Below are positions 1 through 64,000 of a stretch of 64,000 bases of DNA, piece by piece. A program made the translations under genes and the position numbers. Origin of the DNA: Rhodomicrobium sp. R_RK_3 (GTDB lineage: Bacteria; Pseudomonadota; Alphaproteobacteria; Rhizobiales; Rhodomicrobiaceae); contig NZ_MWLK01000021.1 of NCBI RefSeq assembly GCF_002198715.1, positions 186,001-250,000 of the forward strand, written 5' to 3'. The stretch's first letter is position 1, and each line of letters starts with the position of its first letter. The notes beneath the pieces are model-generated. The model was not told where the DNA came from and did not search any database. It saw only the letters and a program-made list of their open reading frames with translations.

Positions 1-631
1 TGCGCGGGAGCACCACGCCCGATGTGTACATCGCCCCGATGGCGACCCCGGCTGCGAATTCCAAAAGGATCGGCGAGGCCAGCCACCCGAGAACTCCGCC
101 GGGCGACAGGATGAGTCCCGCCGCCACCAGCCCGGTCAGCGCGGCCAGCAGCGCGCCAGCCCGCAGCGACGCCGTAGAGGCCAGCAGGCAAAGGCTGAAG
201 ATCACGTAGAAGAACATCTCGAAATTGATGGTCCAGCCGGGCGTGTAGACCGGGAAATACATCGACGGATCGACCGGGCTCGGCCGGGGAATGAACAGCA
301 TCGAGGCCAGCAGGTGGTTCGGGTCGGCTGGCATGCCGCCGGCGATCGTGCCGGACACGAACGGCATGGCGAACATCACCAGCGTCACCAGCCAGTAGAG
401 CGGCACGATGCGCGTGATGCGCCGCCACATGAAGCTGCCGGGCGAGATGGGCTTGCCGGCGGTGGTCAGCCACATGATCAGCCCGCTGATGACGAAGAAG
501 ATGTCCACCCCCGCCGCGCCGACCGCGTAGACCGAGGGGATGGCGAAATATTTCACCAAATGATCGGCGGCGTGAAAGAACACCACCATGCAGGCGGCGA
601 GCGCGCGGAGATACTGGATGGAATAAATCAT
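1..631 (-). CDS. Acyltransferase 3 family membrane protein (C-terminus outside window)
   Basis: My reverse-strand translation from the ATG at 631 starts MIYSIQYLRALAACMVVFFH, the N-terminus typical of acyltransferase-3 (ExoZ/OpgC/OafA-like) membrane enzymes, with the conserved R-A-x-A and F-H positions. It is followed by a G-V-D-I-F-F-V-I-S-G motif at about residues 41-50 and a basic W-R-R-I-T-R-I-V-P-L-Y-W stretch near 68-79. Several hydrophobic helices follow. Family members transfer acetyl or succinyl groups to exported glycans or lipids; the substrate here is unknown. The gene runs off the left edge, so only about 210 residues are visible. Confidence 0.85.
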   Translation of the reverse strand, partial: MIYSIQYLRALAACMVVFFHAADHLVKYFAIPSVYAVGAAGVDIFFVISGLIMWLTTAGKPISPGSFMWRRITRIVPLYWLVTLVMFAMPFVSGTIAGGMPADPNHLLASMLFIPRPSPVDPSMYFPVYTPGWTINFEMFFYVIFSLCLLASTASLRAGALLAALTGLVAAGLILSPGGVLGWLASPILLEFAAGVAIGAMYTSGVVLPR

Positions 632-803
632 GCTTCGCCGCGCCTTCCGCGAGGATAAATCTCGTAAAATTTGCGCATATTCACCCGAATGATGCAATCG
701 GCGCAACTGTCCTGACGGCTGATAAGGAAACGCTGTTACCTCGAAAGACTGAGCACCGGTCCATAGGCTAGCCTCTGTCTCGCGGCGGCAACCAACACTT
801 CCT

Positions 804-1703
804 TTAGAGACGGTAAACGGCCCTGGCCGCCGCGACGGTGTTGAGGATGGCGGCGACGGTTTGCTCGATCGGATCGCAATAGCCCCCGCCGACGCCGATG
901 CTGACCGGAATGCCCCGCGCCGAGAAGGTCTCGAACACCAGCCGGTCGCGCGCTGCGAGGCCCTCATAGGTCAGCGACAGCCGGCCAAGCTTGTCATGCA
1001 CCAGCGGATCCACGCCGGACTGGTAGAGCACCAGGTCCGGGCGGAAGCCGAGGACGGCGTCGAGGCCATCATGCAGCGCGTCGAGATAAGCCCTGTCCTC
1101 GGTGGCGTCGGGCAGGCCGATGTCGAGGTCGGAGGCGGCTTTGCGGAAGGGAAAATTCTTCTCGGCATGCAGGCTGAAGACGAAGACCGACGGGTCATCG
1201 GCAAAGATCGCGGCGTTGCCGTCGCCCTGATGCACGTCAAGATCGACGATGGCGACGCGCGAGGCAAGTCCCTCGGCAAGGGCCGTTGTGGCGGCGAGGG
1301 CGAAATCGTTGAAGACGCAGAAGCCGGAGCCGAAATCGGCATGCGCGTGATGGGTGCCGCCGGCGAGCTGGCCGGAAAAGCCTTCGCGCATCGCCTCCCG
1401 CATCGCCGCGACCGCGCCGCCGAGCGTCGCCCGCGAGCGCAAAACCAGATGCGGGCTCCACGGCATGCCGATCCTGCGCATGGCATCGCGCGGCAGGGTG
1501 CCTTCGAGCACGGCGTCGACATAGGCTGGGGTGTGGACGCGGATGATATCGCCGCGTTCGGCGAGCGGCGAAAGCTCAAGCTCGTCGTGCCCGATCAGCC
1601 CGTCGCGCAGCATGGCCTCGCGCGCCAATCGGTTCTTGCTGCGCGGAAAGCGGTGATTGTCCGGCAGCGGGATCTCGTACCGGTCGGCGTAGAAGAGCTT
1701 CAT
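804..1703 (-). CDS. Histone deacetylase family protein (AcuC/HDAC-like amidohydrolase)
   Basis: The 299-residue protein has the arginase/deacetylase fold signature. It shows G-G-T-H-H-A at 116-120 (paired catalytic histidines 118/119), D-L-D-V-H-Q-G-D-G at 154-162 supplying the zinc ligands Asp156 and His158, and S-G-V-D-P at 229-233 with the third zinc ligand Asp232. Bacterial members remove acyl groups from lysines, polyamines or small acetylated amines. Length is normal for the short bacterial class. It stands alone, with its 5' end facing the caspase-like gene. The true substrate cannot be read from sequence. Confidence 0.88.
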   Translation of the reverse strand: MKLFYADRYEIPLPDNHRFPRSKNRLAREAMLRDGLIGHDELELSPLAERGDIIRVHTPAYVDAVLEGTLPRDAMRRIGMPWSPHLVLRSRATLGGAVAAMREAMREGFSGQLAGGTHHAHADFGSGFCVFNDFALAATTALAEGLASRVAIVDLDVHQGDGNAAIFADDPSVFVFSLHAEKNFPFRKAASDLDIGLPDATEDRAYLDALHDGLDAVLGFRPDLVLYQSGVDPLVHDKLGRLSLTYEGLAARDRLVFETFSARGIPVSIGVGGGYCDPIEQTVAAILNTVAAARAVYRL

Positions 1704-1831
1704 GTCGCGAGTGTAGCGCGTGCGGGCAGGGGACGCAAAGCGGGGCGGACCGGCATGGCCGAGCCCGGGCCTGTATCCGTCATTCAGAATTTTATGCTAT
1801 TTTACGGCAAATTTTTTAACGGAGTTGTGCC

Positions 1832-3268
1832 ATGGCTGGGTCGCAGCCCCTGGTCCGGTTGATTTTCGTATTTCTTATCCTCGTTTTCGCCGGCCCTGCC
1901 GAGGCCGCAAGGACCCGGACCGCGCTGGTCATCGGCAATTCCGCCTACCAGCATACCGAGCCGCTCAGAAATCCCAGGAACGACGCGGCCGAGGTGGCGG
2001 CGCGGCTGCGCCGTCTTGGCTTCCAGGTCTTCGAGGGGCTCGATCTCAGCAAGTCGCAGATGGACGAGATGGTGAAGGCCTATGCGGTGGCGCTGGAGAC
2101 CTCCGAGGCCGCGCTGTTCTACTATGCGGGCCACGGTCTGCAGATCAACGACCGCAATTTCCTCATCCCTGTCGATGCCGAACTGAAAAGCCCGGCGGCG
2201 CTCGAATTCGAGATGATCCGGCTCGACCAGATCCAGGCCATCATGGAGCGGCTGACCGAGACCAACATTCTCGTCATGGATGCCTGCCGCAACAATCCCT
2301 TGTCGCGCAACCTCGCCAAGGCGATGGGGACGCGCTCCGTCCGCATCGGCACCGGCCTCGCGCCGTCCGAATCGGGCGCGGGCACGCTGATCGCCTATTC
2401 GACCCAGCCCGGCAGCGTGGCGATGGACGGGGAGGGCGCGCATTCGCCTTTCACCGAGGCGCTGCTGAAATTCATCGACGCCAAGGGCGAGGACCTGTCG
2501 AGCATCCTCATCAATGTCCGCAACGACGTGATGCGCACGACCTACCGCAAGCAGATCCCGTGGGAGCATTCGGCCCTGTCGCAGCGCTTCTATTTCGTGC
2601 CGCCGGATGGCGAGCCGCCCCCTCCCGCGCCGGAGGAGGCGCCGGCTATGGCGGGCGATCCCCGGCTCGAGCTGGAGCTGTGGACCGCCGTCAAGGACAG
2701 CAGCGACGCCCAGACCTTGAAGACCTATCTCGACCGTTTTCCGCGCGGCACCTTTTCGGGCCTCGCCGCGCTGAGGATCGCGGAGCTGGAGAGGAAGACG
2801 GCGGCCCTGGCACCTGCGGCAGCGGGGGATCTCGGCGAGAAGCTTCAGGCGCAATTGAAGCGCGTCGGCTGCTATGCCGGCGCGGTCGACGGCGCGTGGG
2901 GCGAGGCGTCCAAGGCGGCGCTCGCGGCCTTCGCCCGGGCGCGGGGCGGTTCGGTCCAGCCCCTCGAGCCCAGCGAGGCGACGCTCGCCGCCCTGACGCG
3001 CGAGACCGGGCGGGTCTGCCCGCTGCAATGCCGCGCCGGCGCCTTCGAGCGCGACGGCGTCTGCGTCGCCAGGGAGCGGGACGATGCGCCCGCGCCCGCC
3101 GCCAAACGCCGCGCCCGGCCCCGCGACGACGATGATGACGACAATGACGGCCCCCCGGCCCGCGCCCAGGCCAGGAAACGCGAGCCGAAGCCGAAATTCG
3201 AGCTCTGCATGGACAGCCGCAATCTGATCGTCGACTGCAACGACGGCTCGGTGGTGCTCCGGCGGTAG
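1832..3268 (+). CDS. Exported caspase-like (peptidase C14) protein with C-terminal peptidoglycan-binding-like region
   Basis: An N-terminal hydrophobic segment (residues about 8-26) looks like a signal peptide, so the protein is probably periplasmic. The caspase p20-like domain starts at A-L-V-I-G-N-S-A-Y (31-39). The catalytic dyad is visible as His101 in Y-Y-A-G-H-G and Cys152 in M-D-A-C-R-N-N-P. Around 333-395 there is a peptidoglycan-binding-like helical region (L-K-R-V-G-C-Y-A-G-A-V-D-G-A-W-G), then a cysteine-containing segment and a basic/Asp-rich tail with six consecutive Asp (about 432-437). Bacterial caspase-like proteins are known, but the role of exported ones is largely undefined. 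The start is supported by GGAG just upstream. Confidence 0.85.
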   Translation: MAGSQPLVRLIFVFLILVFAGPAEAARTRTALVIGNSAYQHTEPLRNPRNDAAEVAARLRRLGFQVFEGLDLSKSQMDEMVKAYAVALETSEAALFYYAGHGLQINDRNFLIPVDAELKSPAALEFEMIRLDQIQAIMERLTETNILVMDACRNNPLSRNLAKAMGTRSVRIGTGLAPSESGAGTLIAYSTQPGSVAMDGEGAHSPFTEALLKFIDAKGEDLSSILINVRNDVMRTTYRKQIPWEHSALSQRFYFVPPDGEPPPPAPEEAPAMAGDPRLELELWTAVKDSSDAQTLKTYLDRFPRGTFSGLAALRIAELERKTAALAPAAAGDLGEKLQAQLKRVGCYAGAVDGAWGEASKAALAAFARARGGSVQPLEPSEATLAALTRETGRVCPLQCRAGAFERDGVCVARERDDAPAPAAKRRARPRDDDDDDNDGPPARAQARKREPKPKFELCMDSRNLIVDCNDGSVVLRR

Positions 3269-3296
3269 CGATGGAAGGCCGAGGGGATTGGAAGTT

Positions 3297-3332
3297 CTGT
3301 CATCACCACGAAAGCGGGATCTGCACGCCCTG
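3297..3332 (+). repeat. Degenerate single arm of repeat family B
   Basis: The segment reads like one arm of the family-B palindrome (compare 17879-17908): TGTCATC, then CACGAAAGCGGGATC, then GCACGCC, with a few substitutions and a small deletion. No second arm follows. It lies between the caspase-like gene and topoisomerase IB, inside what would be an N-terminal extension if the topoisomerase reading frame were opened at 3271. That argues for the later start. Confidence 0.45.
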
Positions 3333-3390
3333 CGAGGCAAGCATGGCTCCGGCTGGAACCGAAGCGCGCCGCGATGGTTTTCAATCCGCC

Positions 3391-4467
3391 ATGAGCATCG
3401 CCCTCATCGATAATCCCAATGTCGCGTCCGCCGAGGAGGCGGGGCTGCGCTATGTCAGCGACGACCGGCCCGGCTATAGCAGGCGGCGCGCCGGTGGCGG
3501 CTTCTGCTATTACGACGCGCAGGGCGCGCGCATCACCGATGCCAGAATCCTCAAGCGGATCAGGGCGCTGGTCATCCCTCCGGCCTGGACCGAGGTCTGG
3601 ATTTGCCCCAATCCGCGCGGGCACATCCAGGCGACGGCCCGCGACGCGCGCGGCCGCAAGCAATATCGCTACCACCCGGAATGGCAGCAGACGCGCGGCC
3701 AGCAGAAATTCACCAAGACGCTCGCTTTCGCCCGCGCTCTTCCCGCCATGCGCAAGGCCGTCGCCAAGGATATTGCCGGGCCGCCCGCGGCTTTGCGCAC
3801 GGTGCTGGCGACCATCGTCCGGTTGCTCGAGACGACGCTCATCCGCGTCGGCAACCGCACCTATGCCGAGCAGAACAAGAGCTACGGGCTGACGACGATG
3901 CGCAACCGGCATGTCGCCGTGAACGGCGCCTCGCTGCAATTCGACTTCACCGGCAAGAGCGGCAAGCGCCATGTCGTCAAGCTCACCGACCGGCGCGCGG
4001 CGCGCATCGTCAAGACGCTGCAGGAGCTGCCGGGGCAGGAGCTGTTCCAATATGTCGACGAGGCGGGGGAGCGGCACACGGTCGAGTCCGCCGATGTGAA
4101 CGCCTATCTGCGCGAAATTTCAGGCGATGATTTCACCGCCAAGGATTTCCGCACCTGGGCCGGTACGGTGCTGGCCGCCTGGGCGCTCAGCGAATTCGAA
4201 AAGATCGACAGCCAGGCCGCCGCGCGGCGCAACATCACGGCGGCGGTCAAGCGCGTCGCCAGCGAGCTCGGCAATACGCCCGCCGTCTGCCGCTCGGCCT
4301 ATATCCATCCGGAGATTTTGAACTCTTATCTGGAGGGGAGCCTGCTCGATCATCTCAAGCGCCAGATCAGGGCGAAGCTGCGCAGCCAGCTCGACGGCCT
4401 GACCGCCGAGGAGGCGGCTGTGTTCGTGCTGCTGCTGAACCGGCTGGATGTCGCCAAGGCCGCGTGA
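3391..4467 (+). CDS. DNA topoisomerase IB (poxvirus/bacterial type)
   Basis: It relaxes DNA supercoils through a transient 3'-phosphotyrosine bond. From the ATG at 3391 the protein is 358 residues. The family N-terminus A-G-L-R-Y-V-S-D-D-R-P-G-Y-S-R-R at 17-32 is present, with the catalytic core Arg in K-D-F-R-T-W-A-G-T (251-259) and active-site Tyr304 in R-S-A-Y-I-H-P-E. The frame stays open back to 3271 with another ATG at 3343, but that extension overlaps a degenerate intergenic repeat and is not family-like, so I prefer 3391. It ends 9 bp from the convergent receiver gene. Alphaproteobacterial homologues are often stress-regulated. Confidence 0.9.
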   Translation: MSIALIDNPNVASAEEAGLRYVSDDRPGYSRRRAGGGFCYYDAQGARITDARILKRIRALVIPPAWTEVWICPNPRGHIQATARDARGRKQYRYHPEWQQTRGQQKFTKTLAFARALPAMRKAVAKDIAGPPAALRTVLATIVRLLETTLIRVGNRTYAEQNKSYGLTTMRNRHVAVNGASLQFDFTGKSGKRHVVKLTDRRAARIVKTLQELPGQELFQYVDEAGERHTVESADVNAYLREISGDDFTAKDFRTWAGTVLAAWALSEFEKIDSQAAARRNITAAVKRVASELGNTPAVCRSAYIHPEILNSYLEGSLLDHLKRQIRAKLRSQLDGLTAEEAAVFVLLLNRLDVAKAA

Positions 4468-4475
4468 GGCCAAAT

Positions 4476-4946
4476 TCAGTTGACGCGAGCCGCGCGAACG
4501 AGCTGCAGGCTGTCCGCCGCGGGTGCCGGAACCGGCGGGCGATCGGTCCGGCCGCGCGCCGCCATCCGCTTCCAGCGTATTAGATAGGCCAGCGTCTTCG
4601 TCAGCTTGTCCATGCTGGCCGGCTTGAACATCACTTGGCAGCCCGGCCAATGGGCGGGCAGGAAGCGGGTTTCCATATAGCCGGTATGGACCACGAATGG
4701 CACGCGCCGCCGGTAAAGCTCCCAGGCGAGCCAGGTACCGTCCTCGCCGCGCAGGCGCAGATCGAGCACCACGGCGCGGCATTCCACGGCATTCATGAAT
4801 TGGAGCGCATCGCCGACGGTGGCGGCGGGGCCGACCGGCAAGGCGCCGGCTTCGGCCAGAGAGGCGGACAGATCGAGGGCTTGCAGCACATCGTCCTCGA
4901 CGACGAGAACGGGGATCCCGCTAAGGAATAGAGGCTGATGACGCAT
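4476..4946 (-). CDS. Stand-alone response regulator receiver protein
   Basis: A single receiver domain of 156 residues has acidic pocket Glu17-Asp18-Asp19 in V-V-E-D-D, phosphoacceptor Asp62 in V-L-D-L-R-L, Thr88 in V-V-H-T-G-Y and conserved Lys108 in M-F-K-P-A-S. No output domain follows, only a Pro/Ala/Arg-rich tail. Such proteins act by phosphotransfer or protein contact. No kinase gene adjoins it. The frame opens at a GTG at 4952, but ATG 4946 has the better spacing from GGAAGTAGG. Confidence 0.85.
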   Translation of the reverse strand: MRHQPLFLSGIPVLVVEDDVLQALDLSASLAEAGALPVGPAATVGDALQFMNAVECRAVVLDLRLRGEDGTWLAWELYRRRVPFVVHTGYMETRFLPAHWPGCQVMFKPASMDKLTKTLAYLIRWKRMAARGRTDRPPVPAPAADSLQLVRAARVN

Positions 4947-5466
4947 GAGCACCTACTTCCGAAACACGTGGCGCGCTCCCTGCGGCTGATTGCACCGGTT
5001 GGCGCGCACCCTGCCGGGCACCGTTGAGCCCAGGGCATCGGACCAATGCCTGGAGCTAGGGAGCGGCACGGCCGAATTCAATGGAATCCGGCGCGAGTTA
5101 GTCCGCAGCGCAGCAGAGACAGATCATAATCAGTTTTCAGGCAAATGACCGCAGCACACTAAAGATGTGTCTGCAGAGCTTTCGCCTGTCCTCATGAAGC
5201 GGCGGCGCGTTGACTCGAAAATGTCATGCCGATCATGTTTGCCCAATCTCAGCCCGGTCGCTGCTCATATGAGGCGTTTCTCATCTGAGCAAATTCTAAC
5301 CTAGTCCTGCCGTGAGACCAACCATTTCTGCCAAAAATTGTACAGTCTGATGTCGTTTAAAGCTGAAGAAACTATCGCAAATTTCGGCAAGATTTGCGCT
5401 TTTGGGCGGTGTTAGGCTGCCTGAACTAAGCTCCCTGGCGGGGGCTAATCAGGAGACTTGGACAGC
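4947..5466. other. Intergenic region with an 11-bp inverted repeat
   Basis: About 520 bp of divergent spacer between the receiver gene and the DUF302-like gene, with lower GC than its surroundings. I see no convincing gene. A dyad, GCTCATATGAG (5263-5273) and CTCATCTGAGC (5280-5290), matches at 10 of 11 pairs with a 6-nt loop and could be an operator or hairpin. Promoters for both flanking genes must lie here, but I cannot place them with confidence. Confidence 0.5.
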
Positions 5467-5961
5467 ATGCAAACCGTTACATTGCAGGTCGAACGCGTAC
5501 AAATTCGATCCGATCGCAGTTTCGATGAGGTTCTCGCCGGCTTGGCCAAGCATATTAGCCGCCCTGATATGGCCGCGCTCAGCCATGCCATGGCCCGGGC
5601 CTCCACCTTCGAGGAGCTTCAGGATCTGATCCGCGATTCCGTCGGCCCCGCCGGGCTCATGGAGTTTCTGCGCCTCGACCAGGGCGACGCGCTGCGTCTC
5701 GACCCGAGGGCGCGGCCCTACCGGATGCTCCGCATTCTTGCCGGCAACCCGCTGATCATGATCCAGATGGCGCGCCACCTCCCCGCCGCCGGCTCCTACG
5801 CCCCGGTGACGATCCTGGTCCACGAGCAGGACGGCAGTGTTCACCTGGCCTATGAGAGGGTCGCCAGCGCGCTGAGCGGCTATGACAGTCCCGAGGCGCT
5901 TCGCGTCGCAAGCGCGTTGGACGACAAGGTGATCGCTTTGCTGATCGAGGCGGCCGGATAA
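5467..5961 (+). CDS. Small DUF302-like protein of unknown function
   Basis: A 164-residue soluble protein with no signal peptide. It contains V-T-I-L-V-H-E-Q-D-G-S-V-H-L-A-Y-E-R-V (about 119-137) followed by a short C-terminal helix, a pattern like the DUF302 fold, where a beta-strand pair precedes D-x-K-V. The assignment is tentative. ATG 5467 lies 11 nt after AGGAG (5451-5455); the in-frame TTG at 5458 is too close to it. It is monocistronic, followed by tRNA-Gly on the other strand. Confidence 0.7.
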   Translation: MQTVTLQVERVQIRSDRSFDEVLAGLAKHISRPDMAALSHAMARASTFEELQDLIRDSVGPAGLMEFLRLDQGDALRLDPRARPYRMLRILAGNPLIMIQMARHLPAAGSYAPVTILVHEQDGSVHLAYERVASALSGYDSPEALRVASALDDKVIALLIEAAG

Positions 5962-6027
5962 GCGGCTCACATCACCGGGCCAAGGGCCGTTGGCTGGTCG
6001 AAAGTGTGATTTGTCGGAAGAAATTGG

Positions 6028-6099
6028 AGCGGGCGATGAGATTCGAACTCACGACCCCAACCTTGGCAAGGTTGTGCTCTACCCCTGAGCTACGCCCGC
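6028..6099 (-). tRNA. tRNA-Gly (anticodon GCC)
   Basis: Folding the reverse strand gives a complete 72-nt cloverleaf. The acceptor stem is GCGGGCG/CGCCCGC with discriminator T, the D arm GCTC/GAGC, the anticodon stem CAACC/GGTTG around loop TTGCCAA (anticodon GCC), and the T arm carries TTCGAAT. The 3' CCA is not encoded. Confidence 0.96.
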
Positions 6100-6285
6100 G
6101 CTCCTGTGCCGGCTAGCGGCTGCGAGATGCGTTTTATGGCGCAAAGCCGGACGCATTTCAAGCGGTCTTGTGGGGCTTTTCGCAAAATCACATGGCGGGC
6201 GTGCAAAAGCTCGGGGCGGCTTGCGGGCGGGCAACGGTTTCGCTTAGTCTGCCGCACACAATGAATAAAGTGCGAGTGACGAGCG

Positions 6286-6777
6286 ATGGCATGGACGCGG
6301 GAGCAGCTTTTGGCGCATCTGGCCGATCTCGGCATCGAGGCCGAGACCATCGACCACCCGGCCGTGTTCACCGTTGGGGAATCGAGCGCGCTGCTCGGCG
6401 AAATTCCCGGCGCGCACACGAAAAACCTGTTTCTGAAATGCAAGAAGGGCAATCTCTTCCTCGTCACCGCGCTGCATGAGACGCCGGTCGACCTTAAGAC
6501 GCTGCCGGCCAAGCTCGGCTCCGGCCGGCTCAGCTTCGCCAATGCCGAGCTGATGGGGGAACTGCTCGGCATCATGCCGGGGTCGGTCTCGACTTTTGCG
6601 ATCATCAACGACACAAGCAGGCGGGTTTCCGTGGTGCTCGATCAAGAGCTGATGCGTTATGACCGCATCAATCTTCATCCGCTGGTCAATACCGCAACCA
6701 CAGGGATCTCCCGCGAGAGCTTGATAAGTTTTCTAAAAGCTTGCGGCCGCGAGCCCAAGATCCTAGCACTGCATTGA
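6286..6777 (+). CDS. Prolyl-tRNA editing protein (YbaK/ProX family)
   Basis: A 163-residue YbaK-domain deacylase that most likely clears mischarged Ala-tRNA(Pro) in trans (ProXp-ala/PrdX type). The family pattern D-H-P-A-V-F-T-V (23-30), the catalytic-site lysine Lys46 in H-T-K-N-L-F-L, L-F-L-V-T-A and a G-x-x-P-G-S-V-S-T-F-A loop (about 94-104) are all visible. Length matches free-standing editing domains. It stands just downstream of the divergent tRNA-Gly and before the thioredoxin gene. Confidence 0.9.
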   Translation: MAWTREQLLAHLADLGIEAETIDHPAVFTVGESSALLGEIPGAHTKNLFLKCKKGNLFLVTALHETPVDLKTLPAKLGSGRLSFANAELMGELLGIMPGSVSTFAIINDTSRRVSVVLDQELMRYDRINLHPLVNTATTGISRESLISFLKACGREPKILALH

Positions 6778-6898
6778 TCCTCGGGGGCCGCCCGCAATCG
6801 TCCCGAGCCGCAAATCTCTTGGCAAAGCGCCTGCCAACCGCCATTTTAGGCGACACATCCGACGAACGTCGCATTACCCCAGTCACCAGGCAACGCAC

Positions 6899-7819
6899 AT
6901 GGCACTCAATCTCTTCGGCAGTTCGGATCAGGCCGGTCCGGCTGCGGCGAACGATCTTATCAAGGAAACCACCACCCAGGCCTTCATGAAGGATGTCATC
7001 GAGGCCTCGCGGACGGTCCCGGTGCTGGTCGATTTCTGGGCGCCTTGGTGCGGGCCGTGCAAGCAATTGACGCCGCTGCTGGAAAAGACCGTCAAGGCGG
7101 CGAATGGCAGCGTCAAGCTGGTGAAGATGAATATCGACGATTATCCCGAGATCGCGGGGCAACTCGGCGTGCAGTCGATCCCGGCGGTGTTCGCCTTCAA
7201 GAATGGCCAGCCCGTCGACGGGTTCATGGGCGCGCTGCCCGAGAGCCAGATCCGCAGCTTCATCGAGCGCGTCGCCGGCAAGGGCGCCTTCGCGGGCGAT
7301 GCGCTGGAGGCGGCGCAGGAGGCGCTGGATGCTGGCGACATCAATGCCGCGGCCACCGGCTTTGCCGCCGCGCTGCAGCAGGATAGCGGCAATATCGACG
7401 CCATCGCCGGGCTTGCCCGCGCCTATATCGCCGCCGGCGACCTGCCGCGCGCCGAGCAGACGCTCGCCCTGACGCCGCCATCCAAGGACAATGCGGCGCC
7501 GATCGCCAGCGCCCGCGCGGCACTGGAGCTGGCCCGCAAGGGCGCCGCCAGCGCCAATGTCGATGTCAGCAAGCTGAAGCGCGACATCGAGACCGACCCG
7601 GCCAATATGCAGCCGCGGTTCGACCTTGCCTTGGCGCTCAACGCCAATGGCGACCGGGAAGGCGCGCTCGACCAGCTCCTGGAGATCATCCGCCGCGACC
7701 GGGCCTGGAACGACCAGGCGGCGCGTAAGCAGCTCGTGGAGTTCTTCGACGCCTGGGGCTATGGCGACCCGATGTCGGTGCGTGGCCGCCAGCGCCTGTC
7801 TTCGCTGCTTTTCGCATAG
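6899..7819 (+). CDS. Thioredoxin-TPR protein (YbbN/CnoX-like co-chaperone)
   Basis: An N-terminal thioredoxin domain with W-A-P-W-C-G-P-C (active cysteines 51 and 54) is followed by about 170 residues of Ala-rich TPR-like helices. The 306-residue length matches YbbN/CnoX proteins, which bind unfolded proteins and hand them to GroEL or DnaK. Unlike E. coli YbbN, which has lost the CxxC pair, this one keeps both cysteines and should be redox-active. The next gene (Lon-N domain protein) starts 16 bp downstream, so the pair is probably co-transcribed. Confidence 0.92.
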   Translation: MALNLFGSSDQAGPAAANDLIKETTTQAFMKDVIEASRTVPVLVDFWAPWCGPCKQLTPLLEKTVKAANGSVKLVKMNIDDYPEIAGQLGVQSIPAVFAFKNGQPVDGFMGALPESQIRSFIERVAGKGAFAGDALEAAQEALDAGDINAAATGFAAALQQDSGNIDAIAGLARAYIAAGDLPRAEQTLALTPPSKDNAAPIASARAALELARKGAASANVDVSKLKRDIETDPANMQPRFDLALALNANGDREGALDQLLEIIRRDRAWNDQAARKQLVEFFDAWGYGDPMSVRGRQRLSSLLFA

Positions 7820-7835
7820 GACATGGGTCTTGGGC

Positions 7836-8513
7836 GTGACCGATCGTTACCGAAAACCAAGCGATCTGCCGGATCTCGTCCCTGTCTTTCCGTTGCAGGG
7901 CTGCATCCTGCTGCCCCGCTCGACCCTGCCGCTGAACATCTTTGAGCCGCGCTATCTGGAAATGGTCGATGAGGCGTTGGCGGGCGAGCGCATCATCGGC
8001 ATCGTCCAGCCGAAGAGCTCGACCGACGATCAGGAATCGCCGATCGGCAAGAGCACGCCCTTGCGCCAGACGGGCTGCGCCGGGCGGCTGACAGCCTATA
8101 GCGAGACCGACGACGGGCGCGTGCTGATTACGCTGACCGGCATCGCCCGCTTCGCCATCGTCGACGAGAAGCCGTCGCAAAAGGCGTTCCGCGTCTGCCG
8201 GGTGAGCTATGCGCCCTATGAGACCGACTTCGTGCGCGGCCATGGCCAGGATGCGGTCGACTGGCCGCGTCTGTTGCAGGTGCTGAAGACCTATCTCACC
8301 GCCCGCCAGCTCAGCGCCGACTGGCAGAGCATCGAGCGCTCGCCGGCGGAGTTGCTGGTCAACACGCTTTCGATGATCAGCCCGTATGGGCCTGAGGAGA
8401 AGCAGGCGCTGCTCGAGGCGGTCGATCTGAAGGAGCGCTCCGAGGTGCTGATGGCGCTGGCGCAAATGGAGCTGGCGACGCCCGAGGACGGCTCGGGGAC
8501 CAGTTTGCAATAG
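7836..8513 (+). CDS. Lon N-terminal (LON substrate-binding) domain protein
   Basis: A 225-residue protein carrying only the Lon substrate-binding domain: P-V-F-P-L-Q-G-C-I-L-L-P-R near the N-terminus, then L-N-I-F-E-P-R-Y-L-E-M-V, and a helical C-terminal half. No ATPase or protease part follows. Such proteins are common next to thioredoxin/YbbN genes in alphaproteobacteria and are thought to help protein quality control. The frame is open far upstream inside the thioredoxin gene; GTG 7836 gives the family-like N-terminus V-T-D-R-Y-R, and TTG 7830 is an alternative. Confidence 0.88.
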   Translation: MTDRYRKPSDLPDLVPVFPLQGCILLPRSTLPLNIFEPRYLEMVDEALAGERIIGIVQPKSSTDDQESPIGKSTPLRQTGCAGRLTAYSETDDGRVLITLTGIARFAIVDEKPSQKAFRVCRVSYAPYETDFVRGHGQDAVDWPRLLQVLKTYLTARQLSADWQSIERSPAELLVNTLSMISPYGPEEKQALLEAVDLKERSEVLMALAQMELATPEDGSGTSLQ

Positions 8514-8537
8514 GGCGGTTGCGGTGCATCCCCTCCG

Positions 8538-8644
8538 TCTTCATCCCGCCGCGAAGCGGCGAGCCGGGATCCAATCTCCTATCAGCAAGCACTGCGGCAA
8601 GCGGTGATGCGGGTGGGCCCAGGCTCTGACGGCTGGGGCGACGG
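8538..8644 (-). repeat. Repeat family A, copy A1 (reverse orientation)
   Basis: About 107 bp of palindromic intergenic repeat. It starts with GAAGCGGCGAGCCGGGATCC and ends with GCTCTGACGGCTGGGGCGAC, the reverse arrangement of copies A2-A4. It sits between the converging Lon-N and L,D-transpeptidase-like genes. Confidence 0.75.
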
Positions 8645-8712
8645 GATTTGGGGAAGCTGCCTTACTCCGTGGCACAGCGACTAGCCGAGAGGCACCCCGC
8701 GCATCGAATCAA

Positions 8713-9228
8713 TCACACGACGAGGACGCCATCTCCCGGCCGTACCATCTCCAACACCCTGACCATAGCCTCCCGCGAGACTGCGATACACCCTTCCGTC
8801 GGCCGATAGTCGTCGTGCGCCAGATGCAGGAAGATCGCGCTGCCTCGCCCCTGCGCGCGCGGCGAATCATTGAACCCCAGCACCACGACGAGATCGTACA
8901 GCCTATCCTCGCGCCACATCCGCTCGTGGCTGGCGGGATAAGGCAGCCGCACCAGCCGATTGTAATTGGCGTCGCCCGGCGCGTCGCACCATCCCATGTC
9001 CGGCGTCAGCGGAGAAACCGGCAGGGCGGTGTTGGGCCTGGCCACCCGGTCGGGCCGGTAGAACACATGCCGGATCGACCAGCGCCCGCGCGGCGTCACC
9101 CCGTCGCCCTCGCCGGATTTGGCGCCCCGGCCGCCGCGCCCCAGGGCGCACGGGACGTGTACAGCGCCGAGATGGAGCTTGCCTTGCGTGCCCGCCCGCG
9201 ATAATCCCCTGACAACAATGAGCGGCAT
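8713..9228 (-). CDS. L,D-transpeptidase-like (YkuD domain) protein
   Basis: The YkuD catalytic signature is clear: His135 in F-L-H-L-A-H and Cys147 in R-P-T-E-G-C-I-A-V-S. Family enzymes form 3-3 peptidoglycan cross-links or attach proteins to peptidoglycan. This 171-residue form is short, and I see no signal peptide (it begins M-P-L-I-V-V-R), so its site of action and exact reaction are unclear. The gene is divergent from the OmpR-type regulator, with a perfect 11-bp dyad between them. Confidence 0.85.
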   Translation of the reverse strand: MPLIVVRGLSRAGTQGKLHLGAVHVPCALGRGGRGAKSGEGDGVTPRGRWSIRHVFYRPDRVARPNTALPVSPLTPDMGWCDAPGDANYNRLVRLPYPASHERMWREDRLYDLVVVLGFNDSPRAQGRGSAIFLHLAHDDYRPTEGCIAVSREAMVRVLEMVRPGDGVLVV

Positions 9229-9248
9229 GGTCTATTCTTTGCATGTGA

Positions 9249-9271
9249 GCGTCCGGAGGACCTCCGGACGC
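9249..9271. promoter_or_regulatory. Perfect 11-bp dyad between divergent genes
   Basis: GCGTCCGGAGG (9249-9259) and CCTCCGGACGC (9261-9271) are exact reverse complements around one base. It lies 21 bp before the L,D-transpeptidase-like start and 69 bp before the regulator start. The symmetry suits an operator; the lack of a T-run and the divergent setting make a terminator unlikely. Confidence 0.5.
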
Positions 9272-9339
9272 CGCTGTAATCCTTCCATCATAGGCGGCTG
9301 TCTATATATGCTAATATCGATTGGATCGGAGAGCCTGGA

Positions 9340-10026
9340 ATGAGCACAGCGCGAAAGATTCTTGTCATTGACGATGATGAGGACCTTCGGGAGTCGCTGA
9401 CCGATCAGATCGCGCTGCATGAGGAGTTCGAGACCACCTCGGCGGCGACGGCCAGCGAAGGCATCGCCAAGGCGAAATCCGAAAGCGTCGATCTCATCCT
9501 GATGGATGTCGGCCTGCCGGACATGGACGGCCGCGAGGCCTGCAAGATCCTGCGCAAGAACGGATTCAAGGGTCCGGTCGTGATGCTGACGGCGCAGGAC
9601 AGCGATTCCGACACCATCCTCGGCCTCGAATCGGGCGCCAACGACTATGTGACGAAGCCGTTCAAATTCGCCGTGCTGCTGGCCCGCATCCGCGCCCAGC
9701 TCCGCCAGCACGAGCAGAGCGAGGACGCCGTTTTCGCCATCGGCCCCTATAGCTTCAAGCCGGCGGCGAAGATGCTGCTGGACGAGACCGGCGGCAAGGT
9801 GCGGCTGACCGAGAAGGAGACCTCGATCCTGAAATTCCTCTACCGGGCCGGCGAAAAGGTCGTCTCGCGCGAGGTGCTGCTGCACGAGGTCTGGGGCTAT
9901 AATGCCGGCGTGACGACGCATACGCTGGAGACCCACATCTACCGGCTGCGCCAGAAGATCGAGAAGGACCCCTCCAACGCCGAGCTGCTCGTCACCGAAA
10001 CCGGCGGCTATAAGCTCGTCCCCTAG
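9340..10026 (+). CDS. OmpR/PhoB-family response regulator
   Basis: A receiver domain (acidic residues Asp11-13, phosphoacceptor Asp56 in I-L-M-D-V-G, Lys106 in V-T-K-P-F) is joined to a winged-helix DNA-binding domain. The latter shows L-T-E-K-E-T-S-I-L-K-F-L, S-R-E-V-L-L-H-E-V-W-G-Y and T-H-T-L-E-T-H-I-Y-R-L-R-Q-K-I. The 228-residue length is standard. No partner kinase lies nearby, so it is an orphan here. Confidence 0.92.
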   Translation: MSTARKILVIDDDEDLRESLTDQIALHEEFETTSAATASEGIAKAKSESVDLILMDVGLPDMDGREACKILRKNGFKGPVVMLTAQDSDSDTILGLESGANDYVTKPFKFAVLLARIRAQLRQHEQSEDAVFAIGPYSFKPAAKMLLDETGGKVRLTEKETSILKFLYRAGEKVVSREVLLHEVWGYNAGVTTHTLETHIYRLRQKIEKDPSNAELLVTETGGYKLVP

Positions 10027-10052
10027 AGCTGCGTCTTTTTTGCCCTGCCTTC

Positions 10053-10128
10053 GAAAGATTGTAATTCGCGCTTGATCTTGCGCGGCACATTCGCATTGCC
10101 TGTGTTTTGCGACTCAGTCCAATCTTTC
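10053..10128. promoter_or_regulatory. Separated 9-bp inverted repeat upstream of the cNMP-binding gene
   Basis: GAAAGATTG (10053-10061) and CAATCTTTC (10120-10128) are perfect reverse complements 58 nt apart. They fall in the spacer between the response regulator and the cyclic-nucleotide-binding gene. It may be a looping pair of half-sites or chance. Confidence 0.3.
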
Positions 10129-10180
10129 AACCTGGGAACAGAGGTGTATTGCGTTTCAATGCAATATTGGCAGGTTCATC

Positions 10181-10672
10181 ATGGCGCTCGACAAGAACGC
10201 CGAACTCCTCGGCAGCGTGCCGCTCTTTCACGGGCTTGCTGTTGAGCAGCTCACGGCAATCGCGACCAAGTCGAAAAAATCCTTCTTCGAAGCCAATGCG
10301 ACGATCTTGTCCAGCGGCACGCAGGGGCAGACCGCCTATCTCATCCTGAGCGGACGCGCGGTCACGAAGCCGCGAGAGGGCTCGCGGCTCGAGGCGGAGC
10401 CTTTGGAAGCGGGCACGCTGATCGGCGAAATGGCCATGCTGGTCGAGACCGAATATACGCTCGATGTCGTCGCCGAGAGCCGCGTCCGGGCTCTGGCGAT
10501 CTCGCGCGACGAGCTGTTCGAGGTGATGGAGGACGACCCCTCGATCGCCCATCATCTGTCGGAGCAGATCACCGAGCGGCTGATTTTCCTCGCCTGCGAC
10601 CTGCGTGAAGTCGACCAGCGCTTCGCCATGCTGGAGGCCACGCTCGACAATGTGATCGCCTCGGTCGGTTAA
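10181..10672 (+). CDS. Cyclic-nucleotide-binding domain protein (Crp-like, no DNA-binding domain)
   Basis: The 163-residue protein is essentially a single cNMP-binding beta-roll: L-G-S-V-P-L-F near the start, then G-T-Q-G-Q-T-A-Y-L-I-L-S-G, G-T-L-I-G-E-M-A-M-L (about 85-94) and a C-terminal helical hairpin. There is no helix-turn-helix, so it is a sensor or adaptor rather than a Crp/Fnr regulator. Ligand identity is unknown. Confidence 0.87.
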   Translation: MALDKNAELLGSVPLFHGLAVEQLTAIATKSKKSFFEANATILSSGTQGQTAYLILSGRAVTKPREGSRLEAEPLEAGTLIGEMAMLVETEYTLDVVAESRVRALAISRDELFEVMEDDPSIAHHLSEQITERLIFLACDLREVDQRFAMLEATLDNVIASVG

Positions 10673-10751
10673 GCGCGGATCGGCATCGTCTTCCTCTTGC
10701 AAGCCAACGCGGTCTGGCATAACTTCCCGCCAAGCGACCCCGTCGCCGGAT

Positions 10752-10828
10752 GCCGCTGTAGCTCAGTTGGTTAGAGCGCTAGATTGTGGATCTAGAGGTC
10801 CCCTGTTCAAGCCAGGGCAGCGGTACCA
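10752..10828 (+). tRNA. tRNA-His (anticodon GTG), alphaproteobacterial type without G-1
   Basis: A complete 77-nt cloverleaf with encoded CCA. The acceptor stem is GCCGCTG/CAGCGGT with a G1-T72 wobble and discriminator A73; the base before G1 is T. The anticodon stem CTAGA/TCTAG encloses loop TTGTGGA (anticodon GTG). Canonical bacterial tRNA-His has an encoded G-1 opposite C73; its absence with A73 is a known feature of a subset of Alphaproteobacteria. Confidence 0.95.
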
Positions 10829-10955
10829 ACAAAATCAAGGATTTACGGAAGAGTTTCCTGAGCCGGTGCCGCAAAGATCCGCGCGCGGTACCCGTCCGGA
10901 GCCCGTTTCGTCCAACGGCCATCCGGGCCTTCCCCAGACGTCGCAATCCTAACGC

Positions 10956-11064
10956 CGTCGCCCCGGCCGTCAGAGCCGGGGCCTACTCGCCTCTCCGCGA
11001 GCATGGTGCCAGCGGTTCTGCCAATGGGTCCCGGTTCGGCCTGACGGCCGCCCGGGAAGACGGG
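10956..11064 (+). repeat. Repeat family A, copy A2
   Basis: Begins CGTCGCCCCGGCCGTCAGAG at 10956, contains the shared centre (TGGTGCCAGCGG, then AATGGGTCCCGG) and ends near GACGGCCGCCCGGGAAGACG. It lies in the 294-bp gap between tRNA-His and the converging gene ending at 11123. The rest of that gap holds nothing I can identify. Confidence 0.8.
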
Positions 11065-11122
11065 AGAACACGACATGGCAAGACCGGGACGTATTCGGGC
11101 GCGGCCCTTTGCACCGGCCCGC

Positions 11123-11734
11123 CTAAGGCGCAACCTGGCGATATTTCGTGATCAGGTCCCCGGAGGCCGCCGCCGCTTGTTGCAGCGCCGGCAAGAGCAG
11201 CGTCTCCGCGTTCCTGACGTTGCGGAGTAACGTCTCCTTCATGCGCATCCGGTCCGAGCTGAAGAAATTGCTCGAGGTCTTGAACCACTCGCGGGCGCGA
11301 GGGTTGCCCAGCGTTTCGCCGACCTCGTCATAGAGCGCCTGCATACCGGAAAGCGCGACCGGCGGGATGTCGAAGGCCGAGGTGGTCTGGCCGGCGGCGT
11401 TCCAGACGAACAGGCGCAGGCGCGGCCACTCCCCGACGCTCTCCGCCCCCGACGGATCGATCCTGCCGGCGAATTCATTCACCCGCGCGACATTATCCTT
11501 CAGCTCCGCATAGACGGCGGTGAGCAGGTCGGATTGCTGCTGCGCCTTGACGTAACGGTCATATTCCAGGGTGCGCTGGAACCCGACATAGCCGGCGAGA
11601 TAGACGCCCAAAACCGTCGCGGCGATGGTGAAAAGCTGGGCCACGATGAATTGCGGTCCGCCGATACTTTCAAGGATGCTGAATTTTTCCGGCGTGCGCT
11701 GCGCTTCGTCGAGTGCGGCATTATTGAGCGTCAT
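11123..11734 (-). CDS. Single-pass membrane protein of unknown function
   Basis: About 203 residues. One strong hydrophobic segment lies at about 26-47 (F-I-V-A-Q-L-F-T-I-A-A-T-V-L-G-V-Y-L), followed by a charged, largely helical domain that may be coiled (E-Y-D-R-Y-V-K-A-Q-Q-Q-S-D-L-L). I do not recognise the family. The frame is open to 11836, but AAGGGGG stands just before two ATGs at 11740 and 11734, and spacing favours 11734. It is divergent from the TetR gene. Confidence 0.75.
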   Translation of the reverse strand: MTLNNAALDEAQRTPEKFSILESIGGPQFIVAQLFTIAATVLGVYLAGYVGFQRTLEYDRYVKAQQQSDLLTAVYAELKDNVARVNEFAGRIDPSGAESVGEWPRLRLFVWNAAGQTTSAFDIPPVALSGMQALYDEVGETLGNPRAREWFKTSSNFFSSDRMRMKETLLRNVRNAETLLLPALQQAAAASGDLITKYRQVAP

Positions 11735-11909
11735 TGTCATCCCCCTTGCTTGGCGCGTCCTATTTTCGGCGGTTTGTAGCGCCGCAATTGGGGCGAACTT
11801 GCGGTCGCTTGGCCCGTCGCCAGCCGGACTTGGCAAACATCAGTTCTATAGCGCTCGCTCAAAAACCGGGTTATTCTCGCTCTCATTCCTCCCCATCGGG
11901 CGAGATGAG

Positions 11910-12527
11910 ATGATGGCGCGGCCAAAATCCTTCGATGAAGACAAGGTGCTCGACGCCGCCATCGATTGCTTTTCGCGCAACGGCTTGAAATCGGCCTCGA
12001 TCCGCGATCTGGCGGATGAGATGGGCATCGCCGGGCCGAGCCTTTACAACGCCTATGGCTGCAAGCGGGCGCTGTTCGTCAAGGCGCTGGCGCGCTATGC
12101 CGACGCCGCCGTACGCGCCAAGCTCGCGGCGCTCGAGCGCGCACACCCGGCGCCGGGCGCCATCGCCGCCTTCTTCGCCGAAACCATCTCCGATGCGCTG
12201 GCGGGCCCCGAGGCGCGCGGCTGCATGATCGTCAACACCGCCATGGAAGCCGATCCGCGCGACGCCGAACTGAGTGCGCTCGTCTCCGGCTATCTCGGCG
12301 AGATTCAAGAATTCTTCGTGCGAAATCTGACCGCCGCACGCGCGGCGAGCCTCATCCCTGGCGATCTCGATATCGAGGACGCGTCGCGCCTGTTCGTCGG
12401 CCTGTTGCTGGGCCTTGGCGTGCTTGCGCGAGCGCGTCCAGAGCGGGCGCTGCTGGAGGCGACCGTGCGTCCCGCGCTCGCGCTTTTGGAAACGGCCCCT
12501 AGATCCCGACGGAGAGGCTTATCATGA
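11910..12527 (+). CDS. TetR/AcrR-family transcriptional regulator
   Basis: About 205 residues. The N-terminal helix-turn-helix is clear: V-L-D-A-A-I-D-C-F-S-R-N-G-L-K-S-A-S-I, then D-L-A-D-E-M-G-I-A-G-P-S-L-Y-N-A-Y-G. The C-terminal part carries R-G-C-M-I-V-N-T-A-M-E, typical of the group that senses electrophiles or small organics. Its stop overlaps the start of the GST gene (ATGA), so it probably controls its own operon. ATGs at 11910 and 11913 are equally possible starts. Confidence 0.9.
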   Translation: MMARPKSFDEDKVLDAAIDCFSRNGLKSASIRDLADEMGIAGPSLYNAYGCKRALFVKALARYADAAVRAKLAALERAHPAPGAIAAFFAETISDALAGPEARGCMIVNTAMEADPRDAELSALVSGYLGEIQEFFVRNLTAARAASLIPGDLDIEDASRLFVGLLLGLGVLARARPERALLEATVRPALALLETAPRSRRRGLS

Positions 12528-13222
12528 TCGAGCTGCATTATTGGACGACGCCCAACGGGCATAAAATCACGATGTTCCTCGAAGAGGCGGGGCTGCCATA
12601 CAGCATCGTGCCGGTGAACATCAACAAGGGCGATCAGTTCAAGCCGGAGTTCCTGGCAATCTCGCCGAACAACCGCATCCCGGCCATCATCGACCATGCG
12701 CCCGCCGATGGCGGGGCGCCGATCTCGCTGTTCGAGTCCGGTGCCATCCTGCTCTACCTGGCGGAGAAGACCGGCCGCTTCATCTCGCCCGATCTCAGAA
12801 CGCGCGTCGAGACGCTGGTATGGCTGTTCTGGCAGGTCGGCGGCCTGGGCCCCATGGCGGGCCAGAACCATCATTTCGGCGAAAACCCGCCCGAGCGCAT
12901 CCCCTACGCCTCTACCCGTTATGTCAATGAAACCAATCGGCTTTACGGCGTGCTGAACAAGCGCCTGGCGGATCGCGACTTCATCGCCGGCGACTATTCC
13001 ATCGCCGACATGGCCTGCTATCCCTGGACCGTCTCGCATAAGCGCCAGCAGCAGAACCTCGACGACTTCCCGAATCTCAAGCGCTGGTTCCACACCATCC
13101 GCGAACGGCCGGCCACCATCCGGGCCTATGCCCAGGCCGAACAGTTCCGGGGCGAACAGGTTTCCGCCGAGGAAGCCAAGAAAATCCTCTACGGCCAGAC
13201 CGCCAGCGTGGTGACCGCCTGA
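12524..13222 (+). CDS. Glutathione S-transferase, nu class (YfcG/YghU-like disulfide reductase)
   Basis: The N-terminus W-T-T-P-N-G-H-K-I-T-M-F-L-E-E matches YfcG, including Thr9 and Asn11, the residues that bind glutathione in that class, which has high disulfide-bond reductase activity and low classical GST activity. A thioredoxin-like domain (1-85, with F-E-S-G-A-I-L-L-Y-L) precedes the helical C-terminal domain. Length (232) fits. It overlaps the upstream TetR gene by 4 bp. Confidence 0.88.
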   Translation: MIELHYWTTPNGHKITMFLEEAGLPYSIVPVNINKGDQFKPEFLAISPNNRIPAIIDHAPADGGAPISLFESGAILLYLAEKTGRFISPDLRTRVETLVWLFWQVGGLGPMAGQNHHFGENPPERIPYASTRYVNETNRLYGVLNKRLADRDFIAGDYSIADMACYPWTVSHKRQQQNLDDFPNLKRWFHTIRERPATIRAYAQAEQFRGEQVSAEEAKKILYGQTASVVTA

Positions 13223-13622
13223 AAACGGGGACCGCGTCAGCCGTCCATCTTGTATCGGGGCGCGGCCCACCTAAATGGCATCCCGGACGGCTTCGACGCC
13301 GGACGGGGTGCGGGCCCGCTGCTGCGGCGCCCCGGCCGTCATTCTGCCGCCCGCCAAACCCATCTTTTCGCATTTCGGCTTTCTCCGGAATTTGCTAAGC
13401 CGGAGCTGTTGGCCAGCCCTGGCGCAAGGCTGGCGGCGCATCCTGTCGCGCAGCCTGAAAAAGCGCTTGATTATGAACACGCAAGCGCTCAGCACCGATG
13501 CATCGGCCCGGCCCGACGCTTCGTCCGGCCTTGCCGCCACCGATACCGCCTTCCCTTTGAAGGCTCCGCATAACCCATGACGCCGCAACGAAGGTTGCAG
13601 CCTCTCGCAAGGAGGTACCGCA
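13223..13622. other. Spacer between GST and corA
   Basis: About 400 bp. An open frame at 13275-13580 has the codon character of noncoding DNA; within it a 35-codon frame from ATG 13473 could be a leader peptide but has no clear ribosome-binding site. A small dyad GCAAC-GAAG-GTTGC lies at about 13587-13600, just before the strong AGGAGG of corA (13612-13617). Leader control of Mg transport is possible but unproven. Confidence 0.35.
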
Positions 13623-14579
13623 ATGATCACCGCTTATGTGCGCAATAATGGCACGCTGACGCCGGTGGCCGTGGAGAAGGGCAGGCCGCTGCCCGCGGAC
13701 GCGATCTGGATCGACCTATACGGTCCAACCAAGGAGGAAGAGTCGCTCGCCGAGGAAGCGCTCGGGGTCGAGCTGCCGACGCGTGAGGAAATGCGCGAGA
13801 TCGAGATCTCCAGCCGGCTCTATCAGGAGAACGGTGCGCTGTTCATGACCGTCACCGTGATGACGCAGGTCGAGGGCGACAACCCGGAAGCCGAGCCGAT
13901 CACCTTCGTGCTGATCGGCCAGCGCCTCGCGACCATCCGCTACGCCAATCCGATGCCGTTCCGCGTCTTTGCCAGCCAGTGCCAGCGCCAGGCCGAGCTC
14001 GGCCTCTCCGGCGAAACCATCCTGGTCGGCCTGCTCGACGCCATCATCGACCGGCTCGCCGACGTTCTGGAGCGCGTGCAGCACGACATGAACCAGGTGT
14101 CGCGCAAGATTTTCTCGCGCGAGAAGACCGATTTCGAAGAGGTCATCCGCACCATCGGCCATGCCGAGGGGCTGACCTCGCGCTCGCGCGAAAGCCTCGT
14201 CAGCATCGGCCGCGTGCTGTCGTTTTTGAGCCGGCCGAACGAGGTGAAGCCCAACAAGGCGCTGGCGCGCGCGCTGAAGACGCTGTCGCGGGACGTGCTG
14301 TCGCTGAGCGATCATTCCAGCTATCTCGCCAACAACATCACCTTCCTGCTCAACGCGGTGCTCGGCATGTCGAATATCGAGCAGACCGACATCATCAAGA
14401 TTTTCTCGGTGATGGCGGTGATCTTCCTGCCGCCGACGCTCATCGCCAGCATTTACGGCATGAATTTCCAGTACATGCCCGAAATTGGCTGGTCCTTCGG
14501 TTATCCCGTCTCGATCATCATGATGATTTTGGCGGGCGTGCTGCCCTACCTCTATTTCAAGCGCCGGGGCTGGCTCTAG
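13623..14579 (+). CDS. corA: CorA-family Mg2+/divalent cation transporter
   Basis: A 318-residue inner-membrane channel with a long cytoplasmic N-terminal domain (glutamate-rich, then helical 130-235) and two C-terminal membrane helices. The signature G-M-N at 279-281 (Y-G-M-N-F-Q-Y-M-P-E) ends the first helix and the chain finishes with a basic R-R-G-W-L. The start is set by AGGAGG 6 nt upstream. It could move Co, Ni or Zn instead of Mg. Confidence 0.92.
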   Translation: MITAYVRNNGTLTPVAVEKGRPLPADAIWIDLYGPTKEEESLAEEALGVELPTREEMREIEISSRLYQENGALFMTVTVMTQVEGDNPEAEPITFVLIGQRLATIRYANPMPFRVFASQCQRQAELGLSGETILVGLLDAIIDRLADVLERVQHDMNQVSRKIFSREKTDFEEVIRTIGHAEGLTSRSRESLVSIGRVLSFLSRPNEVKPNKALARALKTLSRDVLSLSDHSSYLANNITFLLNAVLGMSNIEQTDIIKIFSVMAVIFLPPTLIASIYGMNFQYMPEIGWSFGYPVSIIMMILAGVLPYLYFKRRGWL

Positions 14580-14757
14580 CGACGGATCCCCGCCGCCTCG
14601 CCCCGTCAAACCGCCTGCCCGACGCCGTTCCATCTCGATCAGCGCCAGGGCGCCGCGATCGCGCGCACGGGCCGTGGCGCCGCCGGCATGGCGGGGCCGA
14701 TGGAGGCGTGGATGCACTTGCGCGACGGAAGCGATGCGCGGGCTAGAGACAGCTCAC

Positions 14758-14795
14758 AGCAAAAATCCCGGCCCGGCGCCGTGCGCCGTCCGGGA
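14758..14795 (-). terminator. Rho-independent terminator of rpmB
   Basis: On the reverse strand, downstream of the rpmB stop, a GC-rich stem (CCCGG-CGGCGC pairing with GCGCCG-CCGGG, 14766-14795) is followed directly by ATTTTT. This is the clearest intrinsic terminator in the window. Confidence 0.75.
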
Positions 14796-14842
14796 CATCA
14801 AATCGGATAGGCTGAGGACGGGCGCCCGAGGGCGCCTCGCAA

Positions 14843-15154
14843 TCAGTTCGCGGCGGTTTCCTCGGCGGGAGCCGCGGCCTTGGCTTTCTGAACTTCGCGC
14901 TTCAGCCGCAACATGCGGTCCGAAAGCTCCTCGTTCTTGGCCTTCAGCAGAAACGCATCGAGCCCGCCGCGATGCTCGACCGAGCGCAGCCCGTGGGCGC
15001 TGACCTTGACGCGCACGCGCCGACCGAGCGAGTCGCTGATGAGCGTGACGTCGCACAGATTCGGCTCAAAACGCCGCTTGGTCTTGATCTGCGAGTGGCT
15101 GACAAGATGGCCGACTTGGGCGTTCTTGCCCGTAAGCTCGCATCGGCGGGACAT
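14843..15154 (-). CDS. rpmB: 50S ribosomal protein L28
   Basis: The 103-residue protein begins [16 protein letters not shown] and contains [10 protein letters not shown] and [16 protein letters not shown], all standard for L28. The frame is open further upstream to 15424, but ATG 15154 has GGAG 7 nt before it and gives the conserved N-terminus. The length, near 100 with an Ala-rich tail, is typical of alphaproteobacteria. Confidence 0.96.
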
Positions 15155-15620
15155 GGCGATCTCCAACTGGCTAGACGTTGACCGGTCATCGTCTAGGATT
15201 TTGTGTGTCCGCACGGAATTTGGGAAAACCGGCCTGCGCTTTCCCCAACGTGCTTTGTCCGGACGTGACGGAAAAAACAAAACGACCACAGCGGCACCGT
15301 GGTCAGCAGCGCATGTATAGTGAGCGCGGGCGTGCCAGTCAAGCTGCGTCGGCGCGGAATAGGTGATGTTGTTGGGGCGCGGGGCGGCCGGGAAACAGGG
15401 CTCTCGCGAGGGGCCGGCGGGCAAGGTTTACGGACAGGCAACGATCCGTCTGCGTCCGGCATCGCCGGCGCTTGTTTGAACTGCGCCGCCGCTAAGACGT
15501 TGACATTGGAGCCCGCCCTGATGGGCGGCGCGGCGTCCGGTTGCCCGCCGGTGGCCATTCATGCAATGTTCCCTTTCGTTCATATAGACTGGCCGAATGT
15601 CATGGCCACCCGAGGCATCC
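15155..15620. other. Divergent spacer between rpmB and the GT2 gene
   Basis: About 466 bp holding the 5' regions of both genes. I see no additional gene or structured RNA. Frames in it are shadows without ribosome-binding sites. Confidence 0.4.
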
Positions 15621-16625
15621 ATGCACGCACCGCGACCCGTCCAGTTGATTTCCATCGTCCTGCCCGCTTTCAACGAAGGCGAAGCCTTGCGCATGGTGAT
15701 CCCGGCCATCGCCCAGGCGCTGCGCGGCGAGCTGATCGAGATCATCATCGTCGATGACGGCAGCACCGATGCGACGCGGGCTGCCGCGCTGTCCGCGACC
15801 GCCAGCTATCCGGTGCGCTATCTGCGCTTTTCGCGCAATTTCGGCAAGGAAGCGGCGCTGTCGGCGGGCATCGATGCGGCGCGCGGACAGGCCGTCATCA
15901 TGATGGACGCCGACGGCCAGCATCCGGTCGAGCTGCTCGCCCTGTTCCTGGAGCGCTGGCGGGCGGGTGCCGAGATCGTCTCGGGCGTGCAGAAGGACCG
16001 GCTCGACACGCCGCCAAAGCGTTTCGCCAAGCGCCTCTATTACCGGCTGATGGCGGCGGGCTCCTCGATCACCATCCCGCCGGACGCGGGCGATTTCCGG
16101 TTGCTCGACCGCAAAGTGGTCGACGCGCTGAAGACGCTGCCCGAGCGCAAGCGCTTCATGAAGGGCCTCTATTCCTGGGTCGGCTTCCGCACCGAGCTGA
16201 TCCCGTTTGTCGCCCGGCCACGCGCGGCGGGCGAGACCAAATATGGCTGGATGCAGCTTTTCGGCCTCGGCCTCACCGGCATGACCGCCTTCACCATCGC
16301 CCCCTTGCGCATGGTGTCGATCCTCGGCCTTGCCATTTCCGTGACCTCGTTCCTGTTCGGCGTCTACCTGCTGCTCGAATATTTCCTCGATAGCAATCAA
16401 CTGGCTGGCTGGGCGACGCTCGCCGTGGGCATGATGTTCTTCTCCGGGCTGCAATTGCTGGCCTTGGGGCTGATATCGGAATATCTTGCCGGCATGTTCG
16501 AGGAGGTGAAGCAGCGCCCCCTCTATATCGTCGCCGAGGACACCGGCGAGCGGGCTCCGGTTCCGGCGCGCGCCTCTACCGAAACTGTTATGGCCGAAGA
16601 TGACCCTAGCCGAGTTTCTCGATAA
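15621..16625 (+). CDS. Polyisoprenyl-phosphate glycosyltransferase (GT2, DPM/ArnC/GtrB type)
   Basis: A GT-A domain with V-L-P-A-F-N-E-G-E near residue 20, V-D-D-G-S-T-D (about 45-51) and M-D-A-D-G-Q-H-P (about 94-101) transfers a sugar to undecaprenyl/dolichyl phosphate. Two membrane helices at about 225-290 follow (V-S-I-L-G-L-A-I and M-F-F-S-G-L-Q-L-L-A-L), as in GtrB. GAGG precedes ATG 15621; the ATG at 15597 lacks one. It overlaps the GtrA gene by 26 bp, which supports a lipid-linked sugar donor that is made and flipped by the pair. Confidence 0.9.
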   Translation: MHAPRPVQLISIVLPAFNEGEALRMVIPAIAQALRGELIEIIIVDDGSTDATRAAALSATASYPVRYLRFSRNFGKEAALSAGIDAARGQAVIMMDADGQHPVELLALFLERWRAGAEIVSGVQKDRLDTPPKRFAKRLYYRLMAAGSSITIPPDAGDFRLLDRKVVDALKTLPERKRFMKGLYSWVGFRTELIPFVARPRAAGETKYGWMQLFGLGLTGMTAFTIAPLRMVSILGLAISVTSFLFGVYLLLEYFLDSNQLAGWATLAVGMMFFSGLQLLALGLISEYLAGMFEEVKQRPLYIVAEDTGERAPVPARASTETVMAEDDPSRVSR

Positions 16626-17022
16626 AGCCCCCTTGCGGCGCCAGCTCGCTGGATTTTTCGTCGTCGGCTGCGCGGCGGCGCTGACGCATCTGTCCGTCGT
16701 CATGCTGCTGGTCGAGGCGTTTTTCTGGCCGGCGCTGGTCGCCAATATCGCCGCTTTCGCCGTCGCCTTCGGGGTGAGCTTTGGCGGCCATTCGCGGCTG
16801 ACCTTTCCGGTCAGACCCTCGCGGCGCGCCGCCGCCCGCTACCGCTTCTTCGTCGTCGCCGTCTCGGCCTTTATTCTCAATCAGAGCGCCTATGCGGTAG
16901 GCCTGCAGCTTTTTGGCGAGCGCTTCTATCTGCCGGTGCTGTTCTTCGTGCTGCTGCTGGTCGCGGCGGCGACCTTCGTAGCTTCGAGGCTCTGGGCCTT
17001 CGCGCAGCCGGACGGCGTCTGA
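16600..17022 (+). CDS. GtrA-family membrane protein (putative lipid-linked sugar flippase)
   Basis: 140 residues with four predicted helices: L-A-G-F-F-V-V-G-C-A-A-A-L-T-H, then L-V-A-N-I-A-A-F-A-V-A-F-G-V-S-F, F-F-V-V-A-V-S-A-F-I-L-N, and V-L-F-F-V-L-L-L-V-A-A-A-T-F. The GtrA motif F-x-V-V-G and the polar second helix are present. GtrA proteins are thought to flip the undecaprenyl-linked sugar made by the GT2 partner encoded just upstream. Confidence 0.9.
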   Translation: MTLAEFLDKAPLRRQLAGFFVVGCAAALTHLSVVMLLVEAFFWPALVANIAAFAVAFGVSFGGHSRLTFPVRPSRRAAARYRFFVVAVSAFILNQSAYAVGLQLFGERFYLPVLFFVLLLVAAATFVASRLWAFAQPDGV

Positions 17023-17062
17023 TCGGAATTTAGCGGACAGGGCTCTAGCGGGGCGGGCCAAA

Positions 17063-17860
17063 ATGGGCGGGCTGATCCTCAATGCCGATGATTATGCGCT
17101 CGACGAGGCGGTCGACCGCGCCATCCTCGATCTGGCGGCACGCAAGATCGTCACGGCGGCGAGCGCGATGGTGCTGTCGCCACGATGGCGCGAGGCGGCG
17201 GTGGCAATCGCCGACCGGCCCATCGATGTCGGCTTGCATCTGGATCTGACCAGCCACTTCGCCGCGCCGGTATTTCCGGTCGCCAGCCTGCGGGCGCTGA
17301 TCGGCAAGGCCTATGCCGGCCGGCTCGATGTCATCCGCCTGCGCGCCGCCGTCGATGTCCAGCTCGACCGCTTCGAGGCCGAACTCGGCCGCCGCCCCGA
17401 TTTCATCGACGGCCATCAGCACGTGCATCAATTGCCGGTCATCCGGCTGGAGCTGCTGGATGCTCTGAAGCGGCGCTATGGCAGCGCAGCCGGCGCGATC
17501 GGCTTGCGGATCTGCAAGTCGCGGCGGCCGCGCGGGCTGAAGGCGGAGCTGATCGGCGCGCTCGGGGCGAACCGTTTCGCCGCGCTGGCGCAAGGGCATC
17601 CGGTGAATTCGGATTTCCTCGGCGTCTACGGTTTCTCGCCGCGCGCCGATCTGGAGGCGCTGTGGAAGGCATGGCTGTCGCACCCGGAAGGCGAGGCGCC
17701 GCTCGCCATGTGCCATGTGGCGGTGGAGGGCCCCTCGGGCGGCGACCCGATCCGCGCGGCCCGGCTGCGCGAATTCGCCTGGCTCGGCAGCGGCGCATTC
17801 GCGGATTTATGCGCCGAGTTCTCGATCACCCCGGCGCGCTGGCCTGTGCGGGTGGGGTAA
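17063..17860 (+). CDS. ChbG/HpnK (YdjC) family carbohydrate deacetylase
   Basis: The metal-binding family start L-I-L-N-A-D-D-Y-A-L is at residues 4-13, followed by V-G-L-H-L-D-L-T (about 57-64) and F-I-D-G-H-Q-H-V-H (about 114-122), which supply the conserved Asp/His ligands. The C-terminal region carries E-G-E-A-P-L-A-M-C-H-V-A. Members deacetylate N-acetylated sugars, including chitobiose (ChbG) and hopanoid-linked GlcNAc (HpnK). With GT2 and GtrA upstream, a lipid-linked GlcNAc deacetylase is a fair inference. Confidence 0.87.
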   Translation: MGGLILNADDYALDEAVDRAILDLAARKIVTAASAMVLSPRWREAAVAIADRPIDVGLHLDLTSHFAAPVFPVASLRALIGKAYAGRLDVIRLRAAVDVQLDRFEAELGRRPDFIDGHQHVHQLPVIRLELLDALKRRYGSAAGAIGLRICKSRRPRGLKAELIGALGANRFAALAQGHPVNSDFLGVYGFSPRADLEALWKAWLSHPEGEAPLAMCHVAVEGPSGGDPIRAARLREFAWLGSGAFADLCAEFSITPARWPVRVG

Positions 17861-17878
17861 TCCCACGCGCTCTCTTTT

Positions 17879-17989
17879 CGTAATCCCCGCGAAAGCGGGG
17901 ATCCAGTACGCCGCAGCGTAAGTGGTTGGGCAGAAAGCCAATATCGAGTTTGCCCTTTACTGGGTCCCCGCTTTCGCGGGGATTACGTC
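17879..17989 (+). repeat. Repeat family B, copy B1
   Basis: About 110 bp. Two 30-nt arms (17879-17908 and 17958-17987) form an inverted repeat with about one mismatch; each arm is itself palindromic (CCCCGCGAAAGCGGGG). The inner part includes GCCGCAGCG and GCCCTTTAC, shared with copy B2. It lies between the converging deacetylase and YfhO-like genes. Confidence 0.85.
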
Positions 17990-18018
17990 TGATGAGTGGC
18001 AAACGCCTTGCCCAATCG

Positions 18019-20409
18019 CTACTTGCGGCCCCCAAACATCATCGAGCCAAGCTGCGCCATGGCGCCTTTGATCGGCCGGAAGCTGAACTGCACGCGGTGG
18101 CGTCCCGCCGGCACCGCAACAGCGCGGAACAGCACATTGGCTCGGAAGATCGGCGTCGGCTTGCCGTCGACTTCGGCGAACCACCAGGGGTGCCACACGT
18201 CGTTCAGCACCACGAAGCCGGGCTTGTCGGCGTTGACCTCGACATCGACCTGGGTGTTGCGATAGGCCATCAGCTTGGCGCCGGCCGGCTGGCCGCGCAG
18301 ATCGGAAGTGCGGGCGGCGGGCATGATCGGGGCATTCGGCAACAGCACGGTCTCGCGCGGATCGACGTCAGGCCAGCGGCCGGTGCGGGTCAGCGTCGGG
18401 AAATCGGCGACGCGCCATTTCGACAGGAACATCACGCGCGGCAGGGCGCCGGCATTTTCGTAGATCGTGCCGTCAGGCGTGCGCACGAGCTGCGTCAGGT
18501 CGCCCGGCTTCAGCGCCTTGTCGATGCTCTCGACCGCGACCGGGCTGACTATATAGCGCAGGCCCATCAGGTCGGCCATGACCGAGTGGTAGGACGAGAA
18601 GAGCGGCGTGTAATAGCGCTGCTGCGGCACCGCGATGGTGTCGCCGGCGCCGAGCGTATCCTCGACCTCGCGCAGCCGCAGCGGATTATAGCCGAGCGTG
18701 TGGTCGAAGCCGTGGGTGAGGCCGGAATTCGGCCAGCTGAAACCGACGCCGAGCAGCTCGACCCGGTCGCGCCGGTCGGAGGGGAGGGCAGGCTGCGTCC
18801 TCGTCTTCAGATAGGTGACGACGGTGTTCAGCGTGCCGGGGTTGAAGGGCGAGGTGCGGCTGACGGCATGACCGGTCGATTCGTTCGGCTTGGCGTTGAT
18901 GCCGAGGTCGAGGACCATGAAGCCGGCCACCAGCAGCACCACGAAGGAAGCCGGCAGCAACTGCATCCGCTGGCTGGCATAGATCAGGCCGAGCGCGGCG
19001 GCGGCGAAGGCGCAGGACGCCGCGACGGGCCGCATCGCATTGTGAAGCTGGGCGTGGCTGCTCGCCACGGCAAGGCAAAGGGCAAAGATGACGGCGAGCG
19101 TGCCGGCCAGAATGATGAGCTGCACGCTGCCGATCTTGCGTATGCCGTTGGTGAGCGCGAGGTGGAGGCAATAGCCGGCGGCGAGCGCGCTCAGCGCGCC
19201 GATGAAGAAGGTGGCGTCCGCCGGGCGCCGGAACAGTGGCACGCCGGGCAGCAGATCGTAGAAGATGCGGAAGGCGGGCGTGTTGGTGCCGAGCGCGTAA
19301 AGCAGGCAGAAGCCGAGCCCGATGCCGAGGAATTTTACGTCGCGGTGCCATTGCGCAGGGCGGGCGACGATCAGCGCCAGCAGGGCCAGCATCGGCAGGG
19401 CGCCCATATAGATCTGGCCCATATTCTGCGCCAGCCCTTCGCTGCCGTTCCAGCCGAATGTGCCCGGACCCCAATAGGTCACGGTCGGATCGTTGGCGCC
19501 GAACAGGTCGGCGACGATGGCGGTGAGCAGTGAGGCCGGGTGCAGCGAGGTGCCCGTATTGGCGGCAAAAGCGATCACCGGGCGGCTCGACGACAGGCCG
19601 AACAGATAGGTGAGCACGACCGGGATGGTGGCAAAGACGATCACCATCAGCGCGGCGGCCGCCAGCGGCTTGACCGATTGGCGCATCGACTGCCGCCAGT
19701 CCGGGCTCATCACCCAATGGCTGACGACATAGCCCGCGAGCAGGAACGCGCCGAGCAATTGCACCTGTCCCGGCTCCATCAGCATCAGCGCCGCCGCGCC
19801 GCCGGCGAGCACGCCGTAGAGCGGAGAGCGCCGGTCGAGGGCGCGTGAGAGCAGCCACAGCGCCAGCATGAAGAACACGAGGCCCTGCACCTGCGTCACA
19901 TGCTGGATGCGGGCATTGGCCGAGGCGCCGAAGCCGAAGGCGAGCGCGGCCATGACGCCGGCGGCCGGATGCCAGCCGCGATCCTTGAAGATCATCAGCA
20001 CGGCGAGGCACCCCGCCAGCACCACGGCGAAGACGTAGACGGCGAAGGCCCGCATGCTCGGCGCGCCGTCGAAATAGGCGAGCAGCAGCGCGGGCGAGAA
20101 GATCAGCGATTGCGGATCGGCGATCTGCGGCGAGCCGCCGAAGACGTTCGGCGTCCAAAAGGGCGAGTCGCCGCTATGCAGGGCATGCGCGAGGAACTGC
20201 AATTGCGGATAGAAATGCGCCTCGGCGTCATAGGGCAGGATCACCCGTCCCGTCAGCCAGGGCAGCGCCAGGATCACCCAACCGGCGAAGACGCAGGCGA
20301 AGGCCGCGAGATAACCCTGATCGGCCAGGCCGGCCAACGTACCGCTCTCGACCGACCACCTTTGGCGTTCGGGCCGGAGCGTTGAGATTTCGATGTCCGG
20401 TCTGTTCAA
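18019..20409 (-). CDS. Large YfhO-like multi-pass membrane protein
   Basis: About 796 residues with roughly 12 membrane helices in the first two thirds (for example A-C-V-F-A-G-W-V-I-L-A-L-P-W-L and F-A-V-V-L-A-G-C-L-A-V-L-M-I-F), then a soluble C-terminal domain. The N-terminal loop with F-Y-P-Q-L-Q-F-L and P-F-W-T-P-N-V-F-G-G-S-P resembles GT-C/YfhO proteins, which add lipid-linked sugars to cell-surface polymers. There is no Met near the N-terminus; TTG 20409, 5 nt after GGGGA, is my pick, with TTG 20421 possible. It fits with the GT2-GtrA-deacetylase group. Confidence 0.82.
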   Translation of the reverse strand: MNRPDIEISTLRPERQRWSVESGTLAGLADQGYLAAFACVFAGWVILALPWLTGRVILPYDAEAHFYPQLQFLAHALHSGDSPFWTPNVFGGSPQIADPQSLIFSPALLLAYFDGAPSMRAFAVYVFAVVLAGCLAVLMIFKDRGWHPAAGVMAALAFGFGASANARIQHVTQVQGLVFFMLALWLLSRALDRRSPLYGVLAGGAAALMLMEPGQVQLLGAFLLAGYVVSHWVMSPDWRQSMRQSVKPLAAAALMVIVFATIPVVLTYLFGLSSSRPVIAFAANTGTSLHPASLLTAIVADLFGANDPTVTYWGPGTFGWNGSEGLAQNMGQIYMGALPMLALLALIVARPAQWHRDVKFLGIGLGFCLLYALGTNTPAFRIFYDLLPGVPLFRRPADATFFIGALSALAAGYCLHLALTNGIRKIGSVQLIILAGTLAVIFALCLAVASSHAQLHNAMRPVAASCAFAAAALGLIYASQRMQLLPASFVVLLVAGFMVLDLGINAKPNESTGHAVSRTSPFNPGTLNTVVTYLKTRTQPALPSDRRDRVELLGVGFSWPNSGLTHGFDHTLGYNPLRLREVEDTLGAGDTIAVPQQRYYTPLFSSYHSVMADLMGLRYIVSPVAVESIDKALKPGDLTQLVRTPDGTIYENAGALPRVMFLSKWRVADFPTLTRTGRWPDVDPRETVLLPNAPIMPAARTSDLRGQPAGAKLMAYRNTQVDVEVNADKPGFVVLNDVWHPWWFAEVDGKPTPIFRANVLFRAVAVPAGRHRVQFSFRPIKGAMAQLGSMMFGGRK

Positions 20410-20518
20410 GTAAGTCCCCAACTCAAAGCCACACTCAATTCAAAGGCCAAGACCATAGAGCACACGCGCCCGGTTCCAAGTGGAATCTCGGAGAAGGCAC
20501 AGCGTCAGATTGTGTAGT

Positions 20519-21289
20519 CTATCCCTCTTGCGCCGATCTGTTCTGTTGGGCGAATGCCCCGTTCAGTGTTGAAACCGCGCCGATCGTCACGGTCGGCGCC
20601 GCATGCATCGCCATGAAGGCCATCCGGTCGCTATTGTGCCCCAGATTGGGAAAATGGCGCCTTGCCGCAAAACCACCCGCCGAAAGCAGCGCGATCATGT
20701 CCCGCTCGTCAAACACCTGAAAGCCGAGGCTGGATCGCAATTTTCGGTAATCCGAGAAATAAGTCTTCACCAGCCCGGTGCAGGCGGCGAGGAAGAACCC
20801 GTTCGCGGCGGCGAATTTCAGTAGCGCCGCCGCATCGGCGACGGGCGATTGACCGGGCGGGACCACGTCGGCGATCAGCAGGCGGCCGCCATCGGCGAGT
20901 TTGGTCCGCCACAGGATCAGCGCCTTGCGCAAATCCTCGGCCGGCAAATATTGGATGACCGAATTCGCCACGATCAGGTCCAGCGAGCGGTCGGGCAGGG
21001 CGGCGGCGATCTGTTCCGGCGCCAGGATCCCGATGTCGCTGCGCTTGCCGAAATGTGCCGTCAATGCTTGGCGGACATTGGCCGAGGCGTCGCAAAGCGT
21101 GAGCTGCGCGCAAGCATCGGCGACGCGATCGGCCGATAGGGCCGCGCCGCATCCATAGTCCAGCACATGGCAGCCCGGCCCGGGCAGGTTGGCGACAATG
21201 TCCTCGGCGATCTGCCGGTAATGCGCCGCCTCATGGCGCGCATTGGCATAAATCGGGGGCTTGCCGTCCCAAAACTCGATCCAGCTCAC
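20519..21289 (-). CDS. Class I SAM-dependent methyltransferase
   Basis: A 256-residue Rossmann methyltransferase. Motif I is V-L-D-Y-G-C-G-A-A-L-S (about 43-53), motif II ends L-C-D-A-S, and motif IV/post is L-D-L-I-V-A-N-S-V-I-Q-Y-L (about 104-116). The core is followed by G-G-R-L-L-I-A-D-V-V-P-P-G. The start is ATG 21289. It shares strand with the YfhO-like gene 98 bp downstream and may be in its operon. The methylated substrate is unknown. Confidence 0.85.
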   Translation of the reverse strand: MSWIEFWDGKPPIYANARHEAAHYRQIAEDIVANLPGPGCHVLDYGCGAALSADRVADACAQLTLCDASANVRQALTAHFGKRSDIGILAPEQIAAALPDRSLDLIVANSVIQYLPAEDLRKALILWRTKLADGGRLLIADVVPPGQSPVADAAALLKFAAANGFFLAACTGLVKTYFSDYRKLRSSLGFQVFDERDMIALLSAGGFAARRHFPNLGHNSDRMAFMAMHAAPTVTIGAVSTLNGAFAQQNRSAQEG

Positions 21290-21748
21290 CGTGGCTACCC
21301 GTTGGCTTCAAATTGTCCGCCCATCCGGCGGCCGGCATGAGAATAAAATGCGGATGTTTAAATGGCGTTCCCAAGGCTCGGCTTCCGGTTCGCGCCAGGC
21401 AGCGGTTCGCGCGCTGCCCGATACGGCCGGCGGTTCTTCGCCCGCCTGTTCCTCAACACCAGAATAAGCGCGAGTGGCTCGATTGCAACAGCCATGTTGC
21501 GGCTTCGCTAATGGGGTCTTTTTGCGCCTCCTTTTGCGGAGGGCACCATGGACCAGCGAAGATGAACGGAAGATGGCGAAGATCTGGCGCGGCGGCCGAG
21601 CCCGCCCCGGGCGGTCGGATCTTGGCGTCTATTGCGGCGAACCCCGGCGCGGCGGTCCGCATCGCTTGTCGCGCCTGGCCTGTCACAGGCGCGACATGGT
21701 TTTCGCGCCATGATGGAGAATAGGTTTGGCCTCGGCTGGAGCGGTTGC
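21290..21748. other. Divergent spacer upstream of the metallophosphoesterase
   Basis: About 460 bp of promoter-containing spacer between the methyltransferase and the phosphoesterase. Short open frames inside have no ribosome-binding sites or recognisable sequence. It contains one strong dyad, listed separately. Confidence 0.4.
21667..21696. promoter_or_regulatory. Perfect 11-bp stem-loop upstream of metallophosphoesterase
   Basis: TGTCGCGCCTG (21667-21677) pairs exactly with CAGGCGCGACA (21686-21696) across an 8-nt loop. It ends 52 bp before the chosen start. A short TTTT follows after GG, so it could act as an attenuator, or the symmetric DNA could be an operator. Confidence 0.45.
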
Positions 21749-22603
21749 ATGGCGCGCATCATCGCCCTTTCGGATCTCCATCTCTCGCCGACACACGGTT
21801 TCTTCTGGGAAAATTGGCGCATCGCGCGGGACTTCGCCAACCGCGCCGGGGCCGAGGCGATCATCGTCAATGGCGACCTCTGCATCAACGGGCCGGACAG
21901 CGATGCCGAAATGGCCTTCGCCGCCACGGCGCTCGGCCGTCTGAACGGCGTCGTGCTGGCGCTGCCGGGCAATCACGATGTCGGCGACGAGCCGCCGGGG
22001 CAGGATGTCCGGCAGATCGTCGATGCCGAGCGGCTGGCGCGCTGGACCCGCGCTTTCGGCCGCGATCACTTCGCGCTGGAGATCGGCGGCTGGTGGCTGA
22101 TCGGCCTCGACGCCCAGCTTTTCGGCTCAGGTCTTGCCGAGGAGGCCATGCAGAACCGGCGGCTCGACGAGCAGTTGCGCGGCGCCGGCGGACGCCCGGT
22201 CGCGCTGTTCCTGCATAAGCCGCTCTTCGCCGAGCACCCGCATGAGAGGGAGGCGACATCGGCGACGCTGCAGCCGGTGCCGCGCCTCGAATTGCTGGCG
22301 AGGCTGGCCCGTGCGGATGTGCGCCTGGTGGTCAGCGGCCATCTGCATCAGTTCCGCGACCGGGTGATCGACGGCATCCGCCACCTCTGGCTGCCCGCCG
22401 TCGCCTTCCGCCCGACGCGGCCGGCGGGCGGCGACCCGCGCTGCGGGCTCGCGATCATCGATTTCTCCGACACGGGTGCGAAGGTGCAAATCGAATATCC
22501 AGCGGGCCTGGTCGATCACGACTTGGATGCAATCAAAGGCCATGGCCGCTATCGCTTCCTGCGCGAAATGCCCCCCTCTCCGCCACCCGCCGAACTCGGG
22601 TAA
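21749..22603 (+). CDS. Calcineurin-like metallophosphoesterase
   Basis: All metal-binding blocks are present: D-L-H at 9-11 (L-S-D-L-H-L-S), N-G-D (about 49-51), G-N-H-D (about 80-83) and G-H-L-H near 200. The 284-residue enzyme resembles cyclic-AMP/cyclic-nucleotide phosphodiesterase (CpdA) and related Icc-type proteins but could act on other phosphodiesters. ATG 21749 follows GGAG. The frame is open upstream to 21632 without a family-like sequence. Confidence 0.88.
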   Translation: MARIIALSDLHLSPTHGFFWENWRIARDFANRAGAEAIIVNGDLCINGPDSDAEMAFAATALGRLNGVVLALPGNHDVGDEPPGQDVRQIVDAERLARWTRAFGRDHFALEIGGWWLIGLDAQLFGSGLAEEAMQNRRLDEQLRGAGGRPVALFLHKPLFAEHPHEREATSATLQPVPRLELLARLARADVRLVVSGHLHQFRDRVIDGIRHLWLPAVAFRPTRPAGGDPRCGLAIIDFSDTGAKVQIEYPAGLVDHDLDAIKGHGRYRFLREMPPSPPPAELG

Positions 22604-22786
22604 GCGCATTCTCTCTCGCCATGATTTTGCCCGGCCTGGATTTTTCCGGAAAACCCGCCTTCGCTTTCCGCCAAGCTGCACTACACTGGATGCGGCGGGG
22701 GACGGCCGGCTGCGGAAGTCCTCCCGCGTCCGTTGAGTAAAAAACCGGCCTCCCGGCAAAGGGAGCGTCCGCCAGGGAAACGCTTC

Positions 22787-24103
22787 ATGAATCTGTTCCA
22801 TCTCTTGCAGCAAGCGCGCGCGTCCGGACGGCCGGTGCGCGCCGGACTGATCGGCGCGGGCAAATTCGGCTCGATGTTCCTCGCGCAAGTTCCCTTCACC
22901 GAGGGGCTGAGCGTCAGCGCCATCGCCGATCTCAGCCCGGCCCGTGCGCGGTCGGCCTGCCGTGTCGTCGGCTGGGACGAGGCGCGCGTCGCCGCGACCG
23001 CCTTCATCGAGGACGGCAAGGCGCTTGCCGCGCGCGACGATGTCGACGTGGTGATCGAGGCGACGGGCCATCCCGCCGCCGGCATCGCCCATGCGCGGGC
23101 GGCGATCGCTGCGGGCAAGCATGTCGTCATGGTCAATGTCGAGGCCGATGTGCTGGCCGGGCCGCTGCTCGCCGCCGAGGCGGCCTCGGCCGGCGTCGTC
23201 TACAGCCTCGCCTACGGCGATCAGCCCGCCCTAGTTGCCGAAATGGTGGATTGGGCGCGGGCCTGCGGCTTTCGCGTCGTGGCAGCGGGCAAGGGCACGA
23301 AATATCTGCCGGAGTATCACAGCGTTACGCCCGCCGGCGTGTGGGCGCATTACGGGCTGAAGCCGGAGGAGGCAAAGGCTGCGGGCGTGAACCCGCAAAT
23401 GTTCAATTCCTTCCTCGACGGCACCAAATCCGCCATCGAGATGGCCGCCATCGCCAATGCCTGCGGGCTGGACGCGCCGGAAGACGGCCTCGCCTTCCCG
23501 CCCTGCGGCGTCGATGATTTGCCGCATGTGCTGCGCCCGCGCAAGGCCGGCGGCGTGCTGGAGCGCTCCGGTACGGTCGAGGTGGTCTCATCGCTGGAGC
23601 GCGACGGGCGGCCGGTGTTCCGCGATCTGCGCTGGGGCGTCTACGTGGTGATCGAGGCGCCGTCGGACTATGCCGCCGCCTGCTTTTCCCAATACGGCCT
23701 GAAGACCGATGCCAGCGGGCGCTATGCGGCGATGTACAAGCCCTATCATCTGATCGGCCTGGAGCTGAACATCTCGGTGCTGTCAGCGGCGCTGCGGCGC
23801 GAGCCGACGGGGGCGCCGCGCGGCTTTAGGGGTGATGCGGTCGCGGTGGCGAAGCGGGCGCTGAAGGCGGGCGAAACGCTCGACGGCGAGGGCGGCTTCA
23901 CGGTCTGGGGCAAATTGCTGCCCGCCGCGCGAAGCCTCGCCGAAGGCGCGCTGCCCATCGGCCTTGCGCATGGCGTCAAGCTGAAGCGTGCGGTCGAAAC
24001 AGGCGCGCCCATTCGCTGGGCCGATGTCGAGATCGACGAGACGGCCGATGCGGTCCGCACCCGCCGTGCCATGGAGGCACGGTTCGCGGCGGCGGCGAGC
24101 TAG
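22787..24103 (+). CDS. NAD(P)-binding dehydrogenase with SAF domain
   Basis: A Rossmann fold begins A-G-L-I-G-A-G-K-F-G-S-M (19-30, G-x-G-x-x-G), followed by a homoserine-dehydrogenase-like middle region with N-S-F-L-D-G-T-K-S-A-I-E-M-A and a C-terminal SAF-type part (R-A-L-K-A-G-E-T-L-D-G-E-G-G-F, A-H-G-V-K-L-K-R). Such 430-440 residue proteins are often mislabelled as FlgA-like. The pathway is probably carbohydrate or sugar-acid catabolism, but the substrate is unknown. ATG 22787 follows AGGGAA. No catabolic partner genes are adjacent. Confidence 0.8.
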   Translation: MNLFHLLQQARASGRPVRAGLIGAGKFGSMFLAQVPFTEGLSVSAIADLSPARARSACRVVGWDEARVAATAFIEDGKALAARDDVDVVIEATGHPAAGIAHARAAIAAGKHVVMVNVEADVLAGPLLAAEAASAGVVYSLAYGDQPALVAEMVDWARACGFRVVAAGKGTKYLPEYHSVTPAGVWAHYGLKPEEAKAAGVNPQMFNSFLDGTKSAIEMAAIANACGLDAPEDGLAFPPCGVDDLPHVLRPRKAGGVLERSGTVEVVSSLERDGRPVFRDLRWGVYVVIEAPSDYAAACFSQYGLKTDASGRYAAMYKPYHLIGLELNISVLSAALRREPTGAPRGFRGDAVAVAKRALKAGETLDGEGGFTVWGKLLPAARSLAEGALPIGLAHGVKLKRAVETGAPIRWADVEIDETADAVRTRRAMEARFAAAAS

Positions 24104-24156
24104 CGTTGCTTCAGCGGCGGCGGCTGGGGCGTGGGATCGGCGCCTGCCGGCAAGGC

Positions 24157-25158
24157 TCATGCGGTGCCGTTCTCTAGCTGCCGGGATTGCTCCGCGGCCC
24201 GCAGCCGTCCGCCTTGCGCGGCGGCCAGCTTGTTCATCTTGCGCAGGTCGTAATCGGAAAGCTGCATCGCTACGCAGACCCATTCTTCGACGATGTCGGC
24301 CATTTCCTGAAAGCCGATCGGGAAGCAGCGGCGGCGGGCATTGTAGATGGCGCGCGAGGCGTTGAAGCGGCGCAACAGCCTGCCGAGATGGCGATTCATT
24401 TCGGCACGGCCGGAGCCGCGCGCCACGACCTTCTCGACCAGGTCCATCTCCGCCATTTCGGACGCGCTGTAGAGATCGCCCTGCAGGATCAGGCTTTCCG
24501 TTTTCGCCTGCCCGATCCGGCGCATCAGGAAGGAATAGGCGCCCATGCCGGGAAACAGGCCGTAAAGCATTTCCGGCAGGCCGAACTTGGCCTGTTCCTC
24601 GGCGAAAATGAAGTCGCAGGAGAGGGCCGATTCCATGCCGCCGCCGAGCGCATCGCCCGCCACCAGCGCGCCGACGATCATCGGGGCGTCGAGGCCGCTA
24701 TAATTGGTGAAGCAGACATCGACGCAGCTCAAGGCGTAAGCGCGCAGCCGCTCGTGATCCTTCTGCCGCACCAGCCGCTCGAAATAGCGCAGGTCGCCGC
24801 CGAGATTGAAGATGCCGTCGGTGGCCGAGGCCCAGACGAGGAATTTGGCCAGCTCGGCCGCATCATGCGGCTCGTCGCGGTGAAAATCGTGCAGGGCGCG
24901 CTGGACCGTGCGGATGTCGCGCAAGAGGCGCGGGGCAAAGCTTCCGCCCTCCCGATGCTGCTGAAAGCACCAGATCGTGCAGAGATCGATATCGATCTCA
25001 AGCTTCAGCTCGAACAGATCGAGGCCGCCGAGGATCGTTGCGAGCCGGATGGCGCCCGGATTGTCCCACAGGGTCGGCGGAAGCGGCCGATCGCTGGCGG
25101 CGGCGGCATGCGCCTCATCGGGCCATTGATAGGCAACGCCGTCGACGGAGATTTGCAT
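24157..25158 (-). CDS. rpfF: RpfF-type DSF synthase (crotonase-fold acyl-ACP dehydratase/thioesterase)
   Basis: This 333-residue crotonase-fold enzyme resembles Xanthomonas RpfF closely, not just a generic enoyl-CoA hydratase: F-N-L-G-G-D-L (117-123), A-L-G-G-G-M-E-S-A-L-S-C (170-181), A-E-E (186-188), G-L-P-E-M-L-Y-G-L-F-P-G-M-G-A-Y-S-F (193-210) and W-V-C-V-A-M-Q-L. Glu176 and Glu196 occupy the places of catalytic Glu141/Glu161 with the same 20-residue spacing. RpfF makes cis-2-unsaturated fatty-acid signals from acyl-ACP. The N-terminus is about 35 residues longer than in Xanthomonas. ATG 25158 follows GAGGGAA. It is divergent from two sensor genes, the second RpfC-like. Confidence 0.9.
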   Translation of the reverse strand: MQISVDGVAYQWPDEAHAAAASDRPLPPTLWDNPGAIRLATILGGLDLFELKLEIDIDLCTIWCFQQHREGGSFAPRLLRDIRTVQRALHDFHRDEPHDAAELAKFLVWASATDGIFNLGGDLRYFERLVRQKDHERLRAYALSCVDVCFTNYSGLDAPMIVGALVAGDALGGGMESALSCDFIFAEEQAKFGLPEMLYGLFPGMGAYSFLMRRIGQAKTESLILQGDLYSASEMAEMDLVEKVVARGSGRAEMNRHLGRLLRRFNASRAIYNARRRCFPIGFQEMADIVEEWVCVAMQLSDYDLRKMNKLAAAQGGRLRAAEQSRQLENGTA

Positions 25159-25420
25159 TACGGTTCCCTCGCAAAGTTCATTAACGCAACTTTAAGTGGG
25201 TCGCATTGAAACGCGCCGCAACCAGATGAAAACATATTTTATTAGGTGGAACCATGGACGGAAGCTGCGAGGGTAAATGAACGGAAATATGCGATAAATT
25301 TGAATGAAATTGACCAGCAAATCTTCAGGGGCCGTTGGCCATTCGCCGAGCATGTTTTTGCGGAGTTTGCCAATTGGACTATAAGATTTTCGACATCTAA
25401 AAATCCGGCCGGCGGGCGTG

Positions 25421-27085
25421 ATGTCAATTAGTCATTTCGATATTGGGAAAGCTCCAGATATACTTAAGAAACGGCGCAGGGCTGAAGCATTCGGATCGAC
25501 GGTCGCGATTATCGACGATCTGGAAAGCAATAGGACGTTTCTCGAACATTTGGCGCTGAGGCTGCCTGAGATCCGGCGGGTTTTCACCTTCCAGTCGGCG
25601 AAGATGGCGCTTGCCGTTTTCGAGGCCGACCCGCCCGACCTCATCATCACCGACTTCAACATGCCCGAGATGAACGCGGTGGCGTTCCTGGAGGCCTTGC
25701 GGCAGACGCCGGAGCTGCAGGACGTGCCGGTGATCGTGGTCTCCAGCCATACCGAGACGGAGAACCGCTACCGGGCGCTGCAGGCGGGTGCGACCGACTT
25801 TCTGATGCTGCCCTTCGACACGTTCGAGTTCCAGGCCCGCACGCGCAATCTCTTGAGGCTGAGCCTGCACCAGAAGGCGCTGAAATCGCAGAGCCTTTCG
25901 CTGCACAGCGAACTGGTCGAGACCCGCCATCTATCGATGCAGACACGCGACCGCTTCACCACCATCATCGACAGCGTTCCGGCACTCGTCTTCTCCGTCA
26001 ACACCGCCGGCGAATGCATCTTCGCCAATCAGTTCTGTTTCGATTTTCTCGGCCTTTCCGGCGGGGACGGCCTGCGCGGCTTGCAATTGCTGGCCGGCAA
26101 AATGGCGGGCGGCACCGAGACCGGCCCCGACGGTCTGCCGGTGGCGCGTGAGATCAGCCTGATTGGCCAGGACCAGCTCGAGCATGTCTTCCTGATCGTG
26201 CCGCGTCCGGTGATCTGCACGAAGGAAAAGAAGGATTTCACCGTCTATTCCGGCATCGAGATCACCCGGCTCAAGGAGACGGAGCGCTCGCTACGCCGCG
26301 CCAAGGAGGAGGCCGAGGTCGCCAATCGCGCCAAGAGCGCCTTCCTCTCAAACATGACGCATGAGATCCGGACCCCGCTCAATGCCATCATCGGTTTCAC
26401 CGACATGATCTGCAACGAGTTGCACGGTCCGATCGGCAATGAGCGCTACAAGAGCTACCTGGCCGACGTCCAGTCGAGCGCCAATCATCTCCTCGCCATC
26501 ATCAACGAGATCCTGGATTTCTCGCAGATCGAGGCTAAGCGCCACACCGCCACGCTGACCCGGTTTTCGCTGCGGGCCTGTCTCGCCGAGATCTGCAACC
26601 TGACCAAACACCAGGTCAACCTCAACGGCAATTGGCTGCTGCTCGACGAAATCCCGGACGTCATCATTGAGTCCGACCAGCAAAAGCTTGGCCAGGTGCT
26701 GCTGAATATCGTCACCAACGCCAACAAGGCCGTCTGCAATGACGTCATCCGCATCTCCGCTCTGCGCACGGCGGGCGGCGGGCTGGTGGTCACGGTCCAG
26801 GATCAGGGCATCGGCATGGACGCCGCCGAATTGCAGATCGCCATGACCGAATTCGGGCGCATCTCCCATTCGGCCTTCGTGAGCAACTCGCAACCCGGCA
26901 CCGGGCTCGGCCTGCCGATCTCGATCGCCTTCATGAAGCTTCTCGGCGGCAATCTGGAGATCGAGAGCGAGCGGGGCGTCGGGACGAAGGTGCGCATCTG
27001 CCTGCCGCAGAGCGCCATCTATGAGCGCGAAGGCGTCTGTCCGCCGAGCCAATCCGAGGATAGGGCGGCGGGACTGGAGGCATAG
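25421..27085 (+). CDS. Receiver-PAS-histidine kinase hybrid in the rpfG position
   Basis: 554 residues: an N-terminal receiver (Asp32/33, phosphoacceptor Asp78 in I-T-D-F-N-M-P), a linker helix (140-178), a PAS-like domain (about 179-285, I-I-D-S-V-P-A-L-V-F-S-V), then HisKA with phospho-His314 in N-M-T-H-E-I-R-T-P-L and a HATPase domain (D-Q-G-I-G-M, G-T-G-L-G-L). In Xanthomonas this slot holds RpfG (receiver plus HD-GYP c-di-GMP phosphodiesterase); here no HD-GYP exists. The receiver Lys that normally precedes Pro is Leu130 (F-L-M-L-P-F). The downstream RpfC-like gene begins 2 bp after its stop. GTG 25418 is an alternative start. Confidence 0.88.
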   Translation: MSISHFDIGKAPDILKKRRRAEAFGSTVAIIDDLESNRTFLEHLALRLPEIRRVFTFQSAKMALAVFEADPPDLIITDFNMPEMNAVAFLEALRQTPELQDVPVIVVSSHTETENRYRALQAGATDFLMLPFDTFEFQARTRNLLRLSLHQKALKSQSLSLHSELVETRHLSMQTRDRFTTIIDSVPALVFSVNTAGECIFANQFCFDFLGLSGGDGLRGLQLLAGKMAGGTETGPDGLPVAREISLIGQDQLEHVFLIVPRPVICTKEKKDFTVYSGIEITRLKETERSLRRAKEEAEVANRAKSAFLSNMTHEIRTPLNAIIGFTDMICNELHGPIGNERYKSYLADVQSSANHLLAIINEILDFSQIEAKRHTATLTRFSLRACLAEICNLTKHQVNLNGNWLLLDEIPDVIIESDQQKLGQVLLNIVTNANKAVCNDVIRISALRTAGGGLVVTVQDQGIGMDAAELQIAMTEFGRISHSAFVSNSQPGTGLGLPISIAFMKLLGGNLEIESERGVGTKVRICLPQSAIYEREGVCPPSQSEDRAAGLEA

Positions 27086-27087
27086 CT

Positions 27088-29586
27088 GTGCCGGCTGCCG
27101 CAAGACTGCCCCGATCGCTGCTCGCCAGGGTGATGCCGGCCCTGCGCGCCGTCTGGCGCGGCATCGAGCGGGCCAAGGCGGCCGAGCCTCTCGAATTCGA
27201 ACAGATCCTGATTCGCTACGCGGTCGGCCTCGTCATCACCGTCTACGTGGCCATTGCCTTCGCGCTCGGCGAGCTCGACGGACATTCGGCGCGGGTGATC
27301 GCGACCCTGCTCGCCTGCGCCTGGGGTCTGGGGCTTGCCTTCCTCGTGCATCTTTCGCTTTGGCCGGACCGCCAAATCGAGCGGCGCGCGGCTTCCATCG
27401 TCACCGATGCGATCGAGCTCAGCCTGCTGATGGCCTATGGCGGCAAGTCCGCCGCCATCTTCTTCCCGGTCTATCTCTGGGTTACGCTCGGCAATGGCTT
27501 CCGATTCGGGCTCAATTACATGTATGCCGCCATGGCGCTGAATTGCGGCTCCTTCCTGGTCATGGCGGCGCTCACGCCCTATTGGCGCGATGCCTGGCAA
27601 TTCAGCGCCGGCCTCGCCTTGGCGATCATCGCCATCCCGTTCTACGTCTCCAAGCTGATCCGCAATCTGCGCAGTGCCATGAACGAGGCGGAGGAGGCGA
27701 GCCGGGCCAAGACCGATTTCCTGTCGATGATGAGCCATGAATTGCGCACGCCGCTGAACGCCATTCTCGGCCTCGCCCAGCTCTCGCGGATCACCGCGCC
27801 GAGCGCCAAGGAGCGCTTCAGCGCGGTCTCCACGGAGCTGGCCGCCGGGCGGCTGTTGCGCATGGTCGACACCATTCTGAAATTGCACCGGGTGGAAAGC
27901 GGCGCGGCCGACCGGCAGGACCGGCCCTTCGATCTACTCGACATGCTGAACGAGGTGCGCGCCATCATCGAACCGCTGGCGCGGCAGAAGGGGCTGGATT
28001 TCCGCATCCGCTTCAAGACCGGGCTCGCCGACCAGATCCGCTCCGATCCCGATCATATCCAGACCATCATCCTCAACCTGCTGACCAACGCCGTCAAATA
28101 CACGCCGGACGGCGTCGTCACGCTCGAGATCGCGATGCGCCAGCGCGCGGGCGCCGGGCGCCTGCGCATCGAAGTGCGCGACACCGGGTCCGGTATTCCG
28201 GCGGAGACGCAGGAGCTGATATTCGAGCGCTTCGTGCGCGGCCGCGAGCATGTCGCCTCGGCCGAGCCGGGGGTGGGTCTTGGTCTGTCCTTGTGTAAAT
28301 CGCTGACCGAGTTGCTCGGCGGCACGCTCGGCTGCGAAAGCGTCGTCGGCGCAGGCTCGCTGTTCTGGGCCGATCTGCCGATCTTGCCGGCGGACGACCG
28401 GGTGGGGCCCGCGGCCAAGGCCGCCGCGCCGATCTTCTGGATCGGCGCGCCCGGCTCCCGGGGGGTGCCGCCGACGGTGGATGCCGCGCTGGTGGAGGAT
28501 GCCGCGAGCCTGCGCGACGCGCTCGACGATGACGCGGAGCTCGCCGACGCGGTGCTGGTGGCCGACGCCGCGGCGCTGACGCCCGACATGCGAAAGGTTC
28601 TGCGCGAGGCCATGACGAAGACCGACCGACCGCCGTCGCTGGTGTTGGTGGAGACGGGCGGCGAAGCGGCGAGCGATCTTGCCCCGCTCGCGACCGCCAT
28701 CTTGCGCCGGCGCTCGCAGCGCGAGGTCGCGGCGATGGTTGGCACGGTCGCCCGCTGGCACCGCCGCATCGCGCAGCATCTGGCCGACGAGCCGCCGAGC
28801 GCCATCCCGCTGAAGCGGCGGCTCAAAATCCTGGTCGCCGATGACAACGCCCTCAACCGCGAGGTCACAAGCCGGATGCTGGAGCTCGACGGCCATTCCA
28901 TCGTGCTCGCCGAGACCGGCGACGAGGCGCTGCAGCACATGCTCGACGGCGAGGTCGAACTGGCGCTGCTCGACGTGAACATGCCCGGGTTGAGCGGCAT
29001 CGAAGCCTGCAAAACCTATCGTGCCGGGCTCGGCAGTGGCGCGCGCATCCCGGTCGTCGGCATCACCGCGGATATCTCGGCGCAGACCCGGAAAAACTGC
29101 CTGAAGGCCGGCATGGCGGAGGTGCTGGCCAAGCCGGTAACCTTGGATCAGCTTCGGCAGGCGGTTTCGGCCCACCTCACGGCCCCCGCCGTTGATCCCG
29201 GCGCCGGCATGGCGGCGGAGCGTCCCGGATTGCGGGATGGCGAGCAGCGCATCGCCTTCCTGCGCGAGCTCTTGGGCGAGGAGAAATTCCGCGACCAGTT
29301 CGTCCCCAGCTTCCGGCGCGACGTCGCCCACAGCCTCGATCTGCTGCGCGAGGGGGTCCGCAACCGCCGCGCCAAACTGATCCGCGACGCGCTCCACTCG
29401 CTCAAGAGCAGCGCAAGCACGGCCGGCGCCTCGCAGCTCCACAATACCGCTGCGGCTTTCGAGAAACGCGGCCGGGACGTCGACCTGCCGCGCTGCCAGC
29501 AGGATATCGAGGCGGCGCTGCAGACCTATTGCGATCAGGTCGCCCATGGTGACAGGCCGATCCAGCCGGAAAAGCGGTCGGCTTAA
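27088..29586 (+). CDS. rpfC: RpfC-like membrane hybrid histidine kinase with receiver and HPt
   Basis: An 832-residue DSF-sensor candidate. Four to five membrane helices (45-190) include W-V-T-L-G-N-G-F-R-F-G-L-N-Y, a motif strikingly like RpfC (W-V-T-I-G-N-G). Then HisKA (His217 in M-S-H-E-L-R-T-P), HATPase (D-T-G-S-G-I, G-V-G-L-G-L), an extra 445-565 segment that looks like a degenerate receiver, a true receiver (Asp629 in L-L-D-V-N-M-P-G, Lys682) and a C-terminal HPt with His770 in H-S-L-K-S-S. The start is GTG, 8 nt after GGAGG. RpfC in Xanthomonas binds DSF and controls both RpfF and RpfG. Confidence 0.92.
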   Translation: MPAAARLPRSLLARVMPALRAVWRGIERAKAAEPLEFEQILIRYAVGLVITVYVAIAFALGELDGHSARVIATLLACAWGLGLAFLVHLSLWPDRQIERRAASIVTDAIELSLLMAYGGKSAAIFFPVYLWVTLGNGFRFGLNYMYAAMALNCGSFLVMAALTPYWRDAWQFSAGLALAIIAIPFYVSKLIRNLRSAMNEAEEASRAKTDFLSMMSHELRTPLNAILGLAQLSRITAPSAKERFSAVSTELAAGRLLRMVDTILKLHRVESGAADRQDRPFDLLDMLNEVRAIIEPLARQKGLDFRIRFKTGLADQIRSDPDHIQTIILNLLTNAVKYTPDGVVTLEIAMRQRAGAGRLRIEVRDTGSGIPAETQELIFERFVRGREHVASAEPGVGLGLSLCKSLTELLGGTLGCESVVGAGSLFWADLPILPADDRVGPAAKAAAPIFWIGAPGSRGVPPTVDAALVEDAASLRDALDDDAELADAVLVADAAALTPDMRKVLREAMTKTDRPPSLVLVETGGEAASDLAPLATAILRRRSQREVAAMVGTVARWHRRIAQHLADEPPSAIPLKRRLKILVADDNALNREVTSRMLELDGHSIVLAETGDEALQHMLDGEVELALLDVNMPGLSGIEACKTYRAGLGSGARIPVVGITADISAQTRKNCLKAGMAEVLAKPVTLDQLRQAVSAHLTAPAVDPGAGMAAERPGLRDGEQRIAFLRELLGEEKFRDQFVPSFRRDVAHSLDLLREGVRNRRAKLIRDALHSLKSSASTAGASQLHNTAAAFEKRGRDVDLPRCQQDIEAALQTYCDQVAHGDRPIQPEKRSA

Positions 29587-29606
29587 CGAGCGCACGTCTG
29601 CCGCAC

Positions 29607-29638
29607 AGCAAGAACCCCGCGGGGCCGCGGGGCTTGCT
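29607..29638 (+). terminator. Two-part hairpin after the RpfC-like gene
   Basis: AGCAAG pairs with CTTGCT and, inside, CCCCGCGG pairs with CCGCGGGG across GG, giving a 14-bp interrupted stem just 21 bp after the rpfC stop. No strong T-run follows, so termination by this element is likely but not certain. It may also serve the converging cytochrome gene. Confidence 0.55.
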
Positions 29639-29728
29639 CATTCATAAAACGGTGCGCGCGGGACGTCTCGATCTCTGCCTTCCGCAGAGAGCAGACGCGC
29701 ACCCGGCGTCAGGCGGCGCGAGAGGCGA

Positions 29729-30160
29729 TCATTTGAAGGTAGCCAGATAGGCGATGACGTCGCGGCGTTCGGTCTCGTTGGCCAGCTTGAACGGCATCTT
29801 GGTGACGCCCTTGATCTGGTCGGCCTTGCCGGCGTCGGTGAGGTACTTTTTCAGGAAGGCGTTCGGATCGGGCAGGTAGTCGAAAATATTCTGCTCGGTC
29901 CAGATCAGGCCGGCCTCGCCCGCGGCCTTGTTGATCGGCGAGTAATTATAGCCCGGCGCCGTGCCCGCATGGCGGCCGACCACGCCGTTCTGCTCGGGAC
30001 CGACGCCGTTCTTGGCGTCCGGACCGACCTTATGACAGGCGAGGCATTTTTTGAAAACCTGCTCGCCCTTGACCGGGTCGCCCCCGGTCTGCGCGGCCGC
30101 CGGCGTGGCGAAGGCTGCCAGAACCAAGGCCGCTGCCAGTAATGTTCCCTGACTATTCAC
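29729..30160 (-). CDS. Exported class I cytochrome c (c2/c550-like)
   Basis: A 143-residue protein with a signal peptide (about 1-23, ending A-A-A-Q), the heme-binding motif K-C-L-A-C-H (about 38-43) and an axial Met in T-K-M-P-F-K near residue 122. The domain is a typical soluble cytochrome c2 (N-G-V-G-P-E, Y-S-P-I-N, E-R-R-D-V-I-A-Y-L). It would carry electrons in the periplasm between the bc1 complex and oxidases or other partners. The start is GTG, 7 nt after GAGG. Confidence 0.93.
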   Translation of the reverse strand: MNSQGTLLAAALVLAAFATPAAAQTGGDPVKGEQVFKKCLACHKVGPDAKNGVGPEQNGVVGRHAGTAPGYNYSPINKAAGEAGLIWTEQNIFDYLPDPNAFLKKYLTDAGKADQIKGVTKMPFKLANETERRDVIAYLATFK

Positions 30161-30885
30161 GGTGTTTCCTCACTCTTTCATTTGCGCGTAGTATTGCTGC
30201 ACTTTTCACCGTCGCCAAGCGCAATTGACGCAATTTGGAGACGCCAGCCGAATCACAACGCCGATCCAGCGCTGCGGGTTCAGTGTCGTGCATTAATAAC
30301 AATGAAAATCAAGCAAATCACGGGGAGAGCGGGATAATATGTGTATCCCGCTTCATGTTGCCGCATCGGCTGGGGCAAGGAATGTGTAAGTCCGGGTCCG
30401 AATATTGTTTCGGGTCATGCCTTTATCCATTATCGCAGCCAAAGCCGGCCTGAGGTGCAATCGCGCCAGCGACACTCGATCGGCACAGGGTTAGCGAAAG
30501 GGCGCCATCGGCGAGACCTCGCTCGCGCAGCGACCGCGCACCCTTGGATGGAGCACCGAAGCTGCGAAAAAGCGGACGGTCTCGCCCGGTTTTCGAAAAG
30601 ATAAATAGCGGGTATTTCGGGGGTGGGAGCTGTTGGCACGTGGAGCATGCCGTGAAACCCTTCCCCGGGCGTTTCCTCGAACCAAAACGAACACCGGGCC
30701 GATTTTTCGGCTCTAGGGGGACGGTGAATTCTTGCAACGCGGTTCCGTCCGATGGGGCTCGTCTTCCCGCAGGCATAATCACAATCTCCGGGGACGGGGT
30801 CAACAGTTTTTATTCAGCCGATTAACTAAGTCCTGGCAACGCCGGAGTGCAATGCTATATAGAGACAGGCCCCGGCCGTTCGGGG
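30161..30885. other. Long spacer between cytochrome c and TetR genes
   Basis: About 700 bp, less GC-rich than flanking genes. Several open frames occur on both strands but none shows a ribosome-binding site, family-like sequence or consistent codon use. One perfect 8-bp dyad (30329-30351) is listed separately. It could hold a small RNA or simply promoters; I see nothing firm. Confidence 0.4.
30329..30351. promoter_or_regulatory. Perfect 8-bp inverted repeat
   Basis: GCGGGATA (30329-30336) and TATCCCGC (30344-30351) are exact reverse complements across 7 nt. It lies about 170 bp before the cytochrome c start on the other strand and about 530 bp before the TetR gene. It may be an operator. Confidence 0.35.
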
Positions 30886-31599
30886 ATGCGACTAAATGAC
30901 TATGCCGCGATGCCAAGGACCGAGTTTTTGAACAGCGCCGATACCGCAAATCCGCCCTCCTCCGACACTCGTGCCAATGCGCGCGAGCAATTGCTGGCGG
31001 CGGCGAGCGACCTCATGCGCGAGCGGGACAGCCTCGATATCTCGCTGATCGACCTCGCCCGGCGGGCGCAGGTGAATTCAGCGCTGGTGAAATATTATTT
31101 CGGCAACAAGCATGGGTTGCTGACGGCGCTGCTCGACCGCGACCTGTCGATGGCGATCGAGCAATTGCGCGCGCTGGTGGCGCGCGACATCCCGCCCTCG
31201 CAGAAAATGCGTTTGCATTTGGCGGGGCTGGTCAAAATGTATTTCCGCTTTCCCTACTTGAATCGGTTGCTTATGGCCACGATCCGCGACGGCACGAAGG
31301 AGCGTGGCGAGACCATCGCCTCACGGTTTCTCGCCCCGATATATGAGGCCTACGCGACGTTGCTGGCGGAAGGCGTGGCGCTGGGCGAGTTCAGGCCGGT
31401 CGATCCGAAATTCTTCTATTTCACCGTCATCGGCGCCTGCGATCAGATTTTTTCCGCGCGCGCGGTGCTGCGTTTCGTGCATGGCGCCGGCGAGGTCGAT
31501 GACGATTTGCGCCGCGCCTATACCCAGCATACCACCGAGATGATCATGGCCGGCCTTGCCGCGCCGGGCGTTCCCGCAATGGCAAGCCCTCTGGCTTAA
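30886..31599 (+). CDS. TetR-family regulator
   Basis: The helix-turn-helix is at about residues 30-75 (A-R-E-Q-L-L-A-A-A-S-D-L-M-R-E-R, then I-D-L-A-R-R-A-Q-V-N-S-A-L-V-K-Y-Y-F-G-N-K-H-G-L-L). A ligand-binding helical domain of about 150 residues follows (P-Y-L-N-R-L-L-M-A-T-I-R-D). The thiolase gene starts 100 bp downstream on the same strand, suggesting control of a short fatty-acid pathway. The start is uncertain: GTG 30847, ATG 30886 or ATG 30910. Confidence 0.86.
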   Translation: MRLNDYAAMPRTEFLNSADTANPPSSDTRANAREQLLAAASDLMRERDSLDISLIDLARRAQVNSALVKYYFGNKHGLLTALLDRDLSMAIEQLRALVARDIPPSQKMRLHLAGLVKMYFRFPYLNRLLMATIRDGTKERGETIASRFLAPIYEAYATLLAEGVALGEFRPVDPKFFYFTVIGACDQIFSARAVLRFVHGAGEVDDDLRRAYTQHTTEMIMAGLAAPGVPAMASPLA

Positions 31600-31699
31600 C
31601 TGAGCGATTAAGATCACTCTCTGTTGGAGTTGCCCGCTACGCGCTCGCATATTAATTAGGCGATTAAGCAACTGACCTTCTTTTGAGCGGAGTGCCGCC

Positions 31700-32872
31700 A
31701 TGGCCGAAGCCTATATCGTCGAAGCGGTGCGCACCGCGGGAGGCCGCCGGAACGGCCGGCTTGCCTCCTGGCATCCGGTCGATCTCGGCGCGGCGGTGCT
31801 CGATGCCATCGCGGAGCGCAGCGGCATCGATCCGGCGGCCATCGAGGATGTCATCATGGGCTGCGTCGGCCAGACCGGCGAGCAGGGCTTGCACATCGGG
31901 CGCAATGCCGTGTTGGCCTCGAAGCTGCCCGAGAGCGTGCCGGCGGTATCGATCGACCGGCAATGCGGCTCCTCGCAGCAGGCGATTCAGTTCGCTGCGC
32001 AGGCGGTGATGTCGGGCACGCAAGATGTGGTGATCGCGGCGGGCGTCGAGTCGATGTCGCGCGTTCCGATGGGCTCAACCGGCAGCTTTCACGCCGACGT
32101 GCGCCCGGGCGGGGCCAAGAGCCCGCGCCTCGATGCGCGCTATCCCGGCATTGCCTTTAGTCAGTTCATGGGCGCCGAGATGGTCGCCGACAAGCACGGT
32201 CTTGCCCGCGAGGATCTGGACCGCTTCGCCCTGGAGAGCCACCGGCGTGCGGCGGCGGCAACCGCAAGCGGCGCCTTCGAACGCGAGATCGTGCCGCTCG
32301 CGGTTCCCGGCCCGGATGGCGGCACCGAGATGCATCGGTGTGATGAGGGCGTGCGGTTCGACGCCACGCTGGAGGGCATTTCCTCGGTGAAGCTGCTGCG
32401 CGAGGGCGGCAAGATTTCGGCCGCCAATGCCAGCCAGATCTGCGACGGCGCCTCGGCCGTGCTGGTGGTGAGCGAGGCGGCGCTGAAGCAGCATAATCTG
32501 ACGCCGCTGGCGCGCATCCACATTCTGACGGTCACTGGCGGCGATCCGGTCATCATGCTCGAGGAACCGCTTTTCGCCACCGACAAGGCGCTGAAGCGGG
32601 CGGGCCTGCGGATCGAGGATATCGATCTCTATGAGGTCAACGAGGCGTTCGCCTCCGTGCCGCTCGCATGGCTGAAACATACCGGCGCCGATCATGCCCG
32701 GCTCAACGTCAATGGCGGCGCGATCGCGCTTGGCCACCCGCTCGGCGCCTCCGGCACCAAGCTGATGGCGACTCTGGTCCATGCGCTCCGCGCGCGCGGC
32801 AAGCGCTACGGCCTGCAAACGATGTGCGAAGGCGGCGGCCTGGCCAATGTGACGATTGTCGAGGCGGTTTAG
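31700..32872 (+). CDS. Acetyl-CoA C-acyltransferase (thiolase)
   Basis: A 390-residue thiolase with nucleophile Cys89 in D-R-Q-C-G-S-S-Q-Q, the H-P-L-G-A-S-G motif (His346) and the second catalytic Cys376 in M-C-E-G-G-G. The N-G-G-A-I-A-L-G-H segment is intact. The Q-C-G-S-S-Q-Q form is typical of acetyl-CoA acetyltransferases in lipid or ring-compound breakdown; direction and chain length cannot be read. It sits downstream of a TetR regulator. GAGCGG precedes the ATG. Confidence 0.93.
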   Translation: MAEAYIVEAVRTAGGRRNGRLASWHPVDLGAAVLDAIAERSGIDPAAIEDVIMGCVGQTGEQGLHIGRNAVLASKLPESVPAVSIDRQCGSSQQAIQFAAQAVMSGTQDVVIAAGVESMSRVPMGSTGSFHADVRPGGAKSPRLDARYPGIAFSQFMGAEMVADKHGLAREDLDRFALESHRRAAAATASGAFEREIVPLAVPGPDGGTEMHRCDEGVRFDATLEGISSVKLLREGGKISAANASQICDGASAVLVVSEAALKQHNLTPLARIHILTVTGGDPVIMLEEPLFATDKALKRAGLRIEDIDLYEVNEAFASVPLAWLKHTGADHARLNVNGGAIALGHPLGASGTKLMATLVHALRARGKRYGLQTMCEGGGLANVTIVEAV

Positions 32873-32892
32873 GGTCTCGGTATTAAATAAAT

Positions 32893-33001
32893 CGAGATCC
32901 CCGCGAAGGCGGGGATCCAGTACTCCGCAGCGCTCGCGGCCGCACATAATTTCGCGGCTGGTGTCGCCCTTTACTGGATCCCCGCCTTCGCGGGGATTTC
33001 G
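32893..33001 (+). repeat. Repeat family B, copy B2
   Basis: Two arms (32893-32922 and 32972-33001) form an inverted repeat and each contains CCCCGCGAAGGCGGGG or its complement. The inner parts (CTCCGCAGCG, GCCCTTTACTGG) match copy B1 closely. It occupies the gap between the converging thiolase and FixJ-type regulator. Confidence 0.85.
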
Positions 33002-33031
33002 AAAAAATTAGAAATGCTCGTGCTTTAGCGG

Positions 33032-33697
33032 TCAAACTGCCACAGACTTGCGCACCGCACTCCAAGCATTATGCCCATCCGGCCCGATGTCACTTGCCAG
33101 CAGCGCCGCGAACCGGAACAGATGCGACAGCGTGCGTGCGTTCATCTTGCGCATGACGGCGGCGCGGTGATGTTCGGCGGTGCGCGTGCTGATGGCCAGA
33201 CGCGCCGCGACCAGCTTGTTCGGCAGGCCCTCGATGATCAGCGCCATCACCTCGCGCTCGCGCGCCGTCAGCGTCTCGAACAGCTCCCAGGCGAGGCGGG
33301 TCTTGGCGCGGTCGTCGTCGCGCTCGACGAAGCGGCGGCGGGTGTCTTCGACCAGTTCGAGCAAAATTTCCGGGTCGAAGGGCTTTTCGATGAAATGCAC
33401 CGCGCCCGCCTGCATGGCCTCGACCGCCATCGGAATATTGCCGTGGCCGCTGATCATGATGAGCGCGCTTTCGCTGTTGCGGCGCTTCAATTCCTTCAGC
33501 AATTGCAGCCCGCTCATGGCGGGAAGGCAGACATCGACCAAGCCGCAGACCGGCTTGCCCAGCGGCAATGCGGCCAGAAATGGTTCTGCCGCCTCGAAAG
33601 GCTGGCTGGGGATGCCGGATTTGGCCAAGAGCAGCGTGAGCGCCTCGCGGACGCGGGCGTCGTCGTCAATGACATAGACGGGAGGGGCGGTGGTCAT
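33032..33697 (-). CDS. FixJ/NarL-type two-component response regulator
   Basis: The receiver has Asp11-13, phosphoacceptor Asp55 in L-V-D-V-C-L-P, and Lys105 in I-E-K-P-F. The C-terminal LuxR-type helix-turn-helix reads L-T-A-R-E-R-E-V-M-A-L-I-I-E-G-L-P-N-K and I-S-T-R-T-A-E-H-H-R. The receiver and output are arranged as in FixJ/TodT-like proteins. Its start overlaps the stop of the upstream sensor kinase (4 bp), so the two form a cognate pair. Confidence 0.92.
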   Translation of the reverse strand: MTTAPPVYVIDDDARVREALTLLLAKSGIPSQPFEAAEPFLAALPLGKPVCGLVDVCLPAMSGLQLLKELKRRNSESALIMISGHGNIPMAVEAMQAGAVHFIEKPFDPEILLELVEDTRRRFVERDDDRAKTRLAWELFETLTAREREVMALIIEGLPNKLVAARLAISTRTAEHHRAAVMRKMNARTLSHLFRFAALLASDIGPDGHNAWSAVRKSVAV

Positions 33698-35373
33698 CTC
33701 ACTTCATCCTGTGCGGGCAACTCGACGATGAAGCGGGTGCCCTCGCTACCGATGGGCTCCCACCACAGACGGCCGCCATGCAGCGCCACGATCTGGCGGC
33801 TCAGCGCGAGGCCCAGCCCCATGCCGCTATCCTTGGTCGAAACGAAGGGCTCATAGAGCCGGTCGGCGATCTCGGGTGAAACGCCCGCGCCATTATCCTC
33901 GACGATGATCCGCGCTGCCCGCCCCTCCGCCGCCGTCGCAACCAGCACGCGGCCGCGCTTGTCGGCGCGGTCCGACGCCGCATCGACGGCATTGGTGACG
34001 AGGTTCAGCAGCACCTGCTCGATCTGGATGCCGTCGGCCGTCACCGGCGGAACCGGCGCGAGATCGAAGCCGATGCGGACGCTGCGGCCGCGCGCTTCCA
34101 TGCGCAGCACATCGCCGAGCTTCGCGACGAGGGTGGAGAGGTCGGTTTTGGCCGGTTCGCTCTTGCCTTCGGAGATGAAGCCGCGCAGCCGGCCGAGCAC
34201 CTCCATCGCCCGCCGCATCTCGTCGCGAGCGATGGTCAAGCTCTCGACCACTTCCCGCGATTGGCTGTCGGTCCCCGTCGTCTGGCTCAGCGCGACATGG
34301 ATATGCGTCGCGACCGTCGACAAAGGTTGGCTGATCTGATGGGCGATGGCGACGCCCATGGCGCCCGCCGCCGTGTGCCGCCCCATGCGTCCGATCTCGG
34401 CCTGCTGCGCCTTGGCGCGCTCCTGGGAATGGCGCAGCTCTGAGATGGAAGCGCCGAGCAGCAAGCCGGTCGCGGCGAGCGTCAGCATCAGCAATTGCAG
34501 ACCGATGAACTCGGTCGCGGCATAGTTGACGGTCTCGGTGACGGTCAGCAGTGCGATTTGCGCGAACAGGATGGCGAGCGCCGCACCGGAAAAGCCTTCC
34601 CGCACGGCTGCCCAGATCACCGGCAGGAACAAGAGATAGAAGAACTGGTGATCGTCGGTGCGCGGCAGGCCGAACATCAGGCCGAGCGCCAGCGCCAATC
34701 CGGCAGCCACCACGGCGATGTCGACATAGAGCGAGCCGCGCCCGGCTTCGGCGAAATGCGAACGGAGCAGCATGGCGGCCGAGACCGCCGGCATGACGAT
34801 GACGATGCCGAGCGTGTCGCCGACCCAAAAATGGGTGATCGCTGTCAGCAGCCTGTCGCGCGGGATGTCGCCTGTCAGCACCAGCGCGCCGCAAGCCGCA
34901 ATTGCCGTGAACAGCGCAATCGCCGGCCCGAGCGCCAACAGGCTCACCACGTCGCGCAAGCCGCCCCGCCCGAGCTGAAACCCGCTCCGGCGCAGCAAGC
35001 CGGCCAGCACCGTATAGCCGAGGGCAAGCAGCGCGCTGGAGGCGATGGTGCCGAGATTGCTGTGCGGGTCGCCGTGGACGAAGACGCTCGATAAGAGACC
35101 CGCGATGAACAGCAGCGGCGCCCAGGTGAGGCCGCGCGTCAGCAAGAGCACGAGGCTGGCGGCGGGCGAGGGGTTCCACAGGGCGATGTCGAGAAATTCG
35201 AAGGCGTGGAACTGGCTGGACCATTCCAGCGCCAGATAGACCGACAAATAGAGATAGAGGCTGGCGCTGCCGCCCCAGGGCGATCGCAGAAAATCGCGCT
35301 CCAGGGCGCGGAGCCGGTCGGCCGGTTTCACGGCGCCAGGCGGGGCCAGCATGGCGGGGTAGGCTGATGACAT
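33694..35373 (-). CDS. MASE1-type membrane sensor histidine kinase
   Basis: An N-terminal MASE1-like sensory domain has about eight membrane helices (40-310), including N-P-S-P-A-A-S-L-V-L-L-L-T-R-G and H-F-W-V-G-D-T-L-G-I-V. A FixL/DctB-type kinase core follows: phospho-His345 in A-I-A-H-Q-I-S-Q-P-L-S-T, and HATPase motifs with N-A-V-D-A-A, D-N-G-A-G-V and G-M-G-L-G-L. The stop overlaps the FixJ-type regulator start. No PAS or heme domain is seen, so the stimulus is probably membrane-derived and unknown. Confidence 0.9.
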   Translation of the reverse strand: MSSAYPAMLAPPGAVKPADRLRALERDFLRSPWGGSASLYLYLSVYLALEWSSQFHAFEFLDIALWNPSPAASLVLLLTRGLTWAPLLFIAGLLSSVFVHGDPHSNLGTIASSALLALGYTVLAGLLRRSGFQLGRGGLRDVVSLLALGPAIALFTAIAACGALVLTGDIPRDRLLTAITHFWVGDTLGIVIVMPAVSAAMLLRSHFAEAGRGSLYVDIAVVAAGLALALGLMFGLPRTDDHQFFYLLFLPVIWAAVREGFSGAALAILFAQIALLTVTETVNYAATEFIGLQLLMLTLAATGLLLGASISELRHSQERAKAQQAEIGRMGRHTAAGAMGVAIAHQISQPLSTVATHIHVALSQTTGTDSQSREVVESLTIARDEMRRAMEVLGRLRGFISEGKSEPAKTDLSTLVAKLGDVLRMEARGRSVRIGFDLAPVPPVTADGIQIEQVLLNLVTNAVDAASDRADKRGRVLVATAAEGRAARIIVEDNGAGVSPEIADRLYEPFVSTKDSGMGLGLALSRQIVALHGGRLWWEPIGSEGTRFIVELPAQDEVR

Positions 35374-35446
35374 CGGTCCAACTCATCGGCGTCGCGTGGC
35401 CAGGATTTGGGGATGCGCCGCCCCCGGCCCAAGAGGCAGCTCCCTA

Positions 35447-35588
35447 GGTAGATCTACCCAGAAAACCTTTCGAGCCTTCAGGCGATTAGCCTTCGCCAGC
35501 TCCGGCGGACGCCATTTTACCGGGGTATATCTGCCTACAGTCTCCCGCCCTCCGATGCACTACTTTTAACGCGTGCTGGTATACCAGC
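35447..35588. promoter_or_regulatory. Cluster of three GGTA..TACC dyads between kinase and terC genes
   Basis: GGTAGATCTACC (35447-35458) is a perfect 12-nt palindrome. GGTATATCTGCC (35524-35535) matches it at 10 of 12 positions. GCTGGTATACCAGC (35575-35588) is a perfect 14-nt palindrome around GGTATACC. They lie 74, 151 and 202 bp before the kinase start and shortly before terC. A dimeric regulator, perhaps the FixJ-type protein, could bind them. Confidence 0.5.
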
Positions 35589-35589
35589 G

Positions 35590-35620
35590 ACCGAGCCGCC
35601 GCGGGACGAGCAGGCTCGGC
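35590..35620 (+). promoter_or_regulatory. Hairpin in the terC leader
   Basis: CCGAGCC (about 35591-35597) can pair with GGCTCGG (about 35613-35619) across a 15-nt loop, 33 bp before the TerC start. No T-run follows. It may be a leader structure; I could not match it to the manganese riboswitch. Confidence 0.35.
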
Positions 35621-35652
35621 GCCCGACAACCAAAAAACCGTATTGGGAGAGC

Positions 35653-36333
35653 ATGGAAGACCTTTATCCGCAGCTCATCGCGCTGCTGCAGATCACGCTC
35701 ATCGACGTCGTGCTGGCGGGCGATAATGCCATCGTCGTCGGCCTTGCCGCGTCCAGAGTCGCGCCGGAATTACGCGCGAAAGTGATCTTTTGGGGCCTTG
35801 CCGGCGCCGTTTTACTTCGTATTTTCTTTGCAGCCATTACGGCGCAACTGCTCGCCATCATCGGATTGACCTTTGCCGGCGGCCTGTTGCTGCTCTGGGT
35901 CTGCTGGAAGATGTACCGCGAAATCCGCACAGGTTCGATGGCGCACGAGACCGAGACCCGGCCACAATCGGTCGGCGCCGCCGCCGCGCCCGAAATTGCC
36001 CGCCCGATGAGTTTCTGGTCGGCCATCCTCCAGATCCTGATCGCCGACGTCTCCATGTCGCTCGACAATGTGCTGGCCGTCGCCGGTGCGGCGAAGGGCC
36101 ATACCTGGGTGCTGATCGTCGGCCTCCTGCTGTCCATCGTGCTGATGGCCGTCGCCGCCAATGTGATCGCCAAGCTGCTCGCCCGCTATCACTGGATCAC
36201 CTGGATCGGTCTCGCGATCATCCTCTTCGTCGCCGTCGACATGATCTATCGCGGCGCCATCGAGCTGCAGGGCTATGTGGCCGCAAATGGCGGTCTCGCC
36301 AGCCTGTCCGATATCGTGACGCGATTGTTTTAG
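35653..36333 (+). CDS. TerC/YjbE-family membrane protein (putative Mn2+ exporter)
   Basis: A 226-residue protein with six to seven helices and the paired acidic motifs D-V-V-L-A-G-D-N-A-I-V-V-G-L-A (about 17-31) and D-V-S-M-S-L-D-N-V-L-A-V-A-G (about 130-143), diagnostic of TerC. Recent work on this family links it to manganese export during secretion. The start is supported by GGGAGAGC. A small 117-residue membrane protein follows 13 bp later and may be in the operon. Confidence 0.9.
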   Translation: MEDLYPQLIALLQITLIDVVLAGDNAIVVGLAASRVAPELRAKVIFWGLAGAVLLRIFFAAITAQLLAIIGLTFAGGLLLLWVCWKMYREIRTGSMAHETETRPQSVGAAAAPEIARPMSFWSAILQILIADVSMSLDNVLAVAGAAKGHTWVLIVGLLLSIVLMAVAANVIAKLLARYHWITWIGLAIILFVAVDMIYRGAIELQGYVAANGGLASLSDIVTRLF

Positions 36334-36346
36334 AAAGAAAAACGCG

Positions 36347-36700
36347 ATGCGCCAAGCCTCTCGGAATCTTCGCAGTTCATCCTATGACGAGGTGGCGAGG
36401 CGCAGCGCACGCCAGCAATGGCAGAGCGCCGTGGTTCTGGCGGGGGCTCTCGCCGCCGCCTCCTTCGTGCCGCATCCGATCGTGCTGCCGCTGACCAGCG
36501 TCATCCTGGTCGCGGCCGGCTGCGCGGTGGCGGCTTTCGCGTGGGTCAGGGCCGAAAAGCGCGAGGCGGATCAGTTCACCCGGTGGGATCAGGCCGGTAT
36601 TTTCGTCTTCGCCGGCTTCCTGGCGGCGCTGACCGCCGATTCCGCCGAGGCTCTGAGCTTCATCGAGGCGTTCGCTGACCGGTCTCCGGCGCGCGAATAG
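36347..36700 (+). CDS. Small membrane protein of unknown function
   Basis: A 117-residue protein with three predicted hydrophobic segments (about 29-44, 47-65, 83-95) after a basic N-terminus (M-R-Q-A-S-R-N-L-R-S-S). The middle segment runs L-P-L-T-S-V-I-L-V-A-A-G-C-A-V-A. I do not recognise it. It starts 13 bp after the TerC gene on the same strand, so it is probably co-transcribed and may be a partner. Confidence 0.65.
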   Translation: MRQASRNLRSSSYDEVARRSARQQWQSAVVLAGALAAASFVPHPIVLPLTSVILVAAGCAVAAFAWVRAEKREADQFTRWDQAGIFVFAGFLAALTADSAEALSFIEAFADRSPARE

Positions 36701-36883
36701 GGTTTTCTCCCTGGGACGCCGGGCGGGGCCGATCAGGTCTCCCCGGCGGCCTTTTCCGGCAATGCGGCAACAGCGCCGCCATTTCCGCCGTACAAGTAAC
36801 CGATTTCCGCGCTATATCCAGCGGTCGGGCCTTAAAAGGCGTGGTCATCGTAGCCACGTTAAGCGGTCTACTGATGGAAGGCG

Positions 36884-37234
36884 ATGATGCGGTTCACTCG
36901 CGTTGCCCGTTCGATGGCGTTGCTGCTGGGCTTTGTGCTCGCCCTTTCGGGTGCCTGGGCGCAATTCGGCGCGTCCATCCGCCATCAGCATCCCGCCTTC
37001 AAGGGTTTGATTGCCCCCGTCGCCACCCTGGAAGACGGCGTCGACCTTACCAGCGATGATGGATTTGCCATCGCCCCGGAAGGCAATGGCTGGCCGGATG
37101 GCGCCATTTCGGCCGTTCTTCCCTCACCCTATAGCGTCGCCTCGCCCGCCATTCTCACGGCGCGGGAGCACGTCCAGCCGGCGGCCGGCGTTGGGCAGAA
37201 GGCGCATCTCTCGACAGGTCCGCCCGCCGCGTAA
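36884..37234 (+). CDS. Small secreted protein, hypothetical
   Basis: 116 residues. An N-terminal signal peptide (R-S-M-A-L-L-L-G-F-V-L-A-L-S-G-A-W-A, residues 9-26) is followed by a short polar domain with no recognised motif. Codon use and the signal peptide make it plausible, but there is no homology handle. It lies upstream of the lpiA/mprF operon. Confidence 0.5.
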   Translation: MMRFTRVARSMALLLGFVLALSGAWAQFGASIRHQHPAFKGLIAPVATLEDGVDLTSDDGFAIAPEGNGWPDGAISAVLPSPYSVASPAILTAREHVQPAAGVGQKAHLSTGPPAA

Positions 37235-37269
37235 TCCACCTTTGGTTAAGGATGACGCCCGAATTGCGC

Positions 37270-37385
37270 CCGGCAAGCTCTTTGCCGGACCTCTTGAGAG
37301 GTTGAAAATGCTTTCCTTTTCTACCATCGATGATGGCGGTCACGGCCGGCGCGCGCTCGGGTTGCAAACCAAGTCTGTTTCTTAA
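37270..37385 (+). promoter_or_regulatory. Possible leader (hairpin plus 25-codon uORF) before lpiA/mprF
   Basis: A 7-bp stem (CCGGCAA 37270-37276, TTGCCGG 37282-37288) is followed by a short open frame at 37308-37385 (M-L-S-F-S-T-I-D-D-G-G-H-G..., ending in V-S) preceded by GAGAGG at a workable distance. It ends 23 bp before the lpiA ATG. In rhizobia lpiA is induced at low pH, and translational leader control would be a plausible route. It could equally be a chance frame. Confidence 0.35.
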
Positions 37386-37408
37386 GCCCATTCGCATTTG
37401 ATGGACGC

Positions 37409-40081
37409 ATGACCATGCAATCCCGGATCGCACAGACCGCGAATCTCGCGGATATTGCCGGAAATCCCCGGCCTGACGATTTTAAGCGCAGCCTCTTCGG
37501 ACTGCTTGCCCGGCTCGACTGGGGCAAGATCGGCATCGCCATCGGCGTTGCGGTGCTGGTGGCCGTCTGCCTGGGCTTGCGGCGTGAACTTGCGGCGATC
37601 ACCTGGGATCAGGTCGGCGCGGCCATGGCCAATGTGCCCGCCGCCAGCATCCTGGCAGCGTTTGCGGCGACCGCCCTGTCTTATACCGCGCTGGTCGGTT
37701 TCGACTGGCTCGCCTTGCGCCAAAGCGGCATCAACTCCGTACCGCTTTGGTTCGTCGGCCTTACCTCCTTCATCGGCCACGCCTTCACCTTCACCCTCGG
37801 CTTCGGCGTGCTGACCGGCGGCGCGGTGCGGCTGCGGCTCTACCAGACCAAGGGCGTCCCCATCGAGCGCGGCGTCGCGGTCGGCGCGCTGTCCGCCATC
37901 GGCTTCTGGACGGGGCTGGCCGCCATCGGCGGCATCTGCCTGCTGCTGGAGCCGGCGGCTTTTGGCGCGGTCGACGGCCTGGGTCTCGCCGTCAACCGTC
38001 TCGCCGGGGCGGCTGTCCTGGCGGTGCTTGGCGGCTGGATCGCCTACACGGCGGTGAGCGACCGGGCGATTTCCCTCGGCGGCTGGAGTATGAACCTGCC
38101 GGGGCCGGCCTCGACGCTTGGCTCCATGCTGATCGGCATGGCCGATACCGGCGCGGCGGCGCTGGCGCTTTGGTTCCTGATGCCGTCCGGGCTCGACATG
38201 TCCTTCCCTGGCTTTCTGGTGATCTTCGTCGCGGCGACCATTCTCGGCGTTGTCAGCCATGTGCCGGGCGGGCTGGGCGTTTTCGAGGCGGTGTTCGTGC
38301 TTGCGGTCCCGCAAAGCCTTCGCGCGGATCTGATCGGATCGCTGCTGCTGTTCCGCGTCGTCTACTACCTCGTCCCCTTCGGCATCGCGGCCGGGTTACT
38401 GGCTTTGCACGAAGCCTGGCCCTACCGCTCGACCGTCGCCTCTGCGCTGGGCAATTTTTCCAAGGCGGCCGGACGGTTCATGCCGCAAATCACGGCGGGC
38501 GCGGTGTTCGTCGGCGGCTTCGTGCTCATTCTCTCCGGCGCGCTCCCCGCCGAGCCCAACCGCATGGCCGCCCTCCGCAACGTCGTGCCGCTGCCCTTCG
38601 TTGAAAGCTCGCATCTGGTGGCGAGCATCGTCGGCACCTTCCTCCTGGTGATCGCGCATGGCCTGTCGCGGCAATTGCGCTCGGCCTGGCGGCTCTCGAT
38701 CTGGCTGCTGAGCGCGGCGGCGCTATTCTCCCTCGCCAAGGGCTTCGACTACGAGGAAGCGCTGATCTGCCTCGCCGTCGTCGGGCTGCTCTGGTTCAAC
38801 CGGGATCAGTATTACCGCCTCTCCGGCGGGCTCGAAGGCGCGCTGTCGCTGCCCTGGCTGGTCGCCATCTTCAGCGCGGCGGCGGTGTCGATCTGGGCGG
38901 GTTTTTGGGTCTACCAGCAGGTCGGCTATGAGGGCTCGCTGTGGTGGGACTTCTGCTACAACGCCGATGCGCCGCGCTTCCTGCGCGCCAGTCTCGCGGT
39001 GTCGGTGACGAGCGTCGCGCTGATCCTCTATAAATTCCTGCACCAGCCCTACCTGATGCAGGAACCGGCCACGCTCGGCGACAATGCCGGGGTCGAGGAT
39101 CTGGTCGCGCATTCCAACCGGCTCGACGCGCAATTGGCTTTCCTCGGCGACAAGCGCTTCGAATTCGCCGAGGGCGGCGACGGCTTCGTCATGTACGGCG
39201 TGCAAGGCTCGAGCTGGATCGCCATGGGCGACCCCATCGCCACCAGCGAGGAGGCCACCCGCAAGCTGATCTGGCGCTATAAGGAACTGGCCGACCTCTA
39301 TCGCGGCGTCGCGGTATTCTACCAGATCGACACGCGCTATTTGCCCGTCTATCTCGACGCCGGTTTCGCCATGGCCAAGCTTGGCGAGGACGCCTGGGTC
39401 GACCTCAATAAGTTCTCGCTCGAGGGCAGCGAGTTCCGCAAGTTGCGCCAGTCGAAATCCCATGCCCAGCGGGCGGGCGTCAGCTTCGAGATCGTCAAGG
39501 CCGAGGACATTCCTCCGCTGCTGCCGGAGCTGAAACGGGTGTCTGACGCCTGGCTCGCGGGCTTTCCCGGCCAGGAGAAAGGCTTCACGCTCGGCTTCTG
39601 GTCGGAGGAATATCTGAGCCGCTACGATCACGCCATCGTCCGCAGCAATGGCGAGATCGTCGCCTTCGCCAATATCTGGGGTCCCGGTCCCGGGGGCGAA
39701 TATTCCGTCGACCTGATGCGCCACACGCCGGACGCGCCCGGCGGCGTGATGGATTACCTGTTCATCTGCCTGCTTGAGCGGCTGAAGGCCGATGGCGGCC
39801 AATGGTTCAATCTGGGCATGGCGCCGCTGTCGGGCCTGCCGCAGCACCGTCTCGCGCCGCTCTGGAGCCAACTCGCCTCGCTGATCTACCATCGCGGCGG
39901 GCGCTTTTACAATTTCGAGGGCCTGCGCGCCTTCAAGAACAAATTCAAGCCCGAATGGCGGCCGCGCTATCTCGCCTATCCCGGCGGTCTGTCACTGCCG
40001 CAAATCCTGCTCGATGCCACACGCCTGATTTCCTCCAGCCCGATGCGGGCCCGCGCCGTCAAGGGGAACGCGCAATCATGA
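37409..40081 (+). CDS. mprF: Bifunctional lysyl-phosphatidylglycerol synthetase/flippase (LpiA/MprF)
   Basis: 890 residues. The first ~500 form the flippase with many membrane helices (V-P-G-G-L-G-V-F-E near 285 is the conserved UPF0104 loop); the C-terminal ~350 residues are the aminoacyl transferase domain (F-V-M-Y-G-V-Q-G-S-S-W-I-A-M-G-D-P, G-F-A-M-A-K-L-G-E-D-A-W, A-F-K-N-K-F-K-P-E-W). It moves lysine from Lys-tRNA to phosphatidylglycerol and flips the product, protecting against cationic peptides and acid. AcvB starts inside its stop codon. Confidence 0.95.
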   Translation: MTMQSRIAQTANLADIAGNPRPDDFKRSLFGLLARLDWGKIGIAIGVAVLVAVCLGLRRELAAITWDQVGAAMANVPAASILAAFAATALSYTALVGFDWLALRQSGINSVPLWFVGLTSFIGHAFTFTLGFGVLTGGAVRLRLYQTKGVPIERGVAVGALSAIGFWTGLAAIGGICLLLEPAAFGAVDGLGLAVNRLAGAAVLAVLGGWIAYTAVSDRAISLGGWSMNLPGPASTLGSMLIGMADTGAAALALWFLMPSGLDMSFPGFLVIFVAATILGVVSHVPGGLGVFEAVFVLAVPQSLRADLIGSLLLFRVVYYLVPFGIAAGLLALHEAWPYRSTVASALGNFSKAAGRFMPQITAGAVFVGGFVLILSGALPAEPNRMAALRNVVPLPFVESSHLVASIVGTFLLVIAHGLSRQLRSAWRLSIWLLSAAALFSLAKGFDYEEALICLAVVGLLWFNRDQYYRLSGGLEGALSLPWLVAIFSAAAVSIWAGFWVYQQVGYEGSLWWDFCYNADAPRFLRASLAVSVTSVALILYKFLHQPYLMQEPATLGDNAGVEDLVAHSNRLDAQLAFLGDKRFEFAEGGDGFVMYGVQGSSWIAMGDPIATSEEATRKLIWRYKELADLYRGVAVFYQIDTRYLPVYLDAGFAMAKLGEDAWVDLNKFSLEGSEFRKLRQSKSHAQRAGVSFEIVKAEDIPPLLPELKRVSDAWLAGFPGQEKGFTLGFWSEEYLSRYDHAIVRSNGEIVAFANIWGPGPGGEYSVDLMRHTPDAPGGVMDYLFICLLERLKADGGQWFNLGMAPLSGLPQHRLAPLWSQLASLIYHRGGRFYNFEGLRAFKNKFKPEWRPRYLAYPGGLSLPQILLDATRLISSSPMRARAVKGNAQS

Positions 40082-41442
40082 AACTCCTATCGTTTTGCCT
40101 GGCACTGCTGCTGCTGCTGGCCGCCGCCGTTCCCGCGCCCGCTTTCGCGCAGACCGCACCTCGTTCGATTACCACCGACATCGGCGACATCGGACGCATC
40201 GAGGTCCTGGCGCCGGAAGGCGAGCCCAATGCCTTTATCATCTTCATCTCGGACCGCGACGGGCTGACGCCGCAATTCCGCGCCCAAGCCCTGCAACTGG
40301 TCGGGAAAGGGGCCGCCGTCGCCCTGGTCGATGAGCCCGAGGTGGTCCGCCTCCAGGCCGCCAGCGACGATGTCGACTGCCATTATCTTTTCGGGGATTT
40401 CGAGGACCTGTCGCTCGGAGCGCAGCGCCAGCTCAACATGGCCACATGGCGCCAGCCCTTGCTTGTCGGCGTAGGGGAAGGCGGCGCGCTCGCCTATTAC
40501 GCGATGGCCCAGGCCCCCGACAACACCACCATCGGCGCGGTCAGCGACGGGTTCAGCCCGCAGTTCGAATCCAAGCTGCAATGGTGTGAAGGCGCGCCGA
40601 AGAAAGCGGCGGTGGGACAGCTCTTCACCTATTCCCCGATGCCGGAATTGCCCGGACGCTGGACCTGGATCACCAGCGAGCAGCCGAAGGGCGATTTGGC
40701 CGCCTTCGCCACCGCCAATGCCCTGACCACGGTGAAGGTCGTGCCCGACCCGGCCGACCGCTTCAACGCCGTGGTCGAGGCCGCCTACGCCATCATAGGG
40801 ACACCGAGCGAGCCGCTCGCCGGCCTTCCGCTGGTCGAGCTTCCCGCGACCAACGGCAAGCCGACCGCGATGGTGGTGTTCTTCTCCGGCGATGGCGGCT
40901 GGCGCGATATCGACAAGCAGATCGGCGACTATCTGTCCGCGCGAGGCGTCGCCGTCATCGGCGTCGATTCGCTGCGCTATTTCTGGAGCAAGAAGGATCC
41001 CAAGCAGATCGCCGCCGATGTCGACCGGATCGTCGCGCATTATCAGCGCAAATGGCATCCGGAGCGCATCGGCCTGCTAGGCTTTTCCTTCGGCGCCGAT
41101 GTGCTGCCGCTCGCCTGGGGCAAGCTCTCCCGCGATACCCAGAAGGCCGTCAATCTGATCGCGCTGCTCGGCCTCAGCTCCACTGCCGATTTGCAGATTT
41201 CCGTCGAAGGCTGGCTCGGCCTGTCTTCGGGCGAGGGCATTGCTCCGTATCTGGCGGGGCTGCCGGCGCAGAAAGTCATGTGTTTCTTCGGCACCGACGA
41301 AAAGGCCGATAAGGAAACCGGCTGCATCCTCCCCGAACTGGGCAAGGCGACGCTCATCGAGCGACCCGGCGGCCATCATTTCGACGGCGTCTACCAGCCG
41401 GTCGCCGAAAGCATCCTCGCCCGCCTCGGCGAGGAAGGTTGA
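40078..41442 (+). CDS. acvB: AcvB/VirJ-like periplasmic lysyl-phosphatidylglycerol hydrolase
   Basis: A 454-residue exported protein (signal peptide about 1-24, A-P-A-F-A-Q) with an alpha/beta-hydrolase core in the C-terminal half. It has G-D-G-G-W-R-D, the nucleophile elbow G-F-S-F-G-A-D (residues near 338) and a C-terminal H-H-F-D-G. The N-terminal half is the AcvB-specific domain. In Agrobacterium AcvB removes lysine from lysyl-PG and is encoded with lpiA; here the genes overlap by 4 bp, giving a balanced synthesis/removal pair. Confidence 0.92.
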   Translation: MKLLSFCLALLLLLAAAVPAPAFAQTAPRSITTDIGDIGRIEVLAPEGEPNAFIIFISDRDGLTPQFRAQALQLVGKGAAVALVDEPEVVRLQAASDDVDCHYLFGDFEDLSLGAQRQLNMATWRQPLLVGVGEGGALAYYAMAQAPDNTTIGAVSDGFSPQFESKLQWCEGAPKKAAVGQLFTYSPMPELPGRWTWITSEQPKGDLAAFATANALTTVKVVPDPADRFNAVVEAAYAIIGTPSEPLAGLPLVELPATNGKPTAMVVFFSGDGGWRDIDKQIGDYLSARGVAVIGVDSLRYFWSKKDPKQIAADVDRIVAHYQRKWHPERIGLLGFSFGADVLPLAWGKLSRDTQKAVNLIALLGLSSTADLQISVEGWLGLSSGEGIAPYLAGLPAQKVMCFFGTDEKADKETGCILPELGKATLIERPGGHHFDGVYQPVAESILARLGEEG

Positions 41443-41530
41443 CCGGGCGAGCCGGGATCAGATAAGCGGGACGCAAAGATCGCCCACGCTGCCGCAGCGC
41501 ACCTCTCCATTTTGCAAAACTCAATCTATT

Positions 41531-41644
41531 CCGTCGCCCCGGCCGAAGAGCCGGGGCCCACTCGCCTCTCACCTTGCCGCAGTGCCAGCGGATCCGGTAT
41601 TGGGTCCCGGCTCACCGCTACGCGGTGTCGGGGGTGACGAGGGG
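41531..41644 (+). repeat. Repeat family A, copy A3
   Basis: Begins CCGTCGCCCCGGCCGAAGAG, has the shared inner CTCGCCTCTCACCTTGCCGC and TTGGGTCCCGGCTCACCGCT segments, and ends with GCGGTGTCGGGGGTGACGAG. It lies between the converging acvB and tartrate-type dehydrogenase genes. Confidence 0.85.
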
Positions 41645-41711
41645 AAAGGCCGAATGCGACGCCTAAGGTCTCCGTAGGAGAGGGGAGGATATCTGCCCGC
41701 CGACGCCTGCC

Positions 41712-42785
41712 CTAGACATTCGAGCTGTAGATCGCCTCGACGACCGCGTCGGTGACTTGGCGGGTCGTCGCTGTTCCGCCGACGTCGGGCGTGAGGATGC
41801 CCGCGCCCGTTACCTGCTCCACCGCGCGCATCAGCCGTGACGACGCATCCGCCTCGCCGAGATGGTCGAGCATCTGCGCCGCCGTCCAGAAGGCGGCGAC
41901 GGGATTGGCGATGCCCTTGCCGGTAATGTCGAAGGCCGAGCCGTGGATCGGCTCGAACATCGACGGGAAACGGCGCTCGGGATCGATATTGGCGGTCGGC
42001 GCGACGCCGAGGCTGCCCGCCAGCGCGCCGGCCAGATCGGAGAGGATGTCGGCCTGGAGATTTGTCGCAACGACGGTGTCGATGCTGCGCGGATGCAAGG
42101 TCATGCGCACGGTCATGGCGTCGACCAGCGTCTTGTCCCAGGTGACATCGGGGAATTCGGCGGCGACTTCGGCCGCGATCTCGTCCCACATCACCATTCC
42201 GTGCCGCTGCGCGTTCGACTTGGTAACGACGGTGAGCAGCTTGCGCGGCCGCGACTGCGCCAGCCTGAAGGCGTAGCGCATGATCCGGGTGACGCCGACG
42301 CGGGTGAAGATCGCGACTTCAGTGCCGACCTCCTCCGGCAGGCCGCGATGCGCCCGCCCGCCATTGCCGGAATATTCGCCCTCCGAATTCTCGCGCACGA
42401 TCACCCAGTCCAGGTCGCCCGGCCCGACATTGCGCAAGGGCGAGAGGATGCCGGGCAGGATGCGGGTCGGGCGGACATTGGCATATTGGTCAAAGCCCTG
42501 GCAGATCGGCAGGCGCAGGCCCCAGAGCGTGATGTGGTCCGGCACGTCGGGTGCGCCGACCGCGCCGAAATAGATGGCGTCGAAGCGCTTGAGCCGGGCG
42601 AGCCCGTCCGCCGGCATCATCACGCCGTGCCGCTTGTAATAGTCCGAGCCCCAGTCGAAATGCTCGACCTCGAAGCTGACCTCGCCGAGCCGTTTCGCGA
42701 GCGCTTCGAGCACGGTCAGCCCGGCGGCGATGACTTCGGGGCCGATGCCGTCGGCGGGAATGGCGGCGATGGAATAGGCGCGCAT
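41712..42785 (-). CDS. Tartrate dehydrogenase/decarboxylase (isopropylmalate dehydrogenase superfamily)
   Basis: A 357-residue NAD-dependent beta-decarboxylating dehydrogenase. Features are I-P-A-D-G-I-G-P-E-V near the N-terminus, R-E-N-S-E-G-E-Y-S-G (about 132-141), a T-K-S-N-A block (NAD/metal site) and D-A-M-T-V-R-M-T. Y-K-R-H-G and the R-G-L-P-E-E-V-G-T-E-V-A-I-F-T-R segment fit tartrate dehydrogenase (TtuC) rather than LeuB. It may oxidise tartrate, malate or related hydroxy acids. ATG 42785 is preferred to TTG 42791. Confidence 0.85.
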   Translation of the reverse strand: MRAYSIAAIPADGIGPEVIAAGLTVLEALAKRLGEVSFEVEHFDWGSDYYKRHGVMMPADGLARLKRFDAIYFGAVGAPDVPDHITLWGLRLPICQGFDQYANVRPTRILPGILSPLRNVGPGDLDWVIVRENSEGEYSGNGGRAHRGLPEEVGTEVAIFTRVGVTRIMRYAFRLAQSRPRKLLTVVTKSNAQRHGMVMWDEIAAEVAAEFPDVTWDKTLVDAMTVRMTLHPRSIDTVVATNLQADILSDLAGALAGSLGVAPTANIDPERRFPSMFEPIHGSAFDITGKGIANPVAAFWTAAQMLDHLGEADASSRLMRAVEQVTGAGILTPDVGGTATTRQVTDAVVEAIYSSNV

Positions 42786-42933
42786 GGGCAAGGTCAGCTT
42801 TCCCGGCTAGGTTGACGGTCAGAAGCCCTGATTTGGCAGGGCAAACACCGCTCGCCGCGCAAGAATGCCGACAGATCCGCGGCCGCGCAAGCGTGGGCAG
42901 CGCCTTACCGAAGCGATGAGGGAGCAAGCCGCC

Positions 42934-43878
42934 ATGAAAGAGAAAACCATCCCGGCCGCCGCGCTTCAGGACCTGATCGACGGCGTCCACGCGGAATTGG
43001 CGCCCCGGCTCGGCGAGGGCCGAGTCGCCGATTACATCCCTGAACTCGCTAATGTCGATCCGAGGAAGCTCGGTATCACCATCGCAACGGTCGGCGGCGA
43101 CATGGTGTCGGCGGGCGACGCGGAAGAGCTGTTCTCGATCCAGAGCATCTCGAAGGTGTTCACCTTGACGCTCGCCCTCGGCAAGGTCGGCGACACGCTG
43201 TGGCGGCGCGTCGGGCGCGAGCCGTCCGGATCGCCGTTCAATTCGATCGTGCAGCTCGAGGCGGAGCACGGCGTCCCGCGCAACCCCTTCATCAATGCCG
43301 GTGCCATCGTGGTGACGGACGTCGTGCTTGGCAACCGTGCGCCCTCCGAGGCGATCGACCAGATCCTGCAATTCATGCGCTGCCTCGCCGAGGATGACTC
43401 GATCGCCATCGATCCCGCCGTCGCCCGCTCCGAGAACGAGACCGGCTTCCGCAACCGGGCGCTGGCGAATTACATGCGCGCCTTCGGCAATCTCGACAAT
43501 GATGTCGACAAGGCGCTCGGCGTCTATTTCCACCAATGCGCCATCGCCATGTGCACCCGCCAACTTGCCCGCGCCGGCCTTTTCCTGGCCGGGGAGGGGC
43601 GCGACCCGCTCAACGGCCAGCGCCTCGTCTCGGCCGAGCGGGCGCGCCGCGTCAATGCGCTGATGCTGACCTGCGGCCATTATGACGGCTCGGGCGATTT
43701 CGCCTTCCGGGTCGGCCTGCCCGGCAAGAGCGGCGTCGGCGGCGGCATCCTCGCCATCGTTCCCGACGTCGCCTCGATCACGGTCTGGTCGCCCGCGCTC
43801 AATGCGCAGGGCAATTCGCTGTTCGGCGCGCTGGCGCTGGAGAAGATCGCCGCCTCGACCGGCTGGTCCATCTTCTGA
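42934..43878 (+). CDS. glsA: Glutaminase
   Basis: A beta-lactamase-fold glutaminase of 314 residues that hydrolyses glutamine to glutamate and ammonia. Catalytic Ser71 and Lys74 are in [11 protein letters not shown], with [11 protein letters not shown]-type [10 protein letters not shown] and [10 protein letters not shown] also present. ATG 42934 after GGGAG matches the usual 305-310 length better than the ATGs at 42865 or 42916. It is divergent from the tartrate-type dehydrogenase. Confidence 0.92.
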
Positions 43879-44077
43879 AGCGGGATCACCTGGCGAGGGG
43901 TGGATTCCCGTAAGGCGCAGCGCGTCGCTCCCGCTTTGGCGCAGCGTCCGATATCGACGCTCCGCATTACGGATGAAACCCCCGCCCCCGGCATTGAAAC
44001 AGCCTCGTAGCCTGCGCCGCCTAGCCTGGCACTGCCGCCCGGCGTCTAACAGCCCAATGCCGGGATAGGTGGGATGT

Positions 44078-44118
44078 CGAGGCTGTCTGGCGCTCCCGGA
44101 CACGCCGGGCAGCCTCGA
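44078..44118. promoter_or_regulatory. Hairpin between glsA and the P450 gene
   Basis: TCGAGGCTG (44078-44086) pairs with CAGCCTCGA (44110-44118), with further pairing of GGCG and CGCC inside. There is no T-run. It stands 32 bp before the true P450 start and may be a leader or weak terminator. Confidence 0.4.
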
Positions 44119-44150
44119 TCCAAAGTTTCGCGGGCGGCAAGGAGCGACGC

Positions 44151-44282
44151 ATGAGCCAGCACGCAACGCTACCCGAAGATATCGCCTGGACCTTCATCAG
44201 CACGGCCGCGCACGCCGTCGACGGACCGCTCGAAGAAGCCTATGCCTGGGCCAGACGCGCCGCTCGCGCGCGCCGAGCTTGA
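44151..44282 (+). pseudogene. Frameshifted N-terminal part of the cytochrome P450
   Basis: ATG 44151 sits 6 nt after AAGGAG, the best ribosome-binding site in the region. The frame reads M-S-Q-H-A-T-L-P-E-D-I-A-W-T-F..., then L-E-E-A-Y-A-W-A, and ends at TGA 44280-44282. The next frame continues D-A-P-L-A-R-A-E-L-E-G-R-S-P-F-W-A-V-T-K, as expected for a P450 N-terminus. A one-base insertion (or two-base loss) near 44253 therefore separates the two. It may be a real lesion or an assembly error. Confidence 0.7.
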
Positions 44283-45444
44283 GGGCCGTTCGCCCTTCTG
44301 GGCAGTCACCAAACATGAGGACATCCGCCTCATCAGCCGGCAGAACGACCTTTTCCACTCCGCCGACCGCTCCACCATCTTCACCACCAAGACCGGCGAG
44401 GCGCACATCCGCGAAGTGACCGGCGGCAGGGCGAACCGGCTCCGCCACATGATCCACATGGACGCGCCGGAACATCTCGCCAATCGCGCGATCACCCAGC
44501 CTGCCTTCATGCCCGGCTCCTTGCGCCAGCTCGAGGCGGGGCTAAGGGATCTGGCCCAGGGCCAGGTGGCGCGGATGGCCGCCTGCGAGGGCGCTTGCGA
44601 TTTCGCCGCCGACATCGCCCAGATCTACCCCATGAGCGTCATCATGCAGATGCTCGGCGTTCCTGCAGCGGACGCGCCGCTGATGCAGCGCCTGACATCG
44701 GCAATTCTCGCCACCAACGATGCGCATTTCAATCCGGAGCTGAACCAGGTTTCCCCGGAGGAGAAATTTGGCGCCATCTTGAAGGCGGTCGATGCCAATA
44801 TCGACGAATTCGCGGCTTATTTCGCCAGGTTGGTTGCTCAGCGGCGGGCGGAACCGCAGAACGACCTGCTCTCCACCGTCGCCAACGCCACCATCGACGG
44901 CGCGCCGATGAATGCGGAGGAGACGATGAGCTACATCATCCTCCTCGTGCTGGCGGGGCACGACACGACGGCGACATCCCTCTCCACCGGCATGCAGAAG
45001 CTGTGCGAGAGCCCGGAGCTGCTGGCCCGGATGCGCGGCGCCGACACCAAGCTGATCGACGGCTTCGTCGACGAGTCGATCCGCTGGGCCTCGCCCGCGC
45101 GCCATTTCATGCGCAGCGCCACCGCCGATACCACGGTGCGCGGGCAGCATATCGCCGCCGGCGACTGGCTGATGCTGTGCTACCCATCAGGCAATCGCGA
45201 CGAAGAGGTGTTCGAGGATCCCTACAGCTTCCGTGTCGATCGCTCGCCCAACCCGCATCTCGCCTTCGGCTATGGCGTTCACAAATGCCTCGGCATTCAT
45301 CTCGCCAAGCTGGAGATGCGGATTTTCTGGGAGACACTGCTGCCGCGCCTCGAAGCGGCCGAACTGGCGGGCACGCCGGAGAAGACCTATTCGATTCTGG
45401 TCAATAGCCTGCGCAGCATGCCGATCCGCTACCGTCTGAACTGA
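44242..45444 (+). CDS. Cytochrome P450 (missing its own N-terminus by frameshift)
   Basis: The open frame starting at ATG 44242 is 400 residues. It has the I-helix L-A-G-H-D-T-T-A-T (about 236-244), the ExxR helix D-E-S-I-R-W (about 279-284) and the heme loop F-G-Y-G-V-H-K-C-L-G with Cys349. It hydroxylates an unknown small hydrophobic molecule, needing ferredoxin and reductase encoded elsewhere. The genuine start is probably 44151, in another frame (see neighbouring entry); about 30 residues are lost unless the shift is an error. Confidence 0.88.
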   Translation: MPGPDAPLARAELEGRSPFWAVTKHEDIRLISRQNDLFHSADRSTIFTTKTGEAHIREVTGGRANRLRHMIHMDAPEHLANRAITQPAFMPGSLRQLEAGLRDLAQGQVARMAACEGACDFAADIAQIYPMSVIMQMLGVPAADAPLMQRLTSAILATNDAHFNPELNQVSPEEKFGAILKAVDANIDEFAAYFARLVAQRRAEPQNDLLSTVANATIDGAPMNAEETMSYIILLVLAGHDTTATSLSTGMQKLCESPELLARMRGADTKLIDGFVDESIRWASPARHFMRSATADTTVRGQHIAAGDWLMLCYPSGNRDEEVFEDPYSFRVDRSPNPHLAFGYGVHKCLGIHLAKLEMRIFWETLLPRLEAAELAGTPEKTYSILVNSLRSMPIRYRLN

Positions 45445-45450
45445 CGCAAG

Positions 45451-45894
45451 TCAGGCCGCCAGCGCCCCGGCGATGACCCGAGCGAGCTCGCGCAGCCGCT
45501 CGGGTTCGCCGGGCTCGAGCTGGGAGCCATGGGGCCTGAGCGGCTTGCCCGCCCAGCACGGAATCACGTGGAAATGGAAGTGGTCGACGGTCTGTCCGGC
45601 CGCGCGGCCGCTGAACTGCGCCACCACTACGCCGTCCGGCTGCAAGGCTGTGCGGATCGCGGCCGCGATGCGCTGAACGGCACCGACCACGGTCTGCAAG
45701 GTGGCGCGTTCCATGTCGAGGATGGTCCGGGCGGTGCTGGTCTTGGAAATCACCAGAACGTGGCCGTCCGCCTGCGGATAAATATCCATGAAGGCTAGGA
45801 TTTCGTCGTCCTCATAGACGCGCACGGCCGGCACTTCACCGCGCAGGATCTTGGCGAAAACATTGTCGTGGTCGTAGGTGCCGTCGAGCGACAT
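45451..45894 (-). CDS. HIT-family nucleotide hydrolase/transferase
   Basis: A 147-residue HIT protein with the catalytic motif D-H-F-H-F-H-V (His105/107/109) near the C-terminal end and the usual A-F-M-D-I-Y-P-Q-A-D-G-H-V-L-V-I at 34-49. HIT enzymes act on AMP- or dinucleoside-type substrates. ATG 45894 is 6 nt from AAGGAG; a TTG at 45909 is possible. It converges on the P450 gene with a 6-bp gap. Confidence 0.9.
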   Translation of the reverse strand: MSLDGTYDHDNVFAKILRGEVPAVRVYEDDEILAFMDIYPQADGHVLVISKTSTARTILDMERATLQTVVGAVQRIAAAIRTALQPDGVVVAQFSGRAAGQTVDHFHFHVIPCWAGKPLRPHGSQLEPGEPERLRELARVIAGALAA

Positions 45895-46154
45895 AGCGCG
45901 CTCCTTCAATGGTACGCAGATGGTGGGATGGATGTCCGTGGGGGACGCTTTTGCGCGTCCAGGGCCTGCATTCGCCCTCCGCCACTATACAAATCTATGC
46001 CCGCATTGCTACCAGGCGATAACCATTGGCGCAGATCTGGTTACGATCGTAACAATGTCCACCCCAAGCCGGTCGCCGGAAAAATCGGCCAAGATCTGTC
46101 GGTTTTAGCCTCGGCCGCGCGTCCTCTGGGGGGATCGAATACAAGGAGGTTTCC

Positions 46155-46508
46155 ATGGCCTATGTCGACGGATTCATAATTGCCGTGCCGAAGGAGAAAA
46201 TCGAAGCCTATAAGGAGCTTGCGCGCCTCGCCGGGCAGGTCTGGAAGGAATATGGCGCGCTTGCCTATGTCGAGTGCACCGGCGACGACCTGCCCTATGG
46301 GGAGTTGACCTCCTTCCCGCGCGCCGTGCTGGCGAAGGAGGACGAGACCGTTGTCTTCGCCTGGATCGTTTATGAATCGCGCGAGCAGCGCGATGCGATC
46401 AATAAGAAGGTCATGGCGGACCCCCGGCTGCAGACCGATCCGGCCGGCTGCCCCTTCGACACCAAGCGCATGGTCTTTGGCGGCTTTGAGACTTTTGTGC
46501 AGGTTTAG
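46155..46508 (+). CDS. DUF1428 (YbaA-like) protein
   Basis: A 117-residue single-domain protein matching DUF1428: M-A-Y-V-D-G-F-I-I-A-V-P at the start, A-L-A-Y-V-E-C (about 36-42), G-E-L-T-S-F-P-R-A-V, and R-M-V-F-G-G-F-E-T-F at the end. It has a ferredoxin-like (dabb-type) fold in the family. Function is unknown. A good AAGGAGG site precedes the ATG. Confidence 0.9.
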   Translation: MAYVDGFIIAVPKEKIEAYKELARLAGQVWKEYGALAYVECTGDDLPYGELTSFPRAVLAKEDETVVFAWIVYESREQRDAINKKVMADPRLQTDPAGCPFDTKRMVFGGFETFVQV

Positions 46509-46665
46509 CCCGGGGGCGGTTCACCTTTCGCATTTTACGCATTCCATGAAGTGTGAGGCAATGTTTTGGCGGCAAACTCAGGCTCTTAGCCATCGCTGAG
46601 AGCCGGGCCGATCCGGCCGGCGCTGCTTGGCGCCGGTCCATTCCCGCGCATTACAGGAGTCCTCA

Positions 46666-47130
46666 ATGAGCATCTTCGGCAAAATCGCCTCGTCCATCTT
46701 CGGCTCCGGTGAAGGGCACGCGGCGGAGGCCGAGCCTGTCGCGGCCGGCGGCATTCCCCCGACGCCCGCCACGAAGGGCGCGGCCCCGGCGGCACCGGCG
46801 GCGGCGCCGAGATCGGTCGCGGCGACCGCGGCGGCCTGGGCATTCGGCGGCAAGGACAATCAGACCGTGGATGTCGCCGTCGTGCTCGACAAGCTCACCC
46901 TGAGTGCCGGCGCGCAGCAACTGCAATGGCGCACCTCCATCGTCGACATGATGAAATTGCTCAAGCTCGACAGCAGCCTCGCCGCGCGCAAGGCGCTGGC
47001 CGACGAGCTGAAATATCCCGGCGACAAGAACGATTCCGCGACGATGAACATCTGGCTGCACAAGCAGGTCATGACCAAGCTCGCCGAGAATGGCGGCGTC
47101 GTGCCCAAGGAACTCGTGCACAAAGCCTAA
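46666..47130 (+). CDS. DUF3597 domain protein
   Basis: 154 residues. An N-terminal S-I-F-G-K-I-A-S-S-I-F-G stretch and a Pro/Ala-rich linker precede a conserved helical domain (V-A-V-V-L-D-K-L, W-R-T-S-I-V-D-M-M-K-L-L-K-L-D-S-S-L, A-R-K-A-L-A-D-E-L) characteristic of DUF3597. The linker suggests an envelope or surface link, but there is no signal peptide. ATG 46666 follows AGGAG. Confidence 0.88.
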   Translation: MSIFGKIASSIFGSGEGHAAEAEPVAAGGIPPTPATKGAAPAAPAAAPRSVAATAAAWAFGGKDNQTVDVAVVLDKLTLSAGAQQLQWRTSIVDMMKLLKLDSSLAARKALADELKYPGDKNDSATMNIWLHKQVMTKLAENGGVVPKELVHKA

Positions 47131-47261
47131 GCCCTCCTCCCGAGGCTGCGGCCGGTCGGACCTTCTCGCTTCGGCGCGGGATGTGCGGCCGGCCGCAGGC
47201 TTTCCTGCCTCTTCACGCCCCCACGCAATTCCTGCTTCTGCCAATCCCGGCTTGCGGTTAA

Positions 47262-48665
<1,404 letters not shown>

Positions 48666-48681
48666 CCGCAGCCGCCCCATT

Positions 48682-48790
48682 CGTCGCCCCGGCCGTCAGA
48701 GCCGGGGCCCACTCGCATCTCCTCTTGCCGCAGCGTTCGGGGATAGATGATTGGGTCCCGGCTCACCGCTTCGCGGCGTCCGGGACGACG
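48682..48790 (+). repeat. Repeat family A, copy A4
   Basis: Starts CGTCGCCCCGGCCGTCAGAG, has TTGGGTCCCGGCTCACCGCT and ends GCGGCGTCCGGGACGACG. It lies between the converging dgdA and E1 genes and is the best-preserved forward copy. Confidence 0.88.
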
Positions 48791-48816
48791 ATCACAACGA
48801 CTGCGGTCGCTGACCG

Positions 48817-51213
48817 TCAGACCGCGACCTTGCGGTGCCGGATGGGCTGGCCAGGGGTGATGCGCTCGGCGGCGTCGATGATGGCGTTGGCGTCGATGCC
48901 GTAATGGGCATAGAGGTCGCCGATGGTGCCGGTCTGGCCGAAATGCTCGACGCCCAGCGAGCGGACCTTATGGCCGCAGACCGCGCCCAGCCACGCGAGG
49001 GTCGCCGGGTGGCCGTCGATGATTGTGACGAGCCCGCAATCGCGCGGCAGCGGCGCCAGCAGCGTCTCGATATGGCTGACGGCGCGCTGGCCCTGGTCCT
49101 GCGCCTTCTGCGCCGCGCTCCAGCCGGCATTCAGCCGGTCCGCCGAGGTGATGGCGAGCAGGCCGATATCGCGCCGGTCCTCGCCGAGCAATCCAGCCGC
49201 TTCGATCGCCTCAGGCGCGACGACCCCGGTATAGGCGATGACGACGGCCGGGTTCGGCCCCGGTTCACGCAGCCAGTAAGCGCCGTTGATGATGTCGTTC
49301 GCCAGCTTCGGCGTCATGATGCGCTGCGGCTGCTCGACCGGCCGCGTCGAGAGGCGCAGATAGACCGAGCCGCCGCTGAGGTCGCGCAGCCAGTTGGCGG
49401 GATTGGCGCCGCGCTCGCCGTCGCGCTGCATATAGTCGAGGCCCCAGCGCATGATGATGGCGAGTTCGTCGGCGAAGGCGGGCTCGAAACTGGCCAGCCC
49501 GTCCTGCGCCATGCCGATCAGCGGCGTCGCGATGGATTGGTGCGCTCCGCCCTCCGGCGCCAGGGTGATGCCCGAGGGTGTCGCGACGACCATGAAGCGG
49601 GCGTCCTGGTAGCAGGCATAGTTGAGGGCATCCAGGCCCCGCTCGATGAAGGGATCGTAGAGCGTGCCGATGGGCAGCAGGCGCTCGCCATTGATCGAAT
49701 GCGACAAGCCGAGCGCAGAGAGCAGCAAGAACAGGTTCATCTCGGCGATGCCCAGTTCGATATGCTGGCCCTTGGGCGAGAATTCCCAGGCGAAGGTCGA
49801 GGGGATCTTCTCCTTGCGGAAGAGATCGGCGACGGTTTCGCGGGCGAACAGGCCGCGCCGGTTGACCCAGCCGCCGAGATTGGTCGAGACGGTCACGTCC
49901 GGCGAGGTGGTGACGATGCGCCCGGCGATGGCGTGGTCGGAGCGCGCGAGTTCGTTCAGGATCAGGCCGAAGCTTTGCTGGGTGGACATGACAGGCGCGG
50001 GCGGGAAGGCCAGCGTCTCCGGCACGTCGATATGCGGCGCGGCATGGCGACGCGGCGTCCCTTTCGCGAAGGGCACAGCGGCGAGAAACGCCTCGATCTC
50101 GTCCTCGGCGAAGGGCATGCCCTCCAGCCGGTCCCATTCGTGCCCTGGCCGGACGCCTTGCGCGGCGCGCCAATTCTCCATCTGCGTCGGGGTCATCAGG
50201 CCGGCGTGATTGTCCTTATGGCCCTGGAACGGCAGGCCGATGCCCTTGATGGTATAGGCGATGAAGCAGACCGGACGGTCATGGTCGATGGCGTCGAACG
50301 CCTCGATCACGCTGGCGAGGTCGTGTCCGCCGAGATTGGACATCAGCGCCAGCAACTCGGCGTCGGAGCGCGCCTCGATCAGCGCCGTCACCGGCCCCTG
50401 GTCGCCGATCTCGTCCATCAGCCGCTTGCGGAAGGCGGCCCCGCCCTGGAAGCAAAGCGCGGCGTAAAGCTGGTTCGGGCAATTGTCGATCCATTGGCGC
50501 AAAGCCTCGCCGCCGGGCTCGGCGAAGGCGGCCTGCATCAGTTTGCCATATTTGATGATGACCACGTCCCAGCCGAAATTGCGGAACATGGTCTCGAACT
50601 TCTCCCAAAGGCCCTCGCGGATGACGGCGTCGAGGCTCTGACGGTTGTAGTCGACGATCCACCAGCAATTGCGCAGGCCCTGCTTCCAGCCCTCGATCAG
50701 CGCTTCGTAGACATTGCCCTCGTCCATCTCGGCATCGCCCACGAGCGCGATCATGCGCCCCTCGGGCCGGCCCTGCGTCCAGCCACGGGCGCGGACATAA
50801 TCCTGCACCAGCGAGGCGAACAGGGTTTGCGCAACGCCCAGGCCGACGGAGCCGGTCGAGAAATCGACGTCGTCGGCATCCTTGGTGCGCGAGGGGTAGG
50901 ATTGCGCGCCCTTATAGCCGCGGAATTTCTCGAGCTGCTCGCGTGATTGCGCACCGAGCAGATATTGGATGGCATGGAAGACCGGGCTTGCATGGGGCTT
51001 CACCGCGACGCGGTCCTGCGGGCGCAGCACGGAGAAATAAAGCGCCGTCATGATCGTCGCCAGCGAGGCCGATGAGGCCTGGTGGCCGCCGATCTTCAGC
51101 CCGTCGCTGTTCGGGCGGACATGGTTGGCGTGGTGGATCATCCAGGAGGACAGCCAGAGCACCTTCTTCTCAAGCGCCGCGAGCATGTCGAGCTGGGAGA
51201 TGGGCTTGGTCAT
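48817..51213 (-). CDS. Transketolase-like 2-oxoacid dehydrogenase E1 (AceE/MdeB type)
   Basis: A 798-residue thiamine-diphosphate enzyme of the homodimeric E1/transketolase family. An N-terminal TPP domain has G-H-Q-A-S-S-A-S and the G-D-A-E-M-D-E-G-N...N-R-Q-S-L-D cofactor motif (about 172-205), followed by a central domain (E-L-G-I-A-E-M-N-L-F) and a C-terminal domain. It is shorter than E. coli AceE (887). MdeB-type relatives oxidise 2-oxobutyrate. Neither E2 nor E3 lies nearby. An Lrp-type regulator is divergent. ATG 51213 follows GAGGA. Confidence 0.85.
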   Translation of the reverse strand: MTKPISQLDMLAALEKKVLWLSSWMIHHANHVRPNSDGLKIGGHQASSASLATIMTALYFSVLRPQDRVAVKPHASPVFHAIQYLLGAQSREQLEKFRGYKGAQSYPSRTKDADDVDFSTGSVGLGVAQTLFASLVQDYVRARGWTQGRPEGRMIALVGDAEMDEGNVYEALIEGWKQGLRNCWWIVDYNRQSLDAVIREGLWEKFETMFRNFGWDVVIIKYGKLMQAAFAEPGGEALRQWIDNCPNQLYAALCFQGGAAFRKRLMDEIGDQGPVTALIEARSDAELLALMSNLGGHDLASVIEAFDAIDHDRPVCFIAYTIKGIGLPFQGHKDNHAGLMTPTQMENWRAAQGVRPGHEWDRLEGMPFAEDEIEAFLAAVPFAKGTPRRHAAPHIDVPETLAFPPAPVMSTQQSFGLILNELARSDHAIAGRIVTTSPDVTVSTNLGGWVNRRGLFARETVADLFRKEKIPSTFAWEFSPKGQHIELGIAEMNLFLLLSALGLSHSINGERLLPIGTLYDPFIERGLDALNYACYQDARFMVVATPSGITLAPEGGAHQSIATPLIGMAQDGLASFEPAFADELAIIMRWGLDYMQRDGERGANPANWLRDLSGGSVYLRLSTRPVEQPQRIMTPKLANDIINGAYWLREPGPNPAVVIAYTGVVAPEAIEAAGLLGEDRRDIGLLAITSADRLNAGWSAAQKAQDQGQRAVSHIETLLAPLPRDCGLVTIIDGHPATLAWLGAVCGHKVRSLGVEHFGQTGTIGDLYAHYGIDANAIIDAAERITPGQPIRHRKVAV

Positions 51214-51349
51214 GAGGTCGTCCTCGATTTTCGGGCCAGATACGAACATACCGGAAACAGCGTGGCGAGATTTCTCAAATATCGCCTCTTGCCAGGCCGA
51301 TCCTGGCAGCCCATTCTAAAGCTGACGGCCAGCTCATCAAATTATTCCA

Positions 51350-51820
51350 ATGACCGAACTCGACGCCATCGACCGCAAAATCCTGGCGCAGCTTCAGCTC
51401 GACAGCCGCATCACGGTTCAGGAGCTGAGCGAGAAAGTCGGCCTGTCGCCGTCGCCCTGCCATCGCCGGGTGCGGCTGCTGGAGGAGCGCGGCGTCATCA
51501 CGCGCTATATAGCCATGGTGGACCAGACGGCGGTCGGTCTGCCGGTCAGCGTCTTCGTCTCGATCAAGCTGGAGCGGCAGAGCGAGGAGGCGCTGGACCG
51601 TTTTGCCAAGGCCATTTCCGGCTGGCGCGAAGTGCTCGAATGCTACCTGATGACCGGCCCGCGCGATTATCTCCTGCGCGTCGTGGTGAGCGATCTCCCG
51701 GCCTATGAGCGCTTCCTCAAGCAGAAGCTGACGCGGCTCGAAGGGATATCCTCGATCGAGTCGAGCTTTGCGCTCGATCAGGTCAAATATTCCATCGCCC
51801 TGCCGGTCTCGCCCGATTGA
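51350..51820 (+). CDS. Lrp/AsnC-family regulator
   Basis: A 156-residue protein with the winged helix (I-D-R-K-I-L-A-Q-L-Q-L-D-S-R-I-T, L-S-P-S-P-C-H-R-R-V-R-L-L) and the C-terminal RAM ligand domain (Y-L-M-T-G-P-R-D-Y-L-L-R-V-V). It is divergent from the E1 gene by 136 bp, so it probably controls that gene in response to an amino acid or oxoacid. A LysR gene follows after 55 bp on the same strand. Confidence 0.93.
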   Translation: MTELDAIDRKILAQLQLDSRITVQELSEKVGLSPSPCHRRVRLLEERGVITRYIAMVDQTAVGLPVSVFVSIKLERQSEEALDRFAKAISGWREVLECYLMTGPRDYLLRVVVSDLPAYERFLKQKLTRLEGISSIESSFALDQVKYSIALPVSPD

Positions 51821-51875
51821 GCGGAACAATGCAGAAGATACATGACGATAGGGAACGCCATCCGCAGCGGCAGCC

Positions 51876-52778
51876 ATGATCGATAAGCTCGAATTCCTGA
51901 TTGCGCTCGCCCATGAAAAGCATTTCGGCCGGGCGGCGGAGGCCTGCGGCGTCACCCAGCCGACGCTGTCGGCGGGCATCAAGCAGCTCGAGGAAACGCT
52001 CGGCGTGATGCTGGTCAGGCGCGGCTCGCGCTTCCTCGGTCTCACCGTCGAGGGCGACCGCGTGCTGGAATGGGCAAGGCGGATTGTCGCCGATTCCCGC
52101 GCGCTGAAGCAGGATGTCGATGCCCTGAAGCGCGGTCTCAGCGGGCATCTGCGCATCGCCGCGATCCCGACGGCGCTCCCCATCGTCGCCGCGCTCACGA
52201 CGCCGTTCCACAAGCGCTATCCGGCGGTGCGCTATACGGTGATATCGCGCTCGTCGCAGGAAATCCTCGAGCTGCTCGGCAATCTCGAAATCGATGTCGG
52301 CCTGACCTATCTCGACAATGAGCCGCTCGGCCGGGTGAGCATAGTGCCGCTCTATACCGAGCGATATTGCCTGCTCATCAACCGGGACGCGGCGCTCGCG
52401 GCCAAAAAGACAGTGACCTGGGCGGAGGTGGCGAAGATCCCGCTCTGCCTGCTCACGCCGGACATGCAGAACCGACGCATCATCGACCGCAATCTGCAGA
52501 TCGCGGGCGCGACCGCCTCGGCAACGCTGGAGAGCAATTCGATGATCGTGCTGTTCGCCCATATCCAGACCGGCCAATGGGCGACGATCATGCCGGAAAA
52601 GCTGACCCGCAGCTTCAGCCTCGCCGACAAGGTCAACGTGATCCCGATCGGCGCGCCGGATACCGCCTACACCATCGGCCTGATCGCCGGACCGCGCGAG
52701 CCGCTGACGCCGCTGGTGACGGCGATCATGCTCGAGGCCCGGCGCGCCGCCAGTTCCCTCGGCGATCTGGCCGGGTAG
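51876..52778 (+). CDS. LysR-family transcriptional regulator
   Basis: A 300-residue LysR protein. The helix-turn-helix is A-L-A-H-E-K-H-F-G-R-A-A-E-A-C-G-V-T-Q-P-T-L-S-A-G-I-K-Q-L-E; the two-lobe substrate-binding domain runs from about residue 88, with Q-T-G-Q-W-A-T-I-M-P-E. I do not know its effector. Its target is uncertain: dgdA in Burkholderia is controlled by a LysR protein, but this gene is 3 kb away. Confidence 0.9.
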   Translation: MIDKLEFLIALAHEKHFGRAAEACGVTQPTLSAGIKQLEETLGVMLVRRGSRFLGLTVEGDRVLEWARRIVADSRALKQDVDALKRGLSGHLRIAAIPTALPIVAALTTPFHKRYPAVRYTVISRSSQEILELLGNLEIDVGLTYLDNEPLGRVSIVPLYTERYCLLINRDAALAAKKTVTWAEVAKIPLCLLTPDMQNRRIIDRNLQIAGATASATLESNSMIVLFAHIQTGQWATIMPEKLTRSFSLADKVNVIPIGAPDTAYTIGLIAGPREPLTPLVTAIMLEARRAASSLGDLAG

Positions 52779-52889
52779 GTGAATGCTGCTTTGACACTAA
52801 TGCCGTCGACAATCCGGTCCCGCCCGATCTAGACTGAGCGCCGCGCCTTTGGGTTCCTCCCGGAGAAGCGCAGCCGCAAGGGGAGCCTC

Positions 52890-53162
52890 ATGCCCGTCTA
52901 TGATTACGATTGCGCGCATTGCGGTCCCTTCACCGCGACGCAGCAGATGGCCAGGAGCGCCGAGCCGCTCGCATGCCCCGAATGCGGCGAGGCCGCGCCG
53001 CGCGCCTTCTTCACCGCGCCCGCCGTCGCCGGTATGGATGCCGGGCGGCGCAGTGCCATGGCCAGCAATGAGCGCAGCGCCAGCGAGCCGCGCCAGTCCA
53101 AGGCCCATGGGGCAGGCTGCGGCTGCTGCGCGGCGCCGAGGAAAGTCCGCGCCCCCGGATGA
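52890..53162 (+). CDS. FmdB-type zinc-ribbon protein
   Basis: A 90-residue protein beginning M-P-V-Y-D-Y-D-C-A-H-C with paired cysteines C8/C11 and C29/C32 (C-P-E-C-G), the FmdB/CxxC_CxxC_SSSS zinc-ribbon pattern. A basic tail with C-G-C-C-A-A-P-R-K follows. Such proteins are regulatory or nucleic-acid-binding, without proven function. The ATG follows GGGAG, and no partner gene is nearby. Confidence 0.88.
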   Translation: MPVYDYDCAHCGPFTATQQMARSAEPLACPECGEAAPRAFFTAPAVAGMDAGRRSAMASNERSASEPRQSKAHGAGCGCCAAPRKVRAPG

Positions 53163-53342
53163 CCGCGCGCTGAGGTGCGGCCCCGAGGCGATGGCCTCCC
53201 GCGACACCAAACATTTCAGGCGTATGGCTATCAAAACTGTGTGAGGTTGCCGCCCCGGGCAAGGCCCGGGCGGGGCCTTTGCCTATGCCGGACCATTTGC
53301 CCTCTGGTAGGATTGTGCGGTTAATCAATAAGGGAGGAACAC

Positions 53343-54344
53343 ATGACCAAACTTAGCCGCCGCGCCGTCCTGGCGAGCGCCGCCGCCGCGACCGCCATCG
53401 CGGCCAGCGCCGGGATCGCCCTCCGGCCCGCGCAGGCCGCAACGCCGAAGGCAACCATGCAGGCACCAGGATTCTACCGCTACAAGGTCGGCGACATCGA
53501 GGTCACCGTCGTCACCGATGGGGCGCGCTCCTTCCCGCTGCCCGACAATTTCGTCACCAATGCCGGCAAGGCGGAGGTCAACGCCGCGCTCGAGGCGGCC
53601 TACATGCCCAAGGACACGATGACGATCTATTTCTCGCCGATCATCGTCAATACCGGCTCCAAGCTGATCGTCATCGATACCGGCTACGGCCCCGCGGCCG
53701 CCGCCAAGCCCGGCAGCACCGCTGGGCTTTTCCAGCAGAACCTCGCCGCCGCCGGCATCGATCCGAAATCCGTCGACACCGTGGTTATCTCGCATTTCCA
53801 TGGCGACCATGTGAACGGCCTGCTCGACGCCAATAGCGCGCCGACCTTCCCCAATGCCGAGATTCTGGTCCCGGCAGTGGAATATAAATATTGGATGGAC
53901 GATGGCGAGATGTCCCGCGCGCCGGCCGGCCGGATGGCGGACCTGTTCCGGGATAACCGCAAGGTGTTCAACGACGAGATCAAGAAGCGCGTCGCGACCT
54001 ACGAGTGGAACAAGGAGGTCGCGCCGGGCATCCTGGCGCAGGCGACGCCCGGCCACACGCCGGGGCATACCTCCTACGTGATCTCGTCCGGGACGGGCAA
54101 GGTCTTCATCCAGTCGGACGTGACCAACAATCCGGCGCTATTCGTGCGCAATCCGCAATGGCACGCCACTTTCGACCAGGATGGCGACATGGCCGAGGCG
54201 ACCCGCCGCAAGGTCTACGACATGCTGGCCGCCGAGAAGATGCTGGTGCAGGGTTTCCACTACCCGTTCCCGGCCCTCGGCCACGTCGAGAAAGACGGCA
54301 GCGGCTACCGCCTCGTGCCGGTTCACTGGACGCCGCAGCTTTAG
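53343..54344 (+). CDS. Tat-exported metallo-beta-lactamase-fold hydrolase
   Basis: A 333-residue protein with a twin-arginine signal (L-S-R-R-A-V-L-A-S-A, cleavage near 33), then the MBL fold. Zinc-binding H-F-H-G-D-H is at 151-156 (His151, His153, Asp155, His156), with later histidine and Asp in G-H-T-P-G-H and Q-S-D-V-T. Glyoxalase II-like and lactonase-type members share this pattern, and AHL lactonases (quorum quenching) are one family possibility. Substrate is unknown. AGGGAGG precedes the start. Confidence 0.88.
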   Translation: MTKLSRRAVLASAAAATAIAASAGIALRPAQAATPKATMQAPGFYRYKVGDIEVTVVTDGARSFPLPDNFVTNAGKAEVNAALEAAYMPKDTMTIYFSPIIVNTGSKLIVIDTGYGPAAAAKPGSTAGLFQQNLAAAGIDPKSVDTVVISHFHGDHVNGLLDANSAPTFPNAEILVPAVEYKYWMDDGEMSRAPAGRMADLFRDNRKVFNDEIKKRVATYEWNKEVAPGILAQATPGHTPGHTSYVISSGTGKVFIQSDVTNNPALFVRNPQWHATFDQDGDMAEATRRKVYDMLAAEKMLVQGFHYPFPALGHVEKDGSGYRLVPVHWTPQL

Positions 54345-54362
54345 GCGGGTGTACCCCATTTT

Positions 54363-54470
54363 CGTCGTCCTGGACGGCCGTCAGGCCGAGCCGGGACCCA
54401 ATGGCCCTTCCGCGAACCTTGCGGAAAGTGGCGATATGAGTAGGCCCCGGCTCTGACGGCCGGGGCGACA
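54363..54470 (-). repeat. Repeat family A, copy A5 (reverse orientation)
   Basis: Starts CGTCGTCCTGGACGGCCGTC, contains GCCGAGCCGGGACCCAATGG and ends GCTCTGACGGCCGGGGCGAC, mirroring copies A2-A4. It lies between the converging MBL-fold gene and the TctA gene. Confidence 0.85.
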
Positions 54471-54563
54471 AAGTTTTTGCATCAGGTGCGAAGCCCCGAT
54501 CCGGAATTGGCTGCAGCCAGGGTGAGGCGCTAATGGCCCGTCGGGCGATCTCCGCCCCTCCGC

Positions 54564-56066
54564 TTACTCCACGAACACCTTGTTCCGCGCCTTGTTGATC
54601 GACGGAACCAGCGAGATCACGATCAGGATCGCCGTCAGCGCCAAAAGCGTCGCCGAGATCGAGTGGGAGACGAAGGTCTCCAGCGCGCCGCGCGAGATCA
54701 GCAGCGACTGGCGGAATTTCTCCTCCAGCAGCCGGCCCAGGACGAAGCCCAGCACCAAGGGCGCGGGCTCGAATTCCAGCTTCATCAGCACATAGCCGAA
54801 GAAGCCGAAAATCGCCACCATGCCGACTTCGGCGGCGCTGTTGTCGATGGAATAGATGCCGATGCAGCAGAACAGCACGATGGCCGGGAATAGCAGCCGG
54901 TAGGGCGCGCGGATCAGCCGGATCCATAGGCCGACAAGCGGCAGGTTGATGACCAGCAGCATCAGATTGCCGATCCACATCGAGGCGACCATGCCCCAGA
55001 ACAGCGCCGGCTGCTTGCTGACGATCTGCGGGCCGGGCACGATGCCGTGGATGGTCATGGCGCCGACCATCAGCGCCATCACCGCGTTGGGCGGAATGCC
55101 GAGAGTCAGCAGCGGCAGGAACGACGTCTGCGCGCCGGCATTGTTGGCCGCTTCCGGTCCCGCCACGCCCTCGATGGCGCCATGTCCGAAACGTGCGGGC
55201 TCCTTGGACAGCCGCTTCTCCGTCGCATAGGAGGCGAAGGGGCCGAGCAGCGCGCCATTGCCGGGCAAAAGGCCGAGGAATCCGCCGATGAAGGTGCCGC
55301 GCAGGATCGGTCCGCTCGACATTTTTAGGTCGCTCAGATCGGGCAGCAGACGGCCGATGGGCGCGTCCTGCACGACGCGCGTTTCGCGCTGTTCGATGGT
55401 GCGCAGGATTTCTGCGAAGCCGAAAATGCCCATGGCGATGACGGCAAATTCGATGCCGTCATAAATCTCGGCGACGCCGAAGGTCAGCCGCGCTTGCCCG
55501 GTTTCCAGATCCGTGCCGACGGTCGAGAACAGGATGCCGGTGAAGATCATCGCCACGGCCTTGGCCAGCGAACCGCGCGCCAGCACCACGGCGAACATCA
55601 GGCCGAACACCATCAGCGAGAAATAATCGGCGGGCCCAAACAGCAGCGCGAAGCGGGTCAGCGGCGCGCCGAGGGCGGCGATGAACAATGTCGCGATGGT
55701 GCCGGCGACGAAGGAGCTGATCGCCGCGATGCCGAGCGCGACGCCCGCGCGGCCCTGGCTTGCCATCCGGTGGCCGTCCAGCGTGGTGACGACGGAGGTC
55801 ACTTCGCCGGGTATGTTGGCGATGATGGCGGTGGTCGAGCCGCCATATTGGGCGCCGTAATAGATGCCCGCCAGCATGATCAGCGCGCCGACCGGGTCGA
55901 TGCCGAAAGTGACCGGCAGCAGCATGGCGATGGTGGCGACAGGGCCGATGCCGGGCAGGACGCCGATCAGCGTGCCGATCAGGCAGCCGAGGAAGCACAG
56001 CATCAGCGCTTTCAGCGACAGGGCGACGCCGAAGCCGAGGGCAAGATTGGCGATCATGTCGGCCAT
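54564..56066 (-). CDS. tctA: Tripartite tricarboxylate transporter, large permease (TctA)
   Basis: A 500-residue integral membrane protein with many helices and TctA hallmarks: G-V-L-P-G-I-G-P-V (about 37-45), P-G-E-V-T-S-V-V-T-T-L-D-G (about 85-97) and a duplicated G-L-L-P-G-N-G-A-L-L-G-P-F-A-S-Y block near 264-279. It is the translocation subunit and needs the small permease TctB and a periplasmic binding protein. The gene follows tctB by 10 bp. Confidence 0.93.
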   Translation of the reverse strand: MADMIANLALGFGVALSLKALMLCFLGCLIGTLIGVLPGIGPVATIAMLLPVTFGIDPVGALIMLAGIYYGAQYGGSTTAIIANIPGEVTSVVTTLDGHRMASQGRAGVALGIAAISSFVAGTIATLFIAALGAPLTRFALLFGPADYFSLMVFGLMFAVVLARGSLAKAVAMIFTGILFSTVGTDLETGQARLTFGVAEIYDGIEFAVIAMGIFGFAEILRTIEQRETRVVQDAPIGRLLPDLSDLKMSSGPILRGTFIGGFLGLLPGNGALLGPFASYATEKRLSKEPARFGHGAIEGVAGPEAANNAGAQTSFLPLLTLGIPPNAVMALMVGAMTIHGIVPGPQIVSKQPALFWGMVASMWIGNLMLLVINLPLVGLWIRLIRAPYRLLFPAIVLFCCIGIYSIDNSAAEVGMVAIFGFFGYVLMKLEFEPAPLVLGFVLGRLLEEKFRQSLLISRGALETFVSHSISATLLALTAILIVISLVPSINKARNKVFVE

Positions 56067-56076
56067 GAGCGGTGCC

Positions 56077-56571
56077 TCAATAGCCGAGGAGATACGGCAT
56101 CAGCGGGATCGGCAAGCCCAGCAGCCATTTGAACAGGAGCGCGCCGCCGATGGTCATGATGACGGCGAAGGGGATGATCTCGACGAGGCGCGTTTCGCGG
56201 TCGCCGAAGGCGGAGATGATGACGGAGAGCGGCCCGGCGACGGCAAGGCCGAAATCGCGGATGGTGAGCGAGAAGACCAGCACGCCGCCGAAGACGAAGA
56301 CGATGCCGCGCCAGTGCCAGCGCTCCGGCGCGTTGCCTTCGGTGATGAAGCTTTCGGCGATGAGCGCGGCGCCGAAGATGGCGATGGCGGCGCTGGCGAT
56401 GCGCGGCATCATGCCAGGACCCATGCGGGAGAGCTCGCCACCGGGCAGGTCGATGGCGCCGTAGAAGCCGAGTGCGGCGAGTCCGAGCAGGAACAGGCCG
56501 CCAAAGAATTCGATGGGCGCCTTGATGCGCGATTTTCTTCCGGCCCCGGCAGTGTCGTCGGTCGCCGTCAT
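56077..56571 (-). CDS. tctB: Tripartite tricarboxylate transporter, small permease (TctB)
   Basis: A 164-residue membrane protein with four predicted helices (G-L-F-L-L-G-L-A-A-L-G-F-Y-G-A and I-F-G-A-A-L-I-A-E-S, plus two more) and the TctB-type layout. It starts inside the last codons of the molybdate-type binding-protein gene (4-bp overlap) and precedes tctA by 10 bp, so all are in one operon. Confidence 0.9.
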   Translation of the reverse strand: MTATDDTAGAGRKSRIKAPIEFFGGLFLLGLAALGFYGAIDLPGGELSRMGPGMMPRIASAAIAIFGAALIAESFITEGNAPERWHWRGIVFVFGGVLVFSLTIRDFGLAVAGPLSVIISAFGDRETRLVEIIPFAVIMTIGGALLFKWLLGLPIPLMPYLLGY

Positions 56572-57263
56572 AGGCCGAAACCGAGTTGCTTGCGCGTCGC
56601 TTCGGCTTCGGGGGCGGCCAGCAGGGCAGCGAGGCGGCGGGCGGCGTCCGGATGCGCGGCGAGGGTCGCGGCACCTGCGGTGTATATCGTCGCCAGCTCG
56701 AATTGCTTGGGCAGGACGCCGACGAGCGTCAGGCCGTCGACGGCCAGGATCTCCGTGATCTGGGTGCAGCCGATTGGGTGCGCATCGCTGGACGCGGCGA
56801 GTGCGAGCATGGCGGTCGCACCGTTGGGATAGGTCCGCAGCCGCGCCGCCACCTCATCCGCAATGCCGAGCGCGGCGAGGATCTTGGCGAAATGGATGCC
56901 CGCCGTGGCGAGCTTGGGGTCGGGGAAATAGATCGCATCCGCGGCGAGGAGCGCGGCGCGGAGTTCGCCCGCGTTGCCGATGGCTGGGGTCGGTTCGCCA
57001 GCACGCACCGCGACGGCGGTCAGCACGGAGCCGATGTCGCGGACGGAGGCCGGATCGATATGGCCGCCATCCGCCAGTTCGGAGATCAACGCCTGGGTCA
57101 AAATCACCAGATCGGCCGGCTCGCCATTGAGCACCCTGGCCTTCATGCCGCCGACCGCGCCGAAACTGCCGTCGATATCGAGACCGGTTTCCGTCTTGAA
57201 CCGCGCCGCGAGCGCCCCGACCAGCGCCTGCGCCGCCCCTCCGCTCAGCACTCTCAATGCCAT
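56568..57263 (-). CDS. ModA-like extracellular solute-binding protein in the tct operon
   Basis: About 231 residues in the molybdate/periplasmic type-II binding fold: M-A-L-R-V-L-S-G-G-A-A-Q-A-L-V-G (1-16), F-G-A-V-G-G-M-K-A-R-V-L, D-L-V-I-L-T-Q-A, and a conserved lobe with A-I-G-C-T-Q. There is no classical signal peptide. It lies between tctC (TTT binding protein) and tctB, overlapping tctB by 4 bp, an unusual partner for a TTT system. ATG 57263 is preferred. Confidence 0.8.
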   Translation of the reverse strand: MALRVLSGGAAQALVGALAARFKTETGLDIDGSFGAVGGMKARVLNGEPADLVILTQALISELADGGHIDPASVRDIGSVLTAVAVRAGEPTPAIGNAGELRAALLAADAIYFPDPKLATAGIHFAKILAALGIADEVAARLRTYPNGATAMLALAASSDAHPIGCTQITEILAVDGLTLVGVLPKQFELATIYTAGAATLAAHPDAARRLAALLAAPEAEATRKQLGFGL

Positions 57264-57303
57264 TCCTGCACGTCTCCTGGAACTCGTCGTTTGACTGGCG
57301 TCC

Positions 57304-57434
57304 GGCCCCCTCACCCACCCGCCTGCGGCGGGAGCCCTCTCCCACGAGGGGAAAGGGCAAGCAGGGCGCCTCTCGTTTTTAGCCCTCTCCCCCCGAGGGA
57401 GAGGGCGGGCGCGAAGCGACCGGGTAAGGGGGCT
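57304..57434. repeat. Third intergenic repeat (family C), single copy
   Basis: About 130 bp. The outer ends (CCCCCTCACCC and GGGTAAGGGGG) are near reverse complements, and the inside carries CCCTCTCCC and GGGAGAGGG arms. It differs from families A and B and lies between same-direction genes (tctC and the ModA-like gene), so it interrupts the tct operon. Confidence 0.65.
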
Positions 57435-57455
57435 TTACGGCAGCACCCATATGCC

Positions 57456-58427
57456 TCACTGAACCTTCGCGCCGGAAATCTTCACCACCTCGGCCCATTT
57501 GGCGATGTCCTTATCCAGATAGGCCTTGAACTCGGCAGGCGTCATGATCAGCGGCGCCGCGCCTTGCTTCGCCCACATCTCGGTGACATCCGGCCGCTCG
57601 AGCACCCTCCTGATCTCGGCATTGAGCTTGTCGACGATCGGCTGCGGCGTGCCTTTCGGGGCCATGATGCCGAGCCATATGGTGGCGCTGTAGCCGGGCA
57701 CGCCGGCCTCTGCGATCGTCGGGACATTGCCCAGCACGGCGGTGCGCTTGTCGCCCGTCGTGCCGAGCGCCTTGAGCTGCCCGGCCTCGACATTCGGCGC
57801 CATCGTCGTCACGGCGTCGAACATCATGTTGACGTGGCCGCCCAGCATGTCGTTGCGCGCGTCGGCGCTGCCCTTATAGGGGACGTGGGTGATATCGGTC
57901 TGGGTCATCGCCTTGAACAGCTCGCCGGCCATGTGATAGGGCGTGCCCGGACCGGAGGAGGCATAGGTCAGCTCCTTCGGCTTGGATTTGGCGAGCGCGA
58001 TGAATTCCTTGAGGTCTTTCGCCGGCACCGAGGGGTGGATCACCATCACCAGGTCGGAATAGTTGACCGGGGCGACGGGAACGAAGTCGTCCATCAGCTT
58101 GAACGGCTTGTTCGGCATCAGCGATTCGTTGGTCGTATGGGTGTTCGACATCATGAGCAGCGTGTAGCCGTCGGGCGCCGATTTCGCGACGGCCTCGGTG
58201 CCGATCACCGAACCGGCGCCGGGCCGGTCCTCGATGATGAAGGGCTGCTTGAGCGCTTCCGACAGATAATTGCCGACGACGCGGGCATAGACATCGGCGG
58301 GTCCGCCCGCGGAGAACGGCACGATGATTTTGACGGATTTTGCCGGATAATCCTGCGCGGCGGCGGGGCTAAATCCGCCAAATGCAAGGACGGCCCCCAG
58401 GGCCACGCCCCGTGCCCAGTACGACAT
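57456..58427 (-). CDS. Tripartite tricarboxylate transporter binding protein (TctC/Bug family)
   Basis: 323 residues with a signal peptide (about 1-24, A-A-A-Q) and a Bug-type core: Y-P-A-K-S-V-K-I-I-V-P-F-S-A-G-G-P-A-D (about 27-45), D-R-P-G-A-G-S-V-I-G-T-E-A-V-A-K, and T-H-V-P-Y-K-G-S-A-D-A-R-N-D-M-L-G-G-H-V. It would bring carboxylates to TctAB. ATG 58427 follows GGAGGAG closely; the frame is open upstream without family sequence. Confidence 0.92.
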   Translation of the reverse strand: MSYWARGVALGAVLAFGGFSPAAAQDYPAKSVKIIVPFSAGGPADVYARVVGNYLSEALKQPFIIEDRPGAGSVIGTEAVAKSAPDGYTLLMMSNTHTTNESLMPNKPFKLMDDFVPVAPVNYSDLVMVIHPSVPAKDLKEFIALAKSKPKELTYASSGPGTPYHMAGELFKAMTQTDITHVPYKGSADARNDMLGGHVNMMFDAVTTMAPNVEAGQLKALGTTGDKRTAVLGNVPTIAEAGVPGYSATIWLGIMAPKGTPQPIVDKLNAEIRRVLERPDVTEMWAKQGAAPLIMTPAEFKAYLDKDIAKWAEVVKISGAKVQ

Positions 58428-58577
58428 GCTCTCCTCCCCATTCCCTTGCCACCGCGTCATTTTAAGGTCTCGCGCGTGTGGTCGAGGCGATGGTAGCCGA
58501 ACGGCGCCCATCCGCCAAGCGAGCGAACGGAGAGGCACGGAGGCGTGCCCTGCAACCTCTCCCCAGTCTGCGCAGGT

Positions 58578-60287
58578 TCAGCGATTCCAGCGCGGCCGCT
58601 GATTCGACAGACGCCGGGCGATGAACCAGCCGAGCAGCCCGGCGAGGGCCGCGATGAAGGCGAAGAAATAGGTCGATTGCAGAATGATCAGCGGCGCCCC
58701 CGCGACCTTGCCGGCGTAGATCAGGCTCCAGGCGACGACGCTGTAAAGAACCGCCCCGATCGAAAACCTGAGCAGCCCGGTCGCCAGCTTAGACAGCCCC
58801 TCGCGCTTCGTCGTCAAAAACACCGCCGCGATCAGCAGCACGGCGGCGATGATGAGCAGCATGGACCAGAAGGCGGAGGACGCGCGTGGCCCGAACAGCT
58901 CGTTGAAGATCTCACAGCGGGCGGCGGAGCCGATTATGACCGAGCCGTTGTCGATCGGAAAAAAGCACCCCTCGGCCGATTTGTCGACGATGATCGAGAT
59001 CGGCTCGATCGAGGACAGGAAGATCGCGAAGGCGCCGAGCACGCCGAGATTGGTCGCCGATGCCTGAAGCCTTTGCAGCTCCCTCGTATTGTAGCGCGTC
59101 TCCTCGGTCTGCGAGACGATGGCGGCGGTCTGGATGTTCTCCATCACGATGGCGACGCGGCCCCGCAAGCGCTCCAGCCGCACGCCGACGCTGTCGATGA
59201 AATCGAAGAGCGGCTGCAGGCTCCGCAGCGCGAACTGGTTGTAGGACACCCAGGATTCGATGTTGCCGATGAGCAGATCCTTGCGCAGGTCGTCGAAGCG
59301 CTGGGCATAGAGCTTGGAACGGCTGATGCGGTAGGACAGGCCGCCGACCGCGCGCCTGCCGATCTTGTTCAGCGCCGAGCCGATGGCGAGCAATTGATCC
59401 TCGACCTTCTTGTTGAGGTCGGCGAGAGCGATACTCTGCTCGTCCTTGGCATCATCGTCCTGCTTGGACGTCTTGTAGGTCTCCCGGATGTCCTGCCGCT
59501 GCTGGATCCACCAGGCGGTGATGTCGTCGAGCTGCTGACCGCGCAGCCGGATATGGCCGCTGGCCTCGCGGATCAGCGACAGGTTTTTTAGCGCGAACAG
59601 CCGCATCGTGCCCATGGCGTTGATGCGGTCGACGATGCGGCCGAGCTGGCGCCGGTGCGGCTCGTGCTTGGTCAGGATAAGGTAGCGGACCGGCTCTTCG
59701 TCGTTGGGGCCGATCTGCGGGTCGTCGCCATTGCGGCGCCAGGTCTTGCCCTTTTCGTCGGCCAGCTCGGGCAGCGAGCCATAGGGGTCCTCGAACTGGC
59801 GGCCGAGGCTTTCACCGCCCTCGTCATAGCCGCTTTCGGAGCCGAGCGCGGTGACGTAGAGCGCCCGCCAGTTCATCACCCCGCAGGCGACATATTCGCG
59901 GGAGTCGGCATAGGTTTTCATGCGCCGCACGAATGGCCAGAACGCCTTGACGACGGCATTGGCTTCGGAGCTCGCCCGTTCATCGGAGGGCGCGCGGGGA
60001 TCGGCGTCGTCGCCGAATTTCGGGAAGCGCCCCTTTCCGGGCGATGCGACGTGCCTGGGATCCGGGATGTGGGTGGCAAGACCGGCCGTGGACATGGCGA
60101 GGCCGCGGAAATTGGCGAAGACCCGGCCACGGGGGCCAGCTATGTCCTTCAGCTCGAAGCCGAAATCGCGGCAGAAATCGATCCAGATATCCGAATAGAG
60201 ATATTTGGTGTCGCGCAGCATCTGCGACGTTGCGGCGATGCCGTCGAGGTCCTCCTCGCCCTCGGCGTTCAGCCGTCCCTGCTCACA
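58578..60287 (-). CDS. Unknown membrane protein, C-terminal part (frameshift partner of 60269-61057)
   Basis: About 569 residues in this frame. The first part is soluble (D-S-R-E-Y-V-A-C-G-V-M-N-W-R-A), then a long charged helical region (about 310-430, likely coiled coil), then two to four membrane helices at the C-terminus (L-G-V-L-G-A-F-A-I-F-L-S-S-I, M-L-L-I-I-A-A-V-L-L-I-A-A-V-F-L, A-G-K-V-A-G-A-P-L-I-I-L). No recognised domain. It lacks a start near its 5' end; only ATG 60221, without a ribosome-binding site, is available. The frame joins the upstream gene through a T5 run (see finding). Confidence 0.7.
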   Translation of the reverse strand, partial: CEQGRLNAEGEEDLDGIAATSQMLRDTKYLYSDIWIDFCRDFGFELKDIAGPRGRVFANFRGLAMSTAGLATHIPDPRHVASPGKGRFPKFGDDADPRAPSDERASSEANAVVKAFWPFVRRMKTYADSREYVACGVMNWRALYVTALGSESGYDEGGESLGRQFEDPYGSLPELADEKGKTWRRNGDDPQIGPNDEEPVRYLILTKHEPHRRQLGRIVDRINAMGTMRLFALKNLSLIREASGHIRLRGQQLDDITAWWIQQRQDIRETYKTSKQDDDAKDEQSIALADLNKKVEDQLLAIGSALNKIGRRAVGGLSYRISRSKLYAQRFDDLRKDLLIGNIESWVSYNQFALRSLQPLFDFIDSVGVRLERLRGRVAIVMENIQTAAIVSQTEETRYNTRELQRLQASATNLGVLGAFAIFLSSIEPISIIVDKSAEGCFFPIDNGSVIIGSAARCEIFNELFGPRASSAFWSMLLIIAAVLLIAAVFLTTKREGLSKLATGLLRFSIGAVLYSVVAWSLIYAGKVAGAPLIILQSTYFFAFIAALAGLLGWFIARRLSNQRPRWNR

Positions 60288-61057
60288 AAAATATCGACGA
60301 TCTCGGTTTTGAGGCCGGGGATCGGGACATCCTTCTTCGGCGTGACGGCCTCGATCGGCAGCAGCGTCCGCTCGATGGCGTCGCCCTTCAGGCGGCTCTC
60401 GCACGAGGCCTTGATCGCCTCGACCGCCTTGAAAATGCGCCTGCGCCGCTCGCCGGGCGCCTCGAGCGAGGAATAGACCGAGCCCGAGTGCCAGGATTTG
60501 CCGACATCGATGAGGAACGAGATGGCGAAATAGTCCGGCTGCGCTTCGACCTGCACCCTGACCCGGATCGGATCGAAGCCCGGCGCCCGCGCCGCCGATT
60601 GCGCCCGCGACGTGCTGGGGTCCTGCCACCAAAGCGTGAAGGCGAGCGTTCCCGGATTGGCGAACTCGGCGCATTCCTCGTCGGGCTCGTGCAGATGGTC
60701 GAGCTTGGCGGGCGCCGCCAGCGAGAACATCTTGGCATTGGCCGAGCGGCCTTTCGCCTGCAAACGGTTGAGCAATTCGTTCAGGCAGTCCTGGGCGTCG
60801 CCATCGCCGTCCATGATGAGGTGACGCCGCCGATTATGCTCGCGGATCGCATCGTCATAAGCGTTGGGGCTGCCTTCCGCGCTGCTGAATTGCACGTTCT
60901 CGGGATCCACGTCGGATTTCGGCCAGACCGCGACATGCCAGATCAGCGTCGGCGCGCCGATTTCCTGCGTCGGGCGCGTATGGGCGGCGCCGAGCAGGGT
61001 TCCGTATTGCGGCGTATAGGGCGTTTGCGGGCGCGTATTGACGAAAGGTTTGTTCAT
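60269..61057 (-). CDS. Unknown protein, N-terminal part (frameshift partner of 58578-60287)
   Basis: 262 residues beginning M-N-K-P-F-V-N-T-R-P-Q-T, 6 nt after a GAGG site. It is soluble, with W-H-V-A-V-W-P-K and L-A-F-T-L-W-W-Q-D-P, and no recognised family. It ends at a TGA 60269-60271 just beyond five T's (reverse strand). The other frame continues in register with E-Q-G-R-L-N-A-E-G, so the natural product is probably one protein of about 827 residues. Confidence 0.7.
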   Translation of the reverse strand: MNKPFVNTRPQTPYTPQYGTLLGAAHTRPTQEIGAPTLIWHVAVWPKSDVDPENVQFSSAEGSPNAYDDAIREHNRRRHLIMDGDGDAQDCLNELLNRLQAKGRSANAKMFSLAAPAKLDHLHEPDEECAEFANPGTLAFTLWWQDPSTSRAQSAARAPGFDPIRVRVQVEAQPDYFAISFLIDVGKSWHSGSVYSSLEAPGERRRRIFKAVEAIKASCESRLKGDAIERTLLPIEAVTPKKDVPIPGLKTEIVDIFVSRDG

Positions 61058-61581
61058 GCAATACCTCGGTCAAAATGGAAATGGTCAGCAACAGGCGATC
61101 ATGAACCGGCAGCGCATCGCGAATTTGCGTCTTCTGCAGGCATGCGGACAAACGGCTTATCAATATGTCAAGTCGAGACCGGGTCGAGGCGGCACGGCGA
61201 ACAAAATGCTACCGAGGTGTATCGGCGCTATTTTAAGCTCAACTTCGCCAGATCATCGCATCCTTCAGCAAGGTAATAAAGCGGTCAGATCTTATCAAGC
61301 TGTCACCGCCAAAGTCAGCCGGACAACTTGAAAAATTTCTCCATAATCATGCGCAACTGGCGATTGCCCGTGCATTGCTGCTGTGCCGGCAAGTGCTCTG
61401 GCCCGGGCTGGTGCCTTGAGCTACCCTAGTGGTGACCGCGCGTGGAAAGTCCCCCCGCCGGTTCCGCAAGCGAAGGCAATGCGCTTGCATCGGCCTTGCA
61501 GGCCGGATTGCCGCCGGCCCCGATGGCATCGAGGGCCGGTCGTTCCGCTCGCGCGGGCCAAAACAAGCCATGGAGGAAACA
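61058..61581. other. Divergent spacer between the unknown gene and the FAH gene
   Basis: About 520 bp with lower GC in the first 300. It contains promoters for both sides; I see no gene or structured RNA in it. Confidence 0.4.
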
Positions 61582-62634
61582 ATGGAAACGTCACGACGCG
61601 ATCTGCTGAAGATGGGCGCGGCGGTGGCCGCAACCGGACTTGCCGCGACGGCGAAATCCGACGCGGTCATCGCGCAAACCGCGAGCGCCCAGGCGGCTAC
61701 CGTTCCGGCCGATAACCGGCTGCGGCTGGTGAGCTACGCGGCCATCGGCAGCGACAGCCCCAAACTTGGGGTCGTCCCGGCGAACGGCACCGTCATCGAC
61801 GTCGCCAAGGCGGCGCAGGCGGCAGGGCAGACGCTCACCTACGATCCGACGTCGATGGTGGCCTTCATCGAAGCCGGACCGGCGGCGGTGGACCAATTGC
61901 GCGCCATCGTCGCCAAGGCGGGCGAGGGCGTACCGTTGAAGGACGTGGCGCTGCTGCCGCCGATCCCGAAATTGTCGCGCAACATCTATGCGGTCGGCTG
62001 GAACTATCTCGAGCATTTCGAGGAGGGCAAGGAGATGCGCGACCCGAACCAGAAGATCCCGGAGCATCCGGTGTTCTTCACCAAGGGCGTGCATGTGCTC
62101 AACAGCCCCTTCGGCCCCATCCCCTATGATCCGGCGGTCTCGACGCTGATCGACTGGGAGTGCGAGCTGGCGGTCATCATCGGCAAGAAGGGCCGCAACA
62201 TATCCGAAGCCGATGCCATGTCGCATGTCTTCGGCTTCACCGTCATCAACGATACCACCGCCCGCGACGTGCAGACCACCAAGCATGGCGGCCAATGGTT
62301 CAAAGGCAAGAGTTTGGACGGGCATGGTCCGATGGGGCCGTGGGTGATCCCCGCCAGCGACCTCGATCCAAGCAATCTGAAGCTGCAACTCCGGGTCAAC
62401 GGCGTCATCAAGCAGGACGCCTCGACGAAGCAGATGTATTTCAAGATCCCGCGCATTATCGCCGAACTGTCCTCCGGCCTGACGCTCGAGGCAGGCGACA
62501 TCATCGCGACGGGGACGCCGCCCGGCGTCGGCCATGCCAGGAAGCCTCCGGAATATCTGAAACCCGGCGATGTGATGGAAACCGAGATCGCCGAGATCGG
62601 TACGCTGCGCAACGTGATCCAGGCGCTCGCCTGA
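61582..62634 (+). CDS. Tat-exported fumarylacetoacetate hydrolase-family enzyme
   Basis: A 350-residue protein with a twin-arginine signal (T-S-R-R-D-L-L-K, cleavage near A-Q-A at about 38) and a FAH-fold core: G-W-N-Y-L-E-H (about 138-144), W-E-C-E-L-A-V-I-I-G (about 193-202, acidic metal ligand), V-I-N-D-T-T-A-R-D and G-T-P-P-G-V-G. FAH enzymes cleave C-C bonds in ring-degradation products, usually in the cytoplasm. An exported one is odd. The start follows GGAGGAAAC. A hairpin (62648-62672) follows the stop. Confidence 0.9.
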   Translation: METSRRDLLKMGAAVAATGLAATAKSDAVIAQTASAQAATVPADNRLRLVSYAAIGSDSPKLGVVPANGTVIDVAKAAQAAGQTLTYDPTSMVAFIEAGPAAVDQLRAIVAKAGEGVPLKDVALLPPIPKLSRNIYAVGWNYLEHFEEGKEMRDPNQKIPEHPVFFTKGVHVLNSPFGPIPYDPAVSTLIDWECELAVIIGKKGRNISEADAMSHVFGFTVINDTTARDVQTTKHGGQWFKGKSLDGHGPMGPWVIPASDLDPSNLKLQLRVNGVIKQDASTKQMYFKIPRIIAELSSGLTLEAGDIIATGTPPGVGHARKPPEYLKPGDVMETEIAEIGTLRNVIQALA

Positions 62635-62647
62635 GTTTTTGCAATAA

Positions 62648-62672
62648 GCCCGGCGCGCGATGTGCGCCGGGC
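62648..62672 (+). terminator. Perfect 9-bp hairpin after the FAH gene
   Basis: GCCCGGCGC (62648-62656) pairs with GCGCCGGGC (62664-62672) across 7 nt, 13 bp past the stop codon. There is no T-run after it, so it is a weak or processing-type terminator candidate. Confidence 0.45.
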
Positions 62673-62835
62673 CGCTCAGATAATCTCCGCGATCGGCGTT
62701 TCTTCCCGCTCTCACGAGAAATTGCGCGGGCGCGCCATCGGCGTGAATTGCTTCCGCCGGAACAATGCCCGAGACGAAAGCTTAAGCCGCAATCTGCTTG
62801 AATGCATTTTCACGCCCTTCCAGCAGCCGGAGACC

Positions 62836-63726
62836 ATGATGAGCGAGAATTCCATGCTTCCATCCGACATCCAAGGCTTGACCAAGGCGGCGCCGCTCTC
62901 GCGCCGGATGTTCATGTCGGCCGCGACCGCTGCGGCGGCGGGCTATACGCTGGCGGCCGGTCCCGTCCGCGCCGAGGTCGTCACGACGGACACGAGTGGC
63001 CTCACGGTCGGCGACGGCAAGGCCAAGGTGGCGGATGGCGAGATGCCGGTCTATTTCGCCCGTCCTGAAGGCAAGGCCAATCCGCCGGTGATCCTCGTCG
63101 CGATGGAGATCTTCGGCCTGCATGAATATATCAAGGACGTGACGCGCCGGCTGGCCAAGCTCGGGGCCTTCGCGGTGGCGCCCGACTATTATTACCGCAA
63201 GGGTGTCGACCTCACCAAGATCACCGACACCAAGGAACTGATGCCGATCGTCAACGCCAAGCCCGATGCCGAGCTGATGAGCGATCTCGACGCGACCGTC
63301 GCCTGGGCGAAATCGCAAGGCGGCGACACCAGCCGGCTCGGCATTCTCGGCTTCTGCCGGGGCGGGCGCTCGGTTTGGGAATATGCCGCCTATAGCGACC
63401 AGCTCAAGGCCGGCGTGGCGTTCTACGGCTCACTGGTCGATCCGGCCAACCCGGCCTGGCCGAAGAGCCCGATGCAGCTTGCGCCGGAGATGAAGGCGCC
63501 TGTGCTGGGACTTTACGGCGAGGCGGACCAGGGCATTTCCGTCGCCCAGGTCGAGCAAATGAAGGCGGCGCTGGCGGCTGCCGGCAAGACGGCGGAATTC
63601 AAGATCTTCCCGGGCGCTCCGCACGGTTTCCATGCCGATTACCGGCCGAGCTACCGCGCCGATGCCGCCCAGGCCGCATGGAGCGACATGCAGGGCTGGT
63701 TCAAGACGTACAAGGTGCTCGACTAA
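62836..63726 (+). CDS. Exported dienelactone hydrolase-family protein
   Basis: 296 residues with a Tat-like signal (L-S-R-R-M-F-M-S-A-A, cleavage near V-R-A-E) and a dienelactone-hydrolase core. It has nucleophile Cys in G-F-C-R-G-G (about 178), an acidic residue in G-E-A-D-Q and His in A-P-H-G-F-H. The Cys-Asp-His triad is typical. The ATG at 62836 follows GGAGA closely; 62839 is as likely. It sits 201 bp after the FAH gene on the same strand. Confidence 0.92.
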   Translation: MMSENSMLPSDIQGLTKAAPLSRRMFMSAATAAAAGYTLAAGPVRAEVVTTDTSGLTVGDGKAKVADGEMPVYFARPEGKANPPVILVAMEIFGLHEYIKDVTRRLAKLGAFAVAPDYYYRKGVDLTKITDTKELMPIVNAKPDAELMSDLDATVAWAKSQGGDTSRLGILGFCRGGRSVWEYAAYSDQLKAGVAFYGSLVDPANPAWPKSPMQLAPEMKAPVLGLYGEADQGISVAQVEQMKAALAAAGKTAEFKIFPGAPHGFHADYRPSYRADAAQAAWSDMQGWFKTYKVLD

Positions 63727-63737
63727 GCCTTCGGTTC

Positions 63738-63772
63738 GCCGGCGCGAACGTCCTCGCGCCGGCTTCTTGCGT
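63738..63772. terminator. Strong hairpin between converging genes
   Basis: GCCGGCGCGA (63738-63747) pairs perfectly with TCGCGCCGGC (63754-63763) across 6 nt, followed by TTCTTGCGTCT. It lies between the dienelactone hydrolase and the converging alpha/beta hydrolase and may terminate both. Confidence 0.6.
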
Positions 63773-63778
63773 CTGGCC

Positions 63779-64000
63779 TCACTTCGGCGGCAATGCCTTC
63801 GCGAGACCGGCAATGAGCGCGTCGTTGAAACGATCTGGGGCCGAGACCTGGGGCGAGTGGCCGAGATCGGGGAACATCACCAGCGATGCGCCCGGAATCT
63901 GCGCCGCGATCTTGGGCGCCAGTTCCTTATAATTGCCGATCCGCTTCTTCACCGCGTCGGTGGCGCGGTTCTTGCCGATTGCGGTGTTGTCCAGCGCCCC
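63779..64000 (-). CDS. Alpha/beta hydrolase (C-terminal 73 residues visible)
   Basis: The reverse-strand frame entering at 64000 reads T-A-I-G-K-N-R-A then F-P-D-L-G-H-S-P-Q-V-S-A-P and L-I-A-G-L, ending at TGA 63779-63781. The G-H-S-P-Q-V segment fits the catalytic histidine region of alpha/beta hydrolases. The rest of the gene lies past the right edge. Confidence 0.75.
   Translation of the reverse strand, partial: GALDNTAIGKNRATDAVKKRIGNYKELAPKIAAQIPGASLVMFPDLGHSPQVSAPDRFNDALIAGLAKALPPK

Follow-up and report, generated by a model that had tools for sequence, protein, structure and literature searches.

The presence of an rpfF-like gene near an rpfC-like one in Rhodomicrobium sp. R_RK_3 raises the question of whether this locus encodes the signalling system known from Xanthomonas or another form of it. 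In the 64,000-nucleotide stretch of contig NZ_MWLK01000021.1 under analysis (the window), an initial annotation had proposed a DSF-type module made of RpfF and RpfC. The RpfF-like enzyme and an RpfC-homologous sensor co-occurring with rpfF are both retained here, but the output partner of the textbook system has been exchanged: RpfG (HD-GYP) and its REC-PAS-GGDEF-EAL counterpart are replaced by a REC-PAS-histidine kinase, so that the locus is a variant of the DSF system with a new output arrangement and not a plain RpfF/RpfC/RpfG module. Its genes probably serve quorum sensing by a fatty acid, in the manner of the DSF system but with a kinase as output.

Organization of the locus and its putative synthase

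The rpfF-like gene (24157..25158, minus strand) is divergent from a REC-PAS-HisKA-HATPase gene (25418..27085, plus strand), with 259 bp between the starts. The open reading frames were recovered at the annotated coordinates. The intergenic region (25159..25417) contains a weak 10-nt direct repeat and a 13-nt imperfect inverted repeat, and no strong promoter match was found in it. The rpfC-like gene (27088..29586, plus strand) starts 2 bp past the stop of the kinase gene at 27085, in agreement with the two closely spaced genes initially described. Its GTG is preceded by a GGAGG ribosome-binding site located inside the end of the kinase gene (site and start together at 27075..27090, plus strand), an arrangement consistent with translational coupling of the pair.

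The rpfF-like gene encodes a predicted crotonase-fold synthase of the DSF family (333 aa) in which E176, E196, G121, G173, W293 and L311 are kept. E176 and E196 match columns E157 and E177 of chain 3m6m_A, whose numbering is offset by 16 residues; they therefore correspond to E141 and E161 of the X. campestris pv. campestris (Xcc) RpfF, which confirms the catalytic glutamates assigned in the initial annotation. E176 is present in 60 of 60 homologues and E196 in 59 of 60. The thioesterase-linked glycines of RpfF are G86 and G138 (PMC9040811); G121 and G173 occupy these columns and both are invariant. A phmmer comparison with solved structures gave 1e-47 for 3m6m/7zq7 and 1e-38 for 6dgn/5fus. 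With NCBIfam, the protein scored 290 bits against PRK08788 (cut-off 177) and 200 bits against the RpfF equivalog model, far under the cut-off of 550 of this narrow model, which is passed by only 3 of 399 genomes of the phylum. When its AlphaFold model was used for a fold search, the 12 top matches were all RpfF/DfsA; since the confidence of this model is modest (mean pLDDT 64, with values below 50 in the active-site loops), it backs family membership only. A tree of RpfF with the hydratases of the same genome was saturated (outgroup split, branch lengths 3-10) and was therefore set aside as evidence in either direction. A first scan of genome contigs with the RpfF-like protein alone gave no match. 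Clustering with catabolic enoyl-CoA hydratases, which would have refuted the initial annotation, was not observed by NCBIfam, PDB sequence or fold comparison. Judged from its sequence, the product is an RpfF-family enzyme and not an ordinary enoyl-CoA hydratase.

The RpfC-type sensor

The rpfC-like gene encodes an 832-residue protein in which a sensor segment, transmembrane helices, HisKA, HATPase, receiver and HPt domains were recognized by Pfam, alignment, residues and hydropathy. The motif W131-V-T-L-G-N-G137 is followed by HisKA (H217), HATPase, the receiver (D629) and HPt (H770), so that the RpfC layout reported at the outset is found in full. Hydropathy gives an estimate of about five transmembrane helices, and no HAMP domain precedes the HisKA-HATPase-REC-HPt series. 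By alignment with Xanthomonadaceae-type RpfC, the sensor is homologous to the Xanthomonas-type input domain; the product is accordingly classed by homology as an RpfC-type hybrid kinase, which may bind a signal of the DSF family.

In Xcc RpfC, the residues R15, D17, S18, E19 and Q22 contact DSF and are mutationally important (PMC5391125). The juxtamembrane segment here is AEPLEFEQ, and these columns are occupied by A, P, L, E and Q: two of the five residues are kept (E19 and Q22) and three are changed (R15A, D17P, S18L). AEPLEFEQ stands in place of RxDSEHxQ in the window and in a second genome of the same family (G108); locus L119 has the similar QSLEFEQ, and these three were grouped with locus L181 in the starred clade of a quick-method sensor tree. 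All five contact residues are kept in four other loci with a receiver-kinase. As three of the five are altered here, the ligand may not be DSF, and the molecule sensed in the clade of the window and G108 may be another fatty acid or not a fatty acid at all.

Every strong RpfC-type sensor match (22 of 22) was in an rpfF genome, against an rpfF background of 38 among the 298 genomes of the order (hypergeometric probability 2e-23, a value that ignores phylogeny). The strong match to solved RpfF structures, together with a synteny conserved in dozens of genomes, places the locus well beyond chance.

A histidine kinase in the rpfG position

The first gene of the tandem had been left unnamed in the initial annotation; it is the unusual part of the locus. 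It encodes a 555-residue REC-PAS-HisKA-HATPase protein in the rpfG position (Pfam, REC/PAS alignment and residues) with D79, H315 and the N-, G1- and G2-box residues intact. Neither a C-terminal receiver nor an HPt was detected in it by Pfam and residues, and no dedicated response regulator adjoins the gene. The receiver and PAS halves align with REC-PAS-GGDEF-EAL proteins up to an exchange point, after which HisKA faces GGDEF. D79 and H315, as well as H770 of the RpfC-like protein, are conserved. Aligned pairwise with the G108 protein, the kinase shows a gap of 9 residues behind the N box; a lesion was considered and rejected, as the multi-sequence alignment shows an insertion in G108.

The rpfG position is occupied by REC-HD-GYP in gamma- and betaproteobacterial loci, by REC-PAS-GGDEF-EAL in about 65 alphaproteobacterial loci and by REC-PAS-histidine kinase in 8: the window, G108, one MAG each from Kiloniellales and Parvularculaceae, and four more alphaproteobacterial MAGs, two of them closely related. 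In quick-method trees the receiver-kinase proteins do not form one clade every time, 2 changes being counted in the receiver tree and 4 in the sensor tree. RpfF/RpfC-type loci are not rare in themselves among alphaproteobacteria, where they are common; in the openly accessible literature on alphaproteobacterial RpfF, no paper describing such loci was found, which is a weak absence. The identities of the parts, the homology of the receiver-PAS region with cyclic-di-GMP proteins, the exchange of the output half and its recurrence in several alphaproteobacterial lineages are read from sequence.

Among known kinases, those of the PleC/DivJ/PdhS group are the most similar to this one, having a similar HisKA helix region with the xGPxG insert; it differs by its fusion to the N-terminal receiver of an rpf locus. 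The insert is also common to three cell-cycle-type kinases of the same genome, and the nearest relatives of the kinase there are of this type, including a DivL-like protein with Tyr. The resemblance is weak, because it is common among alphaproteobacterial kinases and because the BarA and TorS models of NCBIfam rank above PdhS. DivK and PleD are the usual partners of this group, and the DivK/PleD circuit as output target is our guess from the kinase type.

Proposed signalling route and its alternatives

From homology and the intact active site, RpfF would convert a 3-hydroxyacyl-ACP into a free cis-2-unsaturated fatty acid. This product, or a closely related fatty acid, would be detected by the five-helix sensor, and the RpfC-like kinase would autophosphorylate at H217 and relay the phosphate via D629 and H770. 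The operon, the gene order and the RpfG paradigm suggest that the HPt then phosphorylates D79 in the receiver of the neighbouring kinase, which would replace RpfG. As its catalytic boxes are intact, phosphorylation should switch the kinase/phosphatase activity of this protein, whose target would be a distinct response regulator with its gene at another place in the genome.

Other explanations were weighed against this kinase-output module. Several PAS-GGDEF-EAL-like proteins are encoded in the genome, which makes a cyclic-di-GMP output possible in trans; the module could then be conventional, RpfC signalling to an unlinked response regulator such as a GGDEF-EAL protein, and the neighbouring kinase an accessory, a phosphate sink or a signal splitter. 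We regard this as improbable, since the kinase gene belongs to a tight operon, stands where rpfG would and encodes the receiver-PAS region that the cyclic-di-GMP proteins have there; moreover, a search of the genome with a REC-PAS-GGDEF-EAL query yielded no full-length orthologue, the receiver end of the query (from residue 46) matching the window protein only. Somewhat more doubtful still is a sensor that has drifted to a ligand not made by RpfF, with rpfF serving membrane or fatty-acid physiology and the genes being neighbours by descent. It is favoured by the replaced RxDSEHxQ of the window and of G108 and by the variant in L119; however, the altered segment has been kept, still beside rpfF, in genomes whose proteins share no more than 43-50% identity elsewhere, suggesting co-adapted specificity rather than decay, and rpfF and the sensor are jointly present in the same 2 of 8 genomes of the family and jointly absent from the rest.

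An ordinary enoyl-CoA hydratase lying near a hybrid kinase by accident would agree with the crotonase fold and the Pfam ECH_1 match, but it is very improbable: RpfF structures lead every hydratase, the margin being about 30 orders of magnitude in sequence E-value and about 5 in fold comparison, the RpfF-family columns are kept and the other crotonases of the genome miss the curated PRK08788 cut-off. An assembly artefact or chance fusion in the window genome, in favour of which no evidence emerged, has a negligible probability and is refuted by the recurrence of the architecture in G108, with 47% identity over the whole kinase protein, and in six more loci from MAGs.

The proposed module shares with Xanthomonas RpfF/RpfC/RpfG the synthase with its catalytic pair, the five-helix HisKA-HATPase-REC-HPt sensor with the motif xxGNGxRxG and a receiver protein just upstream of rpfC. 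It differs in that this receiver protein ends in PAS-HisKA-HATPase and not HD-GYP (Pfam HD_5, PF13487, had 0 matches in the genome, and four PF01966 matches were not typed one by one), in that rpfF is divergent from the operon start and not convergent with rpfC, and in the partly changed DSF-contacting residues. The REC-PAS-GGDEF-EAL loci of Gluconacetobacter, Roseomonas, Ancylobacter, Aureimonas, Pseudovibrio, Sphingomonas and others have the same three genes, a homologous receiver/PAS and the same RpfC-type sensor, whereas here the cyclic-di-GMP module is swapped for a histidine kinase; in many of these loci, unlike the window, the sensor segment has retained RPDxEH. Burkholderia and Cronobacter share the RpfF-family synthase, but their receptor RpfR is a single soluble PAS-GGDEF-EAL protein, without RpfC. 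RpfS of Xanthomonas and PA1396 of Pseudomonas are histidine-kinase DSF sensors of accessory or interspecies type, not placed downstream of RpfC in a synthase locus.

RpfC/RpfG and RpfR, both described core DSF pathways, act through a change in cyclic di-GMP, and sensing of the RpfS/PA1396 type indicates that phosphorelay outputs need not be cyclic-di-GMP enzymes (PMC4504480). A third core branch, in which RpfC signals to a second kinase of PleC/DivJ/PdhS type and a signal made by the cell itself couples cell density to the developmental DivK/PleD-CtrA circuit, bypassing a dedicated cyclic-di-GMP enzyme, is a tentative and rather unlikely extension. That a locus with synthase, receptor and receiver recurs with a kinase in place of the cyclic-di-GMP enzyme suggests that quorum output is modular. 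The receiver-PAS protein offers a clean pair for testing output-domain exchange in a signalling system, and the locus leads one to expect a DSF-type response that has no cyclic-di-GMP enzyme dedicated to it.

The RpfF-like enzyme

The coordinates of the three genes proposed in the initial annotation were confirmed, and the genes read as described. The rpfF-like gene (24157-25158, minus strand) codes for a crotonase-fold protein of 333 residues. In a phmmer search against solved structures, its best matches were Xanthomonas RpfF (3m6m, E = 1.4e-47) and the structure 7zq7 (2.4e-47), followed by Cronobacter RpfF (6dgn, 4e-38) and DfsA of B. cenocepacia (5fus, 7e-38), and the first enoyl-CoA hydratase was found only at 1.5e-16, far behind. 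The 12 best fold matches of its predicted structure, a model of modest confidence, were all RpfF or DfsA (E 1e-13 to 1e-15), the best other crotonase being at 1e-8. The catalytic glutamates are indeed those of Xanthomonas, E176 and E196 aligning exactly with Xcc E141 and E161. W293 and L311 occupy the columns of Xcc W258 and L276, pocket residues of the RpfF structure. G121 and G173 occupy those of G86 and G138, to which thioesterase activity has been attributed (PMC9040811). By NCBIfam, the product was assigned to PRK08788 (290 bits, cut-off 177) and did not reach the RpfF equivalog (200 bits, cut-off 550), a narrow model passed by only 3 genomes in a 399-genome sample of the phylum.

Outputs at the rpfG position

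The initial interpretation as a DSF-type module was partly supported, but it had missed that the gene in the rpfG position (25418-27085, plus strand) encodes a REC-PAS-HisKA-HATPase protein (REC-HK). Domain mapping covered the neighbourhoods of about 140 rpfF genes. In gamma- and betaproteobacteria, loci resembling that of Xanthomonas run rpfG (REC-HD-GYP), rpfC and then convergent rpfF. The rpfG position is occupied by REC-PAS-GGDEF-EAL, with the same order mostly kept, in about 65 loci of alphaproteobacteria, a count including a few near-duplicates; the genera include Gluconacetobacter, Roseomonas, Ancylobacter, Aureimonas, Pseudovibrio and Sphingomonas. REC-HK was detected by Pfam in eight of the mapped loci: the window, its family relative G108, a Kiloniellales MAG (L116), a Parvularculaceae MAG (L181) and four alphaproteobacterial MAGs (L119, L136, L140 and L141). 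The window and G108 proteins are 47% identical over their whole length, and a divergent rpfF is common to the window, G108, L119 and L181. The receiver and PAS of the window protein align with the REC-PAS-GGDEF-EAL proteins as far as the post-PAS linker, after which HisKA starts in the former and GGDEF in the latter.

In Skermanella aerolata (L155, 2608-4131), the REC-PAS of the rpfG-position protein is followed by a HisKA_2-like stretch (RELHHRVRNNLQ), possibly a further output class, and in Acetobacteraceae and Crenalkalicoccus loci (L156, L162) REC-PAS stands alone (about 286 aa in L162), without output domain. Such proteins are further signs that the output is interchangeable. In L043-L045, L048, L051, L073-L075, L079, L080, L082, L083 and L085, rpfF adjoins a membrane TM-PAS-GGDEF-EAL protein and lacks a neighbouring RpfC, an alphaproteobacterial pairing of which no description was found in the literature searched.

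The sensor tree groups the window with G108, L119 and L181 in a single supported clade and places every REC-HK locus close to the base of its alphaproteobacterial side. In the receiver-PAS tree, too, the REC-HK proteins branch basally, falling between RpfG and most REC-PAS-GGDEF-EAL proteins. Because of this position in both trees, the variant seems to be long established in the Alphaproteobacteria rather than the product of a recent accident in the window's genome. It may have arisen once or more often, with either the kinase or GGDEF-EAL as the earlier output.

No Pfam HD_5 (HD-GYP) match was present in the window's genome, which has four HD-domain proteins. A full REC-PAS-GGDEF-EAL query matched other GGDEF-EAL proteins of this genome, and its receiver head matched none except the 25418-27085 product. 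Thus neither of the known kinds of dedicated cyclic-di-GMP partner for RpfC was found.

The RpfC-type sensor and its ligand

The rpfC-like gene (27088-29586, plus strand) encodes a hybrid kinase with about five hydrophobic segments followed by HisKA-HATPase-REC-HPt. Its sensor half aligns with RpfC of Xanthomonadaceae-type loci, picked by the RpfF equivalog and the rpfG-rpfC-rpfF order, and the sensor motif noticed initially recurs in these proteins as xxGNGxRxG. Among 298 genomes of the order, Hyphomicrobiales, strong sensor matches (over 160 bits) occurred in 22, all within the 38 carrying a PRK08788-type rpfF (hypergeometric 2e-23, uncorrected for relatedness); ten genomes had weaker matches without rpfF. 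In the window's own family, rpfF occurs in two of eight genomes and the sensor in exactly those two. This co-occurrence in order and family ties the RpfC-type sensor to rpfF.

The sensor lies far from rpfF in three genomes of family f34 (G251, C1:527325; G142, C1:803893; G170, Methylopila sp. Yamaguchi, C4:263322). In L134, L146 and L166 (Inquilinus and a look-alike), rpfC is separated from the REC-PAS-GGDEF-EAL gene by additional sensor-kinase genes whose input domain is also of the RpfC type; the L146 record, titled Mycobacterium sp. KBS0706, holds an Inquilinus-like rpf locus and its genome label is probably wrong. In the window, a pair consisting of a MASE1 histidine kinase and a FixJ-type (REC-GerE) response regulator (33032-35373) is located 3.4 kb downstream, outside the conserved locus.

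Alanine scanning of Xcc RpfC identified R15, D17, S18, E19 and Q22 as important for DSF sensing (PMC5391125). In the alignment, most of these residues are kept in many rpfF loci, and all five in the REC-HK loci L116, L136, L140 and L141. The window and G108 carry the segment AEPLEFEQ, with A, P, L, E and Q in the respective columns, and that of L119 is similar. Since the changed segment is conserved in proteins otherwise only 43-50% identical, the alignment argues for an altered rather than a decayed specificity, and the signal of the window's system may be other than DSF itself.

Proposed signalling path

The phosphorylation and catalytic residues are intact in the middle protein (D79, H315, N- and G-boxes), as are the phosphorylation residues of the sensor (H217, D629, H770). 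RpfF would produce a cis-2-unsaturated fatty acid, which RpfC would sense, and phosphate would then travel through the HPt of RpfC to the middle protein's D79. Such a relay would resemble that from RpfC to RpfG in Xanthomonas (PMC4504480). As the middle protein has no receiver or HPt at its own end, its kinase would act on a separate regulator. An xGPxG insert in its HisKA helices is common to the closest kinase paralogues of the window's genome, including a DivL-like protein with Tyr replacing His, which suggests the PleC/DivJ/PdhS group, a resemblance that is not specific. Known targets of this group are DivK and PleD (PMC7003649). In this DSF-type module, a variant of a known system, the output at the RpfG position is now a histidine kinase.
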